Shown one piece after another: positions 1 to 64,000 of a stretch of DNA of 64,000 bases. The translations under genes and the position numbers were made by a program. The notes beneath the pieces were generated by a model. That model did not search any database. It worked only from the letters and a program-made list of their open reading frames with translations, and had not been told where the DNA came from. The stretch is taken from assembly GCA_945907065.1 (NCBI GenBank), contig CAMDSC010000008.1:1-64000 (forward strand), read 5' to 3'. Every line of letters starts with the position of its first letter. Positions within the stretch are counted from its first letter, which is position 1. The stretch comes from Chitinophaga pinensis. GTDB taxonomy: Bacteria; Bacteroidota; Bacteroidia; NS11-12g; UBA9320.

Positions 1-188
1 TGTTTTTTATTTTTTTTTTAATTTGTGGTGCAAAGGAATAGCAAACGAAAATGATTTTACAAATAATTTGTTAAATGTTATAAATTTTCGGCTGAATTTT
101 CGTTAATAAAGAGACTAGGTCCTATATACCTTTAATTTCTTTTATGAAAACTAGTTGCCTTTGTGTCAATATTAACCTTACTTTAAAC

Positions 189-196
189 TAATTTTG
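189..196 (+). promoter_or_regulatory. Candidate -7 box upstream of hisS
   Basis: The octamer TAATTTTG matches the Bacteroidota -7 consensus TAnnTTTG. The nearest TTTG upstream (160-163) is 25 bases away, longer than the usual 19-21, so only the -7 half is convincing. Transcription would begin near position 203, making almost the whole leader the palindromic repeat at 205-267. Confidence 0.35.
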
Positions 197-204
197 CCGC
201 CATA

Positions 205-267
205 GTCATGTTGAGGAACGAAGTGTCTAAATTCTTAATTAGATTCTTCCAATCGTCGGAATGATAA
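205..267. repeat. REP-like imperfect palindrome, copy 1
   Basis: The left arm begins GTCATGTTGAGGAACGAAG. The right arm, read on the opposite strand, begins ATCATTCCGACGATTGGAAG, so the two form an imperfect inverted repeat around an AT-rich centre. A diverged relative with the same arm layout lies at 57604-57667. I recall similar TCATnnTGAnGAA palindromes as common intergenic repeats in Bacteroidota but could not check this. It lies directly ahead of the hisS start codon. Confidence 0.5.
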
Positions 268-283
268 GTCCAGAAAGAAAATA

Positions 284-1639
284 ATGAAACCCTCATTAGT
301 AAAAGGAACCCGCGATTTTGGGCCGGCTGTAATGCAGCGGCGTAAACATATTTTGAATATGATTGAAACTGTATTTAAAAAATATGGATTTATGCCTTTG
401 GAAACTCCTGCAATGGAGCAACTGGAAACCCTAACCGGTAAGTATGGTGAGGAAGGGGATAAATTATTGTTTAAAATTTTAAACTCAGGTGATTTTGCTT
501 CTAATGCCAATGATGAAATTTGGCAATCAAAAGCTTCAAATAAATTGGCTTCGCAAATTTCAGAAAAAGGTTTACGCTATGATTTAACGGTTCCTTTGGC
601 TCGCTATGTGGCCATGAACCGCAATGAAATAACATTTCCTTTTAAACGCTACCAAATGCAACCTGTATGGCGAGCTGACAGACCACAACGTGGCCGTTAC
701 CGGGAATTTTGGCAATGCGATGCCGATATTATAGGTTCGGATAGTTTGATGAATGAGGCGGATTTGTTGTGCATTGCTGCAGAGGTATTTGAAAAGCTTG
801 GAGTTGGGGTTACTATAAATTTAAATAATAGGAAAGTTCTTGAAGCAATTGCTACTAAATTTAATATTGAAGATAAATTCAATCAATTTGTAATAATCAT
901 TGACAAGTTAGATAAAGTTAGTTTTGAAAGTCTTTTATCTGAATTTAATGCATTGGGTTTAAATCAAAGTCAATGCTCTGAATTAGAAGGTTTTCTTTCT
1001 GAAATGCCTTTTGATATGAATTCGATATATTTAATCCAAGACAAATTGAATGGAATTGATAAATCAGAAAAAGGGTGCTTAGAATTAGGTGATATTTTCA
1101 ATTTTATTGAACGAAGTGGGATAAATAATTTGATTAAAATAGACCTTTCACTTGCCCGAGGCCTTGATTACTATACAGGCTGCATCATTGAAATAAAAGC
1201 CAACGATGTTAAAATGGGCAGCATTTCCGGTGGTGGCCGATATGATAATTTAACAGGAGTGTTTGGTTTGCCAGGTGTTTCAGGCGTTGGTATTTCATTT
1301 GGTATTGATAGGATTTATGATGTGATGGAAGAGTTGAATTTGTTTGCCAATTTAGCTCAAACGGAAGTAAAAGCTATGTTTTGCCATTTGGATGAAAACG
1401 GACGAAACTTAAATTATGCGTTAGCAAACGAACTACGAAAAGAAGGGATTTCTTTAGAAGTTTTTCCGGATATAAAAAAGCTACCAAAACAGTTTGAATA
1501 TGCCGAAAAGAAAGGGATTCCTTTGGTAATTATTACCGGAGATGATGAAATTTCTTCAGGACAATTATCTTTTAAAAATCTAATAACCAAAGAACAAGGA
1601 AAAATTGGAAGGAATGAATTGGGAGGGTTTTTAAAGTAA
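284..1639 (+). CDS. hisS: Histidyl-tRNA synthetase
   Basis: This is a cytosolic class II aminoacyl-tRNA synthetase that charges tRNA-His with histidine using ATP. The 451 residues match the family length. Visible landmarks are the N-terminal KGTRDFGP, the class II motif 2 region with RYREFWQCDAD, the histidine-specific LARGLDYYTG, and the motif 3 region GGGRYDNL followed by GVGISFGIDRI. The last ~95 residues form the anticodon-binding domain. The ATG start gives the canonical N-terminus. The leader consists mainly of the palindromic repeat at 205-267, which could fold in the mRNA; whether that affects expression is unknown. Confidence 0.97.
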   Translation: MKPSLVKGTRDFGPAVMQRRKHILNMIETVFKKYGFMPLETPAMEQLETLTGKYGEEGDKLLFKILNSGDFASNANDEIWQSKASNKLASQISEKGLRYDLTVPLARYVAMNRNEITFPFKRYQMQPVWRADRPQRGRYREFWQCDADIIGSDSLMNEADLLCIAAEVFEKLGVGVTINLNNRKVLEAIATKFNIEDKFNQFVIIIDKLDKVSFESLLSEFNALGLNQSQCSELEGFLSEMPFDMNSIYLIQDKLNGIDKSEKGCLELGDIFNFIERSGINNLIKIDLSLARGLDYYTGCIIEIKANDVKMGSISGGGRYDNLTGVFGLPGVSGVGISFGIDRIYDVMEELNLFANLAQTEVKAMFCHLDENGRNLNYALANELRKEGISLEVFPDIKKLPKQFEYAEKKGIPLVIITGDDEISSGQLSFKNLITKEQGKIGRNELGGFLK

Positions 1640-1664
1640 TGATTTGGATAACATCATCCCCCTA

Positions 1665-1680
1665 CCCCCTTCAAAGTGGG
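1665..1680. other. Short GC-rich hairpin downstream of hisS
   Basis: CCCCCTTCAAAGTGGG can fold as CCC/GGG plus CTT/AAG with one mismatch and a tiny loop. There is no T-tract, so it is not a standard intrinsic terminator. The surrounding 1640-1779 stretch contains no other recognisable feature. Confidence 0.25.
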
Positions 1681-1779
1681 ACTGCTTACGCACCATGGCT
1701 GAACTGCGATTATTTATATTTAGATAATCAACTTCGAAGAACATTTCTTTGTACTCAGAATCTCATATCTCTATACTAA

Positions 1780-2505
1780 TTGAATCTCAAATTTCCACAT
1801 ATCACTGAACTCATAGTTGCTGAAGACGAACACATCGTTGCGATTAACAAACCTGCTTTTTTATCTACTTTGGATGAGCGAGATGAAACCAAGAAATCGC
1901 TATTGGGCTTGGCTCGAAAACAATGGCCTGACATTCAGGTTTGTCACAGACTGGATAAGGAAACCACAGGTATTATTTTGTTCGCTAAAAACAATGATGT
2001 TTATCGCCAAATGGCCATTCAGTTTGAACACCGAAAAGTGACCAAATGGTATCATGCCATAGCCGAAGGGTGTCATAATTTTGACCATTTAGAAATTAAT
2101 AAACCCTTAAAAGTAAATAGTAAAGGCTATGCCAAAATTGATTTTAGAGAAGGTAAAGAATCCTTAACGATTGTAAATACTCTTGAAATTTTCAGGCATT
2201 TTACACTTTTACAATGCTATCCTTTTACGGGTAGATTGCACCAAATACGAGTGCATTTAAAATCGCAGAATGCCCCGCTAGCTGCTGATGTGCAGTATGG
2301 TGGATCGATGCCGATGCTTTCAAAAATAAAACGCAAATTTTCTTTAAGTAAAGATGTAGAAGAACAACCTATGATGAATCGTGTTGCCTTGCATGCGCGT
2401 AGCCTTCACTTTGAATTGTATGATAAAAAATATGAGTTGGAAGCTGAGTATCCAAAGGATTTTGGAACCTTTTTAAAATTGCTTCATAAATACGATACGG
2501 TTTAA
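1780..2505 (+). CDS. RluA-family pseudouridine synthase
   Basis: This enzyme isomerises a uridine to pseudouridine in rRNA or tRNA. The family signature is clear: CHRLDKETTGIILFAKN holds the catalytic Asp of HRLD, and TGRLHQIRVHLK is the second conserved motif. At 241 residues it is short and lacks an N-terminal S4 domain, so it resembles the TruC/RluA type more than RluC or RluD; the target base cannot be read from sequence. No in-frame ATG lies near the N-terminus, so the start is TTG at 1780. The next gene starts 20 bases downstream on the same strand. Confidence 0.9.
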   Translation: MNLKFPHITELIVAEDEHIVAINKPAFLSTLDERDETKKSLLGLARKQWPDIQVCHRLDKETTGIILFAKNNDVYRQMAIQFEHRKVTKWYHAIAEGCHNFDHLEINKPLKVNSKGYAKIDFREGKESLTIVNTLEIFRHFTLLQCYPFTGRLHQIRVHLKSQNAPLAADVQYGGSMPMLSKIKRKFSLSKDVEEQPMMNRVALHARSLHFELYDKKYELEAEYPKDFGTFLKLLHKYDTV

Positions 2506-2525
2506 TGGTGAAATATTAATGGTTA

Positions 2526-3830
2526 ATGAAAAAAATTAGCATACTTATTTCGATAATTTTTGCTACTATTAATTTTTGCGAAGCCCAGGAATACAAGCAT
2601 CAGGAAAAGGTAATAAAATATTTAAAGCATCATGATTACAGAAAACTTCACAGGCAATTTGATGAAAATCTAAAGAAATCAGTTTCTGTTCATTTTCTTA
2701 AAGCTTCATGGCAAGGTTTGGAAAAAGAGTTTGGAAACTATAAATCCCATGGAAAAACAACATTAGTTAAAGGTAAAGTAGTTGATAAATATGTAACCCA
2801 TGTTTATTTTATTAAAGGAAGTTTGGTTTTAGAAACATCCTTTGGTGATAAAGGAAAATTAAGCAGCATATATTTAAGACCTAAAACCTATGCCATTCCT
2901 GAATACGGTCAAAACTTAGTTTACAATAAAGAAAACATCACAATTGTTTCAGGAAAATATAGTTTACCCGGCGAAATTGTTTACCCAAAAGACCTTTCTA
3001 AAAAAGTACCTCTTGTAATTTTTGCGCATGGTTCGGGAGCTAATAATCGTGAAGAAGGCATCGGACCCATTAAGGTTTTTAAAGATATTTATTTAGGATT
3101 GTTAACCAAAGGCATTGCGTGCATGGTGTATGACAAACGCACATTGGTTTATAAAAAGGAATTTGATACCTCTCAATTTACATTATGGGATGAAACAATA
3201 GAAGATGCCGTAAATGCTTTTAAACTTGCTAAAACACGCCCTGATGTGGACACAAACCAAATTTATATTATTGGCCACAGTCAAGGTGGTTATGCATTGC
3301 CACTTATTTTAAAAAATTGTAATGGTGTGAAGGGAGGAATATCATTAGCGGGTTGCTCCCGCCCCATTGATGAACTTATTGAATATCAATATCATTACTT
3401 AACAGAACTGGATGGAAAGGTGAGTTGGCCTGAAAAAATATTTCTTAAAAAGGAAATGAAAAAGGTTCATTTTGTGAGAAGTGATAAATTACTTACTTCA
3501 AAACCAAAATTGAAACTGCTTGGCTATTGGCCTACTGCTTTTTGGAAAGATGTAAAAAATTATAAACCTGTAGAAGTATTGAAAACTCTTGATATGCCTG
3601 TATTGTTTTTACAAGGGGATAGAGATTATCAGGTAACAAATGAGGATTTGAAGCTTTGGAAAACGGGTTATCTTGAAAAAAAGAATTGGTCGTTCATTTC
3701 CTATCCAAAACTAAATCACCTGTTTATTGAAGGGGAAGGAAAACCAAATCCAAGTGAGTATTTTAATGGAGGAAATGTTCCGATGTATGTGATTGAGGAT
3801 ATTTCAGATTGGATTAAAGGGTTGGAATAA
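2526..3830 (+). CDS. Secreted alpha/beta hydrolase with N-terminal DUF3887-like domain
   Basis: This is an exported serine hydrolase of unknown substrate. A signal peptide covers about residues 1-20 (cleavage after FCEA). Residues ~25-115 look like a DUF3887-type domain, a pattern seen ahead of hydrolases. The rest is an alpha/beta hydrolase: oxyanion region FAHGSG, nucleophile Ser252 in GHSQGG, acid in LQGDRDYQVT (about residue 364) and His in LNHLF (about residue 400). The length of 434 residues fits this two-domain type. It probably cleaves esters or peptides, but the motifs do not separate these. It ends 5 bases from the convergent gene at 3835. Confidence 0.85.
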   Translation: MKKISILISIIFATINFCEAQEYKHQEKVIKYLKHHDYRKLHRQFDENLKKSVSVHFLKASWQGLEKEFGNYKSHGKTTLVKGKVVDKYVTHVYFIKGSLVLETSFGDKGKLSSIYLRPKTYAIPEYGQNLVYNKENITIVSGKYSLPGEIVYPKDLSKKVPLVIFAHGSGANNREEGIGPIKVFKDIYLGLLTKGIACMVYDKRTLVYKKEFDTSQFTLWDETIEDAVNAFKLAKTRPDVDTNQIYIIGHSQGGYALPLILKNCNGVKGGISLAGCSRPIDELIEYQYHYLTELDGKVSWPEKIFLKKEMKKVHFVRSDKLLTSKPKLKLLGYWPTAFWKDVKNYKPVEVLKTLDMPVLFLQGDRDYQVTNEDLKLWKTGYLEKKNWSFISYPKLNHLFIEGEGKPNPSEYFNGGNVPMYVIEDISDWIKGLE

Positions 3831-3834
3831 TGGA

Positions 3835-6800
3835 TTATCTTATGACATGAACCGTTCCGTTCATTCTATAAACTTTATCTCTAAAATCGGTTAATGTAAC
3901 CGTGTACATATAAACATCCATTTGAACTTGTTTATCTTTGTAAAAGCCATCCCAAGAGCTTGTATAATCAATGGTTTCCCATAGTTTTTCACCCCAGCGG
4001 TCAAATATTTTCATACTGAAAGTTTTTATGGCTCCAGCACTTATTACAAATTTATCGTTTAAACCATCATTATTTGGCGAAAAAGCATTTGGAATATAAA
4101 TAGTTGGCGAAAAATTAAAACATATTTCATTGGACCAACTTACCTGATTATTTCCTCCATTTTCAAAACTTAAAATCCTATAACATTGGCTATATCCATC
4201 CAATCCATTTTTATAAAACATATTTTCAGGTTGGGTAAATGAATCATAGGGTTGATATAAATTATCGATTTCACTTATTTTTCTATAAAGCACATACTTA
4301 CTCACTCCGTTTTTAAAACCCATATAATTTGAAAACTGCATTTTTATAGCATAAGGATCTTCAGTTTTTGCTCCTGACAACCATACGTTGGTATGAATAT
4401 CTGATGGCTTTTCAATTCCACATAAATCTTTAACATTTATTCGGTAATCAAAAGCATTAATATCTGTATTAAGTGGTTGCTCAATATAGTTAGTAAAGTT
4501 ATTAATACTGGCCAAATTTTGCCAAACTAATGAACTGGCATTTCTTTTTTGCAATTCATAAATTCTAGGAATTGCTTTTGAATTAGCATTTTTCCAGCTA
4601 ATCTCCATATTATTATCTGGCGTTCCTACTGATACTACTTGCATTTCAATATTGAGCTTATCAAGTGTAATATCTTTTTTTATGGTATCTCCGGCACAAC
4701 CAAATTCTGAGGTCTCAATAACTTTTATCCAGGCCGGTTCATTCTCTGTCCAGTTAACGAGAATGCTATCTTTACCATTTCCCGAAATAATATTTCCATT
4801 ATTAACAAACCACGAATACGTTGAATTATTAAACCCACTTATAATATACTTTCTGTTAAAATAATCAGGATTACAAACTATTGCTGGCCCAACTATTAAA
4901 TTACTAACAGGTTTTGGATTAACAATTACTATTGAATCAATAACATTTCCCCAGCAACTATCTTTTGATAATTCAGTTACCTCTATATTAAATTTTCCCG
5001 ATGTATTCCATGCTAATTTTATTGTTTTTGTTCCTTGACCAATAATATTATTAGAACTACCATTTACCCGCCATAAATACTTACTTCCTGCAAATCCATT
5101 CACAGTATAACTTAATGAATCGGGCAATTGGCAAACTTCAAAATCTCCGTTAATAATTGAAGCATTTGGGGTTGGATTAATTATAACATCTAATTTTGCT
5201 GGCAAACTGGAACATAATTTTAGATTAACACTATCATACGCTGTTTTTGTTATAGTTACATCACCAATTCCAGCCTTGTCCCAATCTACCTTAATTGAAT
5301 TGGTATTAGCTGGCAGTAAAATATTTCCGCCTGTTATGCCCCAAACATAAGTCGTGCCATTTGCAGGAAATACAAAATATGAAACCCCCTTTTCAAACTC
5401 ACAAACGGATGTTTTCCCTTTTGGAAATTCAGCATCTAAAAGATAAGTTTTATTTACGATAAATGAAATAGGGTCACTGATACAGCCAAAACGATCGGTT
5501 TCGGTAACAGTCAAATTTCCAGTCCCTGCATTGCCCCAGTTTACAAAAATCTTAGAGGTATTATTTCCAGATGCAATACTTCCACCGGTAATATTCCATT
5601 GATAAGATGAACTACTTATTCCATTTGCATTATACTCAATTTTGCGAGAATTAGGACAAACCGAAGCCGGGCCAGTTATATTTGGATTAGGTTTTCTAAC
5701 ATTAACCTTAAATATACCCGTATCACTAAGGCATCCACTGGCCACAGTTACCACTTTTATGTTTTGATTGCCTATTGTATTCCAATTTATATTACAATCT
5801 GAATTAGTACTCGAAATTTTGTTGCCTGATTTAACAAACCAAAAGGATTGTAGCAATGTAGACCCAATTTTATAAACTTCTGTTGAATTAATACATACCG
5901 TGTCTTTTCCTGTTATTACAGGTGTTGCAGGACTTGGTTTAATATTTATAATAAATTCTTTCCATGCTCCGGGGCAGCCATATTGCGAAATTTCTCTGCA
6001 CCTTACTTTCCCTGCACCCGAGCCATTCCATTTCACATTTATTTGATTAGTTCCTTGTCCTTTTAAAATTACTCCTTGAATGGCTTCCCACTCCAATGCT
6101 GAATTTTTTGCTAAAAAAAGCGCCTGATAAAATGTTATTGAATTTTGGCAAGGATCTATAACTCCTGAAATGACTAGATTGCTAATAAATGGATTAACAA
6201 GAATTGTAAAATTTACAGAATTGTATTTACCAGGACATCCATCATCTACTACTGTTACCGCAAATTGATAGGGCTTTACACTTGCTTGATCGCATGAGGT
6301 TTGCCAACAAAATTCGGAAATAATACTTCCTTTACCTGTTTTGGCTGATAAGGTAGCTTTGGGACCTTTCCAGCCATTAAAACCTGTAAAAATATCTCCC
6401 GATGGAGTTAGTTTTAAATTATCATTATCTGCATCTGTAGAAATCACATTGAAGCATAATTTACTTCCAGCTTCTATAGTAAAACTTTTTCCTTTGTCGC
6501 TGCTGATGGTAGGTTTTCTATTGGGTGTGCAAGTAATAAATATAATTTGCAAATCGAGCCGAACAGTACTTAATAAAACGCCGTTTCTATATTCGGCAAC
6601 TTCTACTGCCACAATGTAATTCCCTGTAATATTGGTAAAGTATTGCGTGAGCCCGTTAAATCTATCAATACTTGAATACCCTGAAGAACCGAAAGGTTTA
6701 TTTTCGTCAAAGCCAGAATTGTATATAATAGACGGCAGAGTCATATTACTTGGAGGATTCAAAATTGAACCAGTACTTATACTTCCAAAGGGTTTAGCAA

Positions 6801-7413
6801 AATAATAAACCAGTGAATCACCGTCGATATCCACTGCTGTGTTCAAAAACGAAGTGGTATCATTAGCACACATAAAAGGAGATGGAACGCCATTTACAAA
6901 AACTGGTGAGCTGTTTTTAATATTGGTGGGTGGAATCCTGCAATAATAGGTTTGACCCTGTGTGGGAGAACTTCCTGCTACAATATTATTCTGTATATTT
7001 CTGCAACATAATTCAAATGTAATTTCATAACCAATTGTTGATGGAATTAATTCAATTACTCCTTCGTAAAATCCCTCTTCTATACAGGCATTTAAATTTA
7101 CAGGGCAATCCGTTCTTCCTGGTGCTTGAACAATTTTTCTAGAAACTAAGGTTATTGTTTTTGTATCATAAAGCAATTTATTGGCATATATGCCAATTCT
7201 AATATCCTTTGTAAATTGAACGGTTGTTGATACCCCTCCTTTACAATCGCGATATAAAGAAAGTGAAACTTTAAAATTATAATTTCCTTTTGAGTTTAAA
7301 CCAAAATTTTGATAACTCATGGAGCCACCAATAAGGTGAGTAGCTTGCGCCAATGGAACAAGTGATAAAAATAGTAATAATATCGAAAGGGGTCTTTTCA
7401 AGTCTTCTATCAA
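3835..7413 (-). CDS. Large surface protein with PKD/Ig-like repeats and gliding-type (type B) C-terminal domain
   Basis: This is a 1192-residue exported protein. It has a signal peptide (hydrophobic SILLLFLSLV, cleavage near AQA), a long array of beta-sandwich-like repeats carrying the recurring pattern N-x-I-x-V-x-W-x-x-x-G and C-terminal GC residues (roughly residues 410-910), and an ending that starts IYIPNAFSPNNDGLNDKF. That ending is the gliding motility-associated C-terminal domain, a type B signal for the type IX secretion system. No enzyme motif is visible, so it is likely an adhesin or structural surface protein. The reported start is TTG at 7413; a TTG at 7401 would give the more typical signal peptide beginning M-KRPLSILLL. 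The start is therefore uncertain by 12 bases. Confidence 0.88.
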   Translation of the reverse strand: MIEDLKRPLSILLLFLSLVPLAQATHLIGGSMSYQNFGLNSKGNYNFKVSLSLYRDCKGGVSTTVQFTKDIRIGIYANKLLYDTKTITLVSRKIVQAPGRTDCPVNLNACIEEGFYEGVIELIPSTIGYEITFELCCRNIQNNIVAGSSPTQGQTYYCRIPPTNIKNSSPVFVNGVPSPFMCANDTTSFLNTAVDIDGDSLVYYFAKPFGSISTGSILNPPSNMTLPSIIYNSGFDENKPFGSSGYSSIDRFNGLTQYFTNITGNYIVAVEVAEYRNGVLLSTVRLDLQIIFITCTPNRKPTISSDKGKSFTIEAGSKLCFNVISTDADNDNLKLTPSGDIFTGFNGWKGPKATLSAKTGKGSIISEFCWQTSCDQASVKPYQFAVTVVDDGCPGKYNSVNFTILVNPFISNLVISGVIDPCQNSITFYQALFLAKNSALEWEAIQGVILKGQGTNQINVKWNGSGAGKVRCREISQYGCPGAWKEFIINIKPSPATPVITGKDTVCINSTEVYKIGSTLLQSFWFVKSGNKISSTNSDCNINWNTIGNQNIKVVTVASGCLSDTGIFKVNVRKPNPNITGPASVCPNSRKIEYNANGISSSSYQWNITGGSIASGNNTSKIFVNWGNAGTGNLTVTETDRFGCISDPISFIVNKTYLLDAEFPKGKTSVCEFEKGVSYFVFPANGTTYVWGITGGNILLPANTNSIKVDWDKAGIGDVTITKTAYDSVNLKLCSSLPAKLDVIINPTPNASIINGDFEVCQLPDSLSYTVNGFAGSKYLWRVNGSSNNIIGQGTKTIKLAWNTSGKFNIEVTELSKDSCWGNVIDSIVIVNPKPVSNLIVGPAIVCNPDYFNRKYIISGFNNSTYSWFVNNGNIISGNGKDSILVNWTENEPAWIKVIETSEFGCAGDTIKKDITLDKLNIEMQVVSVGTPDNNMEISWKNANSKAIPRIYELQKRNASSLVWQNLASINNFTNYIEQPLNTDINAFDYRINVKDLCGIEKPSDIHTNVWLSGAKTEDPYAIKMQFSNYMGFKNGVSKYVLYRKISEIDNLYQPYDSFTQPENMFYKNGLDGYSQCYRILSFENGGNNQVSWSNEICFNFSPTIYIPNAFSPNNDGLNDKFVISAGAIKTFSMKIFDRWGEKLWETIDYTSSWDGFYKDKQVQMDVYMYTVTLTDFRDKVYRMNGTVHVIR

Positions 7414-7472
7414 ATTTAACGCAAAATTCGCTTAAAACGTTGCTTTTAAAAGCTATTTTTTACAAACTACTG

Positions 7473-8009
7473 TTATTTCTTTACAAAACTTTGGGCAAAA
7501 CTTAAAATATTACTAAATGTAGGAATTTCAAGATTTTTATTTTCCGAAATAAATATTGGAAGAATTCCTGAATTTTTAGCAAATTCCATATCGCTTTGGC
7601 TATCACCAATCATTATTGAACTGGTAAGTTCAATTTCCGGAAAATCATTTTTAGCCATTAGTGCCATTCCTGGCTTTGGCTTGCGGCAAATACAATTATC
7701 TTCTTTTAAATGCGGACAATGATATATCTTATCGAGATGAAGATTCGAAGGCAAAAGGTCTAAAAAATGAGCATGAATTTCTTCTATAGAATCTATCATC
7801 AACCCTTTGCCAATGCCTTGCTGGTTGGTTACTACAAAAATTCGTTTAAAAAAAGGTCTTACTATTTGTAAAGCAGGAATAACCTCCGGCAACAATTCAA
7901 ACTCATTTATTTGCTTTACATAATCATCCACTCGTAACTTGTTTATTACTCCATCACGATCAATAAATAAGGCTGAATTAGGTTTAATTGAAAAGGTTTG
8001 GAAATTCAT
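7473..8009 (-). CDS. gmhB: D,D-heptose 1,7-bisphosphate phosphatase (HAD-IIIA, GmhB-like)
   Basis: This cytosolic HAD phosphatase removes the 7-phosphate of D-glycero-D-manno-heptose 1,7-bisphosphate. Motif I is FIDRDGVINK (DxD), motif II holds VVTNQQGIGKG, the zinc-site cysteines and histidine lie in CPHLKEDNCICRKPKPGM, and motif IV is MIGDSQSDMEFA. These are GmhB hallmarks. The frame is open to 8042, but ATG at 8009 gives the usual N-terminus and overlaps the preceding gene by 26 bases, implying translational coupling. It is the third gene of a kinase-nucleotidyltransferase-phosphatase operon, which supports the heptose assignment over histidinol-phosphatase. Confidence 0.88.
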   Translation of the reverse strand: MNFQTFSIKPNSALFIDRDGVINKLRVDDYVKQINEFELLPEVIPALQIVRPFFKRIFVVTNQQGIGKGLMIDSIEEIHAHFLDLLPSNLHLDKIYHCPHLKEDNCICRKPKPGMALMAKNDFPEIELTSSIMIGDSQSDMEFAKNSGILPIFISENKNLEIPTFSNILSFAQSFVKK

Positions 8010-8694
8010 CGTTTGCTTTTTTATAATCTTCAGGAATTCCAATATCTATAAAATAATCATCGGTAATAAAACTCTTCATTTCTATTTCACCGGTTTTTAG
8101 TTCCATAAAATCGGTTTCAAATGAAAACTTTTCTTGCTCAGGGAAATGTTTAATAATTGATTTATTCATCAAATAAACGCCTGTATTGATAAGTCCTTCC
8201 GATAATTCAGGATTTTTTTCGTTAAATTTTTTAATAGCATCTCCATCGGTTTCCACTGTTCCGTATCGCGCAGGATTTTTCATAGGCTTTAAAGCCATTG
8301 AAAATAAAGCGTTACTTTTATTATGAAAATTCAAAAAATTCAAATGGTCTATTTGTAAAAATGTGTCACCGTTTAAAACTAAACAGTTTTCAGTTTCTAT
8401 TAAATTTAAAGCTTTTTTTATAGCTCCACCAGTTCCTAATGGGTCTGTTTCAATACTGTAAACTATAGGAATATTTTTAAAACTTTTTCCAAAATGGGCT
8501 TCAATAATCTCGTGTTTGTAACCTGTACTTAGTATTATTTTATTAGGGTTAAATTTTGAAAGGTAATTTACCAACCATTCTAAAAATGGCTTCCCATCCA
8601 CTGGTGCCATGGGTTTTGGAACGTCTTTAACCACCCTTTGCAGTCGTGTTCCAAATCCTCCGGCCAATATTATTATATCAGGAAACGATTCCAT
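7984..8694 (-). CDS. Sugar-1-phosphate nucleotidyltransferase (heptose-1-P guanylyltransferase, HddC-like)
   Basis: This enzyme transfers a nucleotide onto a sugar 1-phosphate. The N-terminus IILAGGFGTRLQRVVKDVPKP is the nucleotide-binding signature of the NTP-transferase fold, and VLNGDTFLQID holds the metal-binding Asp. At 236 residues it is a bare catalytic domain, as in HddC. Position between a GHMP heptose kinase and a GmhB phosphatase makes D-glycero-D-manno-heptose 1-phosphate the likely substrate. Whether GTP (GDP-heptose) or ATP is used cannot be read here. The start codon abuts the end of the kinase gene (shared base 8694). Confidence 0.85.
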   Translation of the reverse strand: MESFPDIIILAGGFGTRLQRVVKDVPKPMAPVDGKPFLEWLVNYLSKFNPNKIILSTGYKHEIIEAHFGKSFKNIPIVYSIETDPLGTGGAIKKALNLIETENCLVLNGDTFLQIDHLNFLNFHNKSNALFSMALKPMKNPARYGTVETDGDAIKKFNEKNPELSEGLINTGVYLMNKSIIKHFPEQEKFSFETDFMELKTGEIEMKSFITDDYFIDIGIPEDYKKANDEFPNLFN

Positions 8695-9716
8695 TACATT
8701 GTATAAGTATACAAACCACCGGTTGTAAATTCATAGTTTTCTACCCGGCCGTTAAAGGATTTCATGGCATCAATTACTTTAAAACGTGTATTACCCGGAC
8801 AATAAAAAAATATGAATCCTCCCCCACCAGCTCCCGATATTTTTCCGCCATTTGAACCTGCCTTTAAAGCGGCTTCATAAATGGCTTCTATTTCAGGATT
8901 GCTTATGCCTTTGGCTATTTGTTTTTTGTGCTCCCATCCAAAATGCAGTATCTCTCCAATTTTATCTAACTGGCCCATTAAAATAGCTTCCTTCATTTTG
9001 ATGGATTGTTCCTTTAATCGATGAGTTGCTTCGGTGGCGTCAAAAGATTTATTCTTAATATTTTTTGATTGTTCCTCAATAATATTGCTTGAATTACGGC
9101 TGGTTCCTGTATAAAACAGCACAAGATTATTTTGAAGTTCCGTGATATATTTTCTCTTGATTCGCAATGGATTTACAATCACTTTATCGTCTTTATAAAA
9201 CTCCATAAAATTAAATCCGCCAAATGTTGCAGCATATTGGTCTTGCTTGCCGCCAGCCATGTTAAGGTCTATGCGTTCAATTTCAAAAGCGAGGTGAGCA
9301 ATATCGTATTCGCCTAATGGCAAATTAAGCCACTCCGCAAAAGCTCCAATAATGGCCACCACCAAGGTAGAACTTGAGCCTAAGCCTGAACCTGCCGGAG
9401 CGTCAACATAAGTGGTAAGCCTAAAGGATAAAGGAATATGGGTAAATTGTTTTACAATCCGGTTATAGACACCTTTTAATAAATCCAAATTTCCATCCGC
9501 TTCCAAAACTAGCGAAGATTTATAAGTTAGCGTTTCATTCTTATCAATGGAATGTAATTCAATAACTTCATCATCCAACGGTTCTATGTTAGCATAAGCG
9601 TATTTATTAATTGTAGCATTAAGGATTGAACCTCCGTAAAGGTCAGAATAAGGGCTTACATCGGTACCACCACCTGCCAAACCAATACGAAGTGGAGCTT
9701 TACTTTTAATAATCAT
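8694..9716 (-). CDS. GHMP kinase, D-glycero-D-manno-heptose 7-phosphate kinase-like (HddA)
   Basis: This cytosolic GHMP-family kinase probably phosphorylates heptose 7-phosphate at C1, making the 1,7-bisphosphate used by the downstream phosphatase. The N-terminal KAPLRIGLAGGGTDVSPY is typical of HddA-like kinases, PAGSGLGSSSTLVVA is the GHMP phosphate-binding loop, and KISGAGGGGFIFFY is the C-terminal GHMP motif. The open frame extends to 9788, but the first 24 codons look spurious. ATG at 9716 gives the family N-terminus, and a TACTTTTG -7 box at 9725-9732 would place the transcript start only a couple of bases ahead of it. It is the first gene of the operon. Confidence 0.87.
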   Translation of the reverse strand: MIIKSKAPLRIGLAGGGTDVSPYSDLYGGSILNATINKYAYANIEPLDDEVIELHSIDKNETLTYKSSLVLEADGNLDLLKGVYNRIVKQFTHIPLSFRLTTYVDAPAGSGLGSSSTLVVAIIGAFAEWLNLPLGEYDIAHLAFEIERIDLNMAGGKQDQYAATFGGFNFMEFYKDDKVIVNPLRIKRKYITELQNNLVLFYTGTSRNSSNIIEEQSKNIKNKSFDATEATHRLKEQSIKMKEAILMGQLDKIGEILHFGWEHKKQIAKGISNPEIEAIYEAALKAGSNGGKISGAGGGGFIFFYCPGNTRFKVIDAMKSFNGRVENYEFTTGGLYTYTM

Positions 9717-9724
9717 TATGGGTG

Positions 9725-9732
9725 CAAAAGTA
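9725..9732 (-). promoter_or_regulatory. -7 box of the heptose operon
   Basis: On the minus strand this reads TACTTTTG, a full match to TAnnTTTG. No TTTG sits at the expected 19-21 bases further upstream. The likely transcription start is about 2 bases from the ATG at 9716, implying a nearly leaderless mRNA. Confidence 0.4.
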
Positions 9733-9862
9733 AGTAAAGAAGTTGGAAAGGTTAAAATGGTGATTAGTTCTACAAATAATAATACCAATCACCCTTTTAA
9801 CTTTTACAACCAATCTATAAACAAAAAAAAGGTCGATATTTCTATCAACCCTTTTAAGCCAG

Positions 9863-9936
9863 TAGCGGGGAGCAGGATCGAACTGCCGACCTCCGGGTTA
9901 TGAATCCGACGCTCTAACCATCTGAGCTACCCCGCC
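9863..9936 (-). tRNA. tRNA-Met (anticodon CAT), elongator type
   Basis: The minus strand folds into a cloverleaf: acceptor GGCGGGG with CCCCGCT, D-stem GCTC/GAGC, anticodon loop TTCATAA, and T-arm around GGCAGTTCGATCCTGCT. The discriminator base is A and the CCA tail is not encoded. The anticodon stem carries a U-G and an A-C pair and lacks the three G-C pairs of initiator tRNA, so it reads as elongator Met. A CAT tRNA modified to read Ile codons cannot be fully excluded by eye. Confidence 0.93.
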
Positions 9937-10190
9937 GTTTTTAAGAGGTTGCAAAATTATGATTTTTCATTGAATTTCAAAATGGAGATTATGTAATATT
10001 GGAATTACTTAAAAAGAATTATAGAACTACGTTGATTGCAAGAATTAAAATGAACGGCAATAAAGTTATCCCCCCTCAATACCTATAATTACTAACTTTC
10101 TTTTAAGCCTTTCCTCAGGTATAAATTTATAATTACTTAATAGGAGTTTAATATCCAAAATAATTGCCACTAAAATGTTATAATTAGAAT

Positions 10191-10289
10191 TTAAAAAAAA
10201 CTTCTTTGCCTAGGTATATTGCTATGGTGCCTGCATCCTGAAATAATCAAAATTAAAAGGACTATTGCTACTTTTAGTTTATTTTCCAT
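10191..10289 (-). CDS. Very small lipoprotein candidate (32 aa)
   Basis: An ATG-initiated 32-codon frame encodes MENKLKVAIVLLILIISGC followed by 13 polar or basic residues (RHHSN...RSFF). The layout is that of a lipoprotein signal: a lysine, a hydrophobic stretch, then the lipobox ISGC. After cleavage and lipidation only a 14-residue lipopeptide would remain, similar in size to entericidin-like lipopeptides or to an N-terminal remnant of a longer, decayed lipoprotein. It fills part of the otherwise empty 9937-10349 gap between the tRNA and gcvP. No homologue is recognised. Confidence 0.4.
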   Translation of the reverse strand: MENKLKVAIVLLILIISGCRHHSNIPRQRSFF

Positions 10290-10349
10290 TGAATTGGGTG
10301 CAATCAAAATTAGGTTATTTCACGAACTACAATAAAATGATTTTAACAT

Positions 10350-10383
10350 AAAAAAAAAGAGCCCTTCAATTAATGAAGAGCTC
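10350..10383 (-). terminator. Intrinsic terminator of gcvP
   Basis: Read on the minus strand, GAGCTCTTCA and TGAAGGGCTC form a 10-bp stem with one mismatch around a short AT loop, followed by at least eight T residues. It lies about 30 bases past the gcvP stop codon. Confidence 0.85.
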
Positions 10384-10412
10384 CGTTTTTAAGATATTTT
10401 TCTAATTATTTC

Positions 10413-13292
10413 TTAGTTCATCTCAGCATAAGCCTCAATTGGCAAGCAAGCACATACCAAGTTTCTGTCACCATATGTGTTATCAACTCGTGATACACTT
10501 GGCCAAAATTTATAGTTTTTGATATAAGCTATTGGGTATGCTGCTTTTTCACGGCTGTAAGGCTTGTCCCAAGTATCACTCATTACATTTGCTGCTGTAT
10601 GAGGGGCATTGTGTATTACATTATTATCCTTTGGGTACATGCCGTTTTCAATTTCCTTTATCTCGTTGCGTATTTCAATTAAGGCATCACAAAAACGGTC
10701 TAACTCATACTGGCTTTCACTTTCGGTGGGTTCTATCATCATAGTTCCAGAAACAGGGAAAGAAACGGTTGGAGCATGATAACCATAATCCATTAATCGT
10801 TTTGCTATGTCTCCGGCTTCTACTGCAGTAGTGGCTTTGAATACACGGGTATCAATAATCATCTCATGGGCAGCAGTTCCATTATGACCAGTGTAAAGTG
10901 AATCATAATGACCAGTTAAACGTGACTGGATATAATTAGCATTTAAAATAGCTGTTTCTGTAGCTTGTTTTAAGCCATCAGGTCCCATTAATTTTATATA
11001 GGCATAAGATATTAATAATATTGAGGCACTGCCCCATGGAGCAGCCGAAATTGCATTAATTGCTTTTTCACCTCCAGTTTTTATTATTGGATTTCCTGGT
11101 AAATAATCTACCAAATGTGCTGCAACACCAATAGGTCCCATTCCAGGGCCTCCACCGCCGTGTGGGATGCAAAAGGTTTTGTGTAAATTAAGGTGACAAA
11201 CATCAGCACCAATCATTCCCGGGCTGGTTAGCCCAACTTGAGCATTCATATTTGCGCCGTCCATATATACCTGACCACCGTTTTCATGGATGATATTGGT
11301 AATGTCAATGATTGTTTCTTCGTATATTCCATACGTTGAAGGGTAGGTTACCATTAAGCATGCTAAATTGTCTTTATTAGCTTCCGCTTTGGCTTTTAAA
11401 TCAGCTAAATCAATATAGCCATTTTCGGTACATTTAACTATTAGTATTTTCATACCGGCCATTACAGCGCTGGCAGGATTGGTTCCGTGAGCTGACTCCG
11501 GAATTAAGGCAATATTTCTATGGCCTTCTCCCTTGTCTTTAAAATATTCACGAATTACCATTAAACCTGCATACTCGCCTTGTGAACCTGCATTTGGCTG
11601 TAAACTCATATCGGCAAAGCCTGTTATTTCTGACAAGTCATTACTCAGTTCGTTTAAAATATGAGCATAACCTTTGGCTTGGTCAACCGGACAAAACGGG
11701 TGCAATTGGTTAAATTCCGGCCAGGTCACAGGAATCATTTCGGTAGTGGCATTTAGTTTCATTGTGCAACTGCCTAATGAAATCATGCTATGGCATAACG
11801 ACAAATCTTTTGATTCCAACAATTTAATATATCGCAACATTTCATGCTCCGATTGATAGGTATTAAAAACCGGATGCAACATAAAATTACTTTCTCTTTC
11901 AAACTTTGAACTGAAACCTGCTGAAGCATTTTTAGCCAAATGGGCTATATCCTCGTAGCTATTATTTGCAGCACTTGAAAATATATCGCAAATATTTTGA
12001 AGGTCTTTTAAACTGGTGGTTTCGTCAATGGAAATACCAACATAATTATCAAAATAACGGAAGTTTATTTCAGCTTTTAATGCTTTTTCCTGAATAGACC
12101 GCTGCATATTTAAATCAGCTTCTACACAAAGGGTATCAAAATAATCTGAATTTACCTGATTAAATCCTGCTAATTTTAAAGCATGGCTCAATAAATTAGC
12201 GGATGAATTAATACGTTTGGCAATTTTCTTTAAGCCATCCGGTCCATGATAAACTCCATACATCCCAGCCATTACAGCTAACAAAACCTGAGCTGTGCAA
12301 ATATTGCTTGTTGCTTTATCACGTTTTATATGTTGTTCGCGGGTTTGTAGAGCCATACGTAATGCCCTGTTACCATCAGCATCTATTGATACTCCGATTA
12401 TTCGTCCGGGTATCTGACGTTTGTATTCATCACGAGTTGCAAAAAAAGCGGCATGAGGCCCGCCGTAACCCATGGGTACTCCAAAACGTTGACTATTACC
12501 AACGACACAATCTGCCCCAAATTCTCCAGGCGGGGTTAATAAAGTTAGCGACATTAAATCAGCCCCAACCGCCACTAAAGCACCTGCTGCATGGGCTTTA
12601 TAACAAAATTCTTTATAATCGTTTACGTTTCCTTTATTATCAGGGTATTGCACATAGGCTCCAAAAAACTCGCTGGTAAATTCAATGGTTTTAAAATCAC
12701 CAATAACCAATTCAATGCCTATTGGCTCTGAACGGGTTTTTAAAACATCCAGTGTTTGAGGGAAAACATCTTTACTTACAAAAAATTTATTACCATTTTC
12801 TTTCGGTCTAAGTCCGTCAAACATATGCATAGCTTCAGCTGCTGCAGTTCCTTCATCTAATAAGGAAGCATTGGCAAGTGGTAAACCTGTGAGGTCTATC
12901 ACCATGGTTTGAAAATTCAAAAGTGCTTCTAAACGTCCTTGAGCTATTTCAGCTTGATAAGGAGTATAGGCAGTATACCATCCAGGATTTTCCATAATGT
13001 TACGAAGGATTACTCCGGGAGTAATGGTATTATAATACCCTGTTCCTATATAGGTTTTGTAAATTTTATTTAAAGAAGCTACAGCTTTTAAATCGTTTAA
13101 AAATTGGTATTCAGAAACGGCCGGTGAAATATCCAAAGCACCCTTAAGTCGTATGTTTGCCGGGACAGTTTTATTTATTAATTCATCAATAGAAGCACAG
13201 CCAATTGTTTCTAACATTTTGGCTCTTTCGGTGTTGGTAGGGCTGTTATGCCTTGCACTAAATTTCTCGAATCCGTAAACTGAATTTTGCAT
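10413..13292 (-). CDS. gcvP: Glycine dehydrogenase (aminomethyl-transferring), P-protein of the glycine cleavage system
   Basis: This PLP enzyme decarboxylates glycine and passes the aminomethyl group to lipoyl-H-protein in the cytosol. At 959 residues it is the single-chain, homodimeric form, with both halves (GcvPA-like and GcvPB-like) fused. The PLP lysine lies in [18 protein letters not shown]. Other conserved stretches are [11 protein letters not shown] and [11 protein letters not shown]. GcvT and GcvH are not in this window. It is monocistronic: a good promoter sits at 13315-13345 and a terminator at 10350-10383. No glycine riboswitch is visible in the very short leader. Confidence 0.97.
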
Positions 13293-13314
13293 GTTTTATT
13301 TTTATAAAGTTCCG

Positions 13315-13345
13315 CGAATTTACAATGAATAATAAGGTGTACAAA
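13315..13345 (-). promoter_or_regulatory. Promoter of gcvP
   Basis: On the minus strand TTTG (13345-13342), a 19-base spacer and TAAATTCG (13322-13315) match the Bacteroidota sigma factor consensus in sequence and spacing. The gcvP ATG lies about 20 bases downstream. Confidence 0.65.
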
Positions 13346-13359
13346 TAGACTTAAACATT

Positions 13360-13818
13360 TTATTTTTTATAAATAAAACCGCCTCCAAATTCCATTTTAA
13401 TTTCAGAACCATTAATTTTAAATTCATTTATTTGAGGACTCGGGCAACAGCCCTCTGATGTAAATACTTCCAAATAGAGGGTATCTAATTCCATTTTGTT
13501 AAGGTATAAATAGTAGTTTTTTATACCCGATTGGGCTTTTTGAATCCAATCAATAGAATAAAGGGTAGTTTGTTTATTCAAGGTATCTTTACCAAAATCT
13601 ATTTCAACATTTATTTTTTTAGAATTCTCTTCATAATAAACCCTTACTGAATCAGGACTATACTTTTTGTTATAAAATAGATCAATGCTATCTTGTTTGT
13701 CTACAAATCGCATCATCATAAATAGCGGTGGTGGCATACAAGCAATGTCACTGCATCTATGGCAACTAATGAAGCCTATAGAAATGGTTGAAATAATTAT
13801 TAAAACAAAATTTTTCAT
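13360..13818 (-). CDS. Hypothetical lipoprotein
   Basis: A 152-residue protein with a lipoprotein signal (hydrophobic VLIIISTISIG, lipobox FISC at Cys19). The mature part has a Cys- and Pro-rich start (CHRCSDIACMPPP), a possible disulfide or metal site, then beta-rich sequence with another Cys pair (EGCC). No family is recognised. Starting at ATG 13818, it lies alone upstream of gcvP on the same strand, with the gcvP promoter in the gap, so it is probably transcribed separately. Confidence 0.75.
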   Translation of the reverse strand: MKNFVLIIISTISIGFISCHRCSDIACMPPPLFMMMRFVDKQDSIDLFYNKKYSPDSVRVYYEENSKKINVEIDFGKDTLNKQTTLYSIDWIQKAQSGIKNYYLYLNKMELDTLYLEVFTSEGCCPSPQINEFKINGSEIKMEFGGGFIYKK

Positions 13819-13886
13819 TTGATTACAAATACTCTGTTAAATATACTGCTAATGTCGAATTAATAAAATAAATAACAGGATATTTA

Positions 13887-16800
13887 TCAATGTGTTGATT
13901 CGCATGTGCAGCCGGAATGACTATCTCCATGCCAATCAAACGAAGGTGAATAGCCCACTTGTTCCCAATAAAAAGTCCCTCTTGGCTTATTGTAATTTCC
14001 AGTTTCGTTCATCGTTTCAGAATTGTATAATCTGCCATTAATCATAGTATGAGTAACAGTGTTGGAGTTTTTAATATCTTCCAACGGGTTTTTATCCAAA
14101 ATAATTAAGTCTGCTATTTTGCCAACTTCAAGTGAGCCTATTTGAGAATCCATTCCTAAATAGTTGGCACCGTTCATGGTAGCAGCTCTCAGGGCTTCCA
14201 TATTTGTCATTCCACCTTGTGCAAGCATCCATAGTTCCCAATGAACCCCAATTCCCTGAATTTGTCCGTGAGCACCAAGGTTTACTTTAACACCGGCATC
14301 AGTCAGTTTTTTACAACTTTTTGAAACCAAAATATGGCCGTTGTCATACTCAGCCATAGGCACCATCGTGCGGTGACGTGAACGGGAATCTATAATACTT
14401 TTAGGGGTATATTTTAAAAGCTTTTTATCTTCCCATACATTGGTGGTCTGATACCAAAAATATTCGCCGTTCAATCCTCCGTAATTAACAATAAGAGTGG
14501 GTGTATAACCCGTTTTACTGGCTGCCCAAAGTTGGATTACATCTTTGTGAAGTGTGGCTATTGGCAAGTTGTGCTCAATCCCTGTATGTCCATCCATAAT
14601 CATCGATAAATTGTGATAAAACGTAGAACCTCCTTCTGGCACTACTTCAATATTCATTTCTTCGGCGGCTTTTATTATTTGTTGTCTTTGTTCTCTTCTA
14701 GGCTGATTATAACTTTTTACCGAAAAAGCTCCAAAAGCTTTGGTTCTTCGAATGGCGGAACGTGCATCTTCCAAGTTATTTACCACAGCTTTAAAATCTC
14801 CTTCGGCTCCGTATAAAATAACGCCCGTTGAAAAAATCCGTGGGCCAATCATGTTCCCTGCCTTCACCATTTCGGATTGAGAAAATACCATTTCGGTGTT
14901 GGAAGACGGATCGTGAGTTGTAGTTACGCCATAAGCCAAATTAGTATAATACTGCCAGTGTTTTTGTGGACTTAGGCCATATCTGAATTGCCCCAAATGA
15001 GCATGCACATCAATCAATCCGGGCATAATTGTTTTGCCTTTTACATCCATCACTTTGGCATCTGATGGAATTACCACAGAACCCGATTCACCAAGAGCTA
15101 GTATTTTGTTTCCATCAATCACAATGGTTCCGTTTTCTATTACTTTATCACCGCTCATGGTAATGATTCTGGCTCCTGTAAAGGCTAGTTTGCCTTTTGG
15201 TTTATCAGAAGGAAGTACCAAATTTATTTTAAGTCCGGTGGTGTCAATGGCTGGCAAACTATCCGGGGCATTATCCAAAAACAAAAAGCGTTTGTAAAGT
15301 TCTGTACTAAAATATTCATCTCCCAAAGTCCAGTTTAGTTTTTTGCTATCGCCCGACCAATGCAAACTTATTCCTGCATCACGCGAAACCTGACTTACAG
15401 GAACACTGGTTGATTTTCCATCTACCTCTATAACCTGCCCTGTCATTGGCATGGCGGCTATGTATACTTTATAGAGATTGGTAAAAGCTACCCATTTATC
15501 ATCGGGACTGGGAATAATGCGATGAGCGTATTTTGATTTTACGATTTCCCGTGGTTCTTTTCCATCCAGTTTTACCGACATTAAGGTTTTTGTTAATGCC
15601 CCAAAAAGGTTTCCTCCTGTTTGGTAATAAACTCGAGTTCCATCATTAGTAAAGGTTGGATACTCTCCATCCTTGGTAATTAATGTGGAGGTAGATTTTT
15701 TTGAAGCTTTTACTTCCATTAAATAAATTCCGGGTTCCAGAGTATTTACAAACCCCTGATGATCGTTGCCTTCTTCTTTTCTATAAACGATGATATTGAT
15801 GTCTTTGCCCGAAAACGAAGGTTCACGGTAAATGGCTTTTTCGGTGGTTAACTTCTCCGGTTTACTTTTAGGAGTTACCATATCCAAGCGGCAAATAGCT
15901 CCCATTGCGCTATCATTCCAGGTTACATAAACCAAGTATTTTCCATCCTTTGAAAAGGATGGTTCAAATTCTAAGTCGCTGCCATTGGTAAGTCTTGCGG
16001 GTTTTCCGTTAGGAAGTGATTTTTTCCATAAAAAACCAGCTGCATTAAATATCAAAGTTTTTCCATCGGGTGAAGTCATAGCCTGACGAATGGCTCTACT
16101 TGTAAAGGAATCCGGAGCCGCATCGTTCTTAAATTTTAAAGCATTTACAATGATGTGACTGGCGGTTGCTTTAAAGGGGATTTCAGAAACTACCAGTGTT
16201 TGAACATTGATTTTTCTAATTTTACCTTCCGCCCATATTATGATGTGCTGATCATCCTGTGTCCAGTTATATCCGGTGTAAGGTCCAAAAATAGCCCAGG
16301 CTTCTTGCTGATCTTTGCTTAGCTGGTCGTAAATAGGCCATTCTTTTCCTGTTTTAAGTTCATGAAGATACAGTACCGACTTTTCTCTTACACGTTTAAC
16401 AAACGCCATCACATCCCCTTTGTGTGAAAGAATTGGACGAATAGCACCACCGGGTCCTCCGGTAACTCTTTCGGTTTCTCCGTTTTCTAAATTGTAACGG
16501 TTGATAGCATAAATCTGACTGTTTGGGTCTTTGTTGTATTGAAAATATCCTCCGGGATAAACGTCTTCGCTGTAGTAAACGAATTTGCCATCAGGCGAAG
16601 CCCAAGGTTCTCCAACATCTTGCTGGTCGTTTTTCCGTTTGGTTAACTGAATTCCTGCACCACCTGTTTTGTGGTACATCCAAATTTCACCGGCACCCAA
16701 CGAACGCCCGGAGCTGAAATGCTTTTTGCAAATAATATAATTACCATCTACACTCCAAACTGCATTGTTCACCAATCTAAAATCTTCTTTGGTTATTTGT

Positions 16801-17171
16801 TTGGCATCCGAACCATCGGTATTCATAGTCCAAATATTATCGCCACCACCGGCATCGGACGTAAAGCTTATTTTTTTTCCATCCGGGCTGAATCGAGGCT
16901 GCACTTCAAATGCATGGCCACCGCGAATGAGTTTGGCTTCTCCCCCGCTAATGGGTAAGGTGTAAATATCGCCCAGCATATCAAACACAATCTGCTTCCC
17001 GTCCGGGCTCACATCCAAATTCATCCAAGTGCCTTCTTCTGTTGTGATGGTCGTAGTAGTGTAGTCTGATTCAAGTATGGAAACATCCCAGCCTTTCTTT
17101 TTGTCTTTGGTTTGGGAAAAGGTGGAGGTGGCAATGAGGATTGCTAAAAGTGTTAGGAGGGTATTTTTCAT
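13887..17171 (-). CDS. Secreted TolB-like beta-propeller / amidohydrolase fusion protein
   Basis: This exported protein has a signal peptide (LLTLLAILIATSTFS) and about 600 residues of TolB/PD40-type propeller repeats recognisable by DGK and SPDGK turns (for example SPDGKKISFTSD). A C-terminal amidohydrolase domain follows, with HxH in GLIDVHAHLG, a Lys in FSVKSYNQP and further His in IEHNLPIA and NLGAHGQIQG. The position that often carries a metal-ligand Asp reads GAHGQ. The substrate is unknown; relatives are annotated as imidazolonepropionase-like or peptidase-like amidohydrolases. ATG 17171 is chosen because it begins the signal peptide; the open frame runs on to 17231. The tail ends in a Cys/His-rich SHSGCTCESTH. 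Confidence 0.88.
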   Translation of the reverse strand: MKNTLLTLLAILIATSTFSQTKDKKKGWDVSILESDYTTTTITTEEGTWMNLDVSPDGKQIVFDMLGDIYTLPISGGEAKLIRGGHAFEVQPRFSPDGKKISFTSDAGGGDNIWTMNTDGSDAKQITKEDFRLVNNAVWSVDGNYIICKKHFSSGRSLGAGEIWMYHKTGGAGIQLTKRKNDQQDVGEPWASPDGKFVYYSEDVYPGGYFQYNKDPNSQIYAINRYNLENGETERVTGGPGGAIRPILSHKGDVMAFVKRVREKSVLYLHELKTGKEWPIYDQLSKDQQEAWAIFGPYTGYNWTQDDQHIIIWAEGKIRKINVQTLVVSEIPFKATASHIIVNALKFKNDAAPDSFTSRAIRQAMTSPDGKTLIFNAAGFLWKKSLPNGKPARLTNGSDLEFEPSFSKDGKYLVYVTWNDSAMGAICRLDMVTPKSKPEKLTTEKAIYREPSFSGKDINIIVYRKEEGNDHQGFVNTLEPGIYLMEVKASKKSTSTLITKDGEYPTFTNDGTRVYYQTGGNLFGALTKTLMSVKLDGKEPREIVKSKYAHRIIPSPDDKWVAFTNLYKVYIAAMPMTGQVIEVDGKSTSVPVSQVSRDAGISLHWSGDSKKLNWTLGDEYFSTELYKRFLFLDNAPDSLPAIDTTGLKINLVLPSDKPKGKLAFTGARIITMSGDKVIENGTIVIDGNKILALGESGSVVIPSDAKVMDVKGKTIMPGLIDVHAHLGQFRYGLSPQKHWQYYTNLAYGVTTTHDPSSNTEMVFSQSEMVKAGNMIGPRIFSTGVILYGAEGDFKAVVNNLEDARSAIRRTKAFGAFSVKSYNQPRREQRQQIIKAAEEMNIEVVPEGGSTFYHNLSMIMDGHTGIEHNLPIATLHKDVIQLWAASKTGYTPTLIVNYGGLNGEYFWYQTTNVWEDKKLLKYTPKSIIDSRSRHRTMVPMAEYDNGHILVSKSCKKLTDAGVKVNLGAHGQIQGIGVHWELWMLAQGGMTNMEALRAATMNGANYLGMDSQIGSLEVGKIADLIILDKNPLEDIKNSNTVTHTMINGRLYNSETMNETGNYNKPRGTFYWEQVGYSPSFDWHGDSHSGCTCESTH

Positions 17172-17299
17172 TGGGGGGGGGTAAATTTTGGTACAAACAT
17201 AAGGGGAATAATGGTGTTTTAAAATTAACAAAATAACCTGCTTAAATTTTTGAAAGCTTTATTCTAATTTCCTATTCCTATGTTCAATTCTCGCCTTGG

Positions 17300-17770
17300 T
17301 CATTCTTCCCCATTCACCAAATCACTAATCTCCACCATAGCCTCATTAAAATCAAGCATATCTTCTATCTTATAAGAAATAGCCGAAACCTGAAATTTAC
17401 GGGAAGGGTTTTGGGTTTCAAAAATATAATAGCTATCAGTTCCTATAGTTCCTTCTGTAAAGGCAGTAATATCTTCCACATTAAACGTAAAATCTTTTGG
17501 AGAAAAAAGATTAGTATGATCAAAAACCAAGCTTATTTCATTGTAGCGTATACAAAATATTGTCTTGGGATAAATCCTTAATACTAACCAAACACTTAAT
17601 CCGATTATGGCCCCAAGAAAGGTATAAATAACTACCCACACTTCCCATTCTTCCTTTGACTTAAATTTCTGCATCAGAAAGATAAATGGTACAATTAGAA
17701 GGCAAGGTAAAATAATTGCCAACACCACTTTGTAATTGCGCCCATAGCGAACCGGAAATTCTTTTATCAT
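17300..17770 (-). CDS. Hypothetical membrane protein with PH-like C-terminal region
   Basis: A 156-residue protein of unknown function. Two hydrophobic segments (about residues 16-34, LAIILPCLLIVPFIFLM, and 46-66, VVIYTFLGAIIGLSVWLVL) form a hairpin near the N-terminus. The remaining ~90 residues are soluble and beta-rich, like small membrane-anchored PH-type domains, but this is only an impression. It lies upstream of fabD on the same strand, 42 bases from it. ATG start. Confidence 0.7.
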   Translation of the reverse strand: MIKEFPVRYGRNYKVVLAIILPCLLIVPFIFLMQKFKSKEEWEVWVVIYTFLGAIIGLSVWLVLRIYPKTIFCIRYNEISLVFDHTNLFSPKDFTFNVEDITAFTEGTIGTDSYYIFETQNPSRKFQVSAISYKIEDMLDFNEAMVEISDLVNGEE

Positions 17771-17812
17771 CGGTATTTCTCAGTTACAAAGCTTTGAATA
17801 ATTATCAACAGG

Positions 17813-18688
17813 CTATCCTGCCGCTGTTTCCGACTCCCTGTTTATCTTTTTTACCAACCCCTGAAGTACATTACCAGGGCCTACTTCGGTAAATAAAGTG
17901 GCGCCATCACCTACCATGTGCAAAATACTTTGGGTCCATTTTACAGGAGCGGTAAGTTGTCTAATTAGATTTTTTTGAATTTCTATTGGGTCTGTAACTG
18001 CAGTGGTTGTTACATTTTGGTACACAGGGCAAATCGGTGTCTTAAATTCTGTAGCTGCAATGGCTGCTTCCAGTTCTATCCGGGCAGGTTCCATTAAAGG
18101 CGAATGAAATGCACCACCAACAGGCAATAATAAAGCCCGCTTTGCTCCTGCTTCCTTCAATTTTACGCATGCTATATTTAAACCGGCAATACTTCCTGAA
18201 ATAACCAACTGACCGGGGCAATTGTAATTAGCCGCTACCACTATTTCATTGGTTATTGAAGCACAAATTTCTTCAACAATACTATCTTCCAAACCCAATA
18301 CTGCCGCCATAGTTGACGGATTTAGCTCACAGGCTTTTTGCATGGCCATAGCTCGTTTATAAACCAATTGTAAACCATCTGAAAAATTTAAGGAACGATT
18401 TGCTACCAAGGCTGAAAATTCACCCAAAGAATGCCCTGCAACCATTTCCGGTTTAAAATTTTCGATGCACATGGCTTTAATAACCGAGTGTAAAAACACA
18501 GCCGGCTGGGTAATTCGGGTGGCTCGCAAACCTTCATCAGTGCCACCAAACATTTCATCACTTATTCTAAAACCCAATATTTCATTGGCTTGCTCAAAAA
18601 GCTCTTTGGCCTTGCTATTACTTTCGTAAAGGTCTTTGCCCATACCTACAAACTGTGAACCTTGTCCGGGGAAAATGTATGCCTTCAT
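17813..18688 (-). CDS. fabD: Malonyl-CoA:ACP transacylase
   Basis: This cytosolic enzyme moves malonyl from CoA to acyl carrier protein for type II fatty acid synthesis. At 291 residues it has normal length. The start reads FPGQGSQFVGMGKDL, the nucleophile Ser lies in GHSLGE, and the catalytic His in GGAFHSPLM. No other fab genes adjoin it, so it appears to be a stand-alone locus. ATG start at 18688. Confidence 0.95.
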   Translation of the reverse strand: MKAYIFPGQGSQFVGMGKDLYESNSKAKELFEQANEILGFRISDEMFGGTDEGLRATRITQPAVFLHSVIKAMCIENFKPEMVAGHSLGEFSALVANRSLNFSDGLQLVYKRAMAMQKACELNPSTMAAVLGLEDSIVEEICASITNEIVVAANYNCPGQLVISGSIAGLNIACVKLKEAGAKRALLLPVGGAFHSPLMEPARIELEAAIAATEFKTPICPVYQNVTTTAVTDPIEIQKNLIRQLTAPVKWTQSILHMVGDGATLFTEVGPGNVLQGLVKKINRESETAAG

Positions 18689-18789
18689 ATTAAAAATGTT
18701 AAAGTGTTATATTATTAGGTAATATTAGTAGATGTAAAATTAAGATGCTGACAATTCTTTCAACTCTTTATTCTCAATTGTATTTTTAT

Positions 18790-19551
18790 TTATTTAAACG
18801 ATTTAAAACCAAATAATTTGGCCATGTTGTCCGCTATTAGAACACTGTTATCATTGGGTGAATGAATTAAATCAGTTGTTTTTATATCTATTTGATTTAC
18901 TGCATAAAAAAGCCTAAAAATATCAGCTGAAATTGTTAGTGAATTTTCTTTATTCAAATAATACGGTTTATCAAAAACTACTTTTACTTTTCGCGAATTA
19001 ATATAAGGTTTTGTATAACCACCGATATGGTAAATTAAAGCAGTATTTGGTGCTTGCGGCGATAAAGCCTCAAATTTGAAATTAATATACCCTTGAATCA
19101 TTCCCCAATACATTGGCGCTACAAAAACACTATTTAATGCCCCTATTGCATTAGTTAAAGAATCTGCAATACCTATTGTAAATTCAAGCGAAGTGATATA
19201 ATACTTTACCCCTTCCTTCGGTGCAGTAAAAGATATATTAGCCGGAAATACTTTTTTATCACCATAATCAACCATGTAATAAAGTAAATCAGCATCAATT
19301 ATTTCGCTATTCTGAGTAATAAGTTTTAGGTCATTAATATGATAAATTAGGGTAGTTGGAATAATAGTATCAATTTTTGAATCATGGGTCCAATAATAAG
19401 GTTGGTTTAATACTAAATTACTATCGCTCCAAGTATGATTTATTTGTAAAGTAACCATTGGTTTAAATGGTTTTGGATCATCGTTTTTACAACCAGTGGC
19501 AAAAACAAACAGAATAGCTAAAAGTGTAATTAAGATTTTGTATGAATTCAT
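18790..19551 (-). CDS. MbnP-like lipoprotein
   Basis: A 253-residue outer-layer lipoprotein (signal KILITLLAILFVFATGC, lipobox Cys21). The mature part resembles the MbnP family of copper-related proteins: an N-terminal strand (VTLQINHTW), a run ending in FTIGIADSLTN, and the characteristic MYWGMIQGYINFKFE followed by IYHIGGY. In characterised systems MbnP pairs with the dihaem peroxidase-like MbnH and binds copper through an oxidised Trp. No mbnH gene is present here, so the partner, if any, is elsewhere. It is separated from fabD by 101 bases that hold nothing recognisable. Confidence 0.8.
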   Translation of the reverse strand: MNSYKILITLLAILFVFATGCKNDDPKPFKPMVTLQINHTWSDSNLVLNQPYYWTHDSKIDTIIPTTLIYHINDLKLITQNSEIIDADLLYYMVDYGDKKVFPANISFTAPKEGVKYYITSLEFTIGIADSLTNAIGALNSVFVAPMYWGMIQGYINFKFEALSPQAPNTALIYHIGGYTKPYINSRKVKVVFDKPYYLNKENSLTISADIFRLFYAVNQIDIKTTDLIHSPNDNSVLIADNMAKLFGFKSFK

Positions 19552-19711
19552 AAAAATAATAAGGATGCAAAATAAATTATATCTGTTGCATAAAAAACGC
19601 TTTTGTTACTAATATTGTTTTTACAAACGTAATGATTCAATTTATTTTAATTATAGATAACAAATTTTATTATTTGCAGAAATAAATAAATCCTATTTTA
19701 GCCGAAGTTTA

Positions 19712-20329
19712 ATGGAAGAATATTTCGAACTTATTCCTAAATTATTTGTCCCCGAAAATTTAATTAAAATTGGGGGTTTAGGCTTGCTTTTATTCATAGT
19801 TTTTGCTGAAACAGGCTTATTTGTAGGTTTCTTTTTACCTGGTGATTCATTGCTTTTTACGGCAGGTATTTTATGTAGCACTCATGTATTAAATGTAAAT
19901 ATTGTTACACTGATGATAGGGTTAAATATAGCTGCTATTTTTGGAAATATTACCGGATATTACTTTGGAAAACGTGTTGGACCCAAGCTATTTACTCGCG
20001 ATGATTCGCTTATTTTCAAAAAGCGGTATGTAGCTATAACCCAATCTTTTTATAACCGTCATGGTGGTAAAGCTTTAATTTTAGGCCGTTTTTTACCAAT
20101 CATTCGAACCTTTGCTCCTATTCTTAGTGGAGTAATAAAATTAGAATTGAAAGTATTTTTAGCGTATACTATTATAGGTTCGGTGCTTTGGACTTCCTTA
20201 ATGACTTTGAGTGCTTATTATTTAGCCAAAATAATTCCCGATTTGCAAGATCATTTGGGATTAGTAGTTTTGTTTCTTATAATTATTACCACTATTCCTG
20301 TGGTTTCTACATACAGAAAAGAAAGCTAA
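19712..20329 (+). CDS. DedA-family membrane protein
   Basis: A 205-residue inner-membrane protein of the DedA/VTT family, whose members are implicated in lipid carrier recycling and membrane homeostasis. Family features are GLFVGFFLPGDSLLFTAG with its re-entrant Gly/Pro motif, YYFGKRVGPKL, and GRFLPIIRTFAPILSGV with the conserved Arg. Four to five hydrophobic segments are visible. ATG at 19712. It is convergent with pckA, sharing a bidirectional terminator. Confidence 0.92.
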   Translation: MEEYFELIPKLFVPENLIKIGGLGLLLFIVFAETGLFVGFFLPGDSLLFTAGILCSTHVLNVNIVTLMIGLNIAAIFGNITGYYFGKRVGPKLFTRDDSLIFKKRYVAITQSFYNRHGGKALILGRFLPIIRTFAPILSGVIKLELKVFLAYTIIGSVLWTSLMTLSAYYLAKIIPDLQDHLGLVVLFLIIITTIPVVSTYRKES

Positions 20330-20352
20330 TAATAACGAAAAATTAGAGCCAT

Positions 20353-20386
20353 AAAAAAGCACTTCTTATTCATGAGTGTTTTTTTT
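20353..20386. terminator. Bidirectional terminator between dedA and pckA
   Basis: A run AAAAAAGCACT pairs with AGTGTTTTTTT (one G-T pair) across an 11-base loop. The A- and T-runs serve as the U-tract for each direction. It sits between two convergent genes. Confidence 0.5.
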
Positions 20387-20412
20387 AGATAAAGAATATT
20401 AATTACATCAAA

Positions 20413-22008
20413 CTAAGCAGTAGCAACCGATTTAGGAGCGGCAGATAGTATTTCTTCACTGCATCCATCAGCATATTGATTAAAATTATTATTAAATAGT
20501 TCAGCTAAATGGTTTGCCTTTTTATCGTATTCATTGGCATCAGCCCAAGTGTTTCTTGGGTTTAAAAGTTCGGAAGGTACATTAGGACATGAAACCGGCA
20601 TGGCTATTCCAAACACAGGGTGGTTGTGGAATTCCACATTTTCTAATGAGTCTTCTAAGGCCGCGGTAATCATGGCACGGGTATACGATAATTTCATTCT
20701 TGAGCCAACACCGTAAGGTCCTCCGCTCCAGCCAGTATTTACCAACCATACACGAATTTTTGGATTTGCCATAAGTTTTTCACCTAGCATTTTAGCATAT
20801 TTTGCAGGATGCAGAACCAAAAATGCTTTACCAAAACAAGCTGAAAAGGTAGCTTGTGGCTCAGTAACTCCTGCTTCGGTGCCGGCTACTTTAGCTGTAT
20901 ATCCAGAAATAAAATGATACATGGCTTGGTTTGCAGTTAATCTCGAAATTGGGGGTAAAACTCCAAAAGCGTCGGCAGTTAAAAAGAAAATATTTTCAGG
21001 AATATTACCAATAGAAGGAACAGCTATATTATCAATAAAATCAATAGGGTAAGCAACTCTTGTATTTTCAGTAACAGATATATCATTGTAGTTAACCTGA
21101 TTAGTTCCAGGATAAAAACGAACGTTTTCAACTAATGCACCAGGCTTAATAGCGCTCCAAATCTGAGGTTCTTTTTCTGATGATAAATCAACACATTTAG
21201 CATAGCATCCACCCTCAAAATTAAAAACGGAATTATCTGCCCATCCATGTTCATCGTCTCCTATCAGTTTTCTATTAGGATCAGCTGATAATGTAGTTTT
21301 GCCTGTTCCCGATAATCCAAAGAAAATTGAAGTATCATTTTTACTTCCAATATTAGCTGAGCAATGCATTGAAAGTACTTTACGGTTGTGAGGCAATACA
21401 TAATTTAATACAGTAAAAATTCCTTTTTTAATTTCACCTGTATAACCTGAACCACCAATCAAAATAATTTTTTTAGTAAAATTAATCATTGTAAAATTAT
21501 GTTGACGAGTTCCGTCAGTAGCAGGATTAGCATGAAATGATGGGGCTGCCACTATTAACCATTCCGGATTTTGAGTTTCAAGTTCAGCTGCAGTTGGTCG
21601 TAAAAATAAGTTATTGGCAAAAATATTTTGATAGGCGGTTTCAGTAACTATTTCAATATTCAAGCGGTAAACAGGATCAGCACAAGCATAACTTTGACGT
21701 ACAAATACTTCCCTGTTTTCAAGGTGTGCAATAACTTTATTTAAAAGATTGTCAAATTGAGCAGGTTCAATTTTATTATTTACATCACCCCACCACACTG
21801 AATCTTTAGTAGTATCATCATAAACAACGAATTTATCTTTAGGGCTGCGACCTGTAAATTCACCAGTATCAGCTGCAAAAGCTCCAGTATCCGTAATTAT
21901 TCCTTCATTATTAACTAATGCTTTTTCAATAAGCTGTTCAACACTTAGCTGAATATGAGCTACTCCTGCCTTTGAAATAATTTGATCTACTAATTTGTGA
22001 TGTTTCAT
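20413..22008 (-). CDS. pckA: Phosphoenolpyruvate carboxykinase (ATP)
   Basis: This gluconeogenic cytosolic enzyme converts oxaloacetate plus ATP to phosphoenolpyruvate. The 531 residues fit the ATP-type enzyme. Visible motifs are TGRSPKDKF (substrate loop), the P-loop GLSGTGKTTLSADPNR, and the metal-site region IGDDEHGW. The C-terminal half holds NTGWSGGPYGVGSRM. ATG at 22008. A -7 box lies at 22085-22092, leaving a ~70-base leader that contains a small hairpin (AAGGGAT / ATCTCTT). Confidence 0.97.
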   Translation of the reverse strand: MKHHKLVDQIISKAGVAHIQLSVEQLIEKALVNNEGIITDTGAFAADTGEFTGRSPKDKFVVYDDTTKDSVWWGDVNNKIEPAQFDNLLNKVIAHLENREVFVRQSYACADPVYRLNIEIVTETAYQNIFANNLFLRPTAAELETQNPEWLIVAAPSFHANPATDGTRQHNFTMINFTKKIILIGGSGYTGEIKKGIFTVLNYVLPHNRKVLSMHCSANIGSKNDTSIFFGLSGTGKTTLSADPNRKLIGDDEHGWADNSVFNFEGGCYAKCVDLSSEKEPQIWSAIKPGALVENVRFYPGTNQVNYNDISVTENTRVAYPIDFIDNIAVPSIGNIPENIFFLTADAFGVLPPISRLTANQAMYHFISGYTAKVAGTEAGVTEPQATFSACFGKAFLVLHPAKYAKMLGEKLMANPKIRVWLVNTGWSGGPYGVGSRMKLSYTRAMITAALEDSLENVEFHNHPVFGIAMPVSCPNVPSELLNPRNTWADANEYDKKANHLAELFNNNFNQYADGCSEEILSAAPKSVATA

Positions 22009-22084
22009 ATTTTTTAATTTTCAATATTTCAGATAAGAGATTTATCCCTTACCTAATCTTGCTTTAGCAATTTTTTCAAGACAG

Positions 22085-22092
22085 CAAAGGTA
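22085..22092 (-). promoter_or_regulatory. -7 box of pckA
   Basis: The minus strand reads TACCTTTG, matching TAnnTTTG. No good -33 TTTG is visible at the expected distance. Confidence 0.4.
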
Positions 22093-22214
22093 ATAAATTC
22101 TATTAAAAATATTATTAACTTTATTTCAACAATCAATAGTTAATTAATTGAAATTAAATTATTTAGTATCTTTTAGGGTATTTGTTTAGAAAACATCTAA
22201 ATACCAAATATTTG

Positions 22215-22553
22215 TTACCCTTTTCTTGCTTTATACCCTTTTAGAATTAGATAATCCACAATTTTTTGGCACAAATCACCTTGTATTATTATTTCTCCAT
22301 CCTTAATTGAACCTCCAGTTCCGCAATGTTTTTTAACCTCTTTGGCTAAGGTTTCCAAATCAGCTTCACTTCCAACGAAGCGTTGCACCAATGTGGCCTT
22401 TTTACCAGCGCGTCCCTGAGTAGATATTCTAATTAATAAATTTTGTTTATTTGAGGATAACGTATCCAAAAAATCAGACACAGGCTCATCAGTTGTAAAT
22501 TCAGGGTTAGTACTGTAAACAATCCCTTGCAGTTTCTTATTCTTGTTTGACAT
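22215..22553 (-). CDS. SUI1/eIF1-like translation factor (YciH homologue)
   Basis: A 112-residue cytosolic protein of the SUI1 family. The core has IRISTQGRAGKKATLVQRFVG, then LAKEVKKHCGTGGSIKDGEIIIQGD and a C-terminal VDYLILKGYKARKG. The GTGGS and IQGD motifs are diagnostic. In bacteria the family (YciH) is thought to influence start-site fidelity during initiation. ATG start. It is divergent from rplS, with the rplS promoter in the 81-base gap. Confidence 0.93.
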   Translation of the reverse strand: MSNKNKKLQGIVYSTNPEFTTDEPVSDFLDTLSSNKQNLLIRISTQGRAGKKATLVQRFVGSEADLETLAKEVKKHCGTGGSIKDGEIIIQGDLCQKIVDYLILKGYKARKG

Positions 22554-22584
22554 AATAATTTATGCAAAAATTAAATAAAATAAC

Positions 22585-22614
22585 TTGTTTTCAAACAAAT
22601 AATTTGTAGTTTTG
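22585..22614 (+). promoter_or_regulatory. Promoter of rplS
   Basis: TTG (22585-22587), a 19-base spacer and TAGTTTTG (22607-22614) match the Bacteroidota consensus. The ATG is 20 bases beyond the -7 box, so the leader is short. Confidence 0.65.
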
Positions 22615-22634
22615 CGCCCTTTAAAAAGAGGGTT

Positions 22635-22979
22635 ATGGATTTAATTAAACACGTAGAAGCACAATACAAAAAGACAGATGTTCCTGTATTTGCAGCCGGA
22701 GACACTGTAAGTGTGCATTATAAAATTAAAGAGGGTGCAAAAGAACGTATACAACAATTTCAAGGTGTAGTGATACAGCGCAGAAATAGTGGTCTTTCTG
22801 AAACATTTACAGTTCGTAAAATTTCAGGTGGTATTGGTGTTGAGCGTATTTTTCCTTTAAACAGTCCTAATATTGATAAAATAGAAGTGATGAGAAGAGG
22901 AAAAGTTCGTCGTGCAAGATTATTTTACTTGCGTACCAAAATTGGCAAAGCTGCACGTATCAAAGAAAGAAGAGTTTAA
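22635..22979 (+). CDS. rplS: 50S ribosomal protein L19
   Basis: This structural protein lies near the subunit interface of the large ribosomal subunit. The 114 residues fit the family. Conserved stretches are [42 protein letters not shown] and [10 protein letters not shown]. It is monocistronic, with its own promoter and a strong terminator. The usual bacterial neighbours (rimM, trmD, rpsP) are not here. Confidence 0.98.
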
Positions 22980-23000
22980 TTTTATATTTATTTATATTTA

Positions 23001-23033
23001 AACCCATTACTAAAATTAGTAATGGGTTTTTTA
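23001..23033 (+). terminator. Intrinsic terminator of rplS
   Basis: AACCCATTACTAA pairs with TTAGTAATGGGTT across a short loop, followed by a T-tract. It begins 21 bases after the rplS stop codon and also ends close to the convergent gene at 23046. Confidence 0.92.
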
Positions 23034-23045
23034 TTGCCCAAAAAA

Positions 23046-24560
23046 TTACTGCTTTATTGAATTTTGCATAATTTCATTAACTAAGGCAGTAGCTGCATCA
23101 TTCTCTGATAATATTCTAATAAAATTGCCAGATCCATTTTGAGTCAATGTCTTCATAAACTCAATAGCTTCAGTATTCTTACCAAATCCAACGGCCGATG
23201 TTTTAATATTTTCTAAATCAGCCTTTTCTTTTGCTAATTTAAATATTCCCTTGGGTGAAAAATCATTAGAATTAAACATACCATCAGAAACTAGTATAAT
23301 CTGATTATTCCCCTGATTAATAAAATTTTGTTTTGCGTTATCATAAGCCAAATACAACCCTTCGGTGCCATGAGAAAGACCTTTAGCTTCCAGTCCATCA
23401 ATTAAATGGTAAATTGTTTCCTTATTATTACCCGGTTCGCCCTGAAGTAAAATTTTAACTTTGCTTGAATAAACAATAATTGTTACCAAGTCTTCCTTTC
23501 GAAGTATTTTAACCATGTCTTTTACTGCTTTTTTAAGGTAAGGAAGCTTTTCGGGTCTATCCATACTACTTGATACGTCAATTAAAAACACAATATTATT
23601 GCTTGCATATTTATCTTTATTTAAAACTCCTGAGGCATTAAAATCTGGCAAATCAGATTTTTTTACAACCAATGTATCTATTTTTGTTGTGTCGTCCTCT
23701 CCTGCTGTTACTACTATTACATCTTTATCAATTATCTGTTTGCCTTTAAATTTTTCATTAAATTTTTTATGTAATTTTTCAATATCTCTTTTTTCTTCTT
23801 CATCATTTTTTGGATTTTCTAATACAATGGTTTCATCTTCTTTGTCCTTTTTGTCAGGTGGCACCAACACAACGGGGCTATCATCCGGTTGCAGTTTTAT
23901 AATAAATCTACGAGTAACCCTGTTAACAGTTATTTCCTGTTCTTTTGATTCATAGCCTGATAAACTAACATTTATTTTGTATTTGCCGTTTTTTAAATTA
24001 TCGAAATATACTTTGTTTTTTGAGGCTTTTTCAATCAGTTGCCTGTCATCATCATTTTTAATTATTATATCAAATCCTGTTAATCCTTCCCCTGAAATAG
24101 CATCTATCACTTGTATCTCAACCGGTTTTTCAGCTATTGAAGGTGGTGCATCATCCGATAATGATGGACAATTTAACATAGCATCGCGATGAAAATCAAT
24201 TATTTTTCCTTTAATGGTAAGTGTTACAGGCTCATTTGATGTGGTATAATATACGGAAACACTCTTTCTAAAGTTTCCTCTATTTTGAGTGTAATAAATG
24301 AATTTAACTGAAGCTTTTTGCCCAGGATTAACGTAGCCTTCCGGTAAAATAACCATAACATCTTGCGAATAGCCTATTGGTAAAAATACAAACCTTGAGT
24401 TACCTGTATTTTCAATGGTAAAAAAAGCGGTATCATTTTTCCATTTAGCCACAGCTCCAAAATCAAATGGAGCAGGCAATACCATAACTGACTGACCGTA
24501 AGCAGTATTTAACAATCCTATCAGAATAAATATTAAGAAGCCTTTTAAGTATTCAATCAT
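23046..24560 (-). CDS. Exported VWA-domain protein with DUF1573-like and PEGA/carboxypeptidase-regulatory-like domains
   Basis: A 504-residue exported protein: signal peptide (GFLIFILIGLLNTAYG); a DUF1573/ASPM-like beta domain at about residues 28-125 (FDFGAVAKWKNDTAFFTIEN); a PEGA-like beta domain at about 145-225 (GLTGFDIIIKNDD, NGKYKINVSLSGYE); a charged linker rich in Asp, Glu and Lys; and a C-terminal von Willebrand A domain from about residue 325 with an intact MIDAS (IDVSSSMD, later SDGMFNSND). It probably binds a metal-dependent partner in the periplasm or at the surface; the partner is unknown. ATG start. Confidence 0.83.
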   Translation of the reverse strand: MIEYLKGFLIFILIGLLNTAYGQSVMVLPAPFDFGAVAKWKNDTAFFTIENTGNSRFVFLPIGYSQDVMVILPEGYVNPGQKASVKFIYYTQNRGNFRKSVSVYYTTSNEPVTLTIKGKIIDFHRDAMLNCPSLSDDAPPSIAEKPVEIQVIDAISGEGLTGFDIIIKNDDDRQLIEKASKNKVYFDNLKNGKYKINVSLSGYESKEQEITVNRVTRRFIIKLQPDDSPVVLVPPDKKDKEDETIVLENPKNDEEEKRDIEKLHKKFNEKFKGKQIIDKDVIVVTAGEDDTTKIDTLVVKKSDLPDFNASGVLNKDKYASNNIVFLIDVSSSMDRPEKLPYLKKAVKDMVKILRKEDLVTIIVYSSKVKILLQGEPGNNKETIYHLIDGLEAKGLSHGTEGLYLAYDNAKQNFINQGNNQIILVSDGMFNSNDFSPKGIFKLAKEKADLENIKTSAVGFGKNTEAIEFMKTLTQNGSGNFIRILSENDAATALVNEIMQNSIKQ

Positions 24561-24615
24561 TGATTTTGTGTAGAACGAATTTGTATTTACAAAAAGTGTT
24601 CCTTTTAAAAATATT

Positions 24616-24892
24616 TTATTTTGAAAGAGCTAAAGACATTACCGAATTTGTCGTTTTAATCAAATCTTTATAATTCATCACCACTTCCTTATCTGCTTTA
24701 ACTATTTGGGTAATGCTTACAGTATATGTTCCTGCCCGTCGCATCATAATATCGGTTTCTTTATCTCCAATTCCACCTGTTAAATGAAAATCTATTACAT
24801 CTTCAGGCTCATAACCATGAGATTTGCTTTTTTTCCATTCATTAAACCACATCTCTCTTTCGCGTCTAACTTCAGGTGTATATTGGATATTC
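24616..24892 (-). pseudogene. 3' part of an NRDE/TANGO2-like gene, cut by IS21 element
   Basis: This is the C-terminal ~90 residues of the protein begun at 27473-27945. It holds YTPEVRREREMWFNEW, FHLTGGIGDKETD and a final TYTVSITQI, all typical of the C-terminus of NRDE-family proteins. The frame enters from the insertion element, where a GTG at 24909 could start a chimeric ORF, but that is probably meaningless. If the element is removed along with one target-site copy, this frame does not match the 5' part (see findings). TANGO2 homologues are linked to haem handling in eukaryotes; the bacterial role is unclear. Confidence 0.85.
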
Positions 24893-24938
24893 CGCGCAAA
24901 TTGACCCACCTATTCCGCGTCAAAGTGACCCACTAAAG
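24893..24938. repeat. IS21 terminal repeat array, istB-proximal end
   Basis: Two copies of a CAAAnTGACCCAC unit at 24-bp spacing, ending in CCCAC at 24933. They align with the first two units at the other end, inverted. Confidence 0.85.
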
Positions 24939-25004
24939 TTAAGTGCCTGAATGAAGGATTTTATTTGCTGTTTCACTGTTACAATTTTAGTTGATTAATT
25001 CTAT

Positions 25005-25745
25005 TTAATTTTCAATATTATTTACCAGGTTTTTCCTGAGGGATTCTCCCTTTAGTTCTAATCTGTGTGCGTTGTGTATCAGACGATCCAGAATTGCATC
25101 TGCAATGGTTTGTTCTCCTATAACCTCATACCATTTGTTAACAGGTACCTGAGACGTTATTATGGTTGAACCTTTACCATGTCTGTCCTCAATAATTTCC
25201 ATCAGCATAGCTCGGCCTTGCGCATCGAGGGGTTGTATGCCAAAATCATCAATAATAACCAATTGCTGGCGTTCTATTTTTGCTATCTCACTAATGTAAG
25301 AGTTATCAGCTTTGGCCATTTTTAGTTTTGCAAAGAGTTTACTTGAGTTCATATAGATTACTCGGTATCCCAGAGTACAGGCCTGTTGGCCTAGCGCAGA
25401 GGCAAGATAGCTTTTGCCGATTCCGGTACTTCCAGTGATTAGGATATTTTCGTTACGATCTATAAAGGTGCATTCTGCAAGCCTCAAGACCAGGTTCTTA
25501 TCCATGCCTCTATCTGATTCGAAGTACAACTGCTCGAAAGAGGCTTTATAACGGAACTTTGCATTGGTCATCATGCGTGCAATCTTCCTGTTATAGCGAT
25601 CGTCCCATTCCTCATCTATAAGATGGGCCACCATTTCATCACTTGTCAGTTGGTTCATTGATCCTGATTCAAGGCTCGTGCGGAATGCTCTGAGCATTCC
25701 GTAAAATTTCATAGTCTTCATTTTTTCGATAATTTGTGTGTTCAT
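25005..25745 (-). CDS. istB: IS21-family helper ATPase IstB
   Basis: This AAA+ ATPase assists target selection and strand transfer by IstA. At 246 residues it has the normal length. The DnaC-like ATPase core shows Walker A GSTGIGKSYLA and Walker B QLVIIDDFG, with sensor region STIITSQVP and the C-terminal ADAILDRLIHNAHRLELKGESLR characteristic of IstB. ATG at 25745; istA ends 26 bases upstream, so the two are co-transcribed. The frame is intact. Confidence 0.96.
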   Translation of the reverse strand: MNTQIIEKMKTMKFYGMLRAFRTSLESGSMNQLTSDEMVAHLIDEEWDDRYNRKIARMMTNAKFRYKASFEQLYFESDRGMDKNLVLRLAECTFIDRNENILITGSTGIGKSYLASALGQQACTLGYRVIYMNSSKLFAKLKMAKADNSYISEIAKIERQQLVIIDDFGIQPLDAQGRAMLMEIIEDRHGKGSTIITSQVPVNKWYEVIGEQTIADAILDRLIHNAHRLELKGESLRKNLVNNIEN

Positions 25746-25771
25746 AATTGTTTTTATTTTAATGTTGTTTT

Positions 25772-27328
25772 TTACTTGTAATAATCTTCTCCCCGGATAT
25801 TTTCATGCTTGGGCATTGGCGGTAGCTCACCTTCTATATCGTATTGATCCAGATTGCGCTGCAGGATGCTTTCTATAATCTTAAAATTATATATTCCATA
25901 TTCGTTTGCACGCCGGCACGCCTTAATCAACCTATCATTTCCAACACGTCTTGCAAAGGAGATAATGCCCTGACACGATTTATAGCCCTGTTCGGGGTGA
26001 GCCTTTTTTAAGAGTACCTGGCGGATATATAATTCCACTTCGCTGTGGATTAGAGCAGCAGCCGTTAAAAACCGTTCCGGATTCCATTCAGCAATATGCT
26101 TGTTGTGGGTTGCCATGTGTGCAGGATCAGTGCTGTAGTTATAAGGGCTTTTAATCCTCGGATGAGTGGCAATCAACTCGTACTTATAATAAATTTCAAT
26201 CTTGGATTTGGAAAAAAACAACTTTACCTTTCTGCCTATGTTATTGAAGTGTACACTGTAGTAATGCTTGTCGCAATGCAGGCAGACATGGCCATTTTTC
26301 ATTACCGTAACCATTGCCGTTTGCCTCATTTCAAAGCGCAAGGGATGCAGGGGAGCAAGGATTTGCTTTTCAATTTCATTGAACTGATCTTTACGGGAGT
26401 AATTGCGACCAACAAAATTGGTTAGGTTAAAATTTTCAAGATAATGTATGATGGCAACATTCAAATCGACAATAGACGTAAATTGCTTTTCATGTAGATT
26501 GGTAAAAATCCTGTTATAAGCAATTTTTACAGCTCCCTCCACCAATGATTTATCCTTGGGTTTGTATCCCCTTGCAGGCAATACGGCCATGCCGTAATGT
26601 TCTGCAAAGGCATCAAAGTTATCGTTGAGATGCGGTTCATAACGGCTGGCTTTGATAACGGCTGATTTCAGATTATCCGGTACAATGGCCAGCGGAGTTC
26701 CTCCAAAATAGTAAAGAGCATTCTCGCAGCACTTGATAAAATCTTCCATATCCTGACTCTCTACAGCTTCAACATACGTCAACTGACTTGCTCCCAGAAT
26801 GGCTACAAAAACTTCAACAATTACTACCTCGCCGGTGGTTGGATTAATGATCTCCAATTTTTTACCGGTATAATCAACGAACATTCTTTCGCCCGATTTA
26901 TGAACCATATGCATCGATGGATGTGAACGCCCCTTCCAAAGCCTGTAATGCTTGTAAAAACCTGTGCTCTGGAAACCATCAACATGCTTCAAAGAGTATT
27001 CCTCCCACAAAAGTTTTAAAGTCATCCCAGGCTGTTTTAAACGCTTTTCAACAGAAGGGAAAAATTTGTAAAGCTCCAACTCCCTTTCAGGCGGATCAGC
27101 TAAAATCGGTTCTTCTAAAAACAAAGTTTCAAGATCCTTGTCATTGAGCTTGGAAAGTTCATCCCAAGGCGTTTTTAATTGCTGGAATCGGGCTATATAC
27201 TTCTTGACAGTATTGCGCGATACCCCGGTTAAATCACGTATTGTACGTGTACCCTGCTTGTGGGTGTAATGTTTGATAATTTGTCTTAATTTGCTCATTT
27301 CGATGTTCTGATTTGCCATAAATTCCAT
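25772..27328 (-). CDS. istA: IS21-family transposase IstA
   Basis: This DDE-type transposase cuts and joins the element ends. It has an N-terminal helix-turn-helix (TIRDLTGVSRNTVKKYI, about residues 30-50), then an integrase core with Asp in MFVDYTGKKLEI, Asp in IVPDNLKSAV and Glu in KSLVEGAVKIAY, forming the DDE triad, and a basic C-terminal domain. About 518 residues, normal for the family. The open frame reaches 27346 with a TTG; ATG at 27328 or 27319 are better starts, and I chose 27328. Confidence 0.95.
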   Translation of the reverse strand: MEFMANQNIEMSKLRQIIKHYTHKQGTRTIRDLTGVSRNTVKKYIARFQQLKTPWDELSKLNDKDLETLFLEEPILADPPERELELYKFFPSVEKRLKQPGMTLKLLWEEYSLKHVDGFQSTGFYKHYRLWKGRSHPSMHMVHKSGERMFVDYTGKKLEIINPTTGEVVIVEVFVAILGASQLTYVEAVESQDMEDFIKCCENALYYFGGTPLAIVPDNLKSAVIKASRYEPHLNDNFDAFAEHYGMAVLPARGYKPKDKSLVEGAVKIAYNRIFTNLHEKQFTSIVDLNVAIIHYLENFNLTNFVGRNYSRKDQFNEIEKQILAPLHPLRFEMRQTAMVTVMKNGHVCLHCDKHYYSVHFNNIGRKVKLFFSKSKIEIYYKYELIATHPRIKSPYNYSTDPAHMATHNKHIAEWNPERFLTAAALIHSEVELYIRQVLLKKAHPEQGYKSCQGIISFARRVGNDRLIKACRRANEYGIYNFKIIESILQRNLDQYDIEGELPPMPKHENIRGEDYYK

Positions 27329-27409
27329 TAATTTCGAGGTATGCAAAGCATACAGAAATCTGAGGAAATAATGGGCTGCAAAACAGCAAAATCTTCCTAT
27401 TTTTCAGGT

Positions 27410-27472
27410 GGGTCACTTTGCCGCGAAATAGGCGGGTCAGTTTGCCGCGGAATCAGTGGGTCAGTTTGCGCG
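27410..27472. repeat. IS21 terminal repeat array, istA-proximal end
   Basis: Three copies of GGGTCAnTTTG begin at 27410, 27434 and 27458, a strict 24-bp period, ending at the IS boundary. They are inverted relative to the two copies at the other end and are probable IstA binding sites. Confidence 0.88.
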
Positions 27473-27945
27473 TATTCTCCAGTATATAAAGTAACTGATG
27501 ACCATATATGTGAAACTTTGGGGTCAATCACTGATAAATGAGCTTGTTTTCCATCCCACCGAATTTCGTATAGTTTTAGGGAAGATTTATAATCAACAAT
27601 AATCATTGTAAAAGGCTCTATTTTTTTAAAATCATAATTAATAACAAACTGGTTGACATTATTAAATTCAAAAAAATCAAGCAATACTATTCCTCTGCTT
27701 TTGCGGTAGGGCGGATTACTTTTGTGAGGCATAAATCCTCCATTGAGCAAGCAAATTGAAAATCCATTTTCAGACATTGCAATCCAAGTCCCTTTGGCCT
27801 TGGTATCTTGCGGATAAACTACTTTTAAATGTTGATGAATAAACTGTTTGGGAGCTAAGGCAATTTCACGACTTTCTTTTTCATCACGATTACTGGTAAT
27901 TATAAAATCGTTTCCACCTTTGGGAAGGAAACTAACTGTGCACAT
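27473..27945 (-). pseudogene. 5' part of an NRDE/TANGO2-like gene, cut by IS21 element
   Basis: This encodes the N-terminal ~157 residues of an NRDE-family (TANGO2-like) protein. MCTVSF begins the protein, the name-giving tetrapeptide lies in ITSNRDEKE, and GTWIAMSENGF plus CLLNGG are further family motifs. The genuine sequence ends at HIWSSVTLYTGE, where the element interrupts it; the frame runs on ~75 bases into the IS, adding an artificial tail. The remainder lies at 24616-24892. The protein is probably non-functional unless the N-terminal fragment folds alone. Confidence 0.88.
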
Positions 27946-28030
27946 TCTGTGATTTAAAGTTTAATGTGGAAATCGATTTAGCTATATTTAACATTATATT
28001 AGTTTTAAATTTCAACTGTTTTTAAATTGT

Positions 28031-28055
28031 AATACCTACTTGTAGGTATTTTTTT
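28031..28055 (+). terminator. Terminator-like hairpin with no upstream gene
   Basis: AATACCTAC and GTAGGTATT form a perfect 9-bp stem with a two-base loop (three or four bases once the inner pairs open), followed by seven T residues. It would stop rightward transcription, yet no plus-strand gene lies between it and the divergent NRDE gene. The rest of the 27946-28175 gap shows only an 11-bp direct repeat (TGCAAACTTAA at 28061 and 28126). Confidence 0.6.
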
Positions 28056-28175
28056 AGGAGTGCAAACTTAAACTATATAATTCTGAAATATTGAATTTTA
28101 AGCTATTAATTAATTGAATTTGTCTTGCAAACTTAAGATGTATTTTATCAGTAACTAAATAACAAATAACCTCAG

Positions 28176-28205
28176 TTTGACATCTAACATATTTTGTTAC
28201 TTTTG
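28176..28205 (+). promoter_or_regulatory. Promoter of the FG-GAP/ASPIC protein gene
   Basis: TTTG (28176-28179), an 18-base spacer and TACTTTTG (28198-28205) match the Bacteroidota consensus with a spacer one base short. The ATG at 28218 lies 12 bases past the -7 box, giving a very short leader. Confidence 0.55.
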
Positions 28206-28217
28206 TCCAAAATCTTT

Positions 28218-30128
28218 ATGAAATCAATTTTCACCTTTTCGCTACTTTTACTTTCTTTTTTTGGTAAATCTCAAGATGCTGGATGGTTTTCTGATATTAC
28301 TCCCGAAACCGGTTTAACAAGCCAAAAGATGCAAAAGACATATTCAGTAGATGTAAATAATGATGGTTTTATTGATTTGATAACTATTACAGGAGTTGAT
28401 TATTTTAATAATCGCAAGCCTATGAAATTATTTATAAATGAACACAATCCTTCCACAAATTCACGAACCTTTACCGATAAAACCGATTGGTCTAAAATAA
28501 ATAGTAATGTAAATGAAACCGATACCGGCCGCCAAACTACTTGTGCCGCCTTTGCCGACGTGGATAATGACGGAGATGTGGACATGGTAACGGCTCATTA
28601 TTTTCATCGAATTGAAAATTATAAAGATGTAGGAGATCGTTGTCAGGTTTTTTTGAATAATGGCCAAGGCCAGTTTAGTATAAAACCTAAAAATGGGTTG
28701 GATGACTTGGGGCTTACCAATACTCAGGGATTGAGTTTTTTGGATTATGATTTGGATGGAAATATTGATTTGTTTATTGGCAATTGGTTTTCGGATTATA
28801 CCAATAATAAAATTCAGAACGATATTTTAATGAAAGGAAATGGCGATGGAACTTTTACCGATGTTACTGCTTTTACCAATATCAATAAACCCGCCAATGA
28901 ACCTTTGTATGGCAGCAGTGCCGGAGATTGGAATAATGACGGTTGGGATGATATTTTTACAGCTTCCTATTGCCGCACAAGTGGAAGCCTTTGGAAAAAC
29001 ACCAAAGATGGAAACTTTGAAAATGTAGCAAAAAATGTTGGTTATAACAGCCAAATAATAAAAGGCGATAATGGGCAGGAGTTGTGCCATTGGGCTGCCA
29101 TGCCTTGCGATTATGACAACGATGGCGATTTTGATTTTTACTTTGCTATGGTTCATGGAGGCAATGATGCCAATGAGGGTCGTTCTACTATTGTTAAAAA
29201 TCAGGGGCCGGATAGCAATTATCAATTGCGTTGGTTTATGGATATAACGCCTAAAATAGTTCCTTATGCCGGACATATAGCCACGTATGATGCCAACTGG
29301 TTTGATTTTGATAATGATGGCCTTACCGATTTGTGTTATGCCGATGGAACGTATGTAGGTGGTGGAAACGGACGATTATTTATGTTTCATCAAAATAAAG
29401 ACCATAAATTTACAGATATAACAAAGGCGCTAAACCTTACCGCCAATAGTAATAAATATATAACTATGAGTATTGTGAGGCCCATAGATTATGATAATGA
29501 CGGGGATGAAGATTTACTAATTTATGGTGGTGGAAGCCCCGGTGTTGGGGTAGTTCCTGTTTTTCTGAAAAATAATATTGGAACCAAAAAGAATCATGTG
29601 GTTGTAAATCTTAAGCCAGCTCGAGGAACCAATGGAAGTTGCATTGGCGCTAAAGTAGTGGTTTATTCAGGTTCATTAATTAAAACCCGCGAGGTTTATG
29701 CAGGTCAAGGAAATGCAGCTGGTCAAGCTCCATTTTCTTTAGTTTTTGGATTGGATAATAATTCGATAATTGATTCTATCGTAGTTACGTTTCCTAATAA
29801 AAAACATCGAAAAATTTTGTTAGAAAACTTGGCAGTAAATCAAAGCTATACCATTTATGATTACATAACCGGAGCAAAAGAAGAAACCTTTACTATATAC
29901 CCAAATCCTGCAAAAAATGTAGTGAACATTGATTTTCCTTACTCAAATACAGAACCAACCAATCTCTCCTTTTATGACTTAACCGGTAAGTTAATTTTAA
30001 ATAAACGTTTCATTGGCGTTTATAATTATGAAAATATTGATATTTCATCATTGTCTTCCGGTTACTATATTATTCAATTGCAATCGGGCAATGGTAAAAT
30101 AAACCGACAGAAATTGTTGGTAGAGTAA
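28218..30128 (+). CDS. Secreted FG-GAP/VCBS repeat protein with ASPIC/UnbV and type A T9SS sorting domains
   Basis: This is a surface or secreted protein. After a signal peptide (FTFSLLLLSFFGKSQ) come at least seven calcium-binding-type repeats with DxDxDGxxD cores (DVNNDGFID, DVDNDGDVD, DYDLDGNID, DWNNDGWDD, DYDNDGDFD, DFDNDGLTD, DYDNDGDED), predicted to form a beta-propeller. An ASPIC/UnbV-type domain follows (GAKVVVYSG to NLAVNQSYTI), then a type A sorting domain beginning FTIYPNPAKN. No catalytic motif is visible. ATG 28218 is preferred over the upstream TTG at 28194 because it starts the signal peptide and follows the promoter. 637 residues. Confidence 0.9.
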   Translation: MKSIFTFSLLLLSFFGKSQDAGWFSDITPETGLTSQKMQKTYSVDVNNDGFIDLITITGVDYFNNRKPMKLFINEHNPSTNSRTFTDKTDWSKINSNVNETDTGRQTTCAAFADVDNDGDVDMVTAHYFHRIENYKDVGDRCQVFLNNGQGQFSIKPKNGLDDLGLTNTQGLSFLDYDLDGNIDLFIGNWFSDYTNNKIQNDILMKGNGDGTFTDVTAFTNINKPANEPLYGSSAGDWNNDGWDDIFTASYCRTSGSLWKNTKDGNFENVAKNVGYNSQIIKGDNGQELCHWAAMPCDYDNDGDFDFYFAMVHGGNDANEGRSTIVKNQGPDSNYQLRWFMDITPKIVPYAGHIATYDANWFDFDNDGLTDLCYADGTYVGGGNGRLFMFHQNKDHKFTDITKALNLTANSNKYITMSIVRPIDYDNDGDEDLLIYGGGSPGVGVVPVFLKNNIGTKKNHVVVNLKPARGTNGSCIGAKVVVYSGSLIKTREVYAGQGNAAGQAPFSLVFGLDNNSIIDSIVVTFPNKKHRKILLENLAVNQSYTIYDYITGAKEETFTIYPNPAKNVVNIDFPYSNTEPTNLSFYDLTGKLILNKRFIGVYNYENIDISSLSSGYYIIQLQSGNGKINRQKLLVE

Positions 30129-30153
30129 TTTTTTTTATGAAATTATTTGGCAA

Positions 30154-31782
<1,629 letters not shown>

Positions 31783-31809
31783 TTAATAAAAACCTTAGTG
31801 TACGGGATG

Positions 31810-31817
31810 CGAAGGTA
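31810..31817 (-). promoter_or_regulatory. -7 box of pyrG
   Basis: The minus strand reads TACCTTCG, a TAnnTTcG variant also seen ahead of gcvP and the thiolase gene. Upstream TTTC at about 18 bases is a weak -33 candidate. Confidence 0.35.
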
Positions 31818-31905
31818 AAACAATTTTAGGAGTTGGAAAGGCATGTTATCAAGATTGTTTCAACAAAATAAGCATTCTAAATATCCTATTAACTTTCCAA
31901 AATTT

Positions 31906-33987
31906 TTAAATTCTTTCTCTATAAGTTTTAATAAACAAAGCTCCCAAATTTTGATGCGGAGGTATGTAATCATAAAATCGTTCAAGAGCTTCTTTGTTTC
32001 CTTTAAATTTAGTTTCAATTGATTTCCAAAGCAATGCCCAATCCAAATCTTTACCAAGCCGGATGGTTTCATTCATTTGATAAATAACTTCATTATTCAC
32101 CAGCATTGTTCCTATTTGTTTTGAAGCTACAATATGACTTTCTGGGCTTATATCCAAAACCTTGCTAATATTATTATAACCGCCGCAGCTACCTAAAACT
32201 ACTATTCTTGCTTCAGGATTTAATGATTCAATAGTAGCCCATGCGTAAAAACTATGCCCCCTATGTACTACAATTTCGGGCCAACGGCTTTTACTTATAA
32301 AAATATCTCTGATTTCAGTTTGCCCTTCTCCTTCTTTTTCGGGGCGATTGGCGTATATAATAATTTGTTTGCCTTTTTTAGGACTTATTTTAACATAGTT
32401 TTTAAATTCTTCAATTTTCCACTCCAAATTTTTATAACTCGCGATGAACGACTTAAAACTAGCATCGCCATCTTTATCTTTATAAAACATTAACTGCTCA
32501 TAACAAGTATCTGATTTAAAAAGCTGATTGGATGAAATCATCGAAATATTTGGATAATTAGAGGCATTTTTATTTGTAATAATCTCTAATAAAAGTTCGT
32601 ATAGTTTAGAGGCTTCAAAATTTCCGTTTCCGGTTACCAAATAAAAATAATTGGTAATCAATTTTTCCAATTGTTTTTTTGTTGGTTCATCTTTTAGGCT
32701 GCCATAAGTATCAGCAACTGTAACTGCATTCTCAAGATTGCCACTCATTTCTTCCAAACCTTCACAAAATTTATGGAATAAACTATTTTTTTCATCAGCT
32801 GTTAGTTTAGTAAGTAAAGAATTTAATGTATTGTAGCCAGCACACATTTTAATAAACTTACGAAATTTAAGCCAGTTCTGTTCTTCTAAAAAGACAAAGT
32901 AAGATTTGTCATTAATTTTAGAGTCCATTCGTTTGTACAATCCAATAAAGGTGGAAGTATAAATTTCACTCTCCCCCATCACAATCAATGCATAAATTTC
33001 ATTTGCTTTAAGATTATTTATACTTGCAAAGCGAACTTCGTCCTTTTCTTCGTGCAAATCGTTAATTACCTTTATTTGTTTCAAGCAGAGTTCTTGTAAT
33101 TCCTTTTCGATTGTATATCTGGCGGTAACCTGATTTTTATTAATTAATTCAATAAGCTTTTTCATATAAATAATGGGCTCACTACTTAACTTATCAGCAT
33201 TTGAAATAGATATTTTTTTAGTATTAATATCCTCTAAAAATGAGTAGGCAAGACTTTTTAGCCCCACTTCATTATAAATTTTTACAAACGTTTTCATCCA
33301 GTCATTTTCTGAATTTCGGATGTTTGTATTTATAGCATTTTGAGAATAAAGATATCCCTTAACTTCTCCAGGAGCATATTTTACAAGTTCCAAAAGCACG
33401 GTGTCGGCATATGTCTGCTCACTTATTTGTTTAAAATTACCTATTAATTCAGTTGGTGAAATTTTAACAACCTGTAATAAAAATTCTCTACATTCTGACT
33501 TGTTGACATAAAAAGGTAAAATTTTAAGTGCACCAAAAGGATTACTCAACATTACTGGTAATAATCGTGTCAATTCAGTTTCAACCATACACCGGTTTGC
33601 TAAATTAATTTGCGACTCATATTGGGTTGTTAATTCTATATTTTCTCGCTCGATTCTCTTTAAAATATTTAGGACACATTCCAGTTTTGCAAGTTTATTT
33701 TTGTAATTAATCTCTCTTTTTTCAATAAGAAGAATGAGATCATTTACTTTAATAAATAAAGATTGTTGAATTTTATCAGCCAAAGGCTGGTTTTTAAAAC
33801 GTACTTTATTGTCAATAATACTATCAAATAAATCGATTCGTCGTTGTTGGTTTTTAATTTTGCCAACGATATATGATGCAGCATCATTAGGTTGAGCATT
33901 TAATTGCCTAAATGAAAAGCCAATTATTAAAGCTATTAAAAATATAGAATAATTAATAGAAATATTATTTGATCTAGCTTTATTCAA
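31906..33987 (-). CDS. Secreted protein of unknown function with possible clan CD (caspase/CHAT-like) C-terminal domain
   Basis: A 693-residue exported protein (hydrophobic YSIFLIALIIGFSF, cleavage near LNA). Residues ~35-500 are mostly helical, Lys/Glu/Leu-rich, with no recognised family. The C-terminal ~170 residues alternate strands and helices: KQIIIYANRP, then EIVVHRGHSFY (His575, His578), then RIVVLGSCGGYNN (Cys601), then SHIVASKQIG. A hydrophobic strand ending in His-x-Gly-His, followed ~23 residues later by a strand ending in Ser-Cys-Gly-Gly, matches the arrangement of clan CD peptidases (caspases, CHAT, gingipains). This is my inference; family membership is unverified and the domain could be inactive. 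ATG start; no operon partner. Confidence 0.7.
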   Translation of the reverse strand: MNKARSNNISINYSIFLIALIIGFSFRQLNAQPNDAASYIVGKIKNQQRRIDLFDSIIDNKVRFKNQPLADKIQQSLFIKVNDLILLIEKREINYKNKLAKLECVLNILKRIERENIELTTQYESQINLANRCMVETELTRLLPVMLSNPFGALKILPFYVNKSECREFLLQVVKISPTELIGNFKQISEQTYADTVLLELVKYAPGEVKGYLYSQNAINTNIRNSENDWMKTFVKIYNEVGLKSLAYSFLEDINTKKISISNADKLSSEPIIYMKKLIELINKNQVTARYTIEKELQELCLKQIKVINDLHEEKDEVRFASINNLKANEIYALIVMGESEIYTSTFIGLYKRMDSKINDKSYFVFLEEQNWLKFRKFIKMCAGYNTLNSLLTKLTADEKNSLFHKFCEGLEEMSGNLENAVTVADTYGSLKDEPTKKQLEKLITNYFYLVTGNGNFEASKLYELLLEIITNKNASNYPNISMISSNQLFKSDTCYEQLMFYKDKDGDASFKSFIASYKNLEWKIEEFKNYVKISPKKGKQIIIYANRPEKEGEGQTEIRDIFISKSRWPEIVVHRGHSFYAWATIESLNPEARIVVLGSCGGYNNISKVLDISPESHIVASKQIGTMLVNNEVIYQMNETIRLGKDLDWALLWKSIETKFKGNKEALERFYDYIPPHQNLGALFIKTYRERI

Positions 33988-34034
33988 TATGAAATTAATT
34001 TTAAACTTTTTACCAAAGTGTGTTCCAAATTTTT

Positions 34035-34571
34035 CTATTTAGTTTTAGTTATCAATTCCCACAAGGCAATTCCAAAACTCACAGCCACATTAAATGAATG
34101 TTTTGTGCCAAATTGAGGTATTTCCAAAATTGCATCACACAATTCCAAAGCTTTGTCACTAATTCCTTCCACTTCGTTACCAACAATTATTACTATAGGT
34201 TTTGATTCTGGCTCAAAATTACGAATATCTATGCTTTTGTCAGTTTGTTCTAGTCCTGCAATAATGTAGTTCTCGTTTTTTAATGTGTTGATAAGTGTTT
34301 CAATATCCTCATGATATTCCCAGTCAATACTGTTCTCAGCACCTAGAGAAGTTTTATGAATATCGCGGTGTGGTGGCCTTCCGGTAATTCCACATAAATA
34401 AATTTGACCAATTCCCAAACAATCACATGTCCTAAAAATAGACCCCACGTTGTTCATACTTCGCACATCATCAAGCACTACCACAACTTGCTTTTTTTCT
34501 TGACTTTTAAAATCGTCAATTGATAGGCGATTTAGTTCTATATTCTTTAATTTGCGGACTCTTAAATCCAT
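34035..34571 (-). CDS. SpoU/TrmH-family RNA 2'-O-methyltransferase
   Basis: This cytosolic SAM-dependent methyltransferase has the trefoil-knot (SPOUT) fold. Motif 1 is VLDDVRSMNNVGSIFRTCD, motif 2 IVIIVGNEVEGISD and motif 3 LEIPQFGTKHSFNVAVSFGIALWE. These are TrmH motifs. With ~178 residues there is no extra RNA-binding domain. The target nucleotide is unknown. The frame stays open to 34628, but ATG 34571 gives the compact form and avoids overlap with the divergent mutS start a few bases away. Confidence 0.92.
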   Translation of the reverse strand: MDLRVRKLKNIELNRLSIDDFKSQEKKQVVVVLDDVRSMNNVGSIFRTCDCLGIGQIYLCGITGRPPHRDIHKTSLGAENSIDWEYHEDIETLINTLKNENYIIAGLEQTDKSIDIRNFEPESKPIVIIVGNEVEGISDKALELCDAILEIPQFGTKHSFNVAVSFGIALWELITKTK

Positions 34572-34578
34572 ACTCGTT

Positions 34579-37179
34579 TTGTGTGCAAAAATAGCTGATA
34601 ATGAAACACCGTTGATGAAACAATACAACGAAGTGAAACAAAAGTATCCAGGTGCTTTAGTTTTATTTCGTGTGGGAGATTTTTATGAAACTTTTGGCGA
34701 AGATGCCAAAAAATCGTCTCAAATTTTAGGAATTACCTTAACAAAACGGGGAAATGGCAAAGCCAACGAAGTAGAACTTGCCGGTTTTCCGCACCATTCA
34801 CTGGATGTATATCTTCCACGATTGGTTAGAGCAGGACAACGCGTTGCAATCTGCGATCAATTAGAAGACCCAAAACTTACCAAAACAATTGTAAAGCGTG
34901 GGGTTACGGAATTGGTAACTCCTGGAGTAAGTATCAATGATAAAATTTTAGAATCAAGGCAAAATAATTATTTAGCCGCTTTATTTCCTGGGCAAAATAA
35001 ATTTGGGGTTTCGTTTATTGACATTTCAACCGGTGAGTTTTTAACCGCTGAAGGAGATGCAGATTATATTATTAAGCTGTTTCAAAACCTTAAACCCTCT
35101 GAAGTTATTTATCCCAAATCGTTCCGTTCAAAATTTGAAAATCAATTTGGAGATTTTTATACCTACACCTTAGATGACTGGATTTTTGAACAAACCTTTG
35201 CGGAAGAAAAGCTCCTCTCCCATTTTAAAACTGCTAACCTTAAAGGATTTGGAATAGATGAACTAGTTTTGGGAATAACAGCGGCAGGAGCCATTATTCA
35301 TTATTTAAATCAAAACCAACATACCAATTTAATTCATGTTAGCACTATTTCAAGACTTGACAGAGACGAACACGTTTGGTTGGATCAGTTTACAGCAAGA
35401 AATTTAGAGTTAATCTACAGCAATCATCCGCAAGGCAAATCACTCCTAGAAATATTAGATAATACCCAAACTCCAATGGGGGCCCGTTTGCTTCGCAAAT
35501 GGCTTGTTATGCCGCTTAAAGATAAGTTTAGAATAAAGCAACGATTGGATACAGTTGATTTTGGGGTAACTCATTCTGAATTTACCAAAGATTTGAGGCA
35601 TAAACTTACCCGAATTGGGGATTTAGAACGTTTAATTACAAAAGTTTCTTTGCTTCGAATAAACCCAAGAGAAATTATAGCCTTAGGAAGAGCCTTGGAA
35701 ATCGTTGCTCAAGTAAAGGAACTTTGCAAAATAACACAACACGAGGAATTGATGAGTTTGGCGGATAAACTTAATCCTTGTGAAGTTTTATTAGATAAAA
35801 TTAAAACAGTCATAAATCCTGAACCGCCAATGCTTACTAATAAAGGTGATATTTTCAAAGAAGGATTTAATACTGAACTTGATGAATTGCGGAGCATCGC
35901 TTTTTCAGGAAAGGATTATCTATTAAATATTCAAAAACGGGAAGTTGAACGAACCGGAATAACAAACCTTAAAATTTCCTACAACAACGTATTTGGGTAT
36001 TTTTTGGAGGTAACAAATAGTCATAAAGATAAAGTTCCTGCCGAATGGATTCGCAAGCAAACCCTTACCGGTGCAGAACGTTACATTACTCAAGAGCTTA
36101 AGGAATACGAAGACAAAATACTAACAGCCGAAGATAAAATTTATGCCATCGAGGCTAATTTATATAAGGATTTTGTGGAGTTTACTTCCGGATTTTTTAA
36201 TCCTGTGCATACCAATTCTCAAGTTATCGCCCAATTGGATTGTTTGCTAAATTTTTCAGAGTTGGCTCTTAAAAATAATTATTGCAAACCTGAGATTAAT
36301 GATTCAACCTCTTTAACAATAAAAGATTGCCGCCATCCGGTTATTGAAAAACAATTGCCTTTAGGAGATGAATATATCCCGAACGATATTCATTTAGATA
36401 GAGAAACTAATCAGGTTATCATTCTTACAGGGCCTAATATGTCTGGTAAATCTGCTATTCTTAGACAAACAGCTTTATCTGTTTTATTGGCTCAAATGGG
36501 AAGTTTTGTGCCTGCTAAATATGCTGAGATTGGTATCGTAGATAAGATTTATACCCGTGTGGGGGCTTCTGATAATATTAGTCAGGGTGAAAGTACATTT
36601 ATGGTGGAAATGATAGAAACAGCCAGTATTCTTAACAATTTAAGTGAACGAAGCTTGGTTATTTTAGATGAAATTGGCCGCGGTACCAGTACATTTGACG
36701 GTGTTTCACTGGCCTGGGCTATTGCAGAGTATTTGAATCAACACCCAACAAAACCTAAGACCTTTTTTGCTACCCATTACCATGAATTAAATGAGCTGGA
36801 AGGTAAGAATGAAGGAGTGGTAAATTTTCATATCAGTACAAAGGAAACCAATACCAAAGTGATTTTTTTGCGCAAGCTAACCAAAGGAGGCAGTGAACAT
36901 AGCTTTGGTATTCATGTAGCTAAAATGGCGGGTATACCAACAAAAGTAGTAAGCCGTGCTGCTAAAATATTAGTAAACTTAGAAAAAGACCGTGCTATGG
37001 CAAGTAGTAAGGAAGTAACAAAAAAGCTTGAAAAGCATGATTACCAATTAAATTTGTTTCAATACAACGACCCAAAATTGGTGAAATTGTCAGAGGAACT
37101 TCAAAAATTGGATACCAACATCCTTTCGCCCATTGAAGCGTTATTAAAGTTGAATGAGTTGAAAAATATTGTGAATTAA
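34579..37179 (+). CDS. mutS: DNA mismatch repair protein MutS
   Basis: This ATPase recognises mismatches. The N-terminal mismatch-binding domain has ETPLMKQYNEVK and FRVGDFYETFGEDA (the Phe-x-Glu of mismatch contact lies in this region). The C-terminal ATPase shows Walker A GPNMSGKSAILRQ, the Walker B stretch SLVILDEIGRGTSTFDG, and ATHYHEL. About 867 residues, normal. The frame is open from a TTG at 34552. The nearest ATG (34615) would remove the ETPL motif, so I prefer TTG at 34579, which gives the usual short N-terminal lead. It is divergent from the TrmH gene, with almost no gap. Confidence 0.95.
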   Translation: MCAKIADNETPLMKQYNEVKQKYPGALVLFRVGDFYETFGEDAKKSSQILGITLTKRGNGKANEVELAGFPHHSLDVYLPRLVRAGQRVAICDQLEDPKLTKTIVKRGVTELVTPGVSINDKILESRQNNYLAALFPGQNKFGVSFIDISTGEFLTAEGDADYIIKLFQNLKPSEVIYPKSFRSKFENQFGDFYTYTLDDWIFEQTFAEEKLLSHFKTANLKGFGIDELVLGITAAGAIIHYLNQNQHTNLIHVSTISRLDRDEHVWLDQFTARNLELIYSNHPQGKSLLEILDNTQTPMGARLLRKWLVMPLKDKFRIKQRLDTVDFGVTHSEFTKDLRHKLTRIGDLERLITKVSLLRINPREIIALGRALEIVAQVKELCKITQHEELMSLADKLNPCEVLLDKIKTVINPEPPMLTNKGDIFKEGFNTELDELRSIAFSGKDYLLNIQKREVERTGITNLKISYNNVFGYFLEVTNSHKDKVPAEWIRKQTLTGAERYITQELKEYEDKILTAEDKIYAIEANLYKDFVEFTSGFFNPVHTNSQVIAQLDCLLNFSELALKNNYCKPEINDSTSLTIKDCRHPVIEKQLPLGDEYIPNDIHLDRETNQVIILTGPNMSGKSAILRQTALSVLLAQMGSFVPAKYAEIGIVDKIYTRVGASDNISQGESTFMVEMIETASILNNLSERSLVILDEIGRGTSTFDGVSLAWAIAEYLNQHPTKPKTFFATHYHELNELEGKNEGVVNFHISTKETNTKVIFLRKLTKGGSEHSFGIHVAKMAGIPTKVVSRAAKILVNLEKDRAMASSKEVTKKLEKHDYQLNLFQYNDPKLVKLSEELQKLDTNILSPIEALLKLNELKNIVN

Positions 37180-37201
37180 TAATTTCGAACAATTTAAATA
37201 C

Positions 37202-38674
37202 ATGCGATTACTCCTAATATTACTTTTTACTTCACTTAGTTTTTTTAAAGCTTTTGCCCAAACCAACTATTGGATTTTTTTTAAGAGCCCCGCTCCTGTT
37301 CAATCTGTAAATCCCTCCTATCTTAAAAAAATAGCTTCTAAAAATGTTAAAGTTATTGGAACCTCTAAATGGTTCAATGCTGCCTATGTTTCAGTAAATG
37401 ATTCAGAAAGTTTAAGGAAAATTGAAAAGCTTTCGTTTGTAAAAAGCATTGAACAAAGCAGAAAGTATAAGGTTCAAAAATTGGATATTCAATTATTTGA
37501 TTCTTTAAAATATGGTCAGGCAGATGTACAATTAAATATGCTTGGTTTGCAGAATTATCATCGAAAAGGATTTACAGGCAAAGGTGTTAAAATAGCCTTG
37601 TTTGACGGAGGGTTTTATAAAGTTGATAGCATCGTTGCCTTTGACAGTTTGAGAAAACGAAACGGAATATTAGCCACTCGCGATTTTTATGATAACAATA
37701 GCCATGTCTATGATGACGATGCTCATGGAATGTATGTTCTATCTCTTATTTCAGGCTATGTAAAAGACTCTATGTTTGGCTCTGCCCCTGATGCCAATTT
37801 TGTTTTGGCTAGAACCGAGTTTGTAGCTACTGAAAAGCATATTGAAGAATTTAACTGGATTAGAGCATTGGAATGGGCCGATTCCATTGGGGTGGATATC
37901 ATTCATTCATCCTTAGGCTATTCCCAGTTTGATACCTTAGAAGGCAATTATACCTACAAGGACATGGACGGTCAAAGTACAATAATAACACGAGCCGCTG
38001 AAATGGCATACAGTCGTGGTATTTTTATAACCAACAGCGCCGGTAATGAAGGACAAAAGCCTTGGCATTATATCACCGCTCCTTGTGATGGTAAAAATGT
38101 GTTGTGCATTGGGGCAGTTGATTCATTTGAGCACCATGCCAAATTTTCAAGTTACGGACCAAGTTCAGACGGACGAGTGAAACCGGATGTGATGGCTATG
38201 GGTAAAAATGTAACGATTATAGGAACCAATAATATTATGCGTCGTGGAAGCGGAACATCGTTTTCAGGACCAATAATGGCAGGGTTTGTGGCGTGTCTTA
38301 AGCAAGCCTTTCCTAATGTGAGTAATCCTATTCTGCTAGATGCCATCCGCAAAAGCGGGCATTTGTATAAAACACCCAATGATAGTCTTGGATACGGAAT
38401 ACCTGATATTAATAGAGTCGATTCATTAGTTCGTTTAAAACTTTTAAGTACCTCCATTGCAAAACAAAAATTTAAAGCTTTTCCAAATCCGTGTCATTCT
38501 GTATTAAATTTTGAAACAACTATTCCTTTAAAAAATATAGAAATGACGGATGTTCTTGGTAAATCGTATTTTCCAGTTTTAAATAACAATTCCATTGATA
38601 TGAGTGGTTTTAATCCGGGTATTTATTTTATAAAGTTTGAAAATTTTGGGGTTCAGAAGGTTGTCAAGATTTAA
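37202..38674 (+). CDS. Secreted subtilisin-like serine peptidase (S8) with type A sorting domain
   Basis: An exported protease secreted through T9SS. Signal peptide 1-20 (FFKAFAQ), a propeptide-like region (~22-110), then an S8 domain with Asp135 in KIALFDGGF, His175 in DDAHGMYVL, oxyanion Asn in NSAGNEG (~282) and Ser353 in GSGTSFSGP. The triad is complete. The C-terminal ~75 residues from FKAFPNPCHSV form a type A sorting domain. 490 residues. It follows mutS by 22 bases, but nothing else connects the two genes. Confidence 0.93.
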   Translation: MRLLLILLFTSLSFFKAFAQTNYWIFFKSPAPVQSVNPSYLKKIASKNVKVIGTSKWFNAAYVSVNDSESLRKIEKLSFVKSIEQSRKYKVQKLDIQLFDSLKYGQADVQLNMLGLQNYHRKGFTGKGVKIALFDGGFYKVDSIVAFDSLRKRNGILATRDFYDNNSHVYDDDAHGMYVLSLISGYVKDSMFGSAPDANFVLARTEFVATEKHIEEFNWIRALEWADSIGVDIIHSSLGYSQFDTLEGNYTYKDMDGQSTIITRAAEMAYSRGIFITNSAGNEGQKPWHYITAPCDGKNVLCIGAVDSFEHHAKFSSYGPSSDGRVKPDVMAMGKNVTIIGTNNIMRRGSGTSFSGPIMAGFVACLKQAFPNVSNPILLDAIRKSGHLYKTPNDSLGYGIPDINRVDSLVRLKLLSTSIAKQKFKAFPNPCHSVLNFETTIPLKNIEMTDVLGKSYFPVLNNNSIDMSGFNPGIYFIKFENFGVQKVVKI

Positions 38675-38759
38675 TTAATATTAATTGTCTAGCTTTGCAA
38701 AAACTAAAAACAAGTTTTAAGAGAGCAATTATTTAATTGTTCACTTCCTTAAAAAATTA

Positions 38760-39212
38760 ATGAGAAGAAAACTAATAAGCCAAAAAACATTTGGCATCAC
38801 CAAAGAAACGAGTCTTGCCGACTTAAAAAAAATCTACCGCAACCTTATTAAAGAATGGCATCCTGATAAAGTTCAACACGATGCAGCACTATTGGCCGAG
38901 TCTGAAATAAAAAGTAAAGAAATAATTGATGCCTATCAATTTTTGGTAAGCATATCGCCCGAAACACATGCTGCCAATAGTGAAGAATACACAGAATTGA
39001 CCACCGAAGCCGCCATCGAAAACTGGGAATACAAAGGAATTACTTTAAAATTTTTCTTTCAAAATGGTAGTGTTTATGAATACCTTGGCGTTCCAAAAAA
39101 TGTGTATATGAAAATGATAAACTCAGGTACCACAGGCCGTTTTGCAAGGCGCCATATCTTCCATTCCTATCCTTATCGTAAAGCAGCCAAGGAAAAAGAA
39201 CAAGCAGTATAA
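38760..39212 (+). CDS. J-domain / KTSC domain protein
   Basis: A 150-residue cytosolic protein combining an N-terminal J domain (SLADLKKIYRNLIKEWHPDKV, with the HPD tripeptide that stimulates DnaK) and a C-terminal KTSC domain (FFFQNGSVYEYLGVP, SGTTGRFARRHIFHSY). KTSC is a small domain linked to nucleic-acid or lysyl-tRNA-related functions, poorly characterised. There is no zinc-finger or substrate domain, so it is a co-chaperone adaptor rather than classical DnaJ. ATG 38760. The following secreted chitinase-like gene starts 14 bases downstream and may be co-transcribed by proximity. Confidence 0.88.
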   Translation: MRRKLISQKTFGITKETSLADLKKIYRNLIKEWHPDKVQHDAALLAESEIKSKEIIDAYQFLVSISPETHAANSEEYTELTTEAAIENWEYKGITLKFFFQNGSVYEYLGVPKNVYMKMINSGTTGRFARRHIFHSYPYRKAAKEKEQAV

Positions 39213-39226
39213 AGGTTAGTAAAATT

Positions 39227-41569
39227 ATGAAATTGAGTATTAAACTTTTCGTTTATTTTAGTTTACTCACATTTAACTCTTATGCTCAAGTTAATAGTCT
39301 TCAAAAATTAATAACCAATTCCGCATGGGATTCCTTATTTCCGAAGCGTGCAGGCACTTATGGAACTCATCCTCAGGGTTACACTTCCGATTTTTATTCC
39401 TTTAAAAATCTCAATCAGGCTGCCAATGAAATGGCCGATTACTTTGTACTAATTCGAACAAAAAAAGGTGTTTGGGGTCAACTTATTACTGTCACCAGAA
39501 AATCTAATTTAAAGACTTATAAATATTCAGATGTTGATTCCTGGTGGTATTCAAATACAACACCCGAAACCATAGTAGTCGTCGATTTTGAAGATTTTTT
39601 GAATGAAAACTCCCAAACAAATAATAAGCGTGAATTAGCAGCTTTTCTAGCCAATATATCGAAAGAAACAACGGGAGGATGGGAAACTCCGGTGGGTGGA
39701 GGTTCGGCTGGAGATTATGCTAAATGGGGTCTTTACTTCGTTCATGAGGTTGGTTATAACCGAACCAATGGTAAGGGCACCTACTCACAAACAAATGCTG
39801 AATATCCTCCGGATTCAAGCGTTGGATACTATGGAAGAGGTCCTATTCAATTATCATGGAACTACAACTACGGGCAATTCAGTAAATTCATTTATAATGA
39901 TAAAAACGTATTGTTAAAATATCCTGACTCGTTACAAGAAAATGGGGTTTTAGCATTTAAAAGTGCTATTTGGTTTTGGATGATGCCCCAATGTCCTAAG
40001 CCTTCCTGTCATCAGGTGATGCACGATCAATGGTTACACGACAGCGCTTATTCGTCCTCTAAAATGTATTATAAAGGTTTTGCTCATACCAATAATATCA
40101 TTAACGGAGGGCTTGAATGCAGATCATATTCCTCCTCTGCCTTCACCCAAAAAGTAGTTTTACGTTCAAAACTATACAAGTATTATCTTGGAATAATGGG
40201 CTTTAATTCGATTGGAATTTCTAAAGAAGATTCTCTCGGATACTCTACTTTATGCTATTCTTCATCTTCAAATGCCATGCAAGATTATGTGAATTGCAAA
40301 GTCGATAAATCATATCTTGGTTCTTTTGGTATTGATACTAAAAAAGCTTGTGGATCTTTAAAATGGATAGACGGCAAGACGTATACAAAAAATACAAAAA
40401 CAGCCAAATTTAACATTGTTAAAGGGGATAAAAACGGAAATGACAGCTTGGTAATATTAGACCTTACAATTAAACCAATCTCAAAAAGTACGGATTATCG
40501 AACCGCCTGTCATTCTTTTACGTGGATGGATGGAAAAACCTATACAGCCAGTAATGATACTGTAATATACCGCATAACTGGTGCTGCTGCAAATGGATGT
40601 GATAGTATCGTTTATCTAAAATTAACCATTCTTCCAATTGCTTTAGGCATTGATAAACAAACTTCATGTCAATCTATTACTTGGATAGATGGAAAGACTT
40701 ACACAGCTAGCAATGATACTGCTATTTATCGCATTAAAGGTGGGGCCGCCAGTGGTTGCGATAGTATTGTTAAACTCAAATTAACTATCCTTCCAATTGC
40801 TTATGGAATTGATTCACATTCGACATGTAATTCTTTTTCCTGGATTGATGGAAAGACTTATAATGCAAGCAATGATTCGGCTAAATACCGTATTGTAAAT
40901 GGTGCTTCAAGCGGTTGTGATAGTATTGTGACGCTTAATTTAAAAATTCTACCAATCACTTTTGGTATCGATAATCAAAAAGTTTGTAATTCGTTTACCT
41001 GGATAGATGGAAAGACTTACACAAAAAATAATGATTCGGCTACTTTCCTAATTTTGGGTGCTGCTGCCAATGGTTGTGATAGTTTGGTTACCTTAAATTT
41101 AACTATCAATACTCTAAATGTTTCAGTAATTCAAGATAGTTTAGTGCTTACAGCTTCGTCCGTGGGTGACTCTTACCAATGGGTTGATTGTAAAAACGGA
41201 TATACTCCTATTAAAGGTGAAACTAACCCATCCTTTATGGTAAAAAGAAACGGAAGTTATGCTGTAATCATTACTAAAAATGGTTGTGTTGATACCTCTG
41301 ATTGTTATACCATCGCTAATTTGGATATTAATAAACTCAATCCATCAACCTACTTAGTGGTATATCCAAATCCTAGTAATGACAATTTTTTAATAAACTT
41401 TTCAGGACAATCAAAAGAGCTCTATTTCATAACAGATATTGCAGGAAAGGTCATTCGGTTGGATTATTTGCACTATGGCATCAACGTAATTTCCTTAGAA
41501 AATGAATTATCCGGTGTTTATTTTCTTAAGGTAGGAGCAAATTATTTTAAGTTATTAAAGCAACATTGA
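39227..41569 (+). CDS. Secreted GH19 chitinase-like enzyme with five 53-residue repeats and type A sorting domain
   Basis: An exported 780-residue protein. A signal peptide (VYFSLLTFNSYA) precedes a glycoside hydrolase family 19 domain at ~25-330, with the catalytic Glu likely Glu147 in SKETTGGWE, and the substrate-cleft motif YYGRGPIQLSWNYNYGQF. Five tandem 53-residue repeats run from residue 375 (CxSxxWxDGKTY ... GCDSIVxLxLTI), followed by ~65 residues and a type A sorting domain (YLVVYPNPSND). GH19 enzymes cut chitin or related beta-1,4-GlcNAc polymers; lysozyme-like action on peptidoglycan is also possible. All repeats are in frame. Confidence 0.9.
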   Translation: MKLSIKLFVYFSLLTFNSYAQVNSLQKLITNSAWDSLFPKRAGTYGTHPQGYTSDFYSFKNLNQAANEMADYFVLIRTKKGVWGQLITVTRKSNLKTYKYSDVDSWWYSNTTPETIVVVDFEDFLNENSQTNNKRELAAFLANISKETTGGWETPVGGGSAGDYAKWGLYFVHEVGYNRTNGKGTYSQTNAEYPPDSSVGYYGRGPIQLSWNYNYGQFSKFIYNDKNVLLKYPDSLQENGVLAFKSAIWFWMMPQCPKPSCHQVMHDQWLHDSAYSSSKMYYKGFAHTNNIINGGLECRSYSSSAFTQKVVLRSKLYKYYLGIMGFNSIGISKEDSLGYSTLCYSSSSNAMQDYVNCKVDKSYLGSFGIDTKKACGSLKWIDGKTYTKNTKTAKFNIVKGDKNGNDSLVILDLTIKPISKSTDYRTACHSFTWMDGKTYTASNDTVIYRITGAAANGCDSIVYLKLTILPIALGIDKQTSCQSITWIDGKTYTASNDTAIYRIKGGAASGCDSIVKLKLTILPIAYGIDSHSTCNSFSWIDGKTYNASNDSAKYRIVNGASSGCDSIVTLNLKILPITFGIDNQKVCNSFTWIDGKTYTKNNDSATFLILGAAANGCDSLVTLNLTINTLNVSVIQDSLVLTASSVGDSYQWVDCKNGYTPIKGETNPSFMVKRNGSYAVIITKNGCVDTSDCYTIANLDINKLNPSTYLVVYPNPSNDNFLINFSGQSKELYFITDIAGKVIRLDYLHYGINVISLENELSGVYFLKVGANYFKLLKQH
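40349..41143 (+). repeat. Five tandem 159-bp coding repeats
   Basis: Repeats start at 40349, 40508, 40667, 40826 and 40985, each 159 bp (53 codons) with no length variation. Repeats 2-4 are the most alike, repeat 1 the most diverged. The conserved core TGGATnGATGGAAAGAC recurs with few changes in all but the first copy. Confidence 0.93.
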
Positions 41570-41673
41570 TTTTTTGAAATATTGAAAACACAGCATTTTA
41601 AATAATTCAATTGCATAAATCATCGCATTGTTACTTAGCTAAAATCTCAAAATTATAGTTTTCAATTATTTTT

Positions 41674-41691
41674 AACTTTTAGTTTTTAACT
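41674..41691. repeat. AT-rich intergenic repeat, copy a
   Basis: AACTTTTAGTTTTTAACT; the same sequence or its complement recurs at 53537-53562 and twice at 55094-55160. It lies between the chitinase-like gene and the small lipoprotein gene; the rest of that 210-base gap holds nothing recognisable. Confidence 0.55.
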
Positions 41692-41779
41692 CCCAATTTT
41701 ATTGTCATTTTTATGTCATGTATGGGGGGTAAAAATCATCGATTAATTTAAACGTGATTCGCCACCAAATATATAAAAC

Positions 41780-42139
41780 ATGAAAAAAATATTAGCAATC
41801 ACCCTACTGGCTTTAACCTTAGCATTAGTAAACTGTAAAGACAAAAGTACCGAAGACCCGGCACCTGCAAAAACATTAAACAAAAGTTTGATGGTAAATA
41901 AGTATTGGAAAACTACCACTGGGGTTCCTTTAGATCATTATTTCAGAAGTGATGGAAATATATGTTCTTCTGATGGTCAAATGGTTTTTGGTACTTGGGC
42001 ATGGTTAAATAATTCAGATAGCTTAGAAAAAGTATACACTTCATCAGGTCGTTCTGTATGGTACGCAGAATATTGTACTGATACAGAATTAAAAATGAAA
42101 GTAAGTAAAGGTGATTGGAAGATATATACCAAACAATAA
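41780..42139 (+). CDS. Small lipoprotein
   Basis: A 119-residue lipoprotein with signal KILAITLLALTLALVNC (Cys20), an acidic/Pro linker (KDKSTEDPAPAK) and a compact mature domain resembling small lipocalin-like beta domains (LMVNKYWKTT, DHYFRSDGN, GTWAWLNNSD, CTDTELKMKV). Function unknown. It is monocistronic, with a clear terminator 27 bases after the stop. Confidence 0.82.
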   Translation: MKKILAITLLALTLALVNCKDKSTEDPAPAKTLNKSLMVNKYWKTTTGVPLDHYFRSDGNICSSDGQMVFGTWAWLNNSDSLEKVYTSSGRSVWYAEYCTDTELKMKVSKGDWKIYTKQ

Positions 42140-42165
42140 CTAATACTAAAACCTTTAGCCTCTAT

Positions 42166-42194
42166 AAGCCCAAATCTAAGTTTGGGCTTTTTTT
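42166..42194 (+). terminator. Intrinsic terminator of the 41780 lipoprotein gene
   Basis: AAGCCCAAA pairs perfectly with TTTGGGCTT around a 5-base loop (TCTAA plus G), followed by seven T residues. Confidence 0.93.
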
Positions 42195-42239
42195 ATGAAA
42201 AATAGTTAAAGGAATTTTGAGCATTTGTGGCAAAACCAT

Positions 42240-42289
42240 AAAAAAAACCACCCGTGAAGCAAGCTTATTTATATGCTTCAGCGGGTGGT
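42240..42289 (-). terminator. Intrinsic terminator of the caspase-like gene
   Basis: On the minus strand ACCACCCGCTGAAGCA pairs with TGCTTCACGGGTGGT (one bulged base) around an AT-rich loop, then a run of at least seven T residues. It lies 31 bases past the stop codon at 42321. Confidence 0.93.
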
Positions 42290-42320
42290 AACGCAAAACA
42301 ATCAATCTTTATCTTTTAGT

Positions 42321-44333
42321 CTATTCTACAATTTTAAAGGTTACTGAATATACATTGGCACTTCCTTGTGGCACGTTTGGCATTTTAGGGCCACGGCTGC
42401 CACCTGTTTTGTATGATTCTGAAAATAACACAGAAAAAGGATTTGCATCTTTATCACCGCGGCTTGATTCGCCTCGGGTAGTAATAATGGATGAAAGATC
42501 TAATGGCGTTTCAGTAGCTATCAGTTTAAAAACTTCATTGCCTGTTGGAGGATAAAATACAATGATATCATCATCGCCCAATTCTTTGGTTTCTCCCGGA
42601 TTAATTCTATAATCCAAAGGCAAACGGCCCGTGTTTGCATTAGGCACAACTAGGTTTATCACATTGTCAGGCTGGATATCAATAATTGAAAAATAAAGTG
42701 GCTTAGTTCCATTATTGGTAATTTTAATTTTATAAGCTTCTTCGGCTTTAAAAGTCATTACTCCGGTTTCATCTATTTTAGATTTAATATCACCACGTGA
42801 TTTTTCTTTTACCTTATCTCCTTCCGTTACTACCTCAATCGGAATAAACTCAAAGGTTACATCCATTTTGGCATCCGTTACATCCAATCCTCTAATATAG
42901 GAAGCCTGACTAAAACTTTTCACTTTTTCAACAACTGATGCAGCAGTTAAAGCAATGTTACTGTTTACTGTTTCTTCCAAAAGTATGGCATCATTGGCCG
43001 AAGTAAGTTTTATTTGGCTACCACGACTATGGGTGTTTCCTTCGTCTACAATTATATCAGAAGCACCATCTTTAACAGTTTTTATAAACGGATAATTAGC
43101 AAATTCAGCTAATATGGCATTTTTTAATGCTTCGTTACTTACTTCCAGTTTTACTTTTATTTCAAGACTTCCATAGTTTTTTTCAGTTACAAATATCCAT
43201 GAACCCAACGCTGCATTTTTATCAAGCGGAGCATCTAAGGTTACTACTGAATTTGTAAAGGTTGAAGAGGTTACTATACCTGTAGCCTTTGGTTTGGCTT
43301 TACTCACATCTTTGGTGTCAATAGCATAAAAAGCAACTTTAGTATTTGTAAATAAACCTAATAGTTCACCACCATTTATAACTACTTCCTTATCACCATT
43401 CCATTTCTCTACTTTAAAATAATCCAGTTTGCCAGCAATCTTACCACCCAATATGCTATAATCTAAGTCACCTTCGGCTTGAGGAGTTTGGCGTGGGGCA
43501 AAGCCACTCATTTCCACTTTTATTTTATCAAACAAACCACGGTAGGTTGAATTTTTATCGGCATTGGCAAATACTCGACTAAATGCATAACTTAATGAAC
43601 CAACCCCATTTCCTTTTTCATCTTCAGTTTCATAATTTAATTCATGTGGGCTTGCTCCAAAAAAACCAACCATTGAAGCCATTTTATCTGAAGAATGAGG
43701 ATTTGCTGATACACCATTATTATCTGCTTTTTTATCTTTTACAGTTTCTGCGTAACCATCCGACTCTAAAGGTTTATCCGTTCCTCGGTGTTTTCCTCCA
43801 CCTCTCGTTCCTGTTCCTGAATGGCAGGCATCCAATATCACCATCACGTTTCCTTTTTTGCCTAATTTTGTTCTTAATATATCCATCTGAGCTCCCAATT
43901 CTTCATCACGAATATGATTTTGACCAGTGTAAACTCCAGGTTGGTATCTAACTTTGGCATTGTATGAAACCAAGGCTTCATCATAGCCATCAATTTCATC
44001 ACCGTTATCATCCATTATTTGCTGGCCATGGCCTGAGTAATGAAAAACAGCTATCCCATCTTTTGTAGATTTTCCTATCAAATGGGTTTTGATGGCGTTC
44101 ATAATTCCATCTTTAGTGGCTGCTGCATCACTTATAACCAAAATATCCTTATCTAGAAATCCTTGTTTAATAAGGGCAGCTTTAATAAGAGGCACATCGT
44201 TTTGAGAACTGATACTGCTCCAGCCGCCGTTGGGTTCATAATTACCGATGGCTACAATAAGGGCAATTTTACTTTGAGCTTGCGCAAATATTCCTACAAA
44301 GAAAAGGGCTACTAGGATGAGATATTTTTTCAT
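42321..44333 (-). CDS. Secreted caspase-family (C14) peptidase with DUF4384-like domain
   Basis: An exported 670-residue protein. Signal peptide 1-20 (cleavage near AQAQ), then a caspase/metacaspase p20-like domain with catalytic His102 in FHYSGHGQQI and Cys170 in VILDACHSGTGTR. A region of beta strands follows, then a DUF4384-like beta domain (~520-610: KIKITNNGTKPLYFSII, VNLVVPN, NPGETKELG). Members with this layout are found in Bacteroidota and Proteobacteria; substrates are mostly unknown, and Lys/Arg specificity is assumed for metacaspases. ATG 44333. It lies 34 bases downstream of the frameshifted HtrA-like gene on the same strand and has its own terminator, so the two probably form an operon. 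Confidence 0.9.
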   Translation of the reverse strand: MKKYLILVALFFVGIFAQAQSKIALIVAIGNYEPNGGWSSISSQNDVPLIKAALIKQGFLDKDILVISDAAATKDGIMNAIKTHLIGKSTKDGIAVFHYSGHGQQIMDDNGDEIDGYDEALVSYNAKVRYQPGVYTGQNHIRDEELGAQMDILRTKLGKKGNVMVILDACHSGTGTRGGGKHRGTDKPLESDGYAETVKDKKADNNGVSANPHSSDKMASMVGFFGASPHELNYETEDEKGNGVGSLSYAFSRVFANADKNSTYRGLFDKIKVEMSGFAPRQTPQAEGDLDYSILGGKIAGKLDYFKVEKWNGDKEVVINGGELLGLFTNTKVAFYAIDTKDVSKAKPKATGIVTSSTFTNSVVTLDAPLDKNAALGSWIFVTEKNYGSLEIKVKLEVSNEALKNAILAEFANYPFIKTVKDGASDIIVDEGNTHSRGSQIKLTSANDAILLEETVNSNIALTAASVVEKVKSFSQASYIRGLDVTDAKMDVTFEFIPIEVVTEGDKVKEKSRGDIKSKIDETGVMTFKAEEAYKIKITNNGTKPLYFSIIDIQPDNVINLVVPNANTGRLPLDYRINPGETKELGDDDIIVFYPPTGNEVFKLIATETPLDLSSIITTRGESSRGDKDANPFSVLFSESYKTGGSRGPKMPNVPQGSANVYSVTFKIVE

Positions 44334-44367
44334 ATTTTAAATATATAAGTCTTATACCTAAAATCTA

Positions 44368-45844
44368 CTAATAGTAAATGGTTGATTTAATAATTGTGCT
44401 TTCACCCGAAAGATATTGGCGATATAATTGTGCTTGAGCTGAAGGATCTTTGGCATCTGATAAATAATAATCAAACACACCACTAAGACTGCTCAATTTA
44501 ATAGCTGCTCCCAATTGGGTTAAGGTTAACACTTTCCACATATTTGGGTTGTTTTCATTATAAATACCACCGCATAAAACGTAGTAAGTTTTTTCGTATG
44601 CTCCATCACCTCGTTTATTTTGATAAAACTTTTTTTCTTCTTCTTTTTTTGTATACTGATTTCCTCCTTCATTGTAATCAAATGCCACTTGACCATAAGA
44701 AGTATTTAAGGTAACTCCTGGTATTTGGGTTAATACATAACCAGCAATTGCTTCTAATTCAATATTTCTTAATGTGCCTGCAGTAAAGTTAATATTTTCA
44801 ATAGCTCCAGAAGGAGATTTAATTTCAAGACCAACTTTACCATTAGGAGCAATTTTTTCAAATTCACCTAATACTTCTTCCACGTTGCGAGTTGCAACAC
44901 CATTTACCTTAGTTATAAAATAGCCAATTTTACTACCCATATAACTATAAGCATTGCTACCAGGTATTACTCCATATATTTTTGCAGCCTCATCCTGAAG
45001 TGTATAGTTTTCGCCATCTACTTTGTAGGCTTGAGCTACTTCAAGACCAATATAAGAACGCTTAACACGACCATTATTATTCAATACTTCGTTAATTAAC
45101 CGTTCAGTTATTTTTGGTTCCAATGAAAAATTTATTTGTTGTTGTAATACTTGAGATCCATCAGGAGCAGTTGCAAAAGCAATTTGAGAGTTAACACCTA
45201 CTACTTCACCTTTTTCATTGATTAATGGTCCACCGCTGTTTCCCCAAATAATGGTAGCTGTATGTTGTAAAAATCCGAACTTACCTGTTAATCCACCTCT
45301 TGCACGGTTTTTAGCACTAATAATTCCATCTGTTACACTATATGGATAACTACCCAATGGATTTTATAATGGCAAATACTCTATCCCCTACCATTGGCTC
45401 TGTTTTAGTAAATTCTACCACAGAAATTTCCGAACCTGGTGTAGTTACAAATTCCAATACAGCTAGGTCATAAAACGAATCACCGCCTAATACTTTACAC
45501 TCATATTTTGTTTGATTAATGCTAAAAACATAAATACTTCCACTTTCGGTTGAAGCAGATTCAACCACGTGAGCATTAGTAATTACGTAATACTTACCAT
45601 TTTTTTTAATAATAAATCCTGAGCCACTTCCTTTGGCATTAGTAAGGTCAAGAGCTTGCTTATAGGCATCTTCCGAAACACTTCCTCGCATTCCTAAAGT
45701 CATTTTGCCATAAGGCTCAGTTTGATAAACGGCAACGGTTACTACCGCTCCAAGGCATTTGTCTAATACTGCTGAAGCAGATTGAGCAAATGAAGAAACT
45801 ACTAATAAAAGTAGTGCTGAGATTGTTAAGATTGATTTTTTCAT
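44368..45844 (-). pseudogene. HtrA/trypsin-like serine protease gene with a frameshift
   Basis: Two frames together encode one exported S1C-type protease of ~490 residues. The first (45844-45350) has a signal peptide (ILTISALLLLVVSSFAQ), His92 in ITNAHVVES and Asp126 in FYDLAVLEF. The second (45357-44368) has the Ser in IWGNSGGPL, a PDZ-like stretch and a unique C-terminal region. The break falls in GDRVFAI, where the family continues GNPLG. Removing one base from the A4 run (T4 on the plus strand, 45362-45365) restores AIINPLGSYPYSVTDG. This could be a real mutation, an assembly error or a slippery site. No ATG starts the second frame. Confidence 0.85.
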
Positions 45845-46023
45845 ATTGGTTGTTGTTTTTTGTTTTGTTTTATGTAATACGTTTTATTGTTTTGAGGTAA
45901 ATGGGTGATAAAAATAAAAATCTAACTTTTAAAGCTATTAAGGCCTTAAAGACTAATTATATTCGCGAAAATATCTAAAAAGAAACTAATAATTTGAAGT
46001 AAGTTTGTATTCTTTATTGAAAC

Positions 46024-47049
46024 TTGAACCCAGCAGCACTTATAAATGACGCCAAATTGCTGAGTGATATTTTGAACAAATATCAAAACTCAGTAATTCT
46101 TTGTGACCAAAACACAGAAAAATTATGTTTACCATTATTAAATATAAATCCGGAAACACCAATAATATCGATACCTGCAGGTGAAACTAATAAATCAGCA
46201 TTTTCCTTAAATTTTATTTGGAACAAACTATTAGAAGCCAATGCTGACCGCAATACCGTCCTCATTAATATTGGCGGCGGAGTGATAACCGACCTTGGAG
46301 GATTGGCTGCTTCCACTTATAATAGAGGCATCAAATTTATTCATATTCCTACCACCCTTATGGGAATGATAGATGCAGCTAATGGAGGAAAAACAGGTAT
46401 AAATTTTAATGGCTTAAAAAATTATATTGGAACATTTTCAGAGCCTGAAGCCATTTATATCAGGCCCGAATTTTTAAAGACTTTACCGTTTTATCAAATA
46501 CAATCGGGCTTTTCCGAAATGCTTAAACATGGACTTATTGCAGATAAAAAATACTTTGAACAACTTATTTCGCTTGATTTAAAAGTTGAAACGGCTGAAT
46601 TTATTAATTGGAATTCACTTATTGAAAAATCGATTGAGATTAAAAATGCAATTGTTTCAAAAGATTTTAAAGAATCGGACGAACGAAAGCTTTTAAATTT
46701 CGGACATACCATTGGCCACGCTCTGGAATCACATTTTATTAATTCCAACCTTCCTCATGGCCATTTTGTTTTAGCTGGAATGATTTGTGAAACGTTTTTA
46801 AGTCATACCGTTGGTAATTTAGATTTGGCTGAATCTCAAAAAATTATTTTCTCCATCGACAGTATTTTTGAAAGGATTCCTTTATTAGCGGTGGATATAG
46901 ATGAAATAGCTCATTTGGCTTTAAAAGATAAAAAGAATAATGCGCATAAAATTAAGTGTATCTTTTTAGATAAAACAGGTAAAGCCAGTTTTGACAATAC
47001 TATAACCCTTAAAGACGTTGTAGAAAGTCTTTCATTTTATAATTCTTAA
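46024..47049 (+). CDS. aroB: 3-dehydroquinate synthase
   Basis: This cytosolic NAD-dependent enzyme performs the second step of the shikimate pathway, DAHP to 3-dehydroquinate. At 341 residues it is typical. Landmarks are VLINIGGGVITDLGG (NAD loop), FIHIPTTLMGMIDAANGGKTGIN, SGFSEMLKHGL and the metal-binding LLNFGHTIGHALE. The start is TTG at 46024; no better ATG is in frame nearby. It is the first gene of aroB-aroA-aroC, with a 6-base gap to aroA. Confidence 0.95.
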   Translation: MNPAALINDAKLLSDILNKYQNSVILCDQNTEKLCLPLLNINPETPIISIPAGETNKSAFSLNFIWNKLLEANADRNTVLINIGGGVITDLGGLAASTYNRGIKFIHIPTTLMGMIDAANGGKTGINFNGLKNYIGTFSEPEAIYIRPEFLKTLPFYQIQSGFSEMLKHGLIADKKYFEQLISLDLKVETAEFINWNSLIEKSIEIKNAIVSKDFKESDERKLLNFGHTIGHALESHFINSNLPHGHFVLAGMICETFLSHTVGNLDLAESQKIIFSIDSIFERIPLLAVDIDEIAHLALKDKKNNAHKIKCIFLDKTGKASFDNTITLKDVVESLSFYNS

Positions 47050-47055
47050 TTTCAT

Positions 47056-48264
47056 ATGAATCTTTTCTTTAACCCGAAAAATTTTAATATCGAAATAGAA
47101 TTACCGGCCTCAAAAAGTATCCATAATCGGGTCATGATTTTGAATGCCCTTTATGGTTTAAATTTAGAAATAACTAATCCTTCCAATTCAGCTGACAGTG
47201 TTCTTATGCAAAAGCTTTTAAATAGTAAAAGCAATGTGTTAGATTGCGAAAATGCAGGAACTGTTTTTCGTTTTTTAACAGCTTATTATTCAGTAAAAAA
47301 CGAAACGGTAACCCTTACAGGAAGCCAAAGAATGCAAAGCCGACCAATTAAGGAATTGGTAAATTCATTATTATATTTAGGTGCAGAAATTGAATATATG
47401 GATAAGAAAAGCTTTCCTCCTATTAAAATTTTTGGAGGATTGACAAAAGGTGGTTTGGTTAAAATAAATGGAAGCACTAGTAGCCAGTTTATTTCAGCAT
47501 TGGCAATGATTGGGCCTAAATTGGAGAATGGTTTGGAAATAATAATAGAAGGTCAAATTTCATCCAAACCTTATATTGAAATGACAGTAAACTTGATGCG
47601 AAACTTGGGGTTTGATATTCAATTTATCAATAATAAAATAATTACTAAACCTTGGATTAATAAAACTCAATTAACATCTATTGAAATAGAGCCTGACTGG
47701 TCTGCAGTAACATTTTGGTTTCAAATTATTGCTTTAGGTGATGACGGCAAAACATTATTTAAACGTTTAAAAACGCAAAGCGTGCAAGGAGATTCTATTT
47801 TATATCTTTGGGCTGCCAAGCTTGGGTTGAAATTTACAGAAGTATCAGATGGACTTTTATTAGAAAAATCGTCAACTCCAATTTCAAACAATTCAACCTG
47901 GGATTTCACTAATTATCCCGACCTGGCTCCTTCTATAATAGTTCTGCTGTCGGCAACAAAGAAAAAAGCAAAATTTATAGGTTTGGAATCTTTAAAAATT
48001 AAGGAAAGCGATAGAACTTTAGCTCTGCAAACCGAATTAAAAAAATGTAATGTTTATTTAACTGAGGATAATGGAGAATGGTTTTTAGATGCTTCAAAAT
48101 TTGAATTGCAAGAAAATACATTATTTGAAAATTACTACGACCATAGAATAGCCATGGCTTTTGCAACATTAGCTTTTATTAAACCAATTCAGATGGAAAA
48201 TTTAGAAGCTGTAAATAAATCGTATCCTGATTTTTGGGAACATCTTAAACTAACGGAGTCGTAG
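47056..48264 (+). CDS. aroA: 3-phosphoshikimate 1-carboxyvinyltransferase (EPSP synthase)
   Basis: This enzyme joins phosphoenolpyruvate to shikimate 3-phosphate, the sixth shikimate step. Visible motifs are LPASKSIHNRVM, ENAGTVFRFLTAYY, GSTSSQFISALAM and KIKESDR near the C-terminus, then YYDHRIAMAFA. At 402 residues it is slightly shorter than the ~430 usual elsewhere, normal in Bacteroidota. ATG at 47056; aroC begins 18 bases after its stop. Confidence 0.95.
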   Translation: MNLFFNPKNFNIEIELPASKSIHNRVMILNALYGLNLEITNPSNSADSVLMQKLLNSKSNVLDCENAGTVFRFLTAYYSVKNETVTLTGSQRMQSRPIKELVNSLLYLGAEIEYMDKKSFPPIKIFGGLTKGGLVKINGSTSSQFISALAMIGPKLENGLEIIIEGQISSKPYIEMTVNLMRNLGFDIQFINNKIITKPWINKTQLTSIEIEPDWSAVTFWFQIIALGDDGKTLFKRLKTQSVQGDSILYLWAAKLGLKFTEVSDGLLLEKSSTPISNNSTWDFTNYPDLAPSIIVLLSATKKKAKFIGLESLKIKESDRTLALQTELKKCNVYLTEDNGEWFLDASKFELQENTLFENYYDHRIAMAFATLAFIKPIQMENLEAVNKSYPDFWEHLKLTES

Positions 48265-48282
48265 TATATTTGCAAGGTACGA

Positions 48283-49356
48283 ATGAATACTCTCGGAACC
48301 CTTTTAAAAATTACCTCGTTTGGTGAATCTCATGGCCTGGCTATTGGTGTGGTTATTGACGGGTGTCCTTCACAGTTGGAAATTGATATTGATTTTATCC
48401 AAGTTGAATTAAACAAACGCCGCCCCGGACAATCGAATATTACAACCTCAAGAAATGAAGCAGATACTGTAGAAATTCTTTCAGGTGTATTTGAAGGAAA
48501 ATCAACCGGAACTCCTATAACATTATTAATTAAAAATAAAGATTCTAACCCTTCAGATTACGAACATCTTAAAGATAATTACCGCCCTTCTCATGCCGAT
48601 TTTACCTATCAAAAGAAATACGGAATAAGGGATTACCGAGGTGGTGGCCGTTCATCAGCAAGAGTTACCGCAGGTTGGGTAGCGGCTGGTGCTGTAGCCA
48701 AACTATTATTAAAAAAATACTCAATTTCAATAACTGCTTACGTAAAGCAAATTCATCAAATAGCCTTAACAATTCCTTACGCTGAATTAAATTTTGATGA
48801 GATAGAAAAAAATAAGGTTCGTTGTCCCAGCCCTGAAACCGCTGTACTTATGGAGCAAGAAATTTTAAAAGCAAAAAATGAGGGGGACAGTTTAGGTGGA
48901 ATTATAGCATGTGTTGTTGCAAATTGCCCAATTGGATTGGGTGAACCGGTTTTTGATAAACTGAATGCAAAATTAGCGCAAGCTATTCTGAGCATTAATG
49001 CTGTTAAGGGTATTCAGTTTGGCGAAGGTTTTAATTCTGTAAATTTTAAAGGTTCTGAATTGAATGATGCTTTTATAACTAAAGAAGGTAAAGTAGGCAC
49101 TTCTACCAATCATTCAGGGGGGATACAAGGTGGAATTAGTAACGGTGAAGATATTTATTTTGAAACAGCATTTAAGCCGACAGCTACTATTTTAAAGTCT
49201 CAACAAACTGTGGATACTGCAGGCAATGAAACTACTTTAGAAGCAAAAGGTCGCCATGACCCGTGTGTACTTCCTCGCGCGGTTCCTATTGTGGAGGCAA
49301 TGTCAGCCTTAGTTATTGCTGATTTAATATTGCTTCAAAAGGCATACAGTCTGTAG
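48283..49356 (+). CDS. aroC: Chorismate synthase
   Basis: This FMN-dependent enzyme forms chorismate, the branch point to aromatic amino acids and menaquinone. It shows the family signatures [68 protein letters not shown] and [18 protein letters not shown]. 357 residues, full length. It is the third gene of the aro cluster. ATG start. Confidence 0.97.
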
Positions 49357-49402
49357 AAAATAATGTTTGTACTTATAATTTTAAATATGTTGGTTTGAAC
49401 TC

Positions 49403-50089
49403 ATGTTTGACGCGAAACCTGTTATAGAATTAGATAATGCTATTATTTTTCAGAACCAAAATCTGATTCTTCAGAGTGTTGACCTTAATGTTTCAAGTGG
49501 TGAACTAGTATATTTGGTTGGTAAAACAGGAAGTGGCAAAAGCAGTTTATTAAAAACATTATATTCTGATTTACCTTTAAAGGAGGGAAAAGGCGAAGTG
49601 GCTGGTTATGATTTAAAAAAGTTAAAACGAAAAGATGTTCCATATTTCCGCCGCAAATTAGGCATCGTTTTTCAAGATTTCAATTTACTAAGCGACCGAA
49701 ATGTTTATCAAAATTTGCAATTTGTTTTAAAATCAACCGGCTGGACAAAAAAAACAGAAATTGAATCTAGAATTAATGAAGTATTAACTCTTGTTGGTAT
49801 GGGCAGCAAAGGATTTAAAATGGTGTATGAATTGTCGGGAGGTGAACAACAGCGATTGGTAATAGCCCGAGCTATTTTAAATAAGCCTGAAGTTATATTA
49901 GCCGATGAACCTACAGGAAACTTAGACCCAACCGTAACCGATGATATAATGCTTTTGTTAAAAAATATATGCGACAAAGGCACAGCCATTCTTATAGCCA
50001 CACACGATTACCGTATTATCAATAAATTTCCTGGAAAAATATATAGATGTGAAGAAGGAAATGTGGAAGAGGTTAGGTTTGTGGGGTGA
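49403..50089 (+). CDS. ftsE: ABC transporter ATP-binding protein, FtsE-like
   Basis: This cytosolic ATPase subunit probably pairs with a membrane FtsX to regulate peptidoglycan hydrolases at division. Walker A is GKTGSGKSSLLKTL, the Q-loop VFQDFNLLSDRNVYQNL is typical of FtsE, the signature is ELSGGEQQRLVIARA and Walker B VILADEPTGNLDP. 228 residues. No ftsX is in the window, so the FtsE name rests on sequence alone; LolD-like or MacB-like ATPases share most motifs, though the Q-loop region and LDPTVTDDIM favour FtsE. Confidence 0.83.
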   Translation: MFDAKPVIELDNAIIFQNQNLILQSVDLNVSSGELVYLVGKTGSGKSSLLKTLYSDLPLKEGKGEVAGYDLKKLKRKDVPYFRRKLGIVFQDFNLLSDRNVYQNLQFVLKSTGWTKKTEIESRINEVLTLVGMGSKGFKMVYELSGGEQQRLVIARAILNKPEVILADEPTGNLDPTVTDDIMLLLKNICDKGTAILIATHDYRIINKFPGKIYRCEEGNVEEVRFVG

Positions 50090-50103
50090 CCATTTTTCTT
50101 TCT

Positions 50104-50118
50104 AAAGTTTCAAACTTT
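50104..50118. other. Palindrome between convergent genes
   Basis: AAAGTTTCAAACTTT is a perfect inverted repeat with a one-base centre, followed by GGAAAAG. It separates ftsE and the convergent methyltransferase gene and may end transcription weakly from either side. Confidence 0.3.
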
Positions 50119-50132
50119 GGAAAAGTTGAAAA

Positions 50133-50864
50133 CTAGTTAATCCCTTTAATAACAATATTAGGAGTAAAAACTAGCTGATGCCATGTTCTTCCTGAAGCAA
50201 ATAATTGACTTTTCAATTTTAAAACCACAAAAAACCATAAAAATTTTCTTACCAATTCTTTAGCAGGATTTTTAATTTTAAGCATACTGGCTGAAACTTC
50301 AGCATTGGTATATCCGCATGATTTCATCAATTGCAAAGCAGAACTTTTATTTAATAAGCATTCATGGGTAAAGTCGCCATACGAAAAAACAGAAGTCATT
50401 GGGGCATCCATATTTGGAGTACGGAAAATCAGCATTCCTCCAGGATTTAATATTTTTTTAAGGTTTACAACCAAATCAGTCAGTTCATCTTTCGAAAAAT
50501 GTTCAATAATATCCATCCCGCTTACTAGGTCAAACGTTTCCTTCCCTGCATTTATTAAATCATTCAGGTTTCCTTGTCTTACCTCAGCTACACCCAATTT
50601 ATTGGCTATCTCAACTTGTTCCGGGCTAATATCAATTCCTGTAACATTTGTATAGCCTTTTTCTTTGGCAGCGGCCAGTAAGGAGCCGTTTCCGCAACCA
50701 ATATCTAAAATTTTAATGGTTTTATCCTTTGGAAAATGTGGAATTATTTCATGGCTAAAAAACCATTTTTGTTCTTCAAAAACTGCCTTAAATGCAGCAG
50801 GATCAGCCTTACCAACTTGGCTGCTAAAGTATCGTTTGTAAAATGTATCTCTGTATTTGTACAT
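50133..50864 (-). CDS. Class I SAM-dependent methyltransferase
   Basis: A soluble Rossmann-fold methyltransferase. Motif I is KILDIGCGNGSLLAAAKEKGY, followed by VTGIDISPEQVEIA, then DLVSGMDIIEHF and LNPGGMLIFRTPN. It resembles the methyltransferases of polysaccharide or quinone-type pathways, but the acceptor cannot be inferred. The open frame extends to 50906 through a TTG; ATG 50864 begins YKYRDTFYKRYFSSQVG and leaves a 62-base gap to the divergent rnhB gene, so I prefer it. Confidence 0.87.
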   Translation of the reverse strand: MYKYRDTFYKRYFSSQVGKADPAAFKAVFEEQKWFFSHEIIPHFPKDKTIKILDIGCGNGSLLAAAKEKGYTNVTGIDISPEQVEIANKLGVAEVRQGNLNDLINAGKETFDLVSGMDIIEHFSKDELTDLVVNLKKILNPGGMLIFRTPNMDAPMTSVFSYGDFTHECLLNKSSALQLMKSCGYTNAEVSASMLKIKNPAKELVRKFLWFFVVLKLKSQLFASGRTWHQLVFTPNIVIKGIN

Positions 50865-50926
50865 TAATTTTTGCCTCGCGTTTTTATTTGGTTTATTTAC
50901 CCGCAAATTAACATTATTTTTACCCT

Positions 50927-51541
50927 GTGCTGGAGCCTTGTTATAAAAAAGATTGTTTAGAAGCCGGACTGGATGAAGCCGGTAGAGGCTGTCTTGCAGG
51001 GCCGGTGTTTGCAGCGGCAGTTATTTTACCTCCTGCTTATAGCCATAATTTATTGCGTGATTCAAAGATGTTAAACCACAAACAAAGGGAACTTTTACGA
51101 AGTGAAATAGAAAAAAATGCTTTATGTTTTTCGGTAAATCCAGTGGATGAACAAACTATTGACAGCATCAATATTCTAAAAGCTTCAATAAAAGCCATGC
51201 ATTTATCTGTTAAGGGGCTTTCAATAAAACCCGAACATTTGGCGGTAGATGGTAATTACTTTTTGCCTTATCCAACTATTGCTCACAGAACTTTTGTTAA
51301 AGGAGATAACCGGTTTATGAATATTGCCGCAGCTTCAATTTTGGCAAAAACCTATAGAGATGAATGGATGCAAAAACTTCATGCTGAGTATCCAGAATAT
51401 AATTGGGCCGGGAATAAAGGGTATGGAACCAAAGCACATGTTGAAGCTATAAAAAAAAATGGACTTACCCCTTACCACCGCCGTTCATTTCAGGTAAAAT
51501 CATTACTACAATATTCACTTTTTCAAAATCAAAGTTTATAA
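50927..51541 (+). CDS. rnhB: Ribonuclease HII
   Basis: This endonuclease removes misincorporated ribonucleotides and RNA from RNA/DNA hybrids. Active-site residues lie in GLDEAGRGCLAGPV (Asp-Glu-Gly motif) and later VDGNYFLP and IAAASILAKTYRD. 204 residues, as expected. The start is GTG at 50927, as no ATG precedes the DEAGRG motif. The stop overlaps the next start (TAATG), implying translational coupling to the beta-barrel gene. Confidence 0.95.
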   Translation: MLEPCYKKDCLEAGLDEAGRGCLAGPVFAAAVILPPAYSHNLLRDSKMLNHKQRELLRSEIEKNALCFSVNPVDEQTIDSINILKASIKAMHLSVKGLSIKPEHLAVDGNYFLPYPTIAHRTFVKGDNRFMNIAAASILAKTYRDEWMQKLHAEYPEYNWAGNKGYGTKAHVEAIKKNGLTPYHRRSFQVKSLLQYSLFQNQSL

Positions 51542-52269
51542 TGAAACACATTTGCATATTTGCCCTTTTGCTTATCGCTTTTTTAAATATAAAAGCTCAG
51601 GGTCAATTCCTAGAATTTGGATTAGGAACAAAATACGATGTGTTTAAAATTAAACAACCCGAAAACGTATTTCAAAGAAATTTTGATTTGGGAGCTACTG
51701 CTTTTATTGCCTATGGCCGACCATTTATTAATAAACACGTTTTTTGGGAAGTGGGTTTAGCTACTAATAATTATAAATTAAACTTTAAAGTAAAAGGTGA
51801 CAGTGGCCTAATTTTTTCAAACCGCGAACTATTAAGTGTAATGCGAAGCAACCGATTATTTTTGAACGTAATTCATTTAACAAAACAAATTAACTCAAAA
51901 CTTTCATGGGCTAATACATTTGGAATTTCATTATTAGTTGGGGCTAAGAATCCGTATAATGTTATTTTGCAACGCAGCAAGGAAATAGAAACGACTAAAG
52001 GTTCACAAAACGTTGATATCAAAATTAAAACTTATGGATTAACAGGAAGTGCCATATTAATTGGTGGCGGAACAAAACTGTATTACCAAATAAATAAAGA
52101 CATAAAGTTGGTAGCCAATTTAGCCTTTATTACTGGGTTGAGTGAACTAACCAAAGTAGATATAGATTATGTTTTTGGGTCAAATACTAATTTTAAAAAG
52201 GTGATATTTAGTTCCAACGGCTTTGCACCAATGTTTACGTTAGGAATAAAATATGATTTGAAGAAGTAA
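51541..52269 (+). CDS. Exported outer-membrane beta-barrel protein
   Basis: A 242-residue protein with a signal peptide (ICIFALLLIAFLNIKAQ) followed by amphipathic strands with aromatic girdles (FLEFGLGTKYDVFKI, MFTLGIKYDLKK at the end), typical of small outer-membrane barrels. No family or ligand is recognised. It starts at the ATG overlapping the rnhB stop by one base, so it is probably co-transcribed with it, although the functions are unrelated. Confidence 0.75.
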   Translation: MKHICIFALLLIAFLNIKAQGQFLEFGLGTKYDVFKIKQPENVFQRNFDLGATAFIAYGRPFINKHVFWEVGLATNNYKLNFKVKGDSGLIFSNRELLSVMRSNRLFLNVIHLTKQINSKLSWANTFGISLLVGAKNPYNVILQRSKEIETTKGSQNVDIKIKTYGLTGSAILIGGGTKLYYQINKDIKLVANLAFITGLSELTKVDIDYVFGSNTNFKKVIFSSNGFAPMFTLGIKYDLKK

Positions 52270-52303
52270 TCAAATTTACTAAACTAAACATCCCTAAATA
52301 ATT

Positions 52304-52335
52304 TTTGAATACCTCCCTCCTTACCCGTAACTTCG
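52304..52335 (+). promoter_or_regulatory. Promoter of the thiolase gene
   Basis: TTTG (52304-52307), a 20-base spacer and TAACTTCG (52328-52335) match the Bacteroidota consensus. The ATG is 20 bases downstream. Confidence 0.65.
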
Positions 52336-52354
52336 CGTCAAAATTTAAAAAAAA

Positions 52355-53536
52355 ATGCAAGACGTATATATTGTATCAGCCGTTCGTACTCCTATTGGAA
52401 GTTTTATGGGAAGTTTATCTTCCGTTCCTGCTCCTAAATTGGGTGCTGCAGCTATTAGAGGAGCTTTATCTAAAATTGGATTAAACCCAAATGAAGTAAA
52501 TGAAGTGGTAATGGGCTGTGTATTACAAGCTGGTGTTGGACAGGCTCCTGCACGCCAGGCTGCTATTTATGCGGGTTTGCCGGAGAGTGTAATTTGTACT
52601 ACCATAAATAAAGTGTGTGCCAGTGGTATGAAATCCATTGCTTACGGTGCACAAGCCATTATGCTGGGACAAGCCGACGTGGTAATAGCGGGTGGTATGG
52701 AAAATATGAGTATGGTTCCTCATTATTTAATGGGGTCACGTGGGGGTTATAAATACGGAAATGTGAATGTTATTGACGGACTGCAATTTGATGGTTTGAC
52801 AAATGTTTACGACCAACAAATGATGGGAAGTTGCGCAGAATTGTGTGCTGAAGAATATGGTTTTACTCGCGAAATGCAAGATGAATTTGCCATTGAATCA
52901 TATAAGCGTTCTGCTAAAGCTTGGGAATCAGGAAATTTTAAAGAAGAAGTTGTGCCTGTTGAAATTCCTCAGCGCAAAGGTGACCCGTTTTTATTTATTG
53001 AAGATGAAGAATATAAAAATGTGAAGTTTGATAAAATACCAGGACTTAATCCTGTATTTAAAAAAGACGGAACGGTAACTGCAGCCAATGCAAGTACTAT
53101 GAATGACGGAGCAGCAGCTTTAATATTAATGAGCAAAGCCAAAATGGAAAAATTAGGCCTAACTCCTCTTGCTAAAATAGCAGGATTTGCAGATGCAGCA
53201 CAAGCCCCTGTTTTGTTTACAACAACTCCTTCGTTGGCATTGCCTAAAGCGGCTGAAAGAGCCGGTATAAATATTTCTGAAATTGATTTTTTTGAACTAA
53301 ATGAAGCCTTTGCTGTTGTAGGTTTAGCCAATAATAAATTAATGAATTTGGATGCTGTCAAAGTGAACGTTAATGGCGGAGCAGTTTCATTGGGTCATCC
53401 ATTGGGTTGTTCTGGTGCAAGAGTTATTGTTACACTTATCAATGTATTGAAACAAAATAAGGGTAAATTTGGTGGAGCTGCAATATGCAATGGTGGCGGT
53501 GGTGCAAGTGCAATGGTTATTGAGAATATTTATTAA
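52355..53536 (+). CDS. Acetyl-CoA C-acetyltransferase (thiolase)
   Basis: This cytosolic enzyme reversibly condenses two acetyl-CoA to acetoacetyl-CoA. It has the nucleophile Cys in TINKVCASGMKS, NEAFAVV, the general-base His in SLGHPLGCSGAR, and the second Cys in AAICNGGGGAS. The 393 residues and the early MQDVYIVSAVRTPIGSF match biosynthetic/acetoacetyl thiolases. Its role (fatty acid breakdown or ketone-body and mevalonate-type synthesis) is undecided, as no pathway genes adjoin it. It has its own promoter. Confidence 0.94.
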   Translation: MQDVYIVSAVRTPIGSFMGSLSSVPAPKLGAAAIRGALSKIGLNPNEVNEVVMGCVLQAGVGQAPARQAAIYAGLPESVICTTINKVCASGMKSIAYGAQAIMLGQADVVIAGGMENMSMVPHYLMGSRGGYKYGNVNVIDGLQFDGLTNVYDQQMMGSCAELCAEEYGFTREMQDEFAIESYKRSAKAWESGNFKEEVVPVEIPQRKGDPFLFIEDEEYKNVKFDKIPGLNPVFKKDGTVTAANASTMNDGAAALILMSKAKMEKLGLTPLAKIAGFADAAQAPVLFTTTPSLALPKAAERAGINISEIDFFELNEAFAVVGLANNKLMNLDAVKVNVNGGAVSLGHPLGCSGARVIVTLINVLKQNKGKFGGAAICNGGGGASAMVIENIY

Positions 53537-53562
53537 GCTAAAAGTTAAAAACTAAAAATAAA
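53537..53562. repeat. AT-rich intergenic repeat, copy b
   Basis: Contains AGTTAAAAACTAAAAAT, the complement of the element at 41674-41691, immediately after the thiolase stop codon. Confidence 0.55.
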
Positions 53563-53689
53563 GTCTTATTTCTTTTTTTTACTAAGTTGGGATTTTGGCA
53601 AGCCAAATAGAATGGTTATTCGATGGAAATTAATCTTATGGACTTAAATATCGAACACTAAATACATTAATATTACCGTTTAAAACAAA

Positions 53690-54556
53690 ATGAGGTTATT
53701 TATATCCCTATTATTTTCAATCTCTGTAACCGCTTCATTTGCAAAAATAAAAGCTGTAAAAGACACAACAAATTTTGACTCCATTCGCAATTATGAATAT
53801 GAATTAGAAGGGTTAAGTAATAATATTATTAATGGTGAAGATCAAGCTACCCGAATTACAAGCACCTATTATTTTATTCAAACTCTTAAAAAAGCTTTAA
53901 GAATTAATAATTCGTTCAATTATCCGTTTTCAACTCTAAAAACAGTTTCTATAATAAAACCGGAGGATAATAAATTTAGAATATTCACATGGAATTTACC
54001 ACTCGACAGTTCTAAATACTTGTATTTTGGAGTAATTCAAATGAATGTAAAAGATACTTTTCAAATATTTGGGTTATACGACAGCAGTAATTTTGTAACA
54101 AATCCAAGTTATGCAATTCTAGATAATCGCCATTGGATGGGAGCTTTGTACTACCAAATTCACACGTTTAAACATAAAAAGAAAACCCAATATATGCTTT
54201 TGGGATGGGATGGTGAAGATGCAAAATTGAATAAGAAATTAATTGATGTTTTATGGTTTGATAATGCCGGACAACCAAAATTTGGAGCGCCGGTTTTTGA
54301 TAATGGTGGCGATATTCAGAGTCGAATGATATTTACTTTTGCTGATGAAGCCGTAATGAGTTTACGCTATGAAAAGGATGAAAATAGTGTAGTTTTTTCA
54401 AATATGGTTCCTCCTAACCCTTTACAAAAAGGAATGTTTCAATATTATTTACCCGATGGAACTTACGATTTTTTTAAGCTTCAAAAAGGCTTTTGGGTCA
54501 GATATGAATATCTTTTTAAAGATGCTAAAGACCCTCGACTTTATCGAAAAGAATAA
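53690..54556 (+). CDS. Conserved secreted protein of unknown function
   Basis: A 288-residue protein with a signal peptide (LFISLLFSISVTASFA). The mature region is rich in aromatic residues and beta strands, with recurring W/F positions (FRIFTWNLPL, LLGWDGEDAKLNKKLIDVLWFD, PDGTYDFFKLQKGFWVRYEY). It looks like a conserved Bacteroidota hypothetical, but I cannot name a family or function. ATG 53690; followed after 50 bases by the membrane protein gene, possibly co-transcribed. Confidence 0.78.
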   Translation: MRLFISLLFSISVTASFAKIKAVKDTTNFDSIRNYEYELEGLSNNIINGEDQATRITSTYYFIQTLKKALRINNSFNYPFSTLKTVSIIKPEDNKFRIFTWNLPLDSSKYLYFGVIQMNVKDTFQIFGLYDSSNFVTNPSYAILDNRHWMGALYYQIHTFKHKKKTQYMLLGWDGEDAKLNKKLIDVLWFDNAGQPKFGAPVFDNGGDIQSRMIFTFADEAVMSLRYEKDENSVVFSNMVPPNPLQKGMFQYYLPDGTYDFFKLQKGFWVRYEYLFKDAKDPRLYRKE

Positions 54557-54606
54557 TAACTAAAAATTAATCATTCTACCCTATTTTTGAAACCATTAGT
54601 ATAAAC

Positions 54607-55074
54607 ATGGAAATTTCAAACACAATACTTCATTATTCTCACAACATTTTACGCTGGGCCCTTCTGATAGCAGGATTTTTGGCTATTTATTTAGCTTTTA
54701 CAGGGGTAAACGGAAAACGAACTTGGGAATCAAAAGACAATAAAGCAGGAATGTGGTTTGTGTTATTTTGCCACCTTCAATTACTTTTAGGATTTATACT
54801 TTATTTCTATTTGGGCAAATACACTATGTTTTCGGACATGGCTACAAATATGAAAGACCCTGAAATTCGTTATTGGGGAATGGAACATTTATTAGGAAAT
54901 ATAATAGCCGTAGCTCTTATTCAATATGGCAGAATAGCTTCCAAGAAAGCCGCAACCGATTTGGCTAAACATAGAAAAGCATTAATTTGGTTTACTGTAG
55001 GGTTATTAATTTTGTTGGTTAATATTCCATGGCCTTGGACAAAAATTAGCGCAGCCATTTTTCCTGGAATGTAA
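54607..55074 (+). CDS. Four-helix membrane protein, cytochrome b-like
   Basis: A 155-residue inner-membrane protein with four hydrophobic segments (about residues 13-30, 49-68, 96-112, 127-143). His residues near membrane boundaries (LHYSHNILRW, CHLQLLLGF, MEHLLGNI, LAKHRKALIW) resemble haem ligands in small cytochrome b561-type proteins. Bacteroidota homologues are sometimes named cytochrome B, but haem binding is not established. ATG 54607. It is convergent with dtd across an inverted repeat. Confidence 0.7.
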   Translation: MEISNTILHYSHNILRWALLIAGFLAIYLAFTGVNGKRTWESKDNKAGMWFVLFCHLQLLLGFILYFYLGKYTMFSDMATNMKDPEIRYWGMEHLLGNIIAVALIQYGRIASKKAATDLAKHRKALIWFTVGLLILLVNIPWPWTKISAAIFPGM

Positions 55075-55093
55075 TTTTTAGTTTAAAGTTAAC

Positions 55094-55160
55094 AACTAAA
55101 AGTTAAAAACTAAAAATAAGAGAGTGTTAAAAAACTTATAACTTTTAGTTTTTAACTTAT
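55094..55160. repeat. AT-rich inverted repeat (copies c and d of the family)
   Basis: Arm one (55101-55120, AGTTAAAAACTAAAAATAAG) pairs with arm two (55135-55157) with about two mismatches around a 14-base loop. Each arm is a copy of the element at 41674 and 53537. Lying between convergent genes and reaching the dtd stop codon, it could act as a bidirectional terminator. Confidence 0.6.
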
Positions 55161-55609
55161 AACTTATTTTTCGAGTCCATCCAAATAGTAACAGGGCCAT
55201 CATTTACTAAAGCTATTTTCATATCAGCACCAAAGGTTCCTGTTTCAATAGGTTTTTTAAGAAGTTGTTCAAGTTGTTTCACAAATTTTTCATAAAAAGG
55301 GATTGCAATTTCTGGCCGGGCAGCTTGAATATAGGAAGGACGGTTTCCTTTTTTTGTGCTTGCATGAAGTGTAAACTGGCTAACAACTAGGATTTCGCCA
55401 TTAATATCTTTTACTGAAAGGTTCATAATTCCTTGTTCATCATTAAAAACTCTAAGGTTTACAATTTTATTGGTCAACCATTCTATATCTTCATTTGTAT
55501 CTGTTTCCTCAATGCCTACAAATATTAATAACCCTTTGTGAATATTAGCTTTGATTTTAAAATCAATTTCTACCGAAGCTCCGTTTACTCTTTGAATTAA
55601 AATTCTCAT
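55157..55609 (-). CDS. dtd: D-aminoacyl-tRNA deacylase
   Basis: This cytosolic proofreading enzyme hydrolyses D-aminoacyl-tRNA (and Gly-tRNA-Ala). The 150 residues match the family. Key motifs are MRILIQRVNGASVEI, the SQFTL stretch (VVSQFTLHAS), and the cross-subunit Gly-Pro motif in VNDGPVTIWMDSK. ATG 55609, preceded by a TATTTTCG -7-like box at 55617-55624. Confidence 0.97.
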   Translation of the reverse strand: MRILIQRVNGASVEIDFKIKANIHKGLLIFVGIEETDTNEDIEWLTNKIVNLRVFNDEQGIMNLSVKDINGEILVVSQFTLHASTKKGNRPSYIQAARPEIAIPFYEKFVKQLEQLLKKPIETGTFGADMKIALVNDGPVTIWMDSKNKL

Positions 55610-55673
55610 TATCGGTCGAAAATAAATGATTATCTTATTTCATTACCATTAATATTGTAAATAAAAAAAAACT

Positions 55674-56573
55674 ATGTTCCTAATTTTCCTTGGCATAATT
55701 GCCCTCGTTGTTTACAGTTTTTTTGGCAAGTTAATTCTTAACCCTCAAATAGGTAAAGGGATTCAAATTGCAGGTGTTGTATTTATTGCAGCAGGTTTGT
55801 TTGCTTCAAGTGTTAAGCAAATTAATCCTGGCGAAGTAGGTGTTAAAATTTTGTTTGGTAAAGTACAAAACGACGTACTTGAAAGTGGTTTGCATTTTAT
55901 TAATCCCGTTTTAGAACTTCAAAAATTGGATATTAAAACGCAAAACTATACCATGAGCGGCGTTCATGATGAAGGTGACCAAGCAGGAGACGACGCCATA
56001 CGAGTATTAAGCGCTGATGGATTGGAAGTGATTATTGATCTTACAGTTTTGTACCGTGTAATACCATCCGAGGCTCCAAATATTATTAGAAAACTTGGAA
56101 CGGATTATACCAATAGAGTAGTTAGACCAATTACAAGGACTAAGATAAGAGACAATGCTGTTTATTATGATGCTGTGTCATTATATTCAAAAAAACGGGA
56201 TGAATTTCAGGTACGAATTTTTAAAAGTATTGAAAGTGATTTTAAAAAAAGAGGATTATTGTTAGAACAACTTTTAGTTAGAAATATTACTCTTCCCCAA
56301 TCGGTAAAAACCACTATTGAATCAAAAATAAACGCCGAACAAGATGCCCAAAAAATGCAGTTTGTATTGCAAAAAGAAAAACAGGAAGCTGAGCGTAAAA
56401 GAGTAGAAGCTCTAGGTATAGCTGATTATCAGCGAATCATAAGCACAAGTCTTACTGATAATCAGATTAAGTATGAAATGATAAAAGCTTATAAAGAAAT
56501 GGCTACATCCCCAAATGCTAAAATGATTATAATGGGTGATGGAAAATCACCGGTTATTCTCGATGCCAAGTAG
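55674..56573 (+). CDS. SPFH/prohibitin-family membrane protein
   Basis: A 299-residue membrane-anchored protein. One or two N-terminal hydrophobic segments (FLIFLGIIALVVYSFFG and GVVFIAAGLFASS) precede a band-7/PHB domain (INPGEVGVKILFGKVQ, EVIIDLTVLYRV, YDAVSLYSKKRDEFQ) and a C-terminal coiled coil (QDAQKMQFVLQKEKQEAERKR). Such proteins form cage-like oligomers that organise the membrane or regulate FtsH-type proteases. ATG start. It ends before a strong palindrome at 56578-56606. Confidence 0.9.
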   Translation: MFLIFLGIIALVVYSFFGKLILNPQIGKGIQIAGVVFIAAGLFASSVKQINPGEVGVKILFGKVQNDVLESGLHFINPVLELQKLDIKTQNYTMSGVHDEGDQAGDDAIRVLSADGLEVIIDLTVLYRVIPSEAPNIIRKLGTDYTNRVVRPITRTKIRDNAVYYDAVSLYSKKRDEFQVRIFKSIESDFKKRGLLLEQLLVRNITLPQSVKTTIESKINAEQDAQKMQFVLQKEKQEAERKRVEALGIADYQRIISTSLTDNQIKYEMIKAYKEMATSPNAKMIIMGDGKSPVILDAK

Positions 56574-56577
56574 TTTT

Positions 56578-56606
56578 GGTAAGGGTTCAAAATTTTGAAC
56601 ACCTTC
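56578..56606. other. Palindromic hairpin downstream of the SPFH gene
   Basis: GTTCAAAATTTTGAAC (56585-56600) is a perfect palindrome, extended by GGTAAGG on the left and CCTTCC on the right. There is no T-tract, so it is a weak terminator or a repeat element. Confidence 0.4.
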
Positions 56607-56667
56607 CAAAGTTACCTTATTATTAATTTTACATAAAAATAGTGTAAAATTGCACGCTCAATAATTG

Positions 56668-57303
56668 ATGGAGACCCTTATAATTATCACTTTTAGTATT
56701 CTTTCTTATTTATTAGGTTCATTGCCTAGTTCTTTATGGATAAGCGGTGCTTTTCACGGACTTGATATTCGCGAACACGGTTCAGGAAACGCAGGAGCTA
56801 CCAATACCTTTCGGGTTTTGGGTAGTAAAACCGGACTTATTGTTTTATTTCTGGATGTATTAAAAGGTGTAACTGCTGCCAGTTTGGTTTTGTTTTTAGG
56901 CAGTATTGTTCATGGTACCGATAGGTACATCAATATTCAATTACTTTTTGGACTTTGTGCCGTTTTAGGGCATTTGTTTCCCGTATATGAAAATTTTAAA
57001 GGAGGAAAAGGCATTGCTACACTTTTGGGTATGGCCATAGGAATTGATTATGCCTTAGCTTTAGCCTGTATTGCCTTATTTTTGATTGTTTTAATTTCTA
57101 CCCGATACGTTTCTTTAAGTTCAATATTAGCCACGGTTGCATTTCCTGTGTTTGCTATTTTTATTTTTAAACGGGATGAGCCTTTGTTGATTGCTTTTGG
57201 GATTGTAGCTATTATAATTGTAATTTTGACTCACCAAAAAAACATTAAGAAATTGTGGTTTGGTGAAGAGAATAAAGCCAATTTGTTTAAAAAAAAAGCC
57301 TAA
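56668..57303 (+). CDS. plsY: Glycerol-3-phosphate acyltransferase PlsY
   Basis: This integral membrane enzyme acylates glycerol 3-phosphate from acyl-phosphate, the first step of phospholipid synthesis. About 211 residues with five to six hydrophobic segments. Diagnostic motifs are LLGSLPSSLW, HGSGNAGATNTFRVLG and FKGGKGIAT, the three conserved PlsY loops. ATG 56668 is chosen over the TTG three bases upstream. The stop abuts the clpS start (TAA directly followed by ATG). Confidence 0.95.
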   Translation: METLIIITFSILSYLLGSLPSSLWISGAFHGLDIREHGSGNAGATNTFRVLGSKTGLIVLFLDVLKGVTAASLVLFLGSIVHGTDRYINIQLLFGLCAVLGHLFPVYENFKGGKGIATLLGMAIGIDYALALACIALFLIVLISTRYVSLSSILATVAFPVFAIFIFKRDEPLLIAFGIVAIIIVILTHQKNIKKLWFGEENKANLFKKKA

Positions 57304-57591
57304 ATGAGTTTTAGTAATAGCAAAACCGAATTAGAAGAAGAAGTTATTTCGTTGGAAGACCTAATTGGTACTTATAATATCATTTTATATAACGACGATA
57401 TAAATACCTTTGATTGGGTGATAGATAGTCTTGTAGATCTTTGCGACCACACACTGGAACAGGCTGAACAATGTGCCTTATTGGTGCATTACAAAGGCAA
57501 GTGCCAGGTAAAAAGCGGTTCATACAACGAATTAAAACCTATTTGTGAAGCCTTGTTAGATAGAGGCCTTTCAGCTAAACTAGAAGATTAA
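57304..57591 (+). CDS. clpS: ATP-dependent Clp protease adaptor ClpS
   Basis: This cytosolic adaptor delivers N-degron proteins to ClpAP/ClpCP. The 95 residues fit. The core IILYNDDINTFDWVIDSL matches the ClpS NDDxxTxxxV motif, with EQAEQCALLVHYKGKC next (His at the expected position). It directly follows plsY and is probably co-transcribed with it. Confidence 0.94.
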   Translation: MSFSNSKTELEEEVISLEDLIGTYNIILYNDDINTFDWVIDSLVDLCDHTLEQAEQCALLVHYKGKCQVKSGSYNELKPICEALLDRGLSAKLED

Positions 57592-57603
57592 AAGTACTTT
57601 TTT

Positions 57604-57667
57604 GTCATGCTGACGAAGGAAGCCTCTTTAATATACCCTTTTAGATTCCTTGTACCTCAGAATTACA
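57604..57667. repeat. REP-like imperfect palindrome, copy 2
   Basis: Left arm GTCATGCTGACGAAGGAAGC and right arm (opposite strand) TGTAATTCTGAGGTACAAGG form an imperfect inverted repeat. Both arms resemble those of the copy at 205-267. It lies between clpS and the rhomboid gene. Confidence 0.5.
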
Positions 57668-57715
57668 AATCATTTTCAAATTTTCAAATTGACCAATTTT
57701 TAAATTAATTAACGA

Positions 57716-59113
57716 ATGCCCTCCTACTCTATCCAAGCCGATTTTGAAAACATTGATTCGCCTGAGCTGATAGCCGCTTCTCTGGCTATTTTGCAAAAGG
57801 AAAACTGGATTATAAAAAATTATAATTCTGAGTTTCTTACTGCTGAAAAAGAAACGGATATTAATCAAAAGGCACAATTAACAATATCGGTATTAAAAAA
57901 CGAAGTTACCATTACGTGTGACTCTGATTTAGCGGAACAAGCCAATCAGTTTATTGTAGATTCATTTGCTGAAAACCTTAATAAATTTGTTGCTTCTCCC
58001 TCTTTTGATAATAAAGTTAGAAACCTAAAGCACCATTATTTTATGGATAATCCTTTGCAGGATTCAGAAGAAGTAGCTACTAAAAATTCTGATAATTCAA
58101 TTGCGAGCACTGTATTTAGTTTTAGTAAAAATTTTAGGGTTACACCGGCCATTATACTTTTAAATGTTTTGGTTTTTGTGGCAATGGTGATTACTGGTGT
58201 TAGTTTTATGTCACCCGATACAGCTGATATTATGAAATGGGGGGCCAATTTTAGGTCATCGGTTTTGCAAGGCGAATGGTGGCGACTCATCACCTGTTGC
58301 TTTATTCATATTGGCATCATTCATATTTTGTTCAACATGTGGGCCCTTTATAATATCGGTGTGTTTTTGGAACGGATGATTGGCAGTTGGCGATTTGCTT
58401 TTGCCTATACCATTGCAGGATTGGCAGGAAGTTTAAACAGTATTGTGTTTCATTATGCCACTCCTAGCGCCGGAGCTTCAGGGGCAATTTTTGGAATGTT
58501 TGGTTTGTTTTTGGCGTTGCTCACCACCAATATTTTAGAAAAAGGGTTTCGTAAATCTATGCTGCAAAGTATTGTACCAATGATACTTCTTAATTTATTG
58601 ATAGGTACTTCGGCCATGATTGATAATGCGGGTCATATTGGAGGATTAATAGCGGGATTAATTTGCGGTTATTTATACGCATGGCATTATAAATATCCGT
58701 TGAGCAAGTTTATCAATATTTTTTCGTTTGTGCTTCCTGCTGTTTTAATTATAGCTTCGAGTTTTGTTATTAACCAAAAACTTCCTGACCCGTTTACAGC
58801 CTACGAAAAAATATTGGACAAGATCAGCGCCACTGAAAAGAGTGCTATGGCCTTGGAAGCCAAACCTAACTTTAACAATGATGATGCATTAAAACTTTGG
58901 GATACGGCCATTACCGAAATTAATAAAACTCAACAACTGGAGCTAAACACAAACGCTGAATTGCGAAACGAGCGCTTATTATTTTACCTTCAAAAACGAA
59001 GACAAGAAACCTTACTTTTAAAAAATCCTACTGAAAACGAATTCCTGATTAAACAAACCGGACAAAGCGTGGATTCGATTTTGACGATTTTGAATAAAAA
59101 GGAAGAGGAGTAA
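57716..59113 (+). CDS. Rhomboid-family intramembrane serine protease
   Basis: An integral membrane protease that cleaves within membranes. A ~135-residue soluble N-terminal domain precedes a six-helix rhomboid core: WWRLITCCFIHIGIIHILFNMWALY (HxxxN motif), the catalytic Ser in AGASGAIFGMFGL, and the catalytic His in NAGHIGGLIAG. The serine-histidine dyad is intact. The C-terminal ~110 residues are soluble and charged. 465 residues; substrate unknown. ATG 57716. Confidence 0.94.
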   Translation: MPSYSIQADFENIDSPELIAASLAILQKENWIIKNYNSEFLTAEKETDINQKAQLTISVLKNEVTITCDSDLAEQANQFIVDSFAENLNKFVASPSFDNKVRNLKHHYFMDNPLQDSEEVATKNSDNSIASTVFSFSKNFRVTPAIILLNVLVFVAMVITGVSFMSPDTADIMKWGANFRSSVLQGEWWRLITCCFIHIGIIHILFNMWALYNIGVFLERMIGSWRFAFAYTIAGLAGSLNSIVFHYATPSAGASGAIFGMFGLFLALLTTNILEKGFRKSMLQSIVPMILLNLLIGTSAMIDNAGHIGGLIAGLICGYLYAWHYKYPLSKFINIFSFVLPAVLIIASSFVINQKLPDPFTAYEKILDKISATEKSAMALEAKPNFNNDDALKLWDTAITEINKTQQLELNTNAELRNERLLFYLQKRRQETLLLKNPTENEFLIKQTGQSVDSILTILNKKEEE

Positions 59114-59126
59114 GAATTAATTATAT

Positions 59127-59288
59127 TTAGAACAAAAATCTCGTTCCTAAAGTAAAATTTATTGCCGGTGGTATATCCACATCTACCTTTATGACCCCAA
59201 CATTTTAAACCGGAAGATTAAAATTCATATCTCCAAACACCTCCTTACTATTTGACTCCTTAGTCGATAATCCTAAATAGGTATAAAA
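59127..59288 (-). pseudogene. Decayed C-terminal fragment of an outer-membrane beta-barrel protein
   Basis: In one minus-strand frame this reads YTYLGLSTKESNSKEVFGD, then MNFNLPV, a stop codon, NVGVIKVDVD, and finally PAINFTLGTRFLF followed by a stop. The final aromatic residue and alternating pattern are those of the last strand of an outer-membrane barrel. The internal TAA and lack of an N-terminal part mark it as a remnant. It sits directly behind the stop of the NRAMP-Usp gene. Confidence 0.5.
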
Positions 59289-59289
59289 A

Positions 59290-61161
59290 TTAAACAATCA
59301 ACACAGGAATTTTAACCTTATGCCTTACTGAATCTAGGGTTGTCCCAAAAATTAAATCCATAAGGGCATGATGGCCGTGGGCTCCCATTACCAAAAGGTC
59401 GCAATTTTCAATGTTCACTATTTCAGGTATACTCCGCTTTGGGTTACCAAATCCCAAACGGATTGAAATAATATAGCCTTGGGATTCCAGCTCTAGTTTG
59501 TATTTTTCCAAGCTTTTTTTATCCGATTCGGTTTCCAAATCATCAATTTCATTGCCCATCATTCGGGCTCCGGCAGTTTCTACAATATGAATTAAAATAT
59601 AATCAGCCGTTTTGCCACCTTGCGCTATGGCGTTGCTTATTGCTACCGTATCACTGGTACTAAAGTCAACCGTTACGGCTATTCTGTTATACGATTTTGA
59701 AGCAATAATTTGCAAATCCTGAGGCAAGCCATCTGGCACATTCTTTTTTCGGTCTTTTGCTTTTTTAACTAAAGGAAACAAGGTGATGTAAATTAACAAG
59801 AATCCTGCACCAACAGCTATGGGCACTATTGTAAAGTAATAAATTGTTGGATCGGGTGAATCACTAATCCAGCCACCAATAGTATTGATTACCAATTTTG
59901 CATTGAGCGAAACAATGATTAAAGCTACCAGCCAAGCCAAAATTTTAACCCAAACTTTATTGGCAAACTCTCCCATTTTACTTTTATCGCTAGTAAGATG
60001 AATGAGAGGAATTACGGCAAATCCCAATTGCATACTTAAAATAACCTGACTGAGAATGAGCAATTGTCCGGTAGCTCCTTCTCCAAAATAAAATATAGTT
60101 AAAAAAGCAGGAAGAATAGCTACTAGCCGTGTTATTAAACGCCTAAGCCATGGCTGAATTCTAAGATTTAAATAGCCTTCCATCACTATTTGGCCCGATA
60201 ACGTTCCGGTAAGTGTAGAACTTTGTCCTGCAGCAATTAAGGCAACAGCAAAAAGAATAGGTGCAAATCGGTTTCCAAGCACATTGTTCAGTAACGAGTG
60301 AGCATCTTGAATTTCGGAAACCTCACTATGGCCGGTTGTATAAAAAGCAGATGCAGCCAAAATAAGAATGGCTCCGTTTACAAACAAAGCTAGGTTTAAG
60401 GCAATAGAAGTATCAATAAAATTGAATTTTATAGCTTCTTTTATTCCTTTGGAGGAGGTATCAATCTTTCGGGTTTGCACCAGCGATGAATGCAGGTACA
60501 AATTATGAGGCATAACTGTTGCTCCTATTATTCCAATTGCAATATATAAGGCTTCGTAATTAGGAATAGATGGAATAAACCCTTTGATTAAATCGCCTCC
60601 ATTTGGTTTGGCAAAAATCATTTCAGCAATAAAAGCTAATCCAATCACAGTTATTAAAGCAATGATAAAGGCTTCCATTTTTCGGATACCATTTTTTTGC
60701 AGGAAGAGTATAATTAAGGTATCGGCTACGGTTATTGAAACCCCCACCAATAAAGGTAAGTCAAATAATAATTGTAAACCAATTGCCATTCCTACAACTT
60801 CAGCCAAGTCGCAAGCTGCGATGGCAATTTCGGCCAATATCCAGTTGAAATAATTAATAACAGGATGATAAGTAGCCCGCGAGGCTTGAGCCAAATCCAA
60901 TCCTCTTACCAATCCTAATCTTGCACTTAAACTTTGAAGAAGTAAAGCCATTAAATTACTCATTAATAAAACCCAAAGTAAGCTGTAACCAAACTGGCTT
61001 CCACCGGCCAAATCAGTAGCCCAATTGCCTGGATCCATATATCCAACACTTATCAAGTATGCGGGGCCGGCAAATGCAAATAACTTTTTCCAAAAGGTTT
61101 TTTTGGTAGTTGTATCTACACTTGCATATACTTCTGATAAGGATTTGTTGGAGTTATTCAT
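59290..61161 (-). CDS. NRAMP divalent metal transporter fused to a universal stress protein domain
   Basis: An inner-membrane proton-coupled Mn/Fe importer of the NRAMP family with a cytosolic C-terminal Usp domain. The transporter part (~1-455) has the metal-site motif DPGNWATDLAGG, the second metal-site helix IIGATVMPHNLYLHSSLVQTR and eleven or so hydrophobic segments. The last ~150 residues form a UspA domain with the nucleotide loop GAHGHHALMDLIFG. 623 residues against ~410 for plain MntH. The Usp domain may bind ATP and regulate transport; that is inference. ATG 61161; -7 box at 61191-61198. Confidence 0.94.
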   Translation of the reverse strand: MNNSNKSLSEVYASVDTTTKKTFWKKLFAFAGPAYLISVGYMDPGNWATDLAGGSQFGYSLLWVLLMSNLMALLLQSLSARLGLVRGLDLAQASRATYHPVINYFNWILAEIAIAACDLAEVVGMAIGLQLLFDLPLLVGVSITVADTLIILFLQKNGIRKMEAFIIALITVIGLAFIAEMIFAKPNGGDLIKGFIPSIPNYEALYIAIGIIGATVMPHNLYLHSSLVQTRKIDTSSKGIKEAIKFNFIDTSIALNLALFVNGAILILAASAFYTTGHSEVSEIQDAHSLLNNVLGNRFAPILFAVALIAAGQSSTLTGTLSGQIVMEGYLNLRIQPWLRRLITRLVAILPAFLTIFYFGEGATGQLLILSQVILSMQLGFAVIPLIHLTSDKSKMGEFANKVWVKILAWLVALIIVSLNAKLVINTIGGWISDSPDPTIYYFTIVPIAVGAGFLLIYITLFPLVKKAKDRKKNVPDGLPQDLQIIASKSYNRIAVTVDFSTSDTVAISNAIAQGGKTADYILIHIVETAGARMMGNEIDDLETESDKKSLEKYKLELESQGYIISIRLGFGNPKRSIPEIVNIENCDLLVMGAHGHHALMDLIFGTTLDSVRHKVKIPVLIV

Positions 61162-61190
61162 TACTGCAATATGGTTTTGGATAGCTTTTG

Positions 61191-61198
61191 CAAAGGTA
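61191..61198 (-). promoter_or_regulatory. -7 box of the NRAMP-Usp gene
   Basis: The minus strand reads TACCTTTG, a full match to TAnnTTTG, 29 bases ahead of the ATG. No TTTG is seen at -33. Confidence 0.4.
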
Positions 61199-61238
61199 AA
61201 AATGTTTTTCTTTGGTTATCCCCACGTTTTAAACCATG

Positions 61239-63611
61239 CTAACGAGAAATTATAAACTCACTTGAAATCCTAGTCAGATTGGTGGTTAAAATACTCACAA
61301 AATAGTTGCCAATAGGGAAATCTTCAGTATTAATAGTTTCTGATTTAGAATTTTTTCTAACCTTTTTGGAAAAAATATTTTGACCTAAGGAATTGTATAT
61401 TTCAATGGTTTGCGGCTCCACTGAAATAGCCCATTCCAATTTAAGTGTTTTATCTGCAGGATTTGGAAATATATTTAAATCCTGTTTTTCATCTAGAAAA
61501 AAACTATTTATAATTTCTTTTCCCATTACCCCAAAAGTATATTCGCCCTTTTTAAGTTCATTAATTTTAATACTTCCTCGTTTATCATTTTTGGCTCCAA
61601 TGGTTCTTACCATATTGGTTTCTATTTGCCAGTAACTTTCAGAATTGGGCCGGTATAACAAAACAATACTATCTTCTGATCGCCCTTCCAATAATTGATT
61701 ATCCAACCATCCACTTGTAAAATTTGAAGATTTAAGTCCATCATAATTAATAGTGGCAGATGCTTTAAATGATGCATCAATAATTCCATCTATTTTCCAA
61801 TACCGCTCTTTTGAAATAATAATATTTGGAATATTTAAAAAATAGCCATCAGGATAAACCCAGTTGTGTTCTATTCGTATTAAAGAAGTATCAGTATTTT
61901 GAGTAATATCTAATTTCATCATGCAATATGTTAAATCAAAAGTCCCTATTGAATCCGTTAGAATAATATCATCCGTAATAGCATCTGAAAATTTTTGGTC
62001 ATAATCAAAACAAATAAGCTCAGGTTTAAAACTAGTATTAAAAGTTAAAAGAGTTGGTGTGCCTAGATTAAATTTGAATACATGCTTTTTAAAATTTTTA
62101 TCAAATGCAGACACTTCATAAGGTATGTTTGAATAAACATGATGGCCGAATCGCTTTTTTTGTTTATAGTTTAAAGAGGTTTTCCAACTATCTGTTTCTT
62201 TAACTGAATTGGTATTAAAAATTGAGAAATGAGCAAAACCTGTATCACCAATTATTTGTTTTACATAATCATTAGGAATACCAAAATGATTACTAAAATC
62301 CAATGTGTTAATGTTTTCCATTTTATAGGTTTCCATTAAACTTTTGCATTTTTCTTTAAATGCCTCATCCCCCATCACCCCTCGGATGCAATGCACCATA
62401 TCGGCTCCTTTTTTATAAACATGCCGACCATAGGTATTCGTATGACTTACATTATTTACAGCCGTAGCTGCTCCATCAGCCAAATGTGCAAATTGAAGCA
62501 CTCCTTTATGAATAGTGTTGATATAATCTTGATATGCTTTTTTACCGTAAACATATTCGGTAAACAAAGCTTCGGAATAACTAGCCCAGCCTTCATTGAG
62601 CCACATATCACCCGCTGTTTTGCAAGTAATATTATTTCCCCACCAATGATGACTTAATTCATGTGCCATCAATGTTTCATTGGTCAATTTTCCATCAGCT
62701 GCATAACGCGGATATGCTATATTACATGCATGCTCCATAGCACCGGCATCAAATGGCACAAGGCTATAACCAACCCTTTCAAAGCGATAAGGCCCATAAA
62801 AATTTTCAAATACGGTGAGTGCTTTTTTAAGACTAATAAATGATTTTTTAAGATTAGCAGTATCTTTTGTTTCAGCAGCTAAAATGATTGACGTATTTTT
62901 ATTAATGCCAGTAAAATTATCATATAATAATTTATAGGGAGCCATTGCCACCGAGGCTAAATAAGTAGGAATAGGATTGGTATGTTCCCAGTTCCAAGTG
63001 GTAGTAATGTCTGTATTTTGATTTGTATCTTTAAAGTTTCCACCACAAACTGCAGCATAACCTTTAGGTACTTTTACTGAATAACTATAAAGTGCTTTAT
63101 CCGTAAAATTATCAATACATGGAAACCAAACCCGACCAAATGAATGTGGATTGGAAACAAACCCAACTCCCATATTATAGGCATATTCGCCATTGAAATA
63201 AAATCCACCCCATTGAGCATCTTTTACCGGTGTGCCCTGATAGTAAACTTTAATAACAATTGGTTTTGTTAAACCTTTTTGTATTTTAAGAAATGTATCA
63301 TTATAGGTGTAATTAACTTTAAAAAAAGTAAGACTGTCATATGCTCTATAAAACACACTATCTACTTTTAGTTTTAACAACATAAAAGTAATGGATTTAG
63401 TCTTAATTCCGTTTAATGGTTTGCATTTTATTTCAGTAATTCCTGATAGTTTTTGGGTTTTAAATTTTGTAAGATCAATGGATATATTGTAATTTTCAAC
63501 ATCCGTGCTATCAATATTTTGAGCAAATACAACTGGCGTGTAGAAAGCAAAAGCAGATAGAACTATAATTTTACAATTTAATTTTATACTTTCGAGAAAT
63601 ATTTTAAACAT
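61239..63611 (-). CDS. Secreted M1-family metallopeptidase with type A T9SS sorting domain
   Basis: An exported aminopeptidase-type zinc enzyme. After a signal peptide (KIIVLSAFAFYTPVVFA) comes the M1 domain: the family aminopeptidase motif appears as GAMEHA, and the zinc site as AHELSHHWWGN with the third ligand Glu in LNEGWASYSE. A beta-rich middle follows, then a C-terminal type A sorting domain beginning LNIFPNPADKT. 790 residues. The ATG at 63611 is only four bases from the divergent gene start. A TACTTTTG -7 box at 63633-63640 lies inside that neighbour. Confidence 0.94.
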   Translation of the reverse strand: MFKIFLESIKLNCKIIVLSAFAFYTPVVFAQNIDSTDVENYNISIDLTKFKTQKLSGITEIKCKPLNGIKTKSITFMLLKLKVDSVFYRAYDSLTFFKVNYTYNDTFLKIQKGLTKPIVIKVYYQGTPVKDAQWGGFYFNGEYAYNMGVGFVSNPHSFGRVWFPCIDNFTDKALYSYSVKVPKGYAAVCGGNFKDTNQNTDITTTWNWEHTNPIPTYLASVAMAPYKLLYDNFTGINKNTSIILAAETKDTANLKKSFISLKKALTVFENFYGPYRFERVGYSLVPFDAGAMEHACNIAYPRYAADGKLTNETLMAHELSHHWWGNNITCKTAGDMWLNEGWASYSEALFTEYVYGKKAYQDYINTIHKGVLQFAHLADGAATAVNNVSHTNTYGRHVYKKGADMVHCIRGVMGDEAFKEKCKSLMETYKMENINTLDFSNHFGIPNDYVKQIIGDTGFAHFSIFNTNSVKETDSWKTSLNYKQKKRFGHHVYSNIPYEVSAFDKNFKKHVFKFNLGTPTLLTFNTSFKPELICFDYDQKFSDAITDDIILTDSIGTFDLTYCMMKLDITQNTDTSLIRIEHNWVYPDGYFLNIPNIIISKERYWKIDGIIDASFKASATINYDGLKSSNFTSGWLDNQLLEGRSEDSIVLLYRPNSESYWQIETNMVRTIGAKNDKRGSIKINELKKGEYTFGVMGKEIINSFFLDEKQDLNIFPNPADKTLKLEWAISVEPQTIEIYNSLGQNIFSKKVRKNSKSETINTEDFPIGNYFVSILTTNLTRISSEFIISR

Positions 63612-63618
63612 AATTATG
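63609..63618. other. Palindromic junction of two divergent start codons
   Basis: CATAATTATG places the minus-strand ATG (63611-63609) and plus-strand ATG (63616-63618) in a perfect 10-bp palindrome with four bases between. Each gene must take its promoter from inside the other's coding region. Confidence 0.8.
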
Positions 63619-64000
63619 AATCATTCTTTACGCAAAAGTATCTTATTAGCCTCAATAATTTTGACATCCTTTTCTTCATTTAGTCAAATATCCATAACCA
63701 GTTCCAATATGCCTTCGGCAGGTGATACCATAAGATACAGTATTGTTCAAACTGCTGCAGGTGTTGATTTTAAAGCCACGGGAGCAAATAAAGCTTGGGA
63801 TTTTTTAAACCTAAAATTATCATCACAGGCTATCTATGATTATAAAAATTCAACATCAACACCCTACATTTTTAATTTTGGTCTTGGGGCCCTTGGATTA
63901 AAGGTGGCAGATTCATTGGGTTCAGGGCAAGCAAGTTTTAAAAATGTTTATACATTCTTTAAAAAATCAACAGCAAAATGGGAAGCAGTAGGAATTGGTT
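63616..64000 (+). CDS. Secreted protein, 5' part only (cut by window end)
   Basis: An open frame of 128 codons runs off the window. It begins with a signal peptide (RKSILLASIILTSFSSFSQ); the mature part starts ISITSSNMPSAGDTIRYS, a pattern seen at the start of T9SS-exported Bacteroidota proteins. No domain is recognisable yet. Its start codon is four bases from that of the divergent M1 peptidase gene. A TACTTTCG sequence at 63587-63594, inside the M1 gene, is a possible -7 box. Confidence 0.8.
   Translation, partial: MNHSLRKSILLASIILTSFSSFSQISITSSNMPSAGDTIRYSIVQTAAGVDFKATGANKAWDFLNLKLSSQAIYDYKNSTSTPYIFNFGLGALGLKVADSLGSGQASFKNVYTFFKKSTAKWEAVGIG
63633..63640 (-). promoter_or_regulatory. -7 box of the M1 peptidase gene, inside the neighbouring signal-peptide codons
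   Basis: The minus strand reads TACTTTTG, matching TAnnTTTG, 22 bases ahead of the M1 ATG. It falls within the first 9 codons of the divergent gene. Confidence 0.4.

Follow-up and report, generated by a model that had tools for sequence, protein, structure and literature searches.

A large, undescribed family of exported proteins, one of which is encoded in the window (the whole stretch of 64,000 nucleotides that was analysed), carries a histidine and a cysteine that were unchanged in every one of 280 distinct C-terminal domains. We put the probability at roughly one half that the protein is a cysteine hydrolase acting outside the cytoplasm, in the periplasm or secreted, and most likely an endopeptidase working like a compact clan CD enzyme. 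The observation itself is real and well conserved. From it we infer the nucleophile and base roles of the two residues, proteolysis, and a housekeeping function in the processing of an envelope or secreted protein. The protein is near-core in large bacterial families and its putative active site is absolutely conserved, yet it is nameless in Pfam, NCBIfam and the PDB. Should it prove to be a protease, these bacteria probably use it as a core enzyme of the envelope, and the caspase-like enzymes would gain a compact, divergent kind. Since there are two candidate residues and usually a single gene per genome, the proposal is directly testable.

The gene, its product and the conserved residues

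The initial annotation described a large secreted protein in which about 500 residues that matched nothing known precede a hydrophobic strand ending in HRGH and a second one ending in GSCGG about 23 residues later. The open reading frame proved exact and lies on the minus strand (Table 1), while the plus strand of the same interval is full of stops. A close relative has an ATG start four codons upstream of the called TTG. The hydrophobic N-terminal stretch ending in LNAQ looks like a type I signal peptide, and a heuristic scan of 182 family members found an N-terminal hydrophobic segment in 179, a lipobox-like N-terminus in one and a further transmembrane-like segment in none. Export of the family protein is thus read from sequence.

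Table 1. Positions in the window of the family gene, its sequence features and the adjoining upstream gene.
Feature	Position	Strand	Description
SpoU/TrmH-type RNA methyltransferase	34035..34628	minus	directly upstream, same strand; neighbour across families f1/f2; not part of the mechanism
Family gene	31906..33987	minus	one ORF, read 33987→31906; 693 aa; TTG start as called
Signal peptide, residues 1-32	33892..33987	minus	putative, from sequence; hydrophobic core followed by LNAQ; lipobox absent
N-terminal all-helical region, residues 40-470	32578..33870	minus	predicted (AlphaFold2 secondary structure, conservation); carries family-invariant H312, R319, T344
DxDG, residues 504-507	32467..32478	minus	nearly invariant (278/280, 275/280, 277/280); start of C-terminal domain
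HRGHS, residues 575-579	32251..32265	minus	loop after hydrophobic strand; candidate catalytic His578; conservation in 280 domains
GSCGG, residues 599-603	32179..32193	minus	loop after next hydrophobic strand; candidate nucleophile Cys601; conservation in 280 domains
SKQIGTMLVN, residues 622-631	32095..32124	minus	conserved segment after Cys; G626 280/280, N631 279/280; weak couplings
WALLW, residues 650-654	32026..32040	minus	on predicted helix; W650 280/280, W654 279/280

Both motifs were found as described, HRGH at residues 575-578 within the wider string VVHRGHS (573-579) and GSCGG within VVLGSCGG (596-603), and Cys601 stands 23 residues after His578. A lack of conservation of the histidine and cysteine had been named beforehand as refuting the reading; His578 and Cys601 were kept in 280 of 280 domains, tandem paralogues included, and in relatives from Azospirillum. 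Equally invariant were R576, G577, S579, G599, G602, G626, W650, Y674 and P677, followed by N631 (279/280) and His575 (278/280), in place of which two members have Asn and Gln. An alignment of 176 members gave the same picture (His578 and Cys601 176/176, His575 174/176), and HRGHS and GSCGG were invariant among 58 orthologues. The annotation had offered either His575 or His578 as the partner of Cys601. Since His578 is invariant while His575 varies, His578 and not His575 is the candidate base. The Azospirillum proteins retain HRGHS, GSCGG, DxDG, G577, G599, G602, G626, N631, W650 and W654. The pattern of a hydrophobic strand with GH[GSA], 12 to 80 residues and a hydrophobic strand with xC occurred in one of the 56 open reading frames of the window and 0.04 times per residue-shuffled window, although this pattern was defined with the sequence already in view and its chance level comes from the window only. 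H312, R319 and T344 are invariant in the helical N-terminal part, which is unusual for a mere scaffold, and R319 and T344 are kept in Azospirillum as well.

Searches of Pfam, NCBIfam, PADLOC and PDB sequences with single proteins and with profiles returned no family above cut-off, in line with the annotation's statement. PADLOC models gave no match at E 0.1 for three family members, and no relatives of the family were found in viral contigs and phages. Glycerophosphodiester phosphodiesterase, which has an HRG motif, was considered and rejected: there HRG is followed by a conserved Glu-Asn-Thr on a TIM barrel, whereas in the family the positions after HRGHS include no conserved acidic residue, His575 can be exchanged and only about 115 residues remain.

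Comparison with clan CD peptidases and the predicted fold

Clan CD enzymes have a strictly conserved His-Cys dyad with the His first, as the family does in 280/280 domains. A Gly before the catalytic His is a further clan CD trait (PMC12445089), matched by G577. The C11 enzymes of the clan carry His-Gly and Ala-Cys motifs (PMC12445089), in contrast to the His-Ser and Ser-Cys of the family, where the residue after His578 is Ser in 280/280 and the residue before Cys601 is Ser in 274/280 and Ala in 4/280. The spacing also differs. The 23 residues that the annotation took for clan CD core geometry are short against caspase-7 (His144/Cys186, spacing 42) and MARTX-CPD (His91/Cys140, spacing 49) (PMC4357240), and YabG (His161/Cys207, spacing 46; PMC12445089) completes a range of 42-49, about twice the family value. 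YabG, a Cys protease whose sequence does not resemble the clan, was recently put forward as a clan CD member (PMC12445089), and like the family it has a His-Cys dyad that sequence searches do not recognise. It was argued into the clan by motif and function, as a sporulation protease with His-Gly/Ala-Cys and demonstrated activity, while the family protein is exported and its activity is a prediction.

The bacterial C14 and CHAT domains (PF00656, PF12770) share with the family a His and then a Cys, each after a hydrophobic strand, and a Gly before the His; the strand order before the His is predicted to differ. The helical part ahead of the C-terminal domain recalls TPR-CHAT proteins and separase, which carry helical repeats ahead of a C-terminal protease domain, and the separase His-Cys spacing of about 26 is closer to 23. 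Some 8 kb from the family gene the window encodes a genuine C14 caspase (42321-44333) whose HYSGHG ... VMVILDAC is similar to VVHRGHS ... IVVLGSC. Gingipain/PorU peptidases (C25, PF01364) are, like the family protein, exported and common in the same bacterial class, but the family has neither a C25 profile match nor a T9SS C-terminal domain. The source genome carries its own C25 elsewhere.

We compared the C-terminal domain by hhalign with alignments of CHAT, C14 and C25 sequences taken from Bacteroidia loci, using reversed and column-shuffled decoys. In the low-scoring alignments to CHAT and C14, His578 and Cys601 fell on the catalytic pair of those families (P 0.06-0.09). In this underpowered test the matches to CHAT, C14 and C25 were not significant (P 0.02-0.09 for CHAT and C14): CHAT scored 22.18 against 22.01 for a column-shuffled decoy, and the other profiles scored no better than the best decoys. 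Since the positive control, the true clan CD pair CHAT-C25, also failed, the comparison neither proves nor refutes clan CD.

AlphaFold2 was run on the full-length protein and separately on the C-terminal domain, with four input sequences. The full-length model was of low confidence (pLDDT 54.3; best at residues 300-410, about 80) and showed an all-helical region at 40-470, probably a solenoid, followed by an alpha/beta C-terminus. The domain-only model, also of low confidence (pLDDT 47.3), contained the same elements, namely strands at 523-527, 531-536, 542-545, 572-576 (leading into the His loop) and 594-598 (leading into the Cys loop), and helices at 556-566, 579-589 and 603-611 and from there to the end. 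Couplings were computed from 280 sequences (effective number 170). The pairs 528-533, 525-534, 522-538 and 535-543 describe an antiparallel meander of the first three strands, predicted at 521-528, 531-538 and 541-547. A strong coupling at 573-593 and weaker ones at 575-600, 576-599 and 577-599 indicate that the His and Cys strands run parallel, an earlier run paired 581 with 603 and 606, and weak couplings at 595-618 and 597-621 suggest a further parallel strand after the Cys strand. Residues 622-631 would form the end of that strand and the following loop, a candidate substrate-pocket region.

Weak models and couplings together thus support a strand arrangement in which His578 and Cys601 probably lie adjacent where two neighbouring parallel strands end, as they do in clan CD enzymes. 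The caspase-haemoglobinase core is a sheet of order 2-1-3-4 with helices 1-3 (PMC4357240), and the predicted strands before the His look unlike its canonical beta1-alpha1-beta2-alpha2 lead-in. The predicted antiparallel meander ahead of beta3 would count against this core if the weak predictions hold. The proposal of a clan CD dyad holds in part, in the conserved His and Cys and their predicted placement; the AlphaFold2 models behind it are of low confidence, and neither Foldseek nor the profile comparison was significant. We regard membership of the family in clan CD as no more than plausible, one defining motif of the clan being absent.

The alternative that survives best, although we think it unlikely, is a cysteine enzyme on another Rossmann-like alpha/beta fold, with a class I amidotransferase/DJ-1-like or alpha/beta-hydrolase-like elbow, which would act as an amidase, thioesterase or transferase and whose dyad would have evolved separately. 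GSCGG, with G599 and G602 invariant, fits Gly-x-Nuc-x-Gly and equally the Gly-x-Cys-x-Gly elbow of other Cys enzymes; GATase_3 (PF07685) and the class I glutamine amidotransferases have, like the family, a strand and then a Gly-x-Cys-Gly-Gly elbow. GATase_3 was weakly resembled by 13 of 49 members, with the match spanning the Cys region, and Amdase gave weak matches in several, but all of these lie below every curated cut-off. The meander before the His would suit such a fold. If the family belonged to the class I amidotransferases, then its catalytic His should follow the Cys by about 80 residues; no His after Cys601 was conserved, either among the 176 aligned members or in the 280 C-terminal domains.

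An improbable reading is a non-hydrolytic one, in which the two motifs HRGHS and GSCGG serve to bind a metal or a cofactor, or Cys601 is redox-active or structural. His575, His578 and Cys601 are possible ligands and the invariant residues are clustered. The replacement of His575 by Asn and Gln speaks against it, as does the single invariant Cys in a Gly-rich loop after a strand, the usual form of a nucleophile.

Foldseek searches with the low-confidence models gave no significant match and no caspase-like chain in the best 50. The top matches of the domain model were RNase H-like proteins (the C-terminal half of UvrC and retroviral integrases), and the predicted meander would fit an RNase H-like fold of three antiparallel strands, helix, strand, helix and strand, unrelated to proteases. 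We give this reading little credence, since the best E was 0.014 at TM-scores of about 0.2 with a model of pLDDT 47, no acidic residues are conserved within the predicted strands, the protein is exported, and there is weak coupling evidence that the Cys strand is followed by a third parallel one. A catalytically dead scaffold keeping an old active site is hardly credible, as His578 and Cys601 were never lost in the 280 domains, paralogues included.

For an exported cysteine peptidase of the clan CD type, Cys601 would attack the substrate from the end of one parallel strand, and His578, ending the strand beside it, would act as the base. The invariant Gly residues would shape the active-site loops, and the conserved segment 622-631 after the next strand may line the substrate pocket. 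The substrate, which would be a protein of the envelope or a secreted one, could be held by the long helical solenoid of the N-terminal part, whose task may be to present or restrain it for the cut. The complete proposal is that of an undescribed family of exported peptidases that make a housekeeping cut in an envelope protein. They would combine a helical solenoid that holds the substrate with a caspase-like core reduced to a minimum (spacing 23, antiparallel lead-in replacing beta1-alpha1-beta2-alpha2), and they would be near-core among large families of Bacteroidota and present also in Azospirillum. This proposal is tentative and, with all its parts taken together, doubtful.

Distribution and genomic context of the family

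When whole genomes were searched, 42 of 58 relatives and 64 of 108 genomes of the gene's own order proved to have an orthologue, at 30-83% identity; most genomes of the window's own family have the gene. A second, unexpected reservoir is another family of the same class (f37, more than 100 genera; judging by its size perhaps the Chitinophagaceae), with the gene in 116 of 119 genomes and, in a wider sample, in 357 of 376 (about 95%). Copy number is mostly one gene per genome, although some f37 genomes carry two or more, in tandem in several. Class- and phylum-wide sampling found the family almost nowhere beyond these clades. A tblastn search of plasmids recovered four Azospirillum (Alphaproteobacteria) proteins, annotated as hypothetical, with E down to 3e-31 and 17-19% overall identity. 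With these members the family spans two phyla and is near-core in a few clades. A DUF1194 gene adjoins the family member in three of the four Azospirillum plasmids, which suggests an old transfer and a different partner.

In the window the gene is flanked by pyrG (CTP synthase, 30154-31773) and the RNA methyltransferase, with mutS divergent beyond. The methyltransferase lay upstream on the same strand at 35 of 56 f1/f2 loci. Of 120 f37 loci, 83 have a PhoB-type response regulator upstream on the opposite strand, and in 44 an MsbA-type ABC exporter follows downstream on the gene's own strand; at others PPK2 follows or SHMT precedes the family gene. The context is housekeeping in character and varies between clades, at most a hint of envelope function. 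Because of these housekeeping neighbours and the near-core, mostly single-copy distribution, the roles in defence or secretion processing that had been suggested are not indicated. An anti-phage role was rejected for a near-core gene with housekeeping neighbours and no PADLOC match.

Other proteases and secreted proteins are encoded nearby. The C14 caspase lies on the minus strand and carries a C-terminal DUF4384; beside it, a trypsin-like protease domain extends over two slightly overlapping minus-strand reading frames (44368-45357 and 45350-45844), possibly through a frameshift. T9SS sorting tails were present on three nearby secreted proteins, an FG-GAP/UnbV protein (28194-30128), a subtilase S8 (37202-38674) and a GH19 chitinase (39227-41569).
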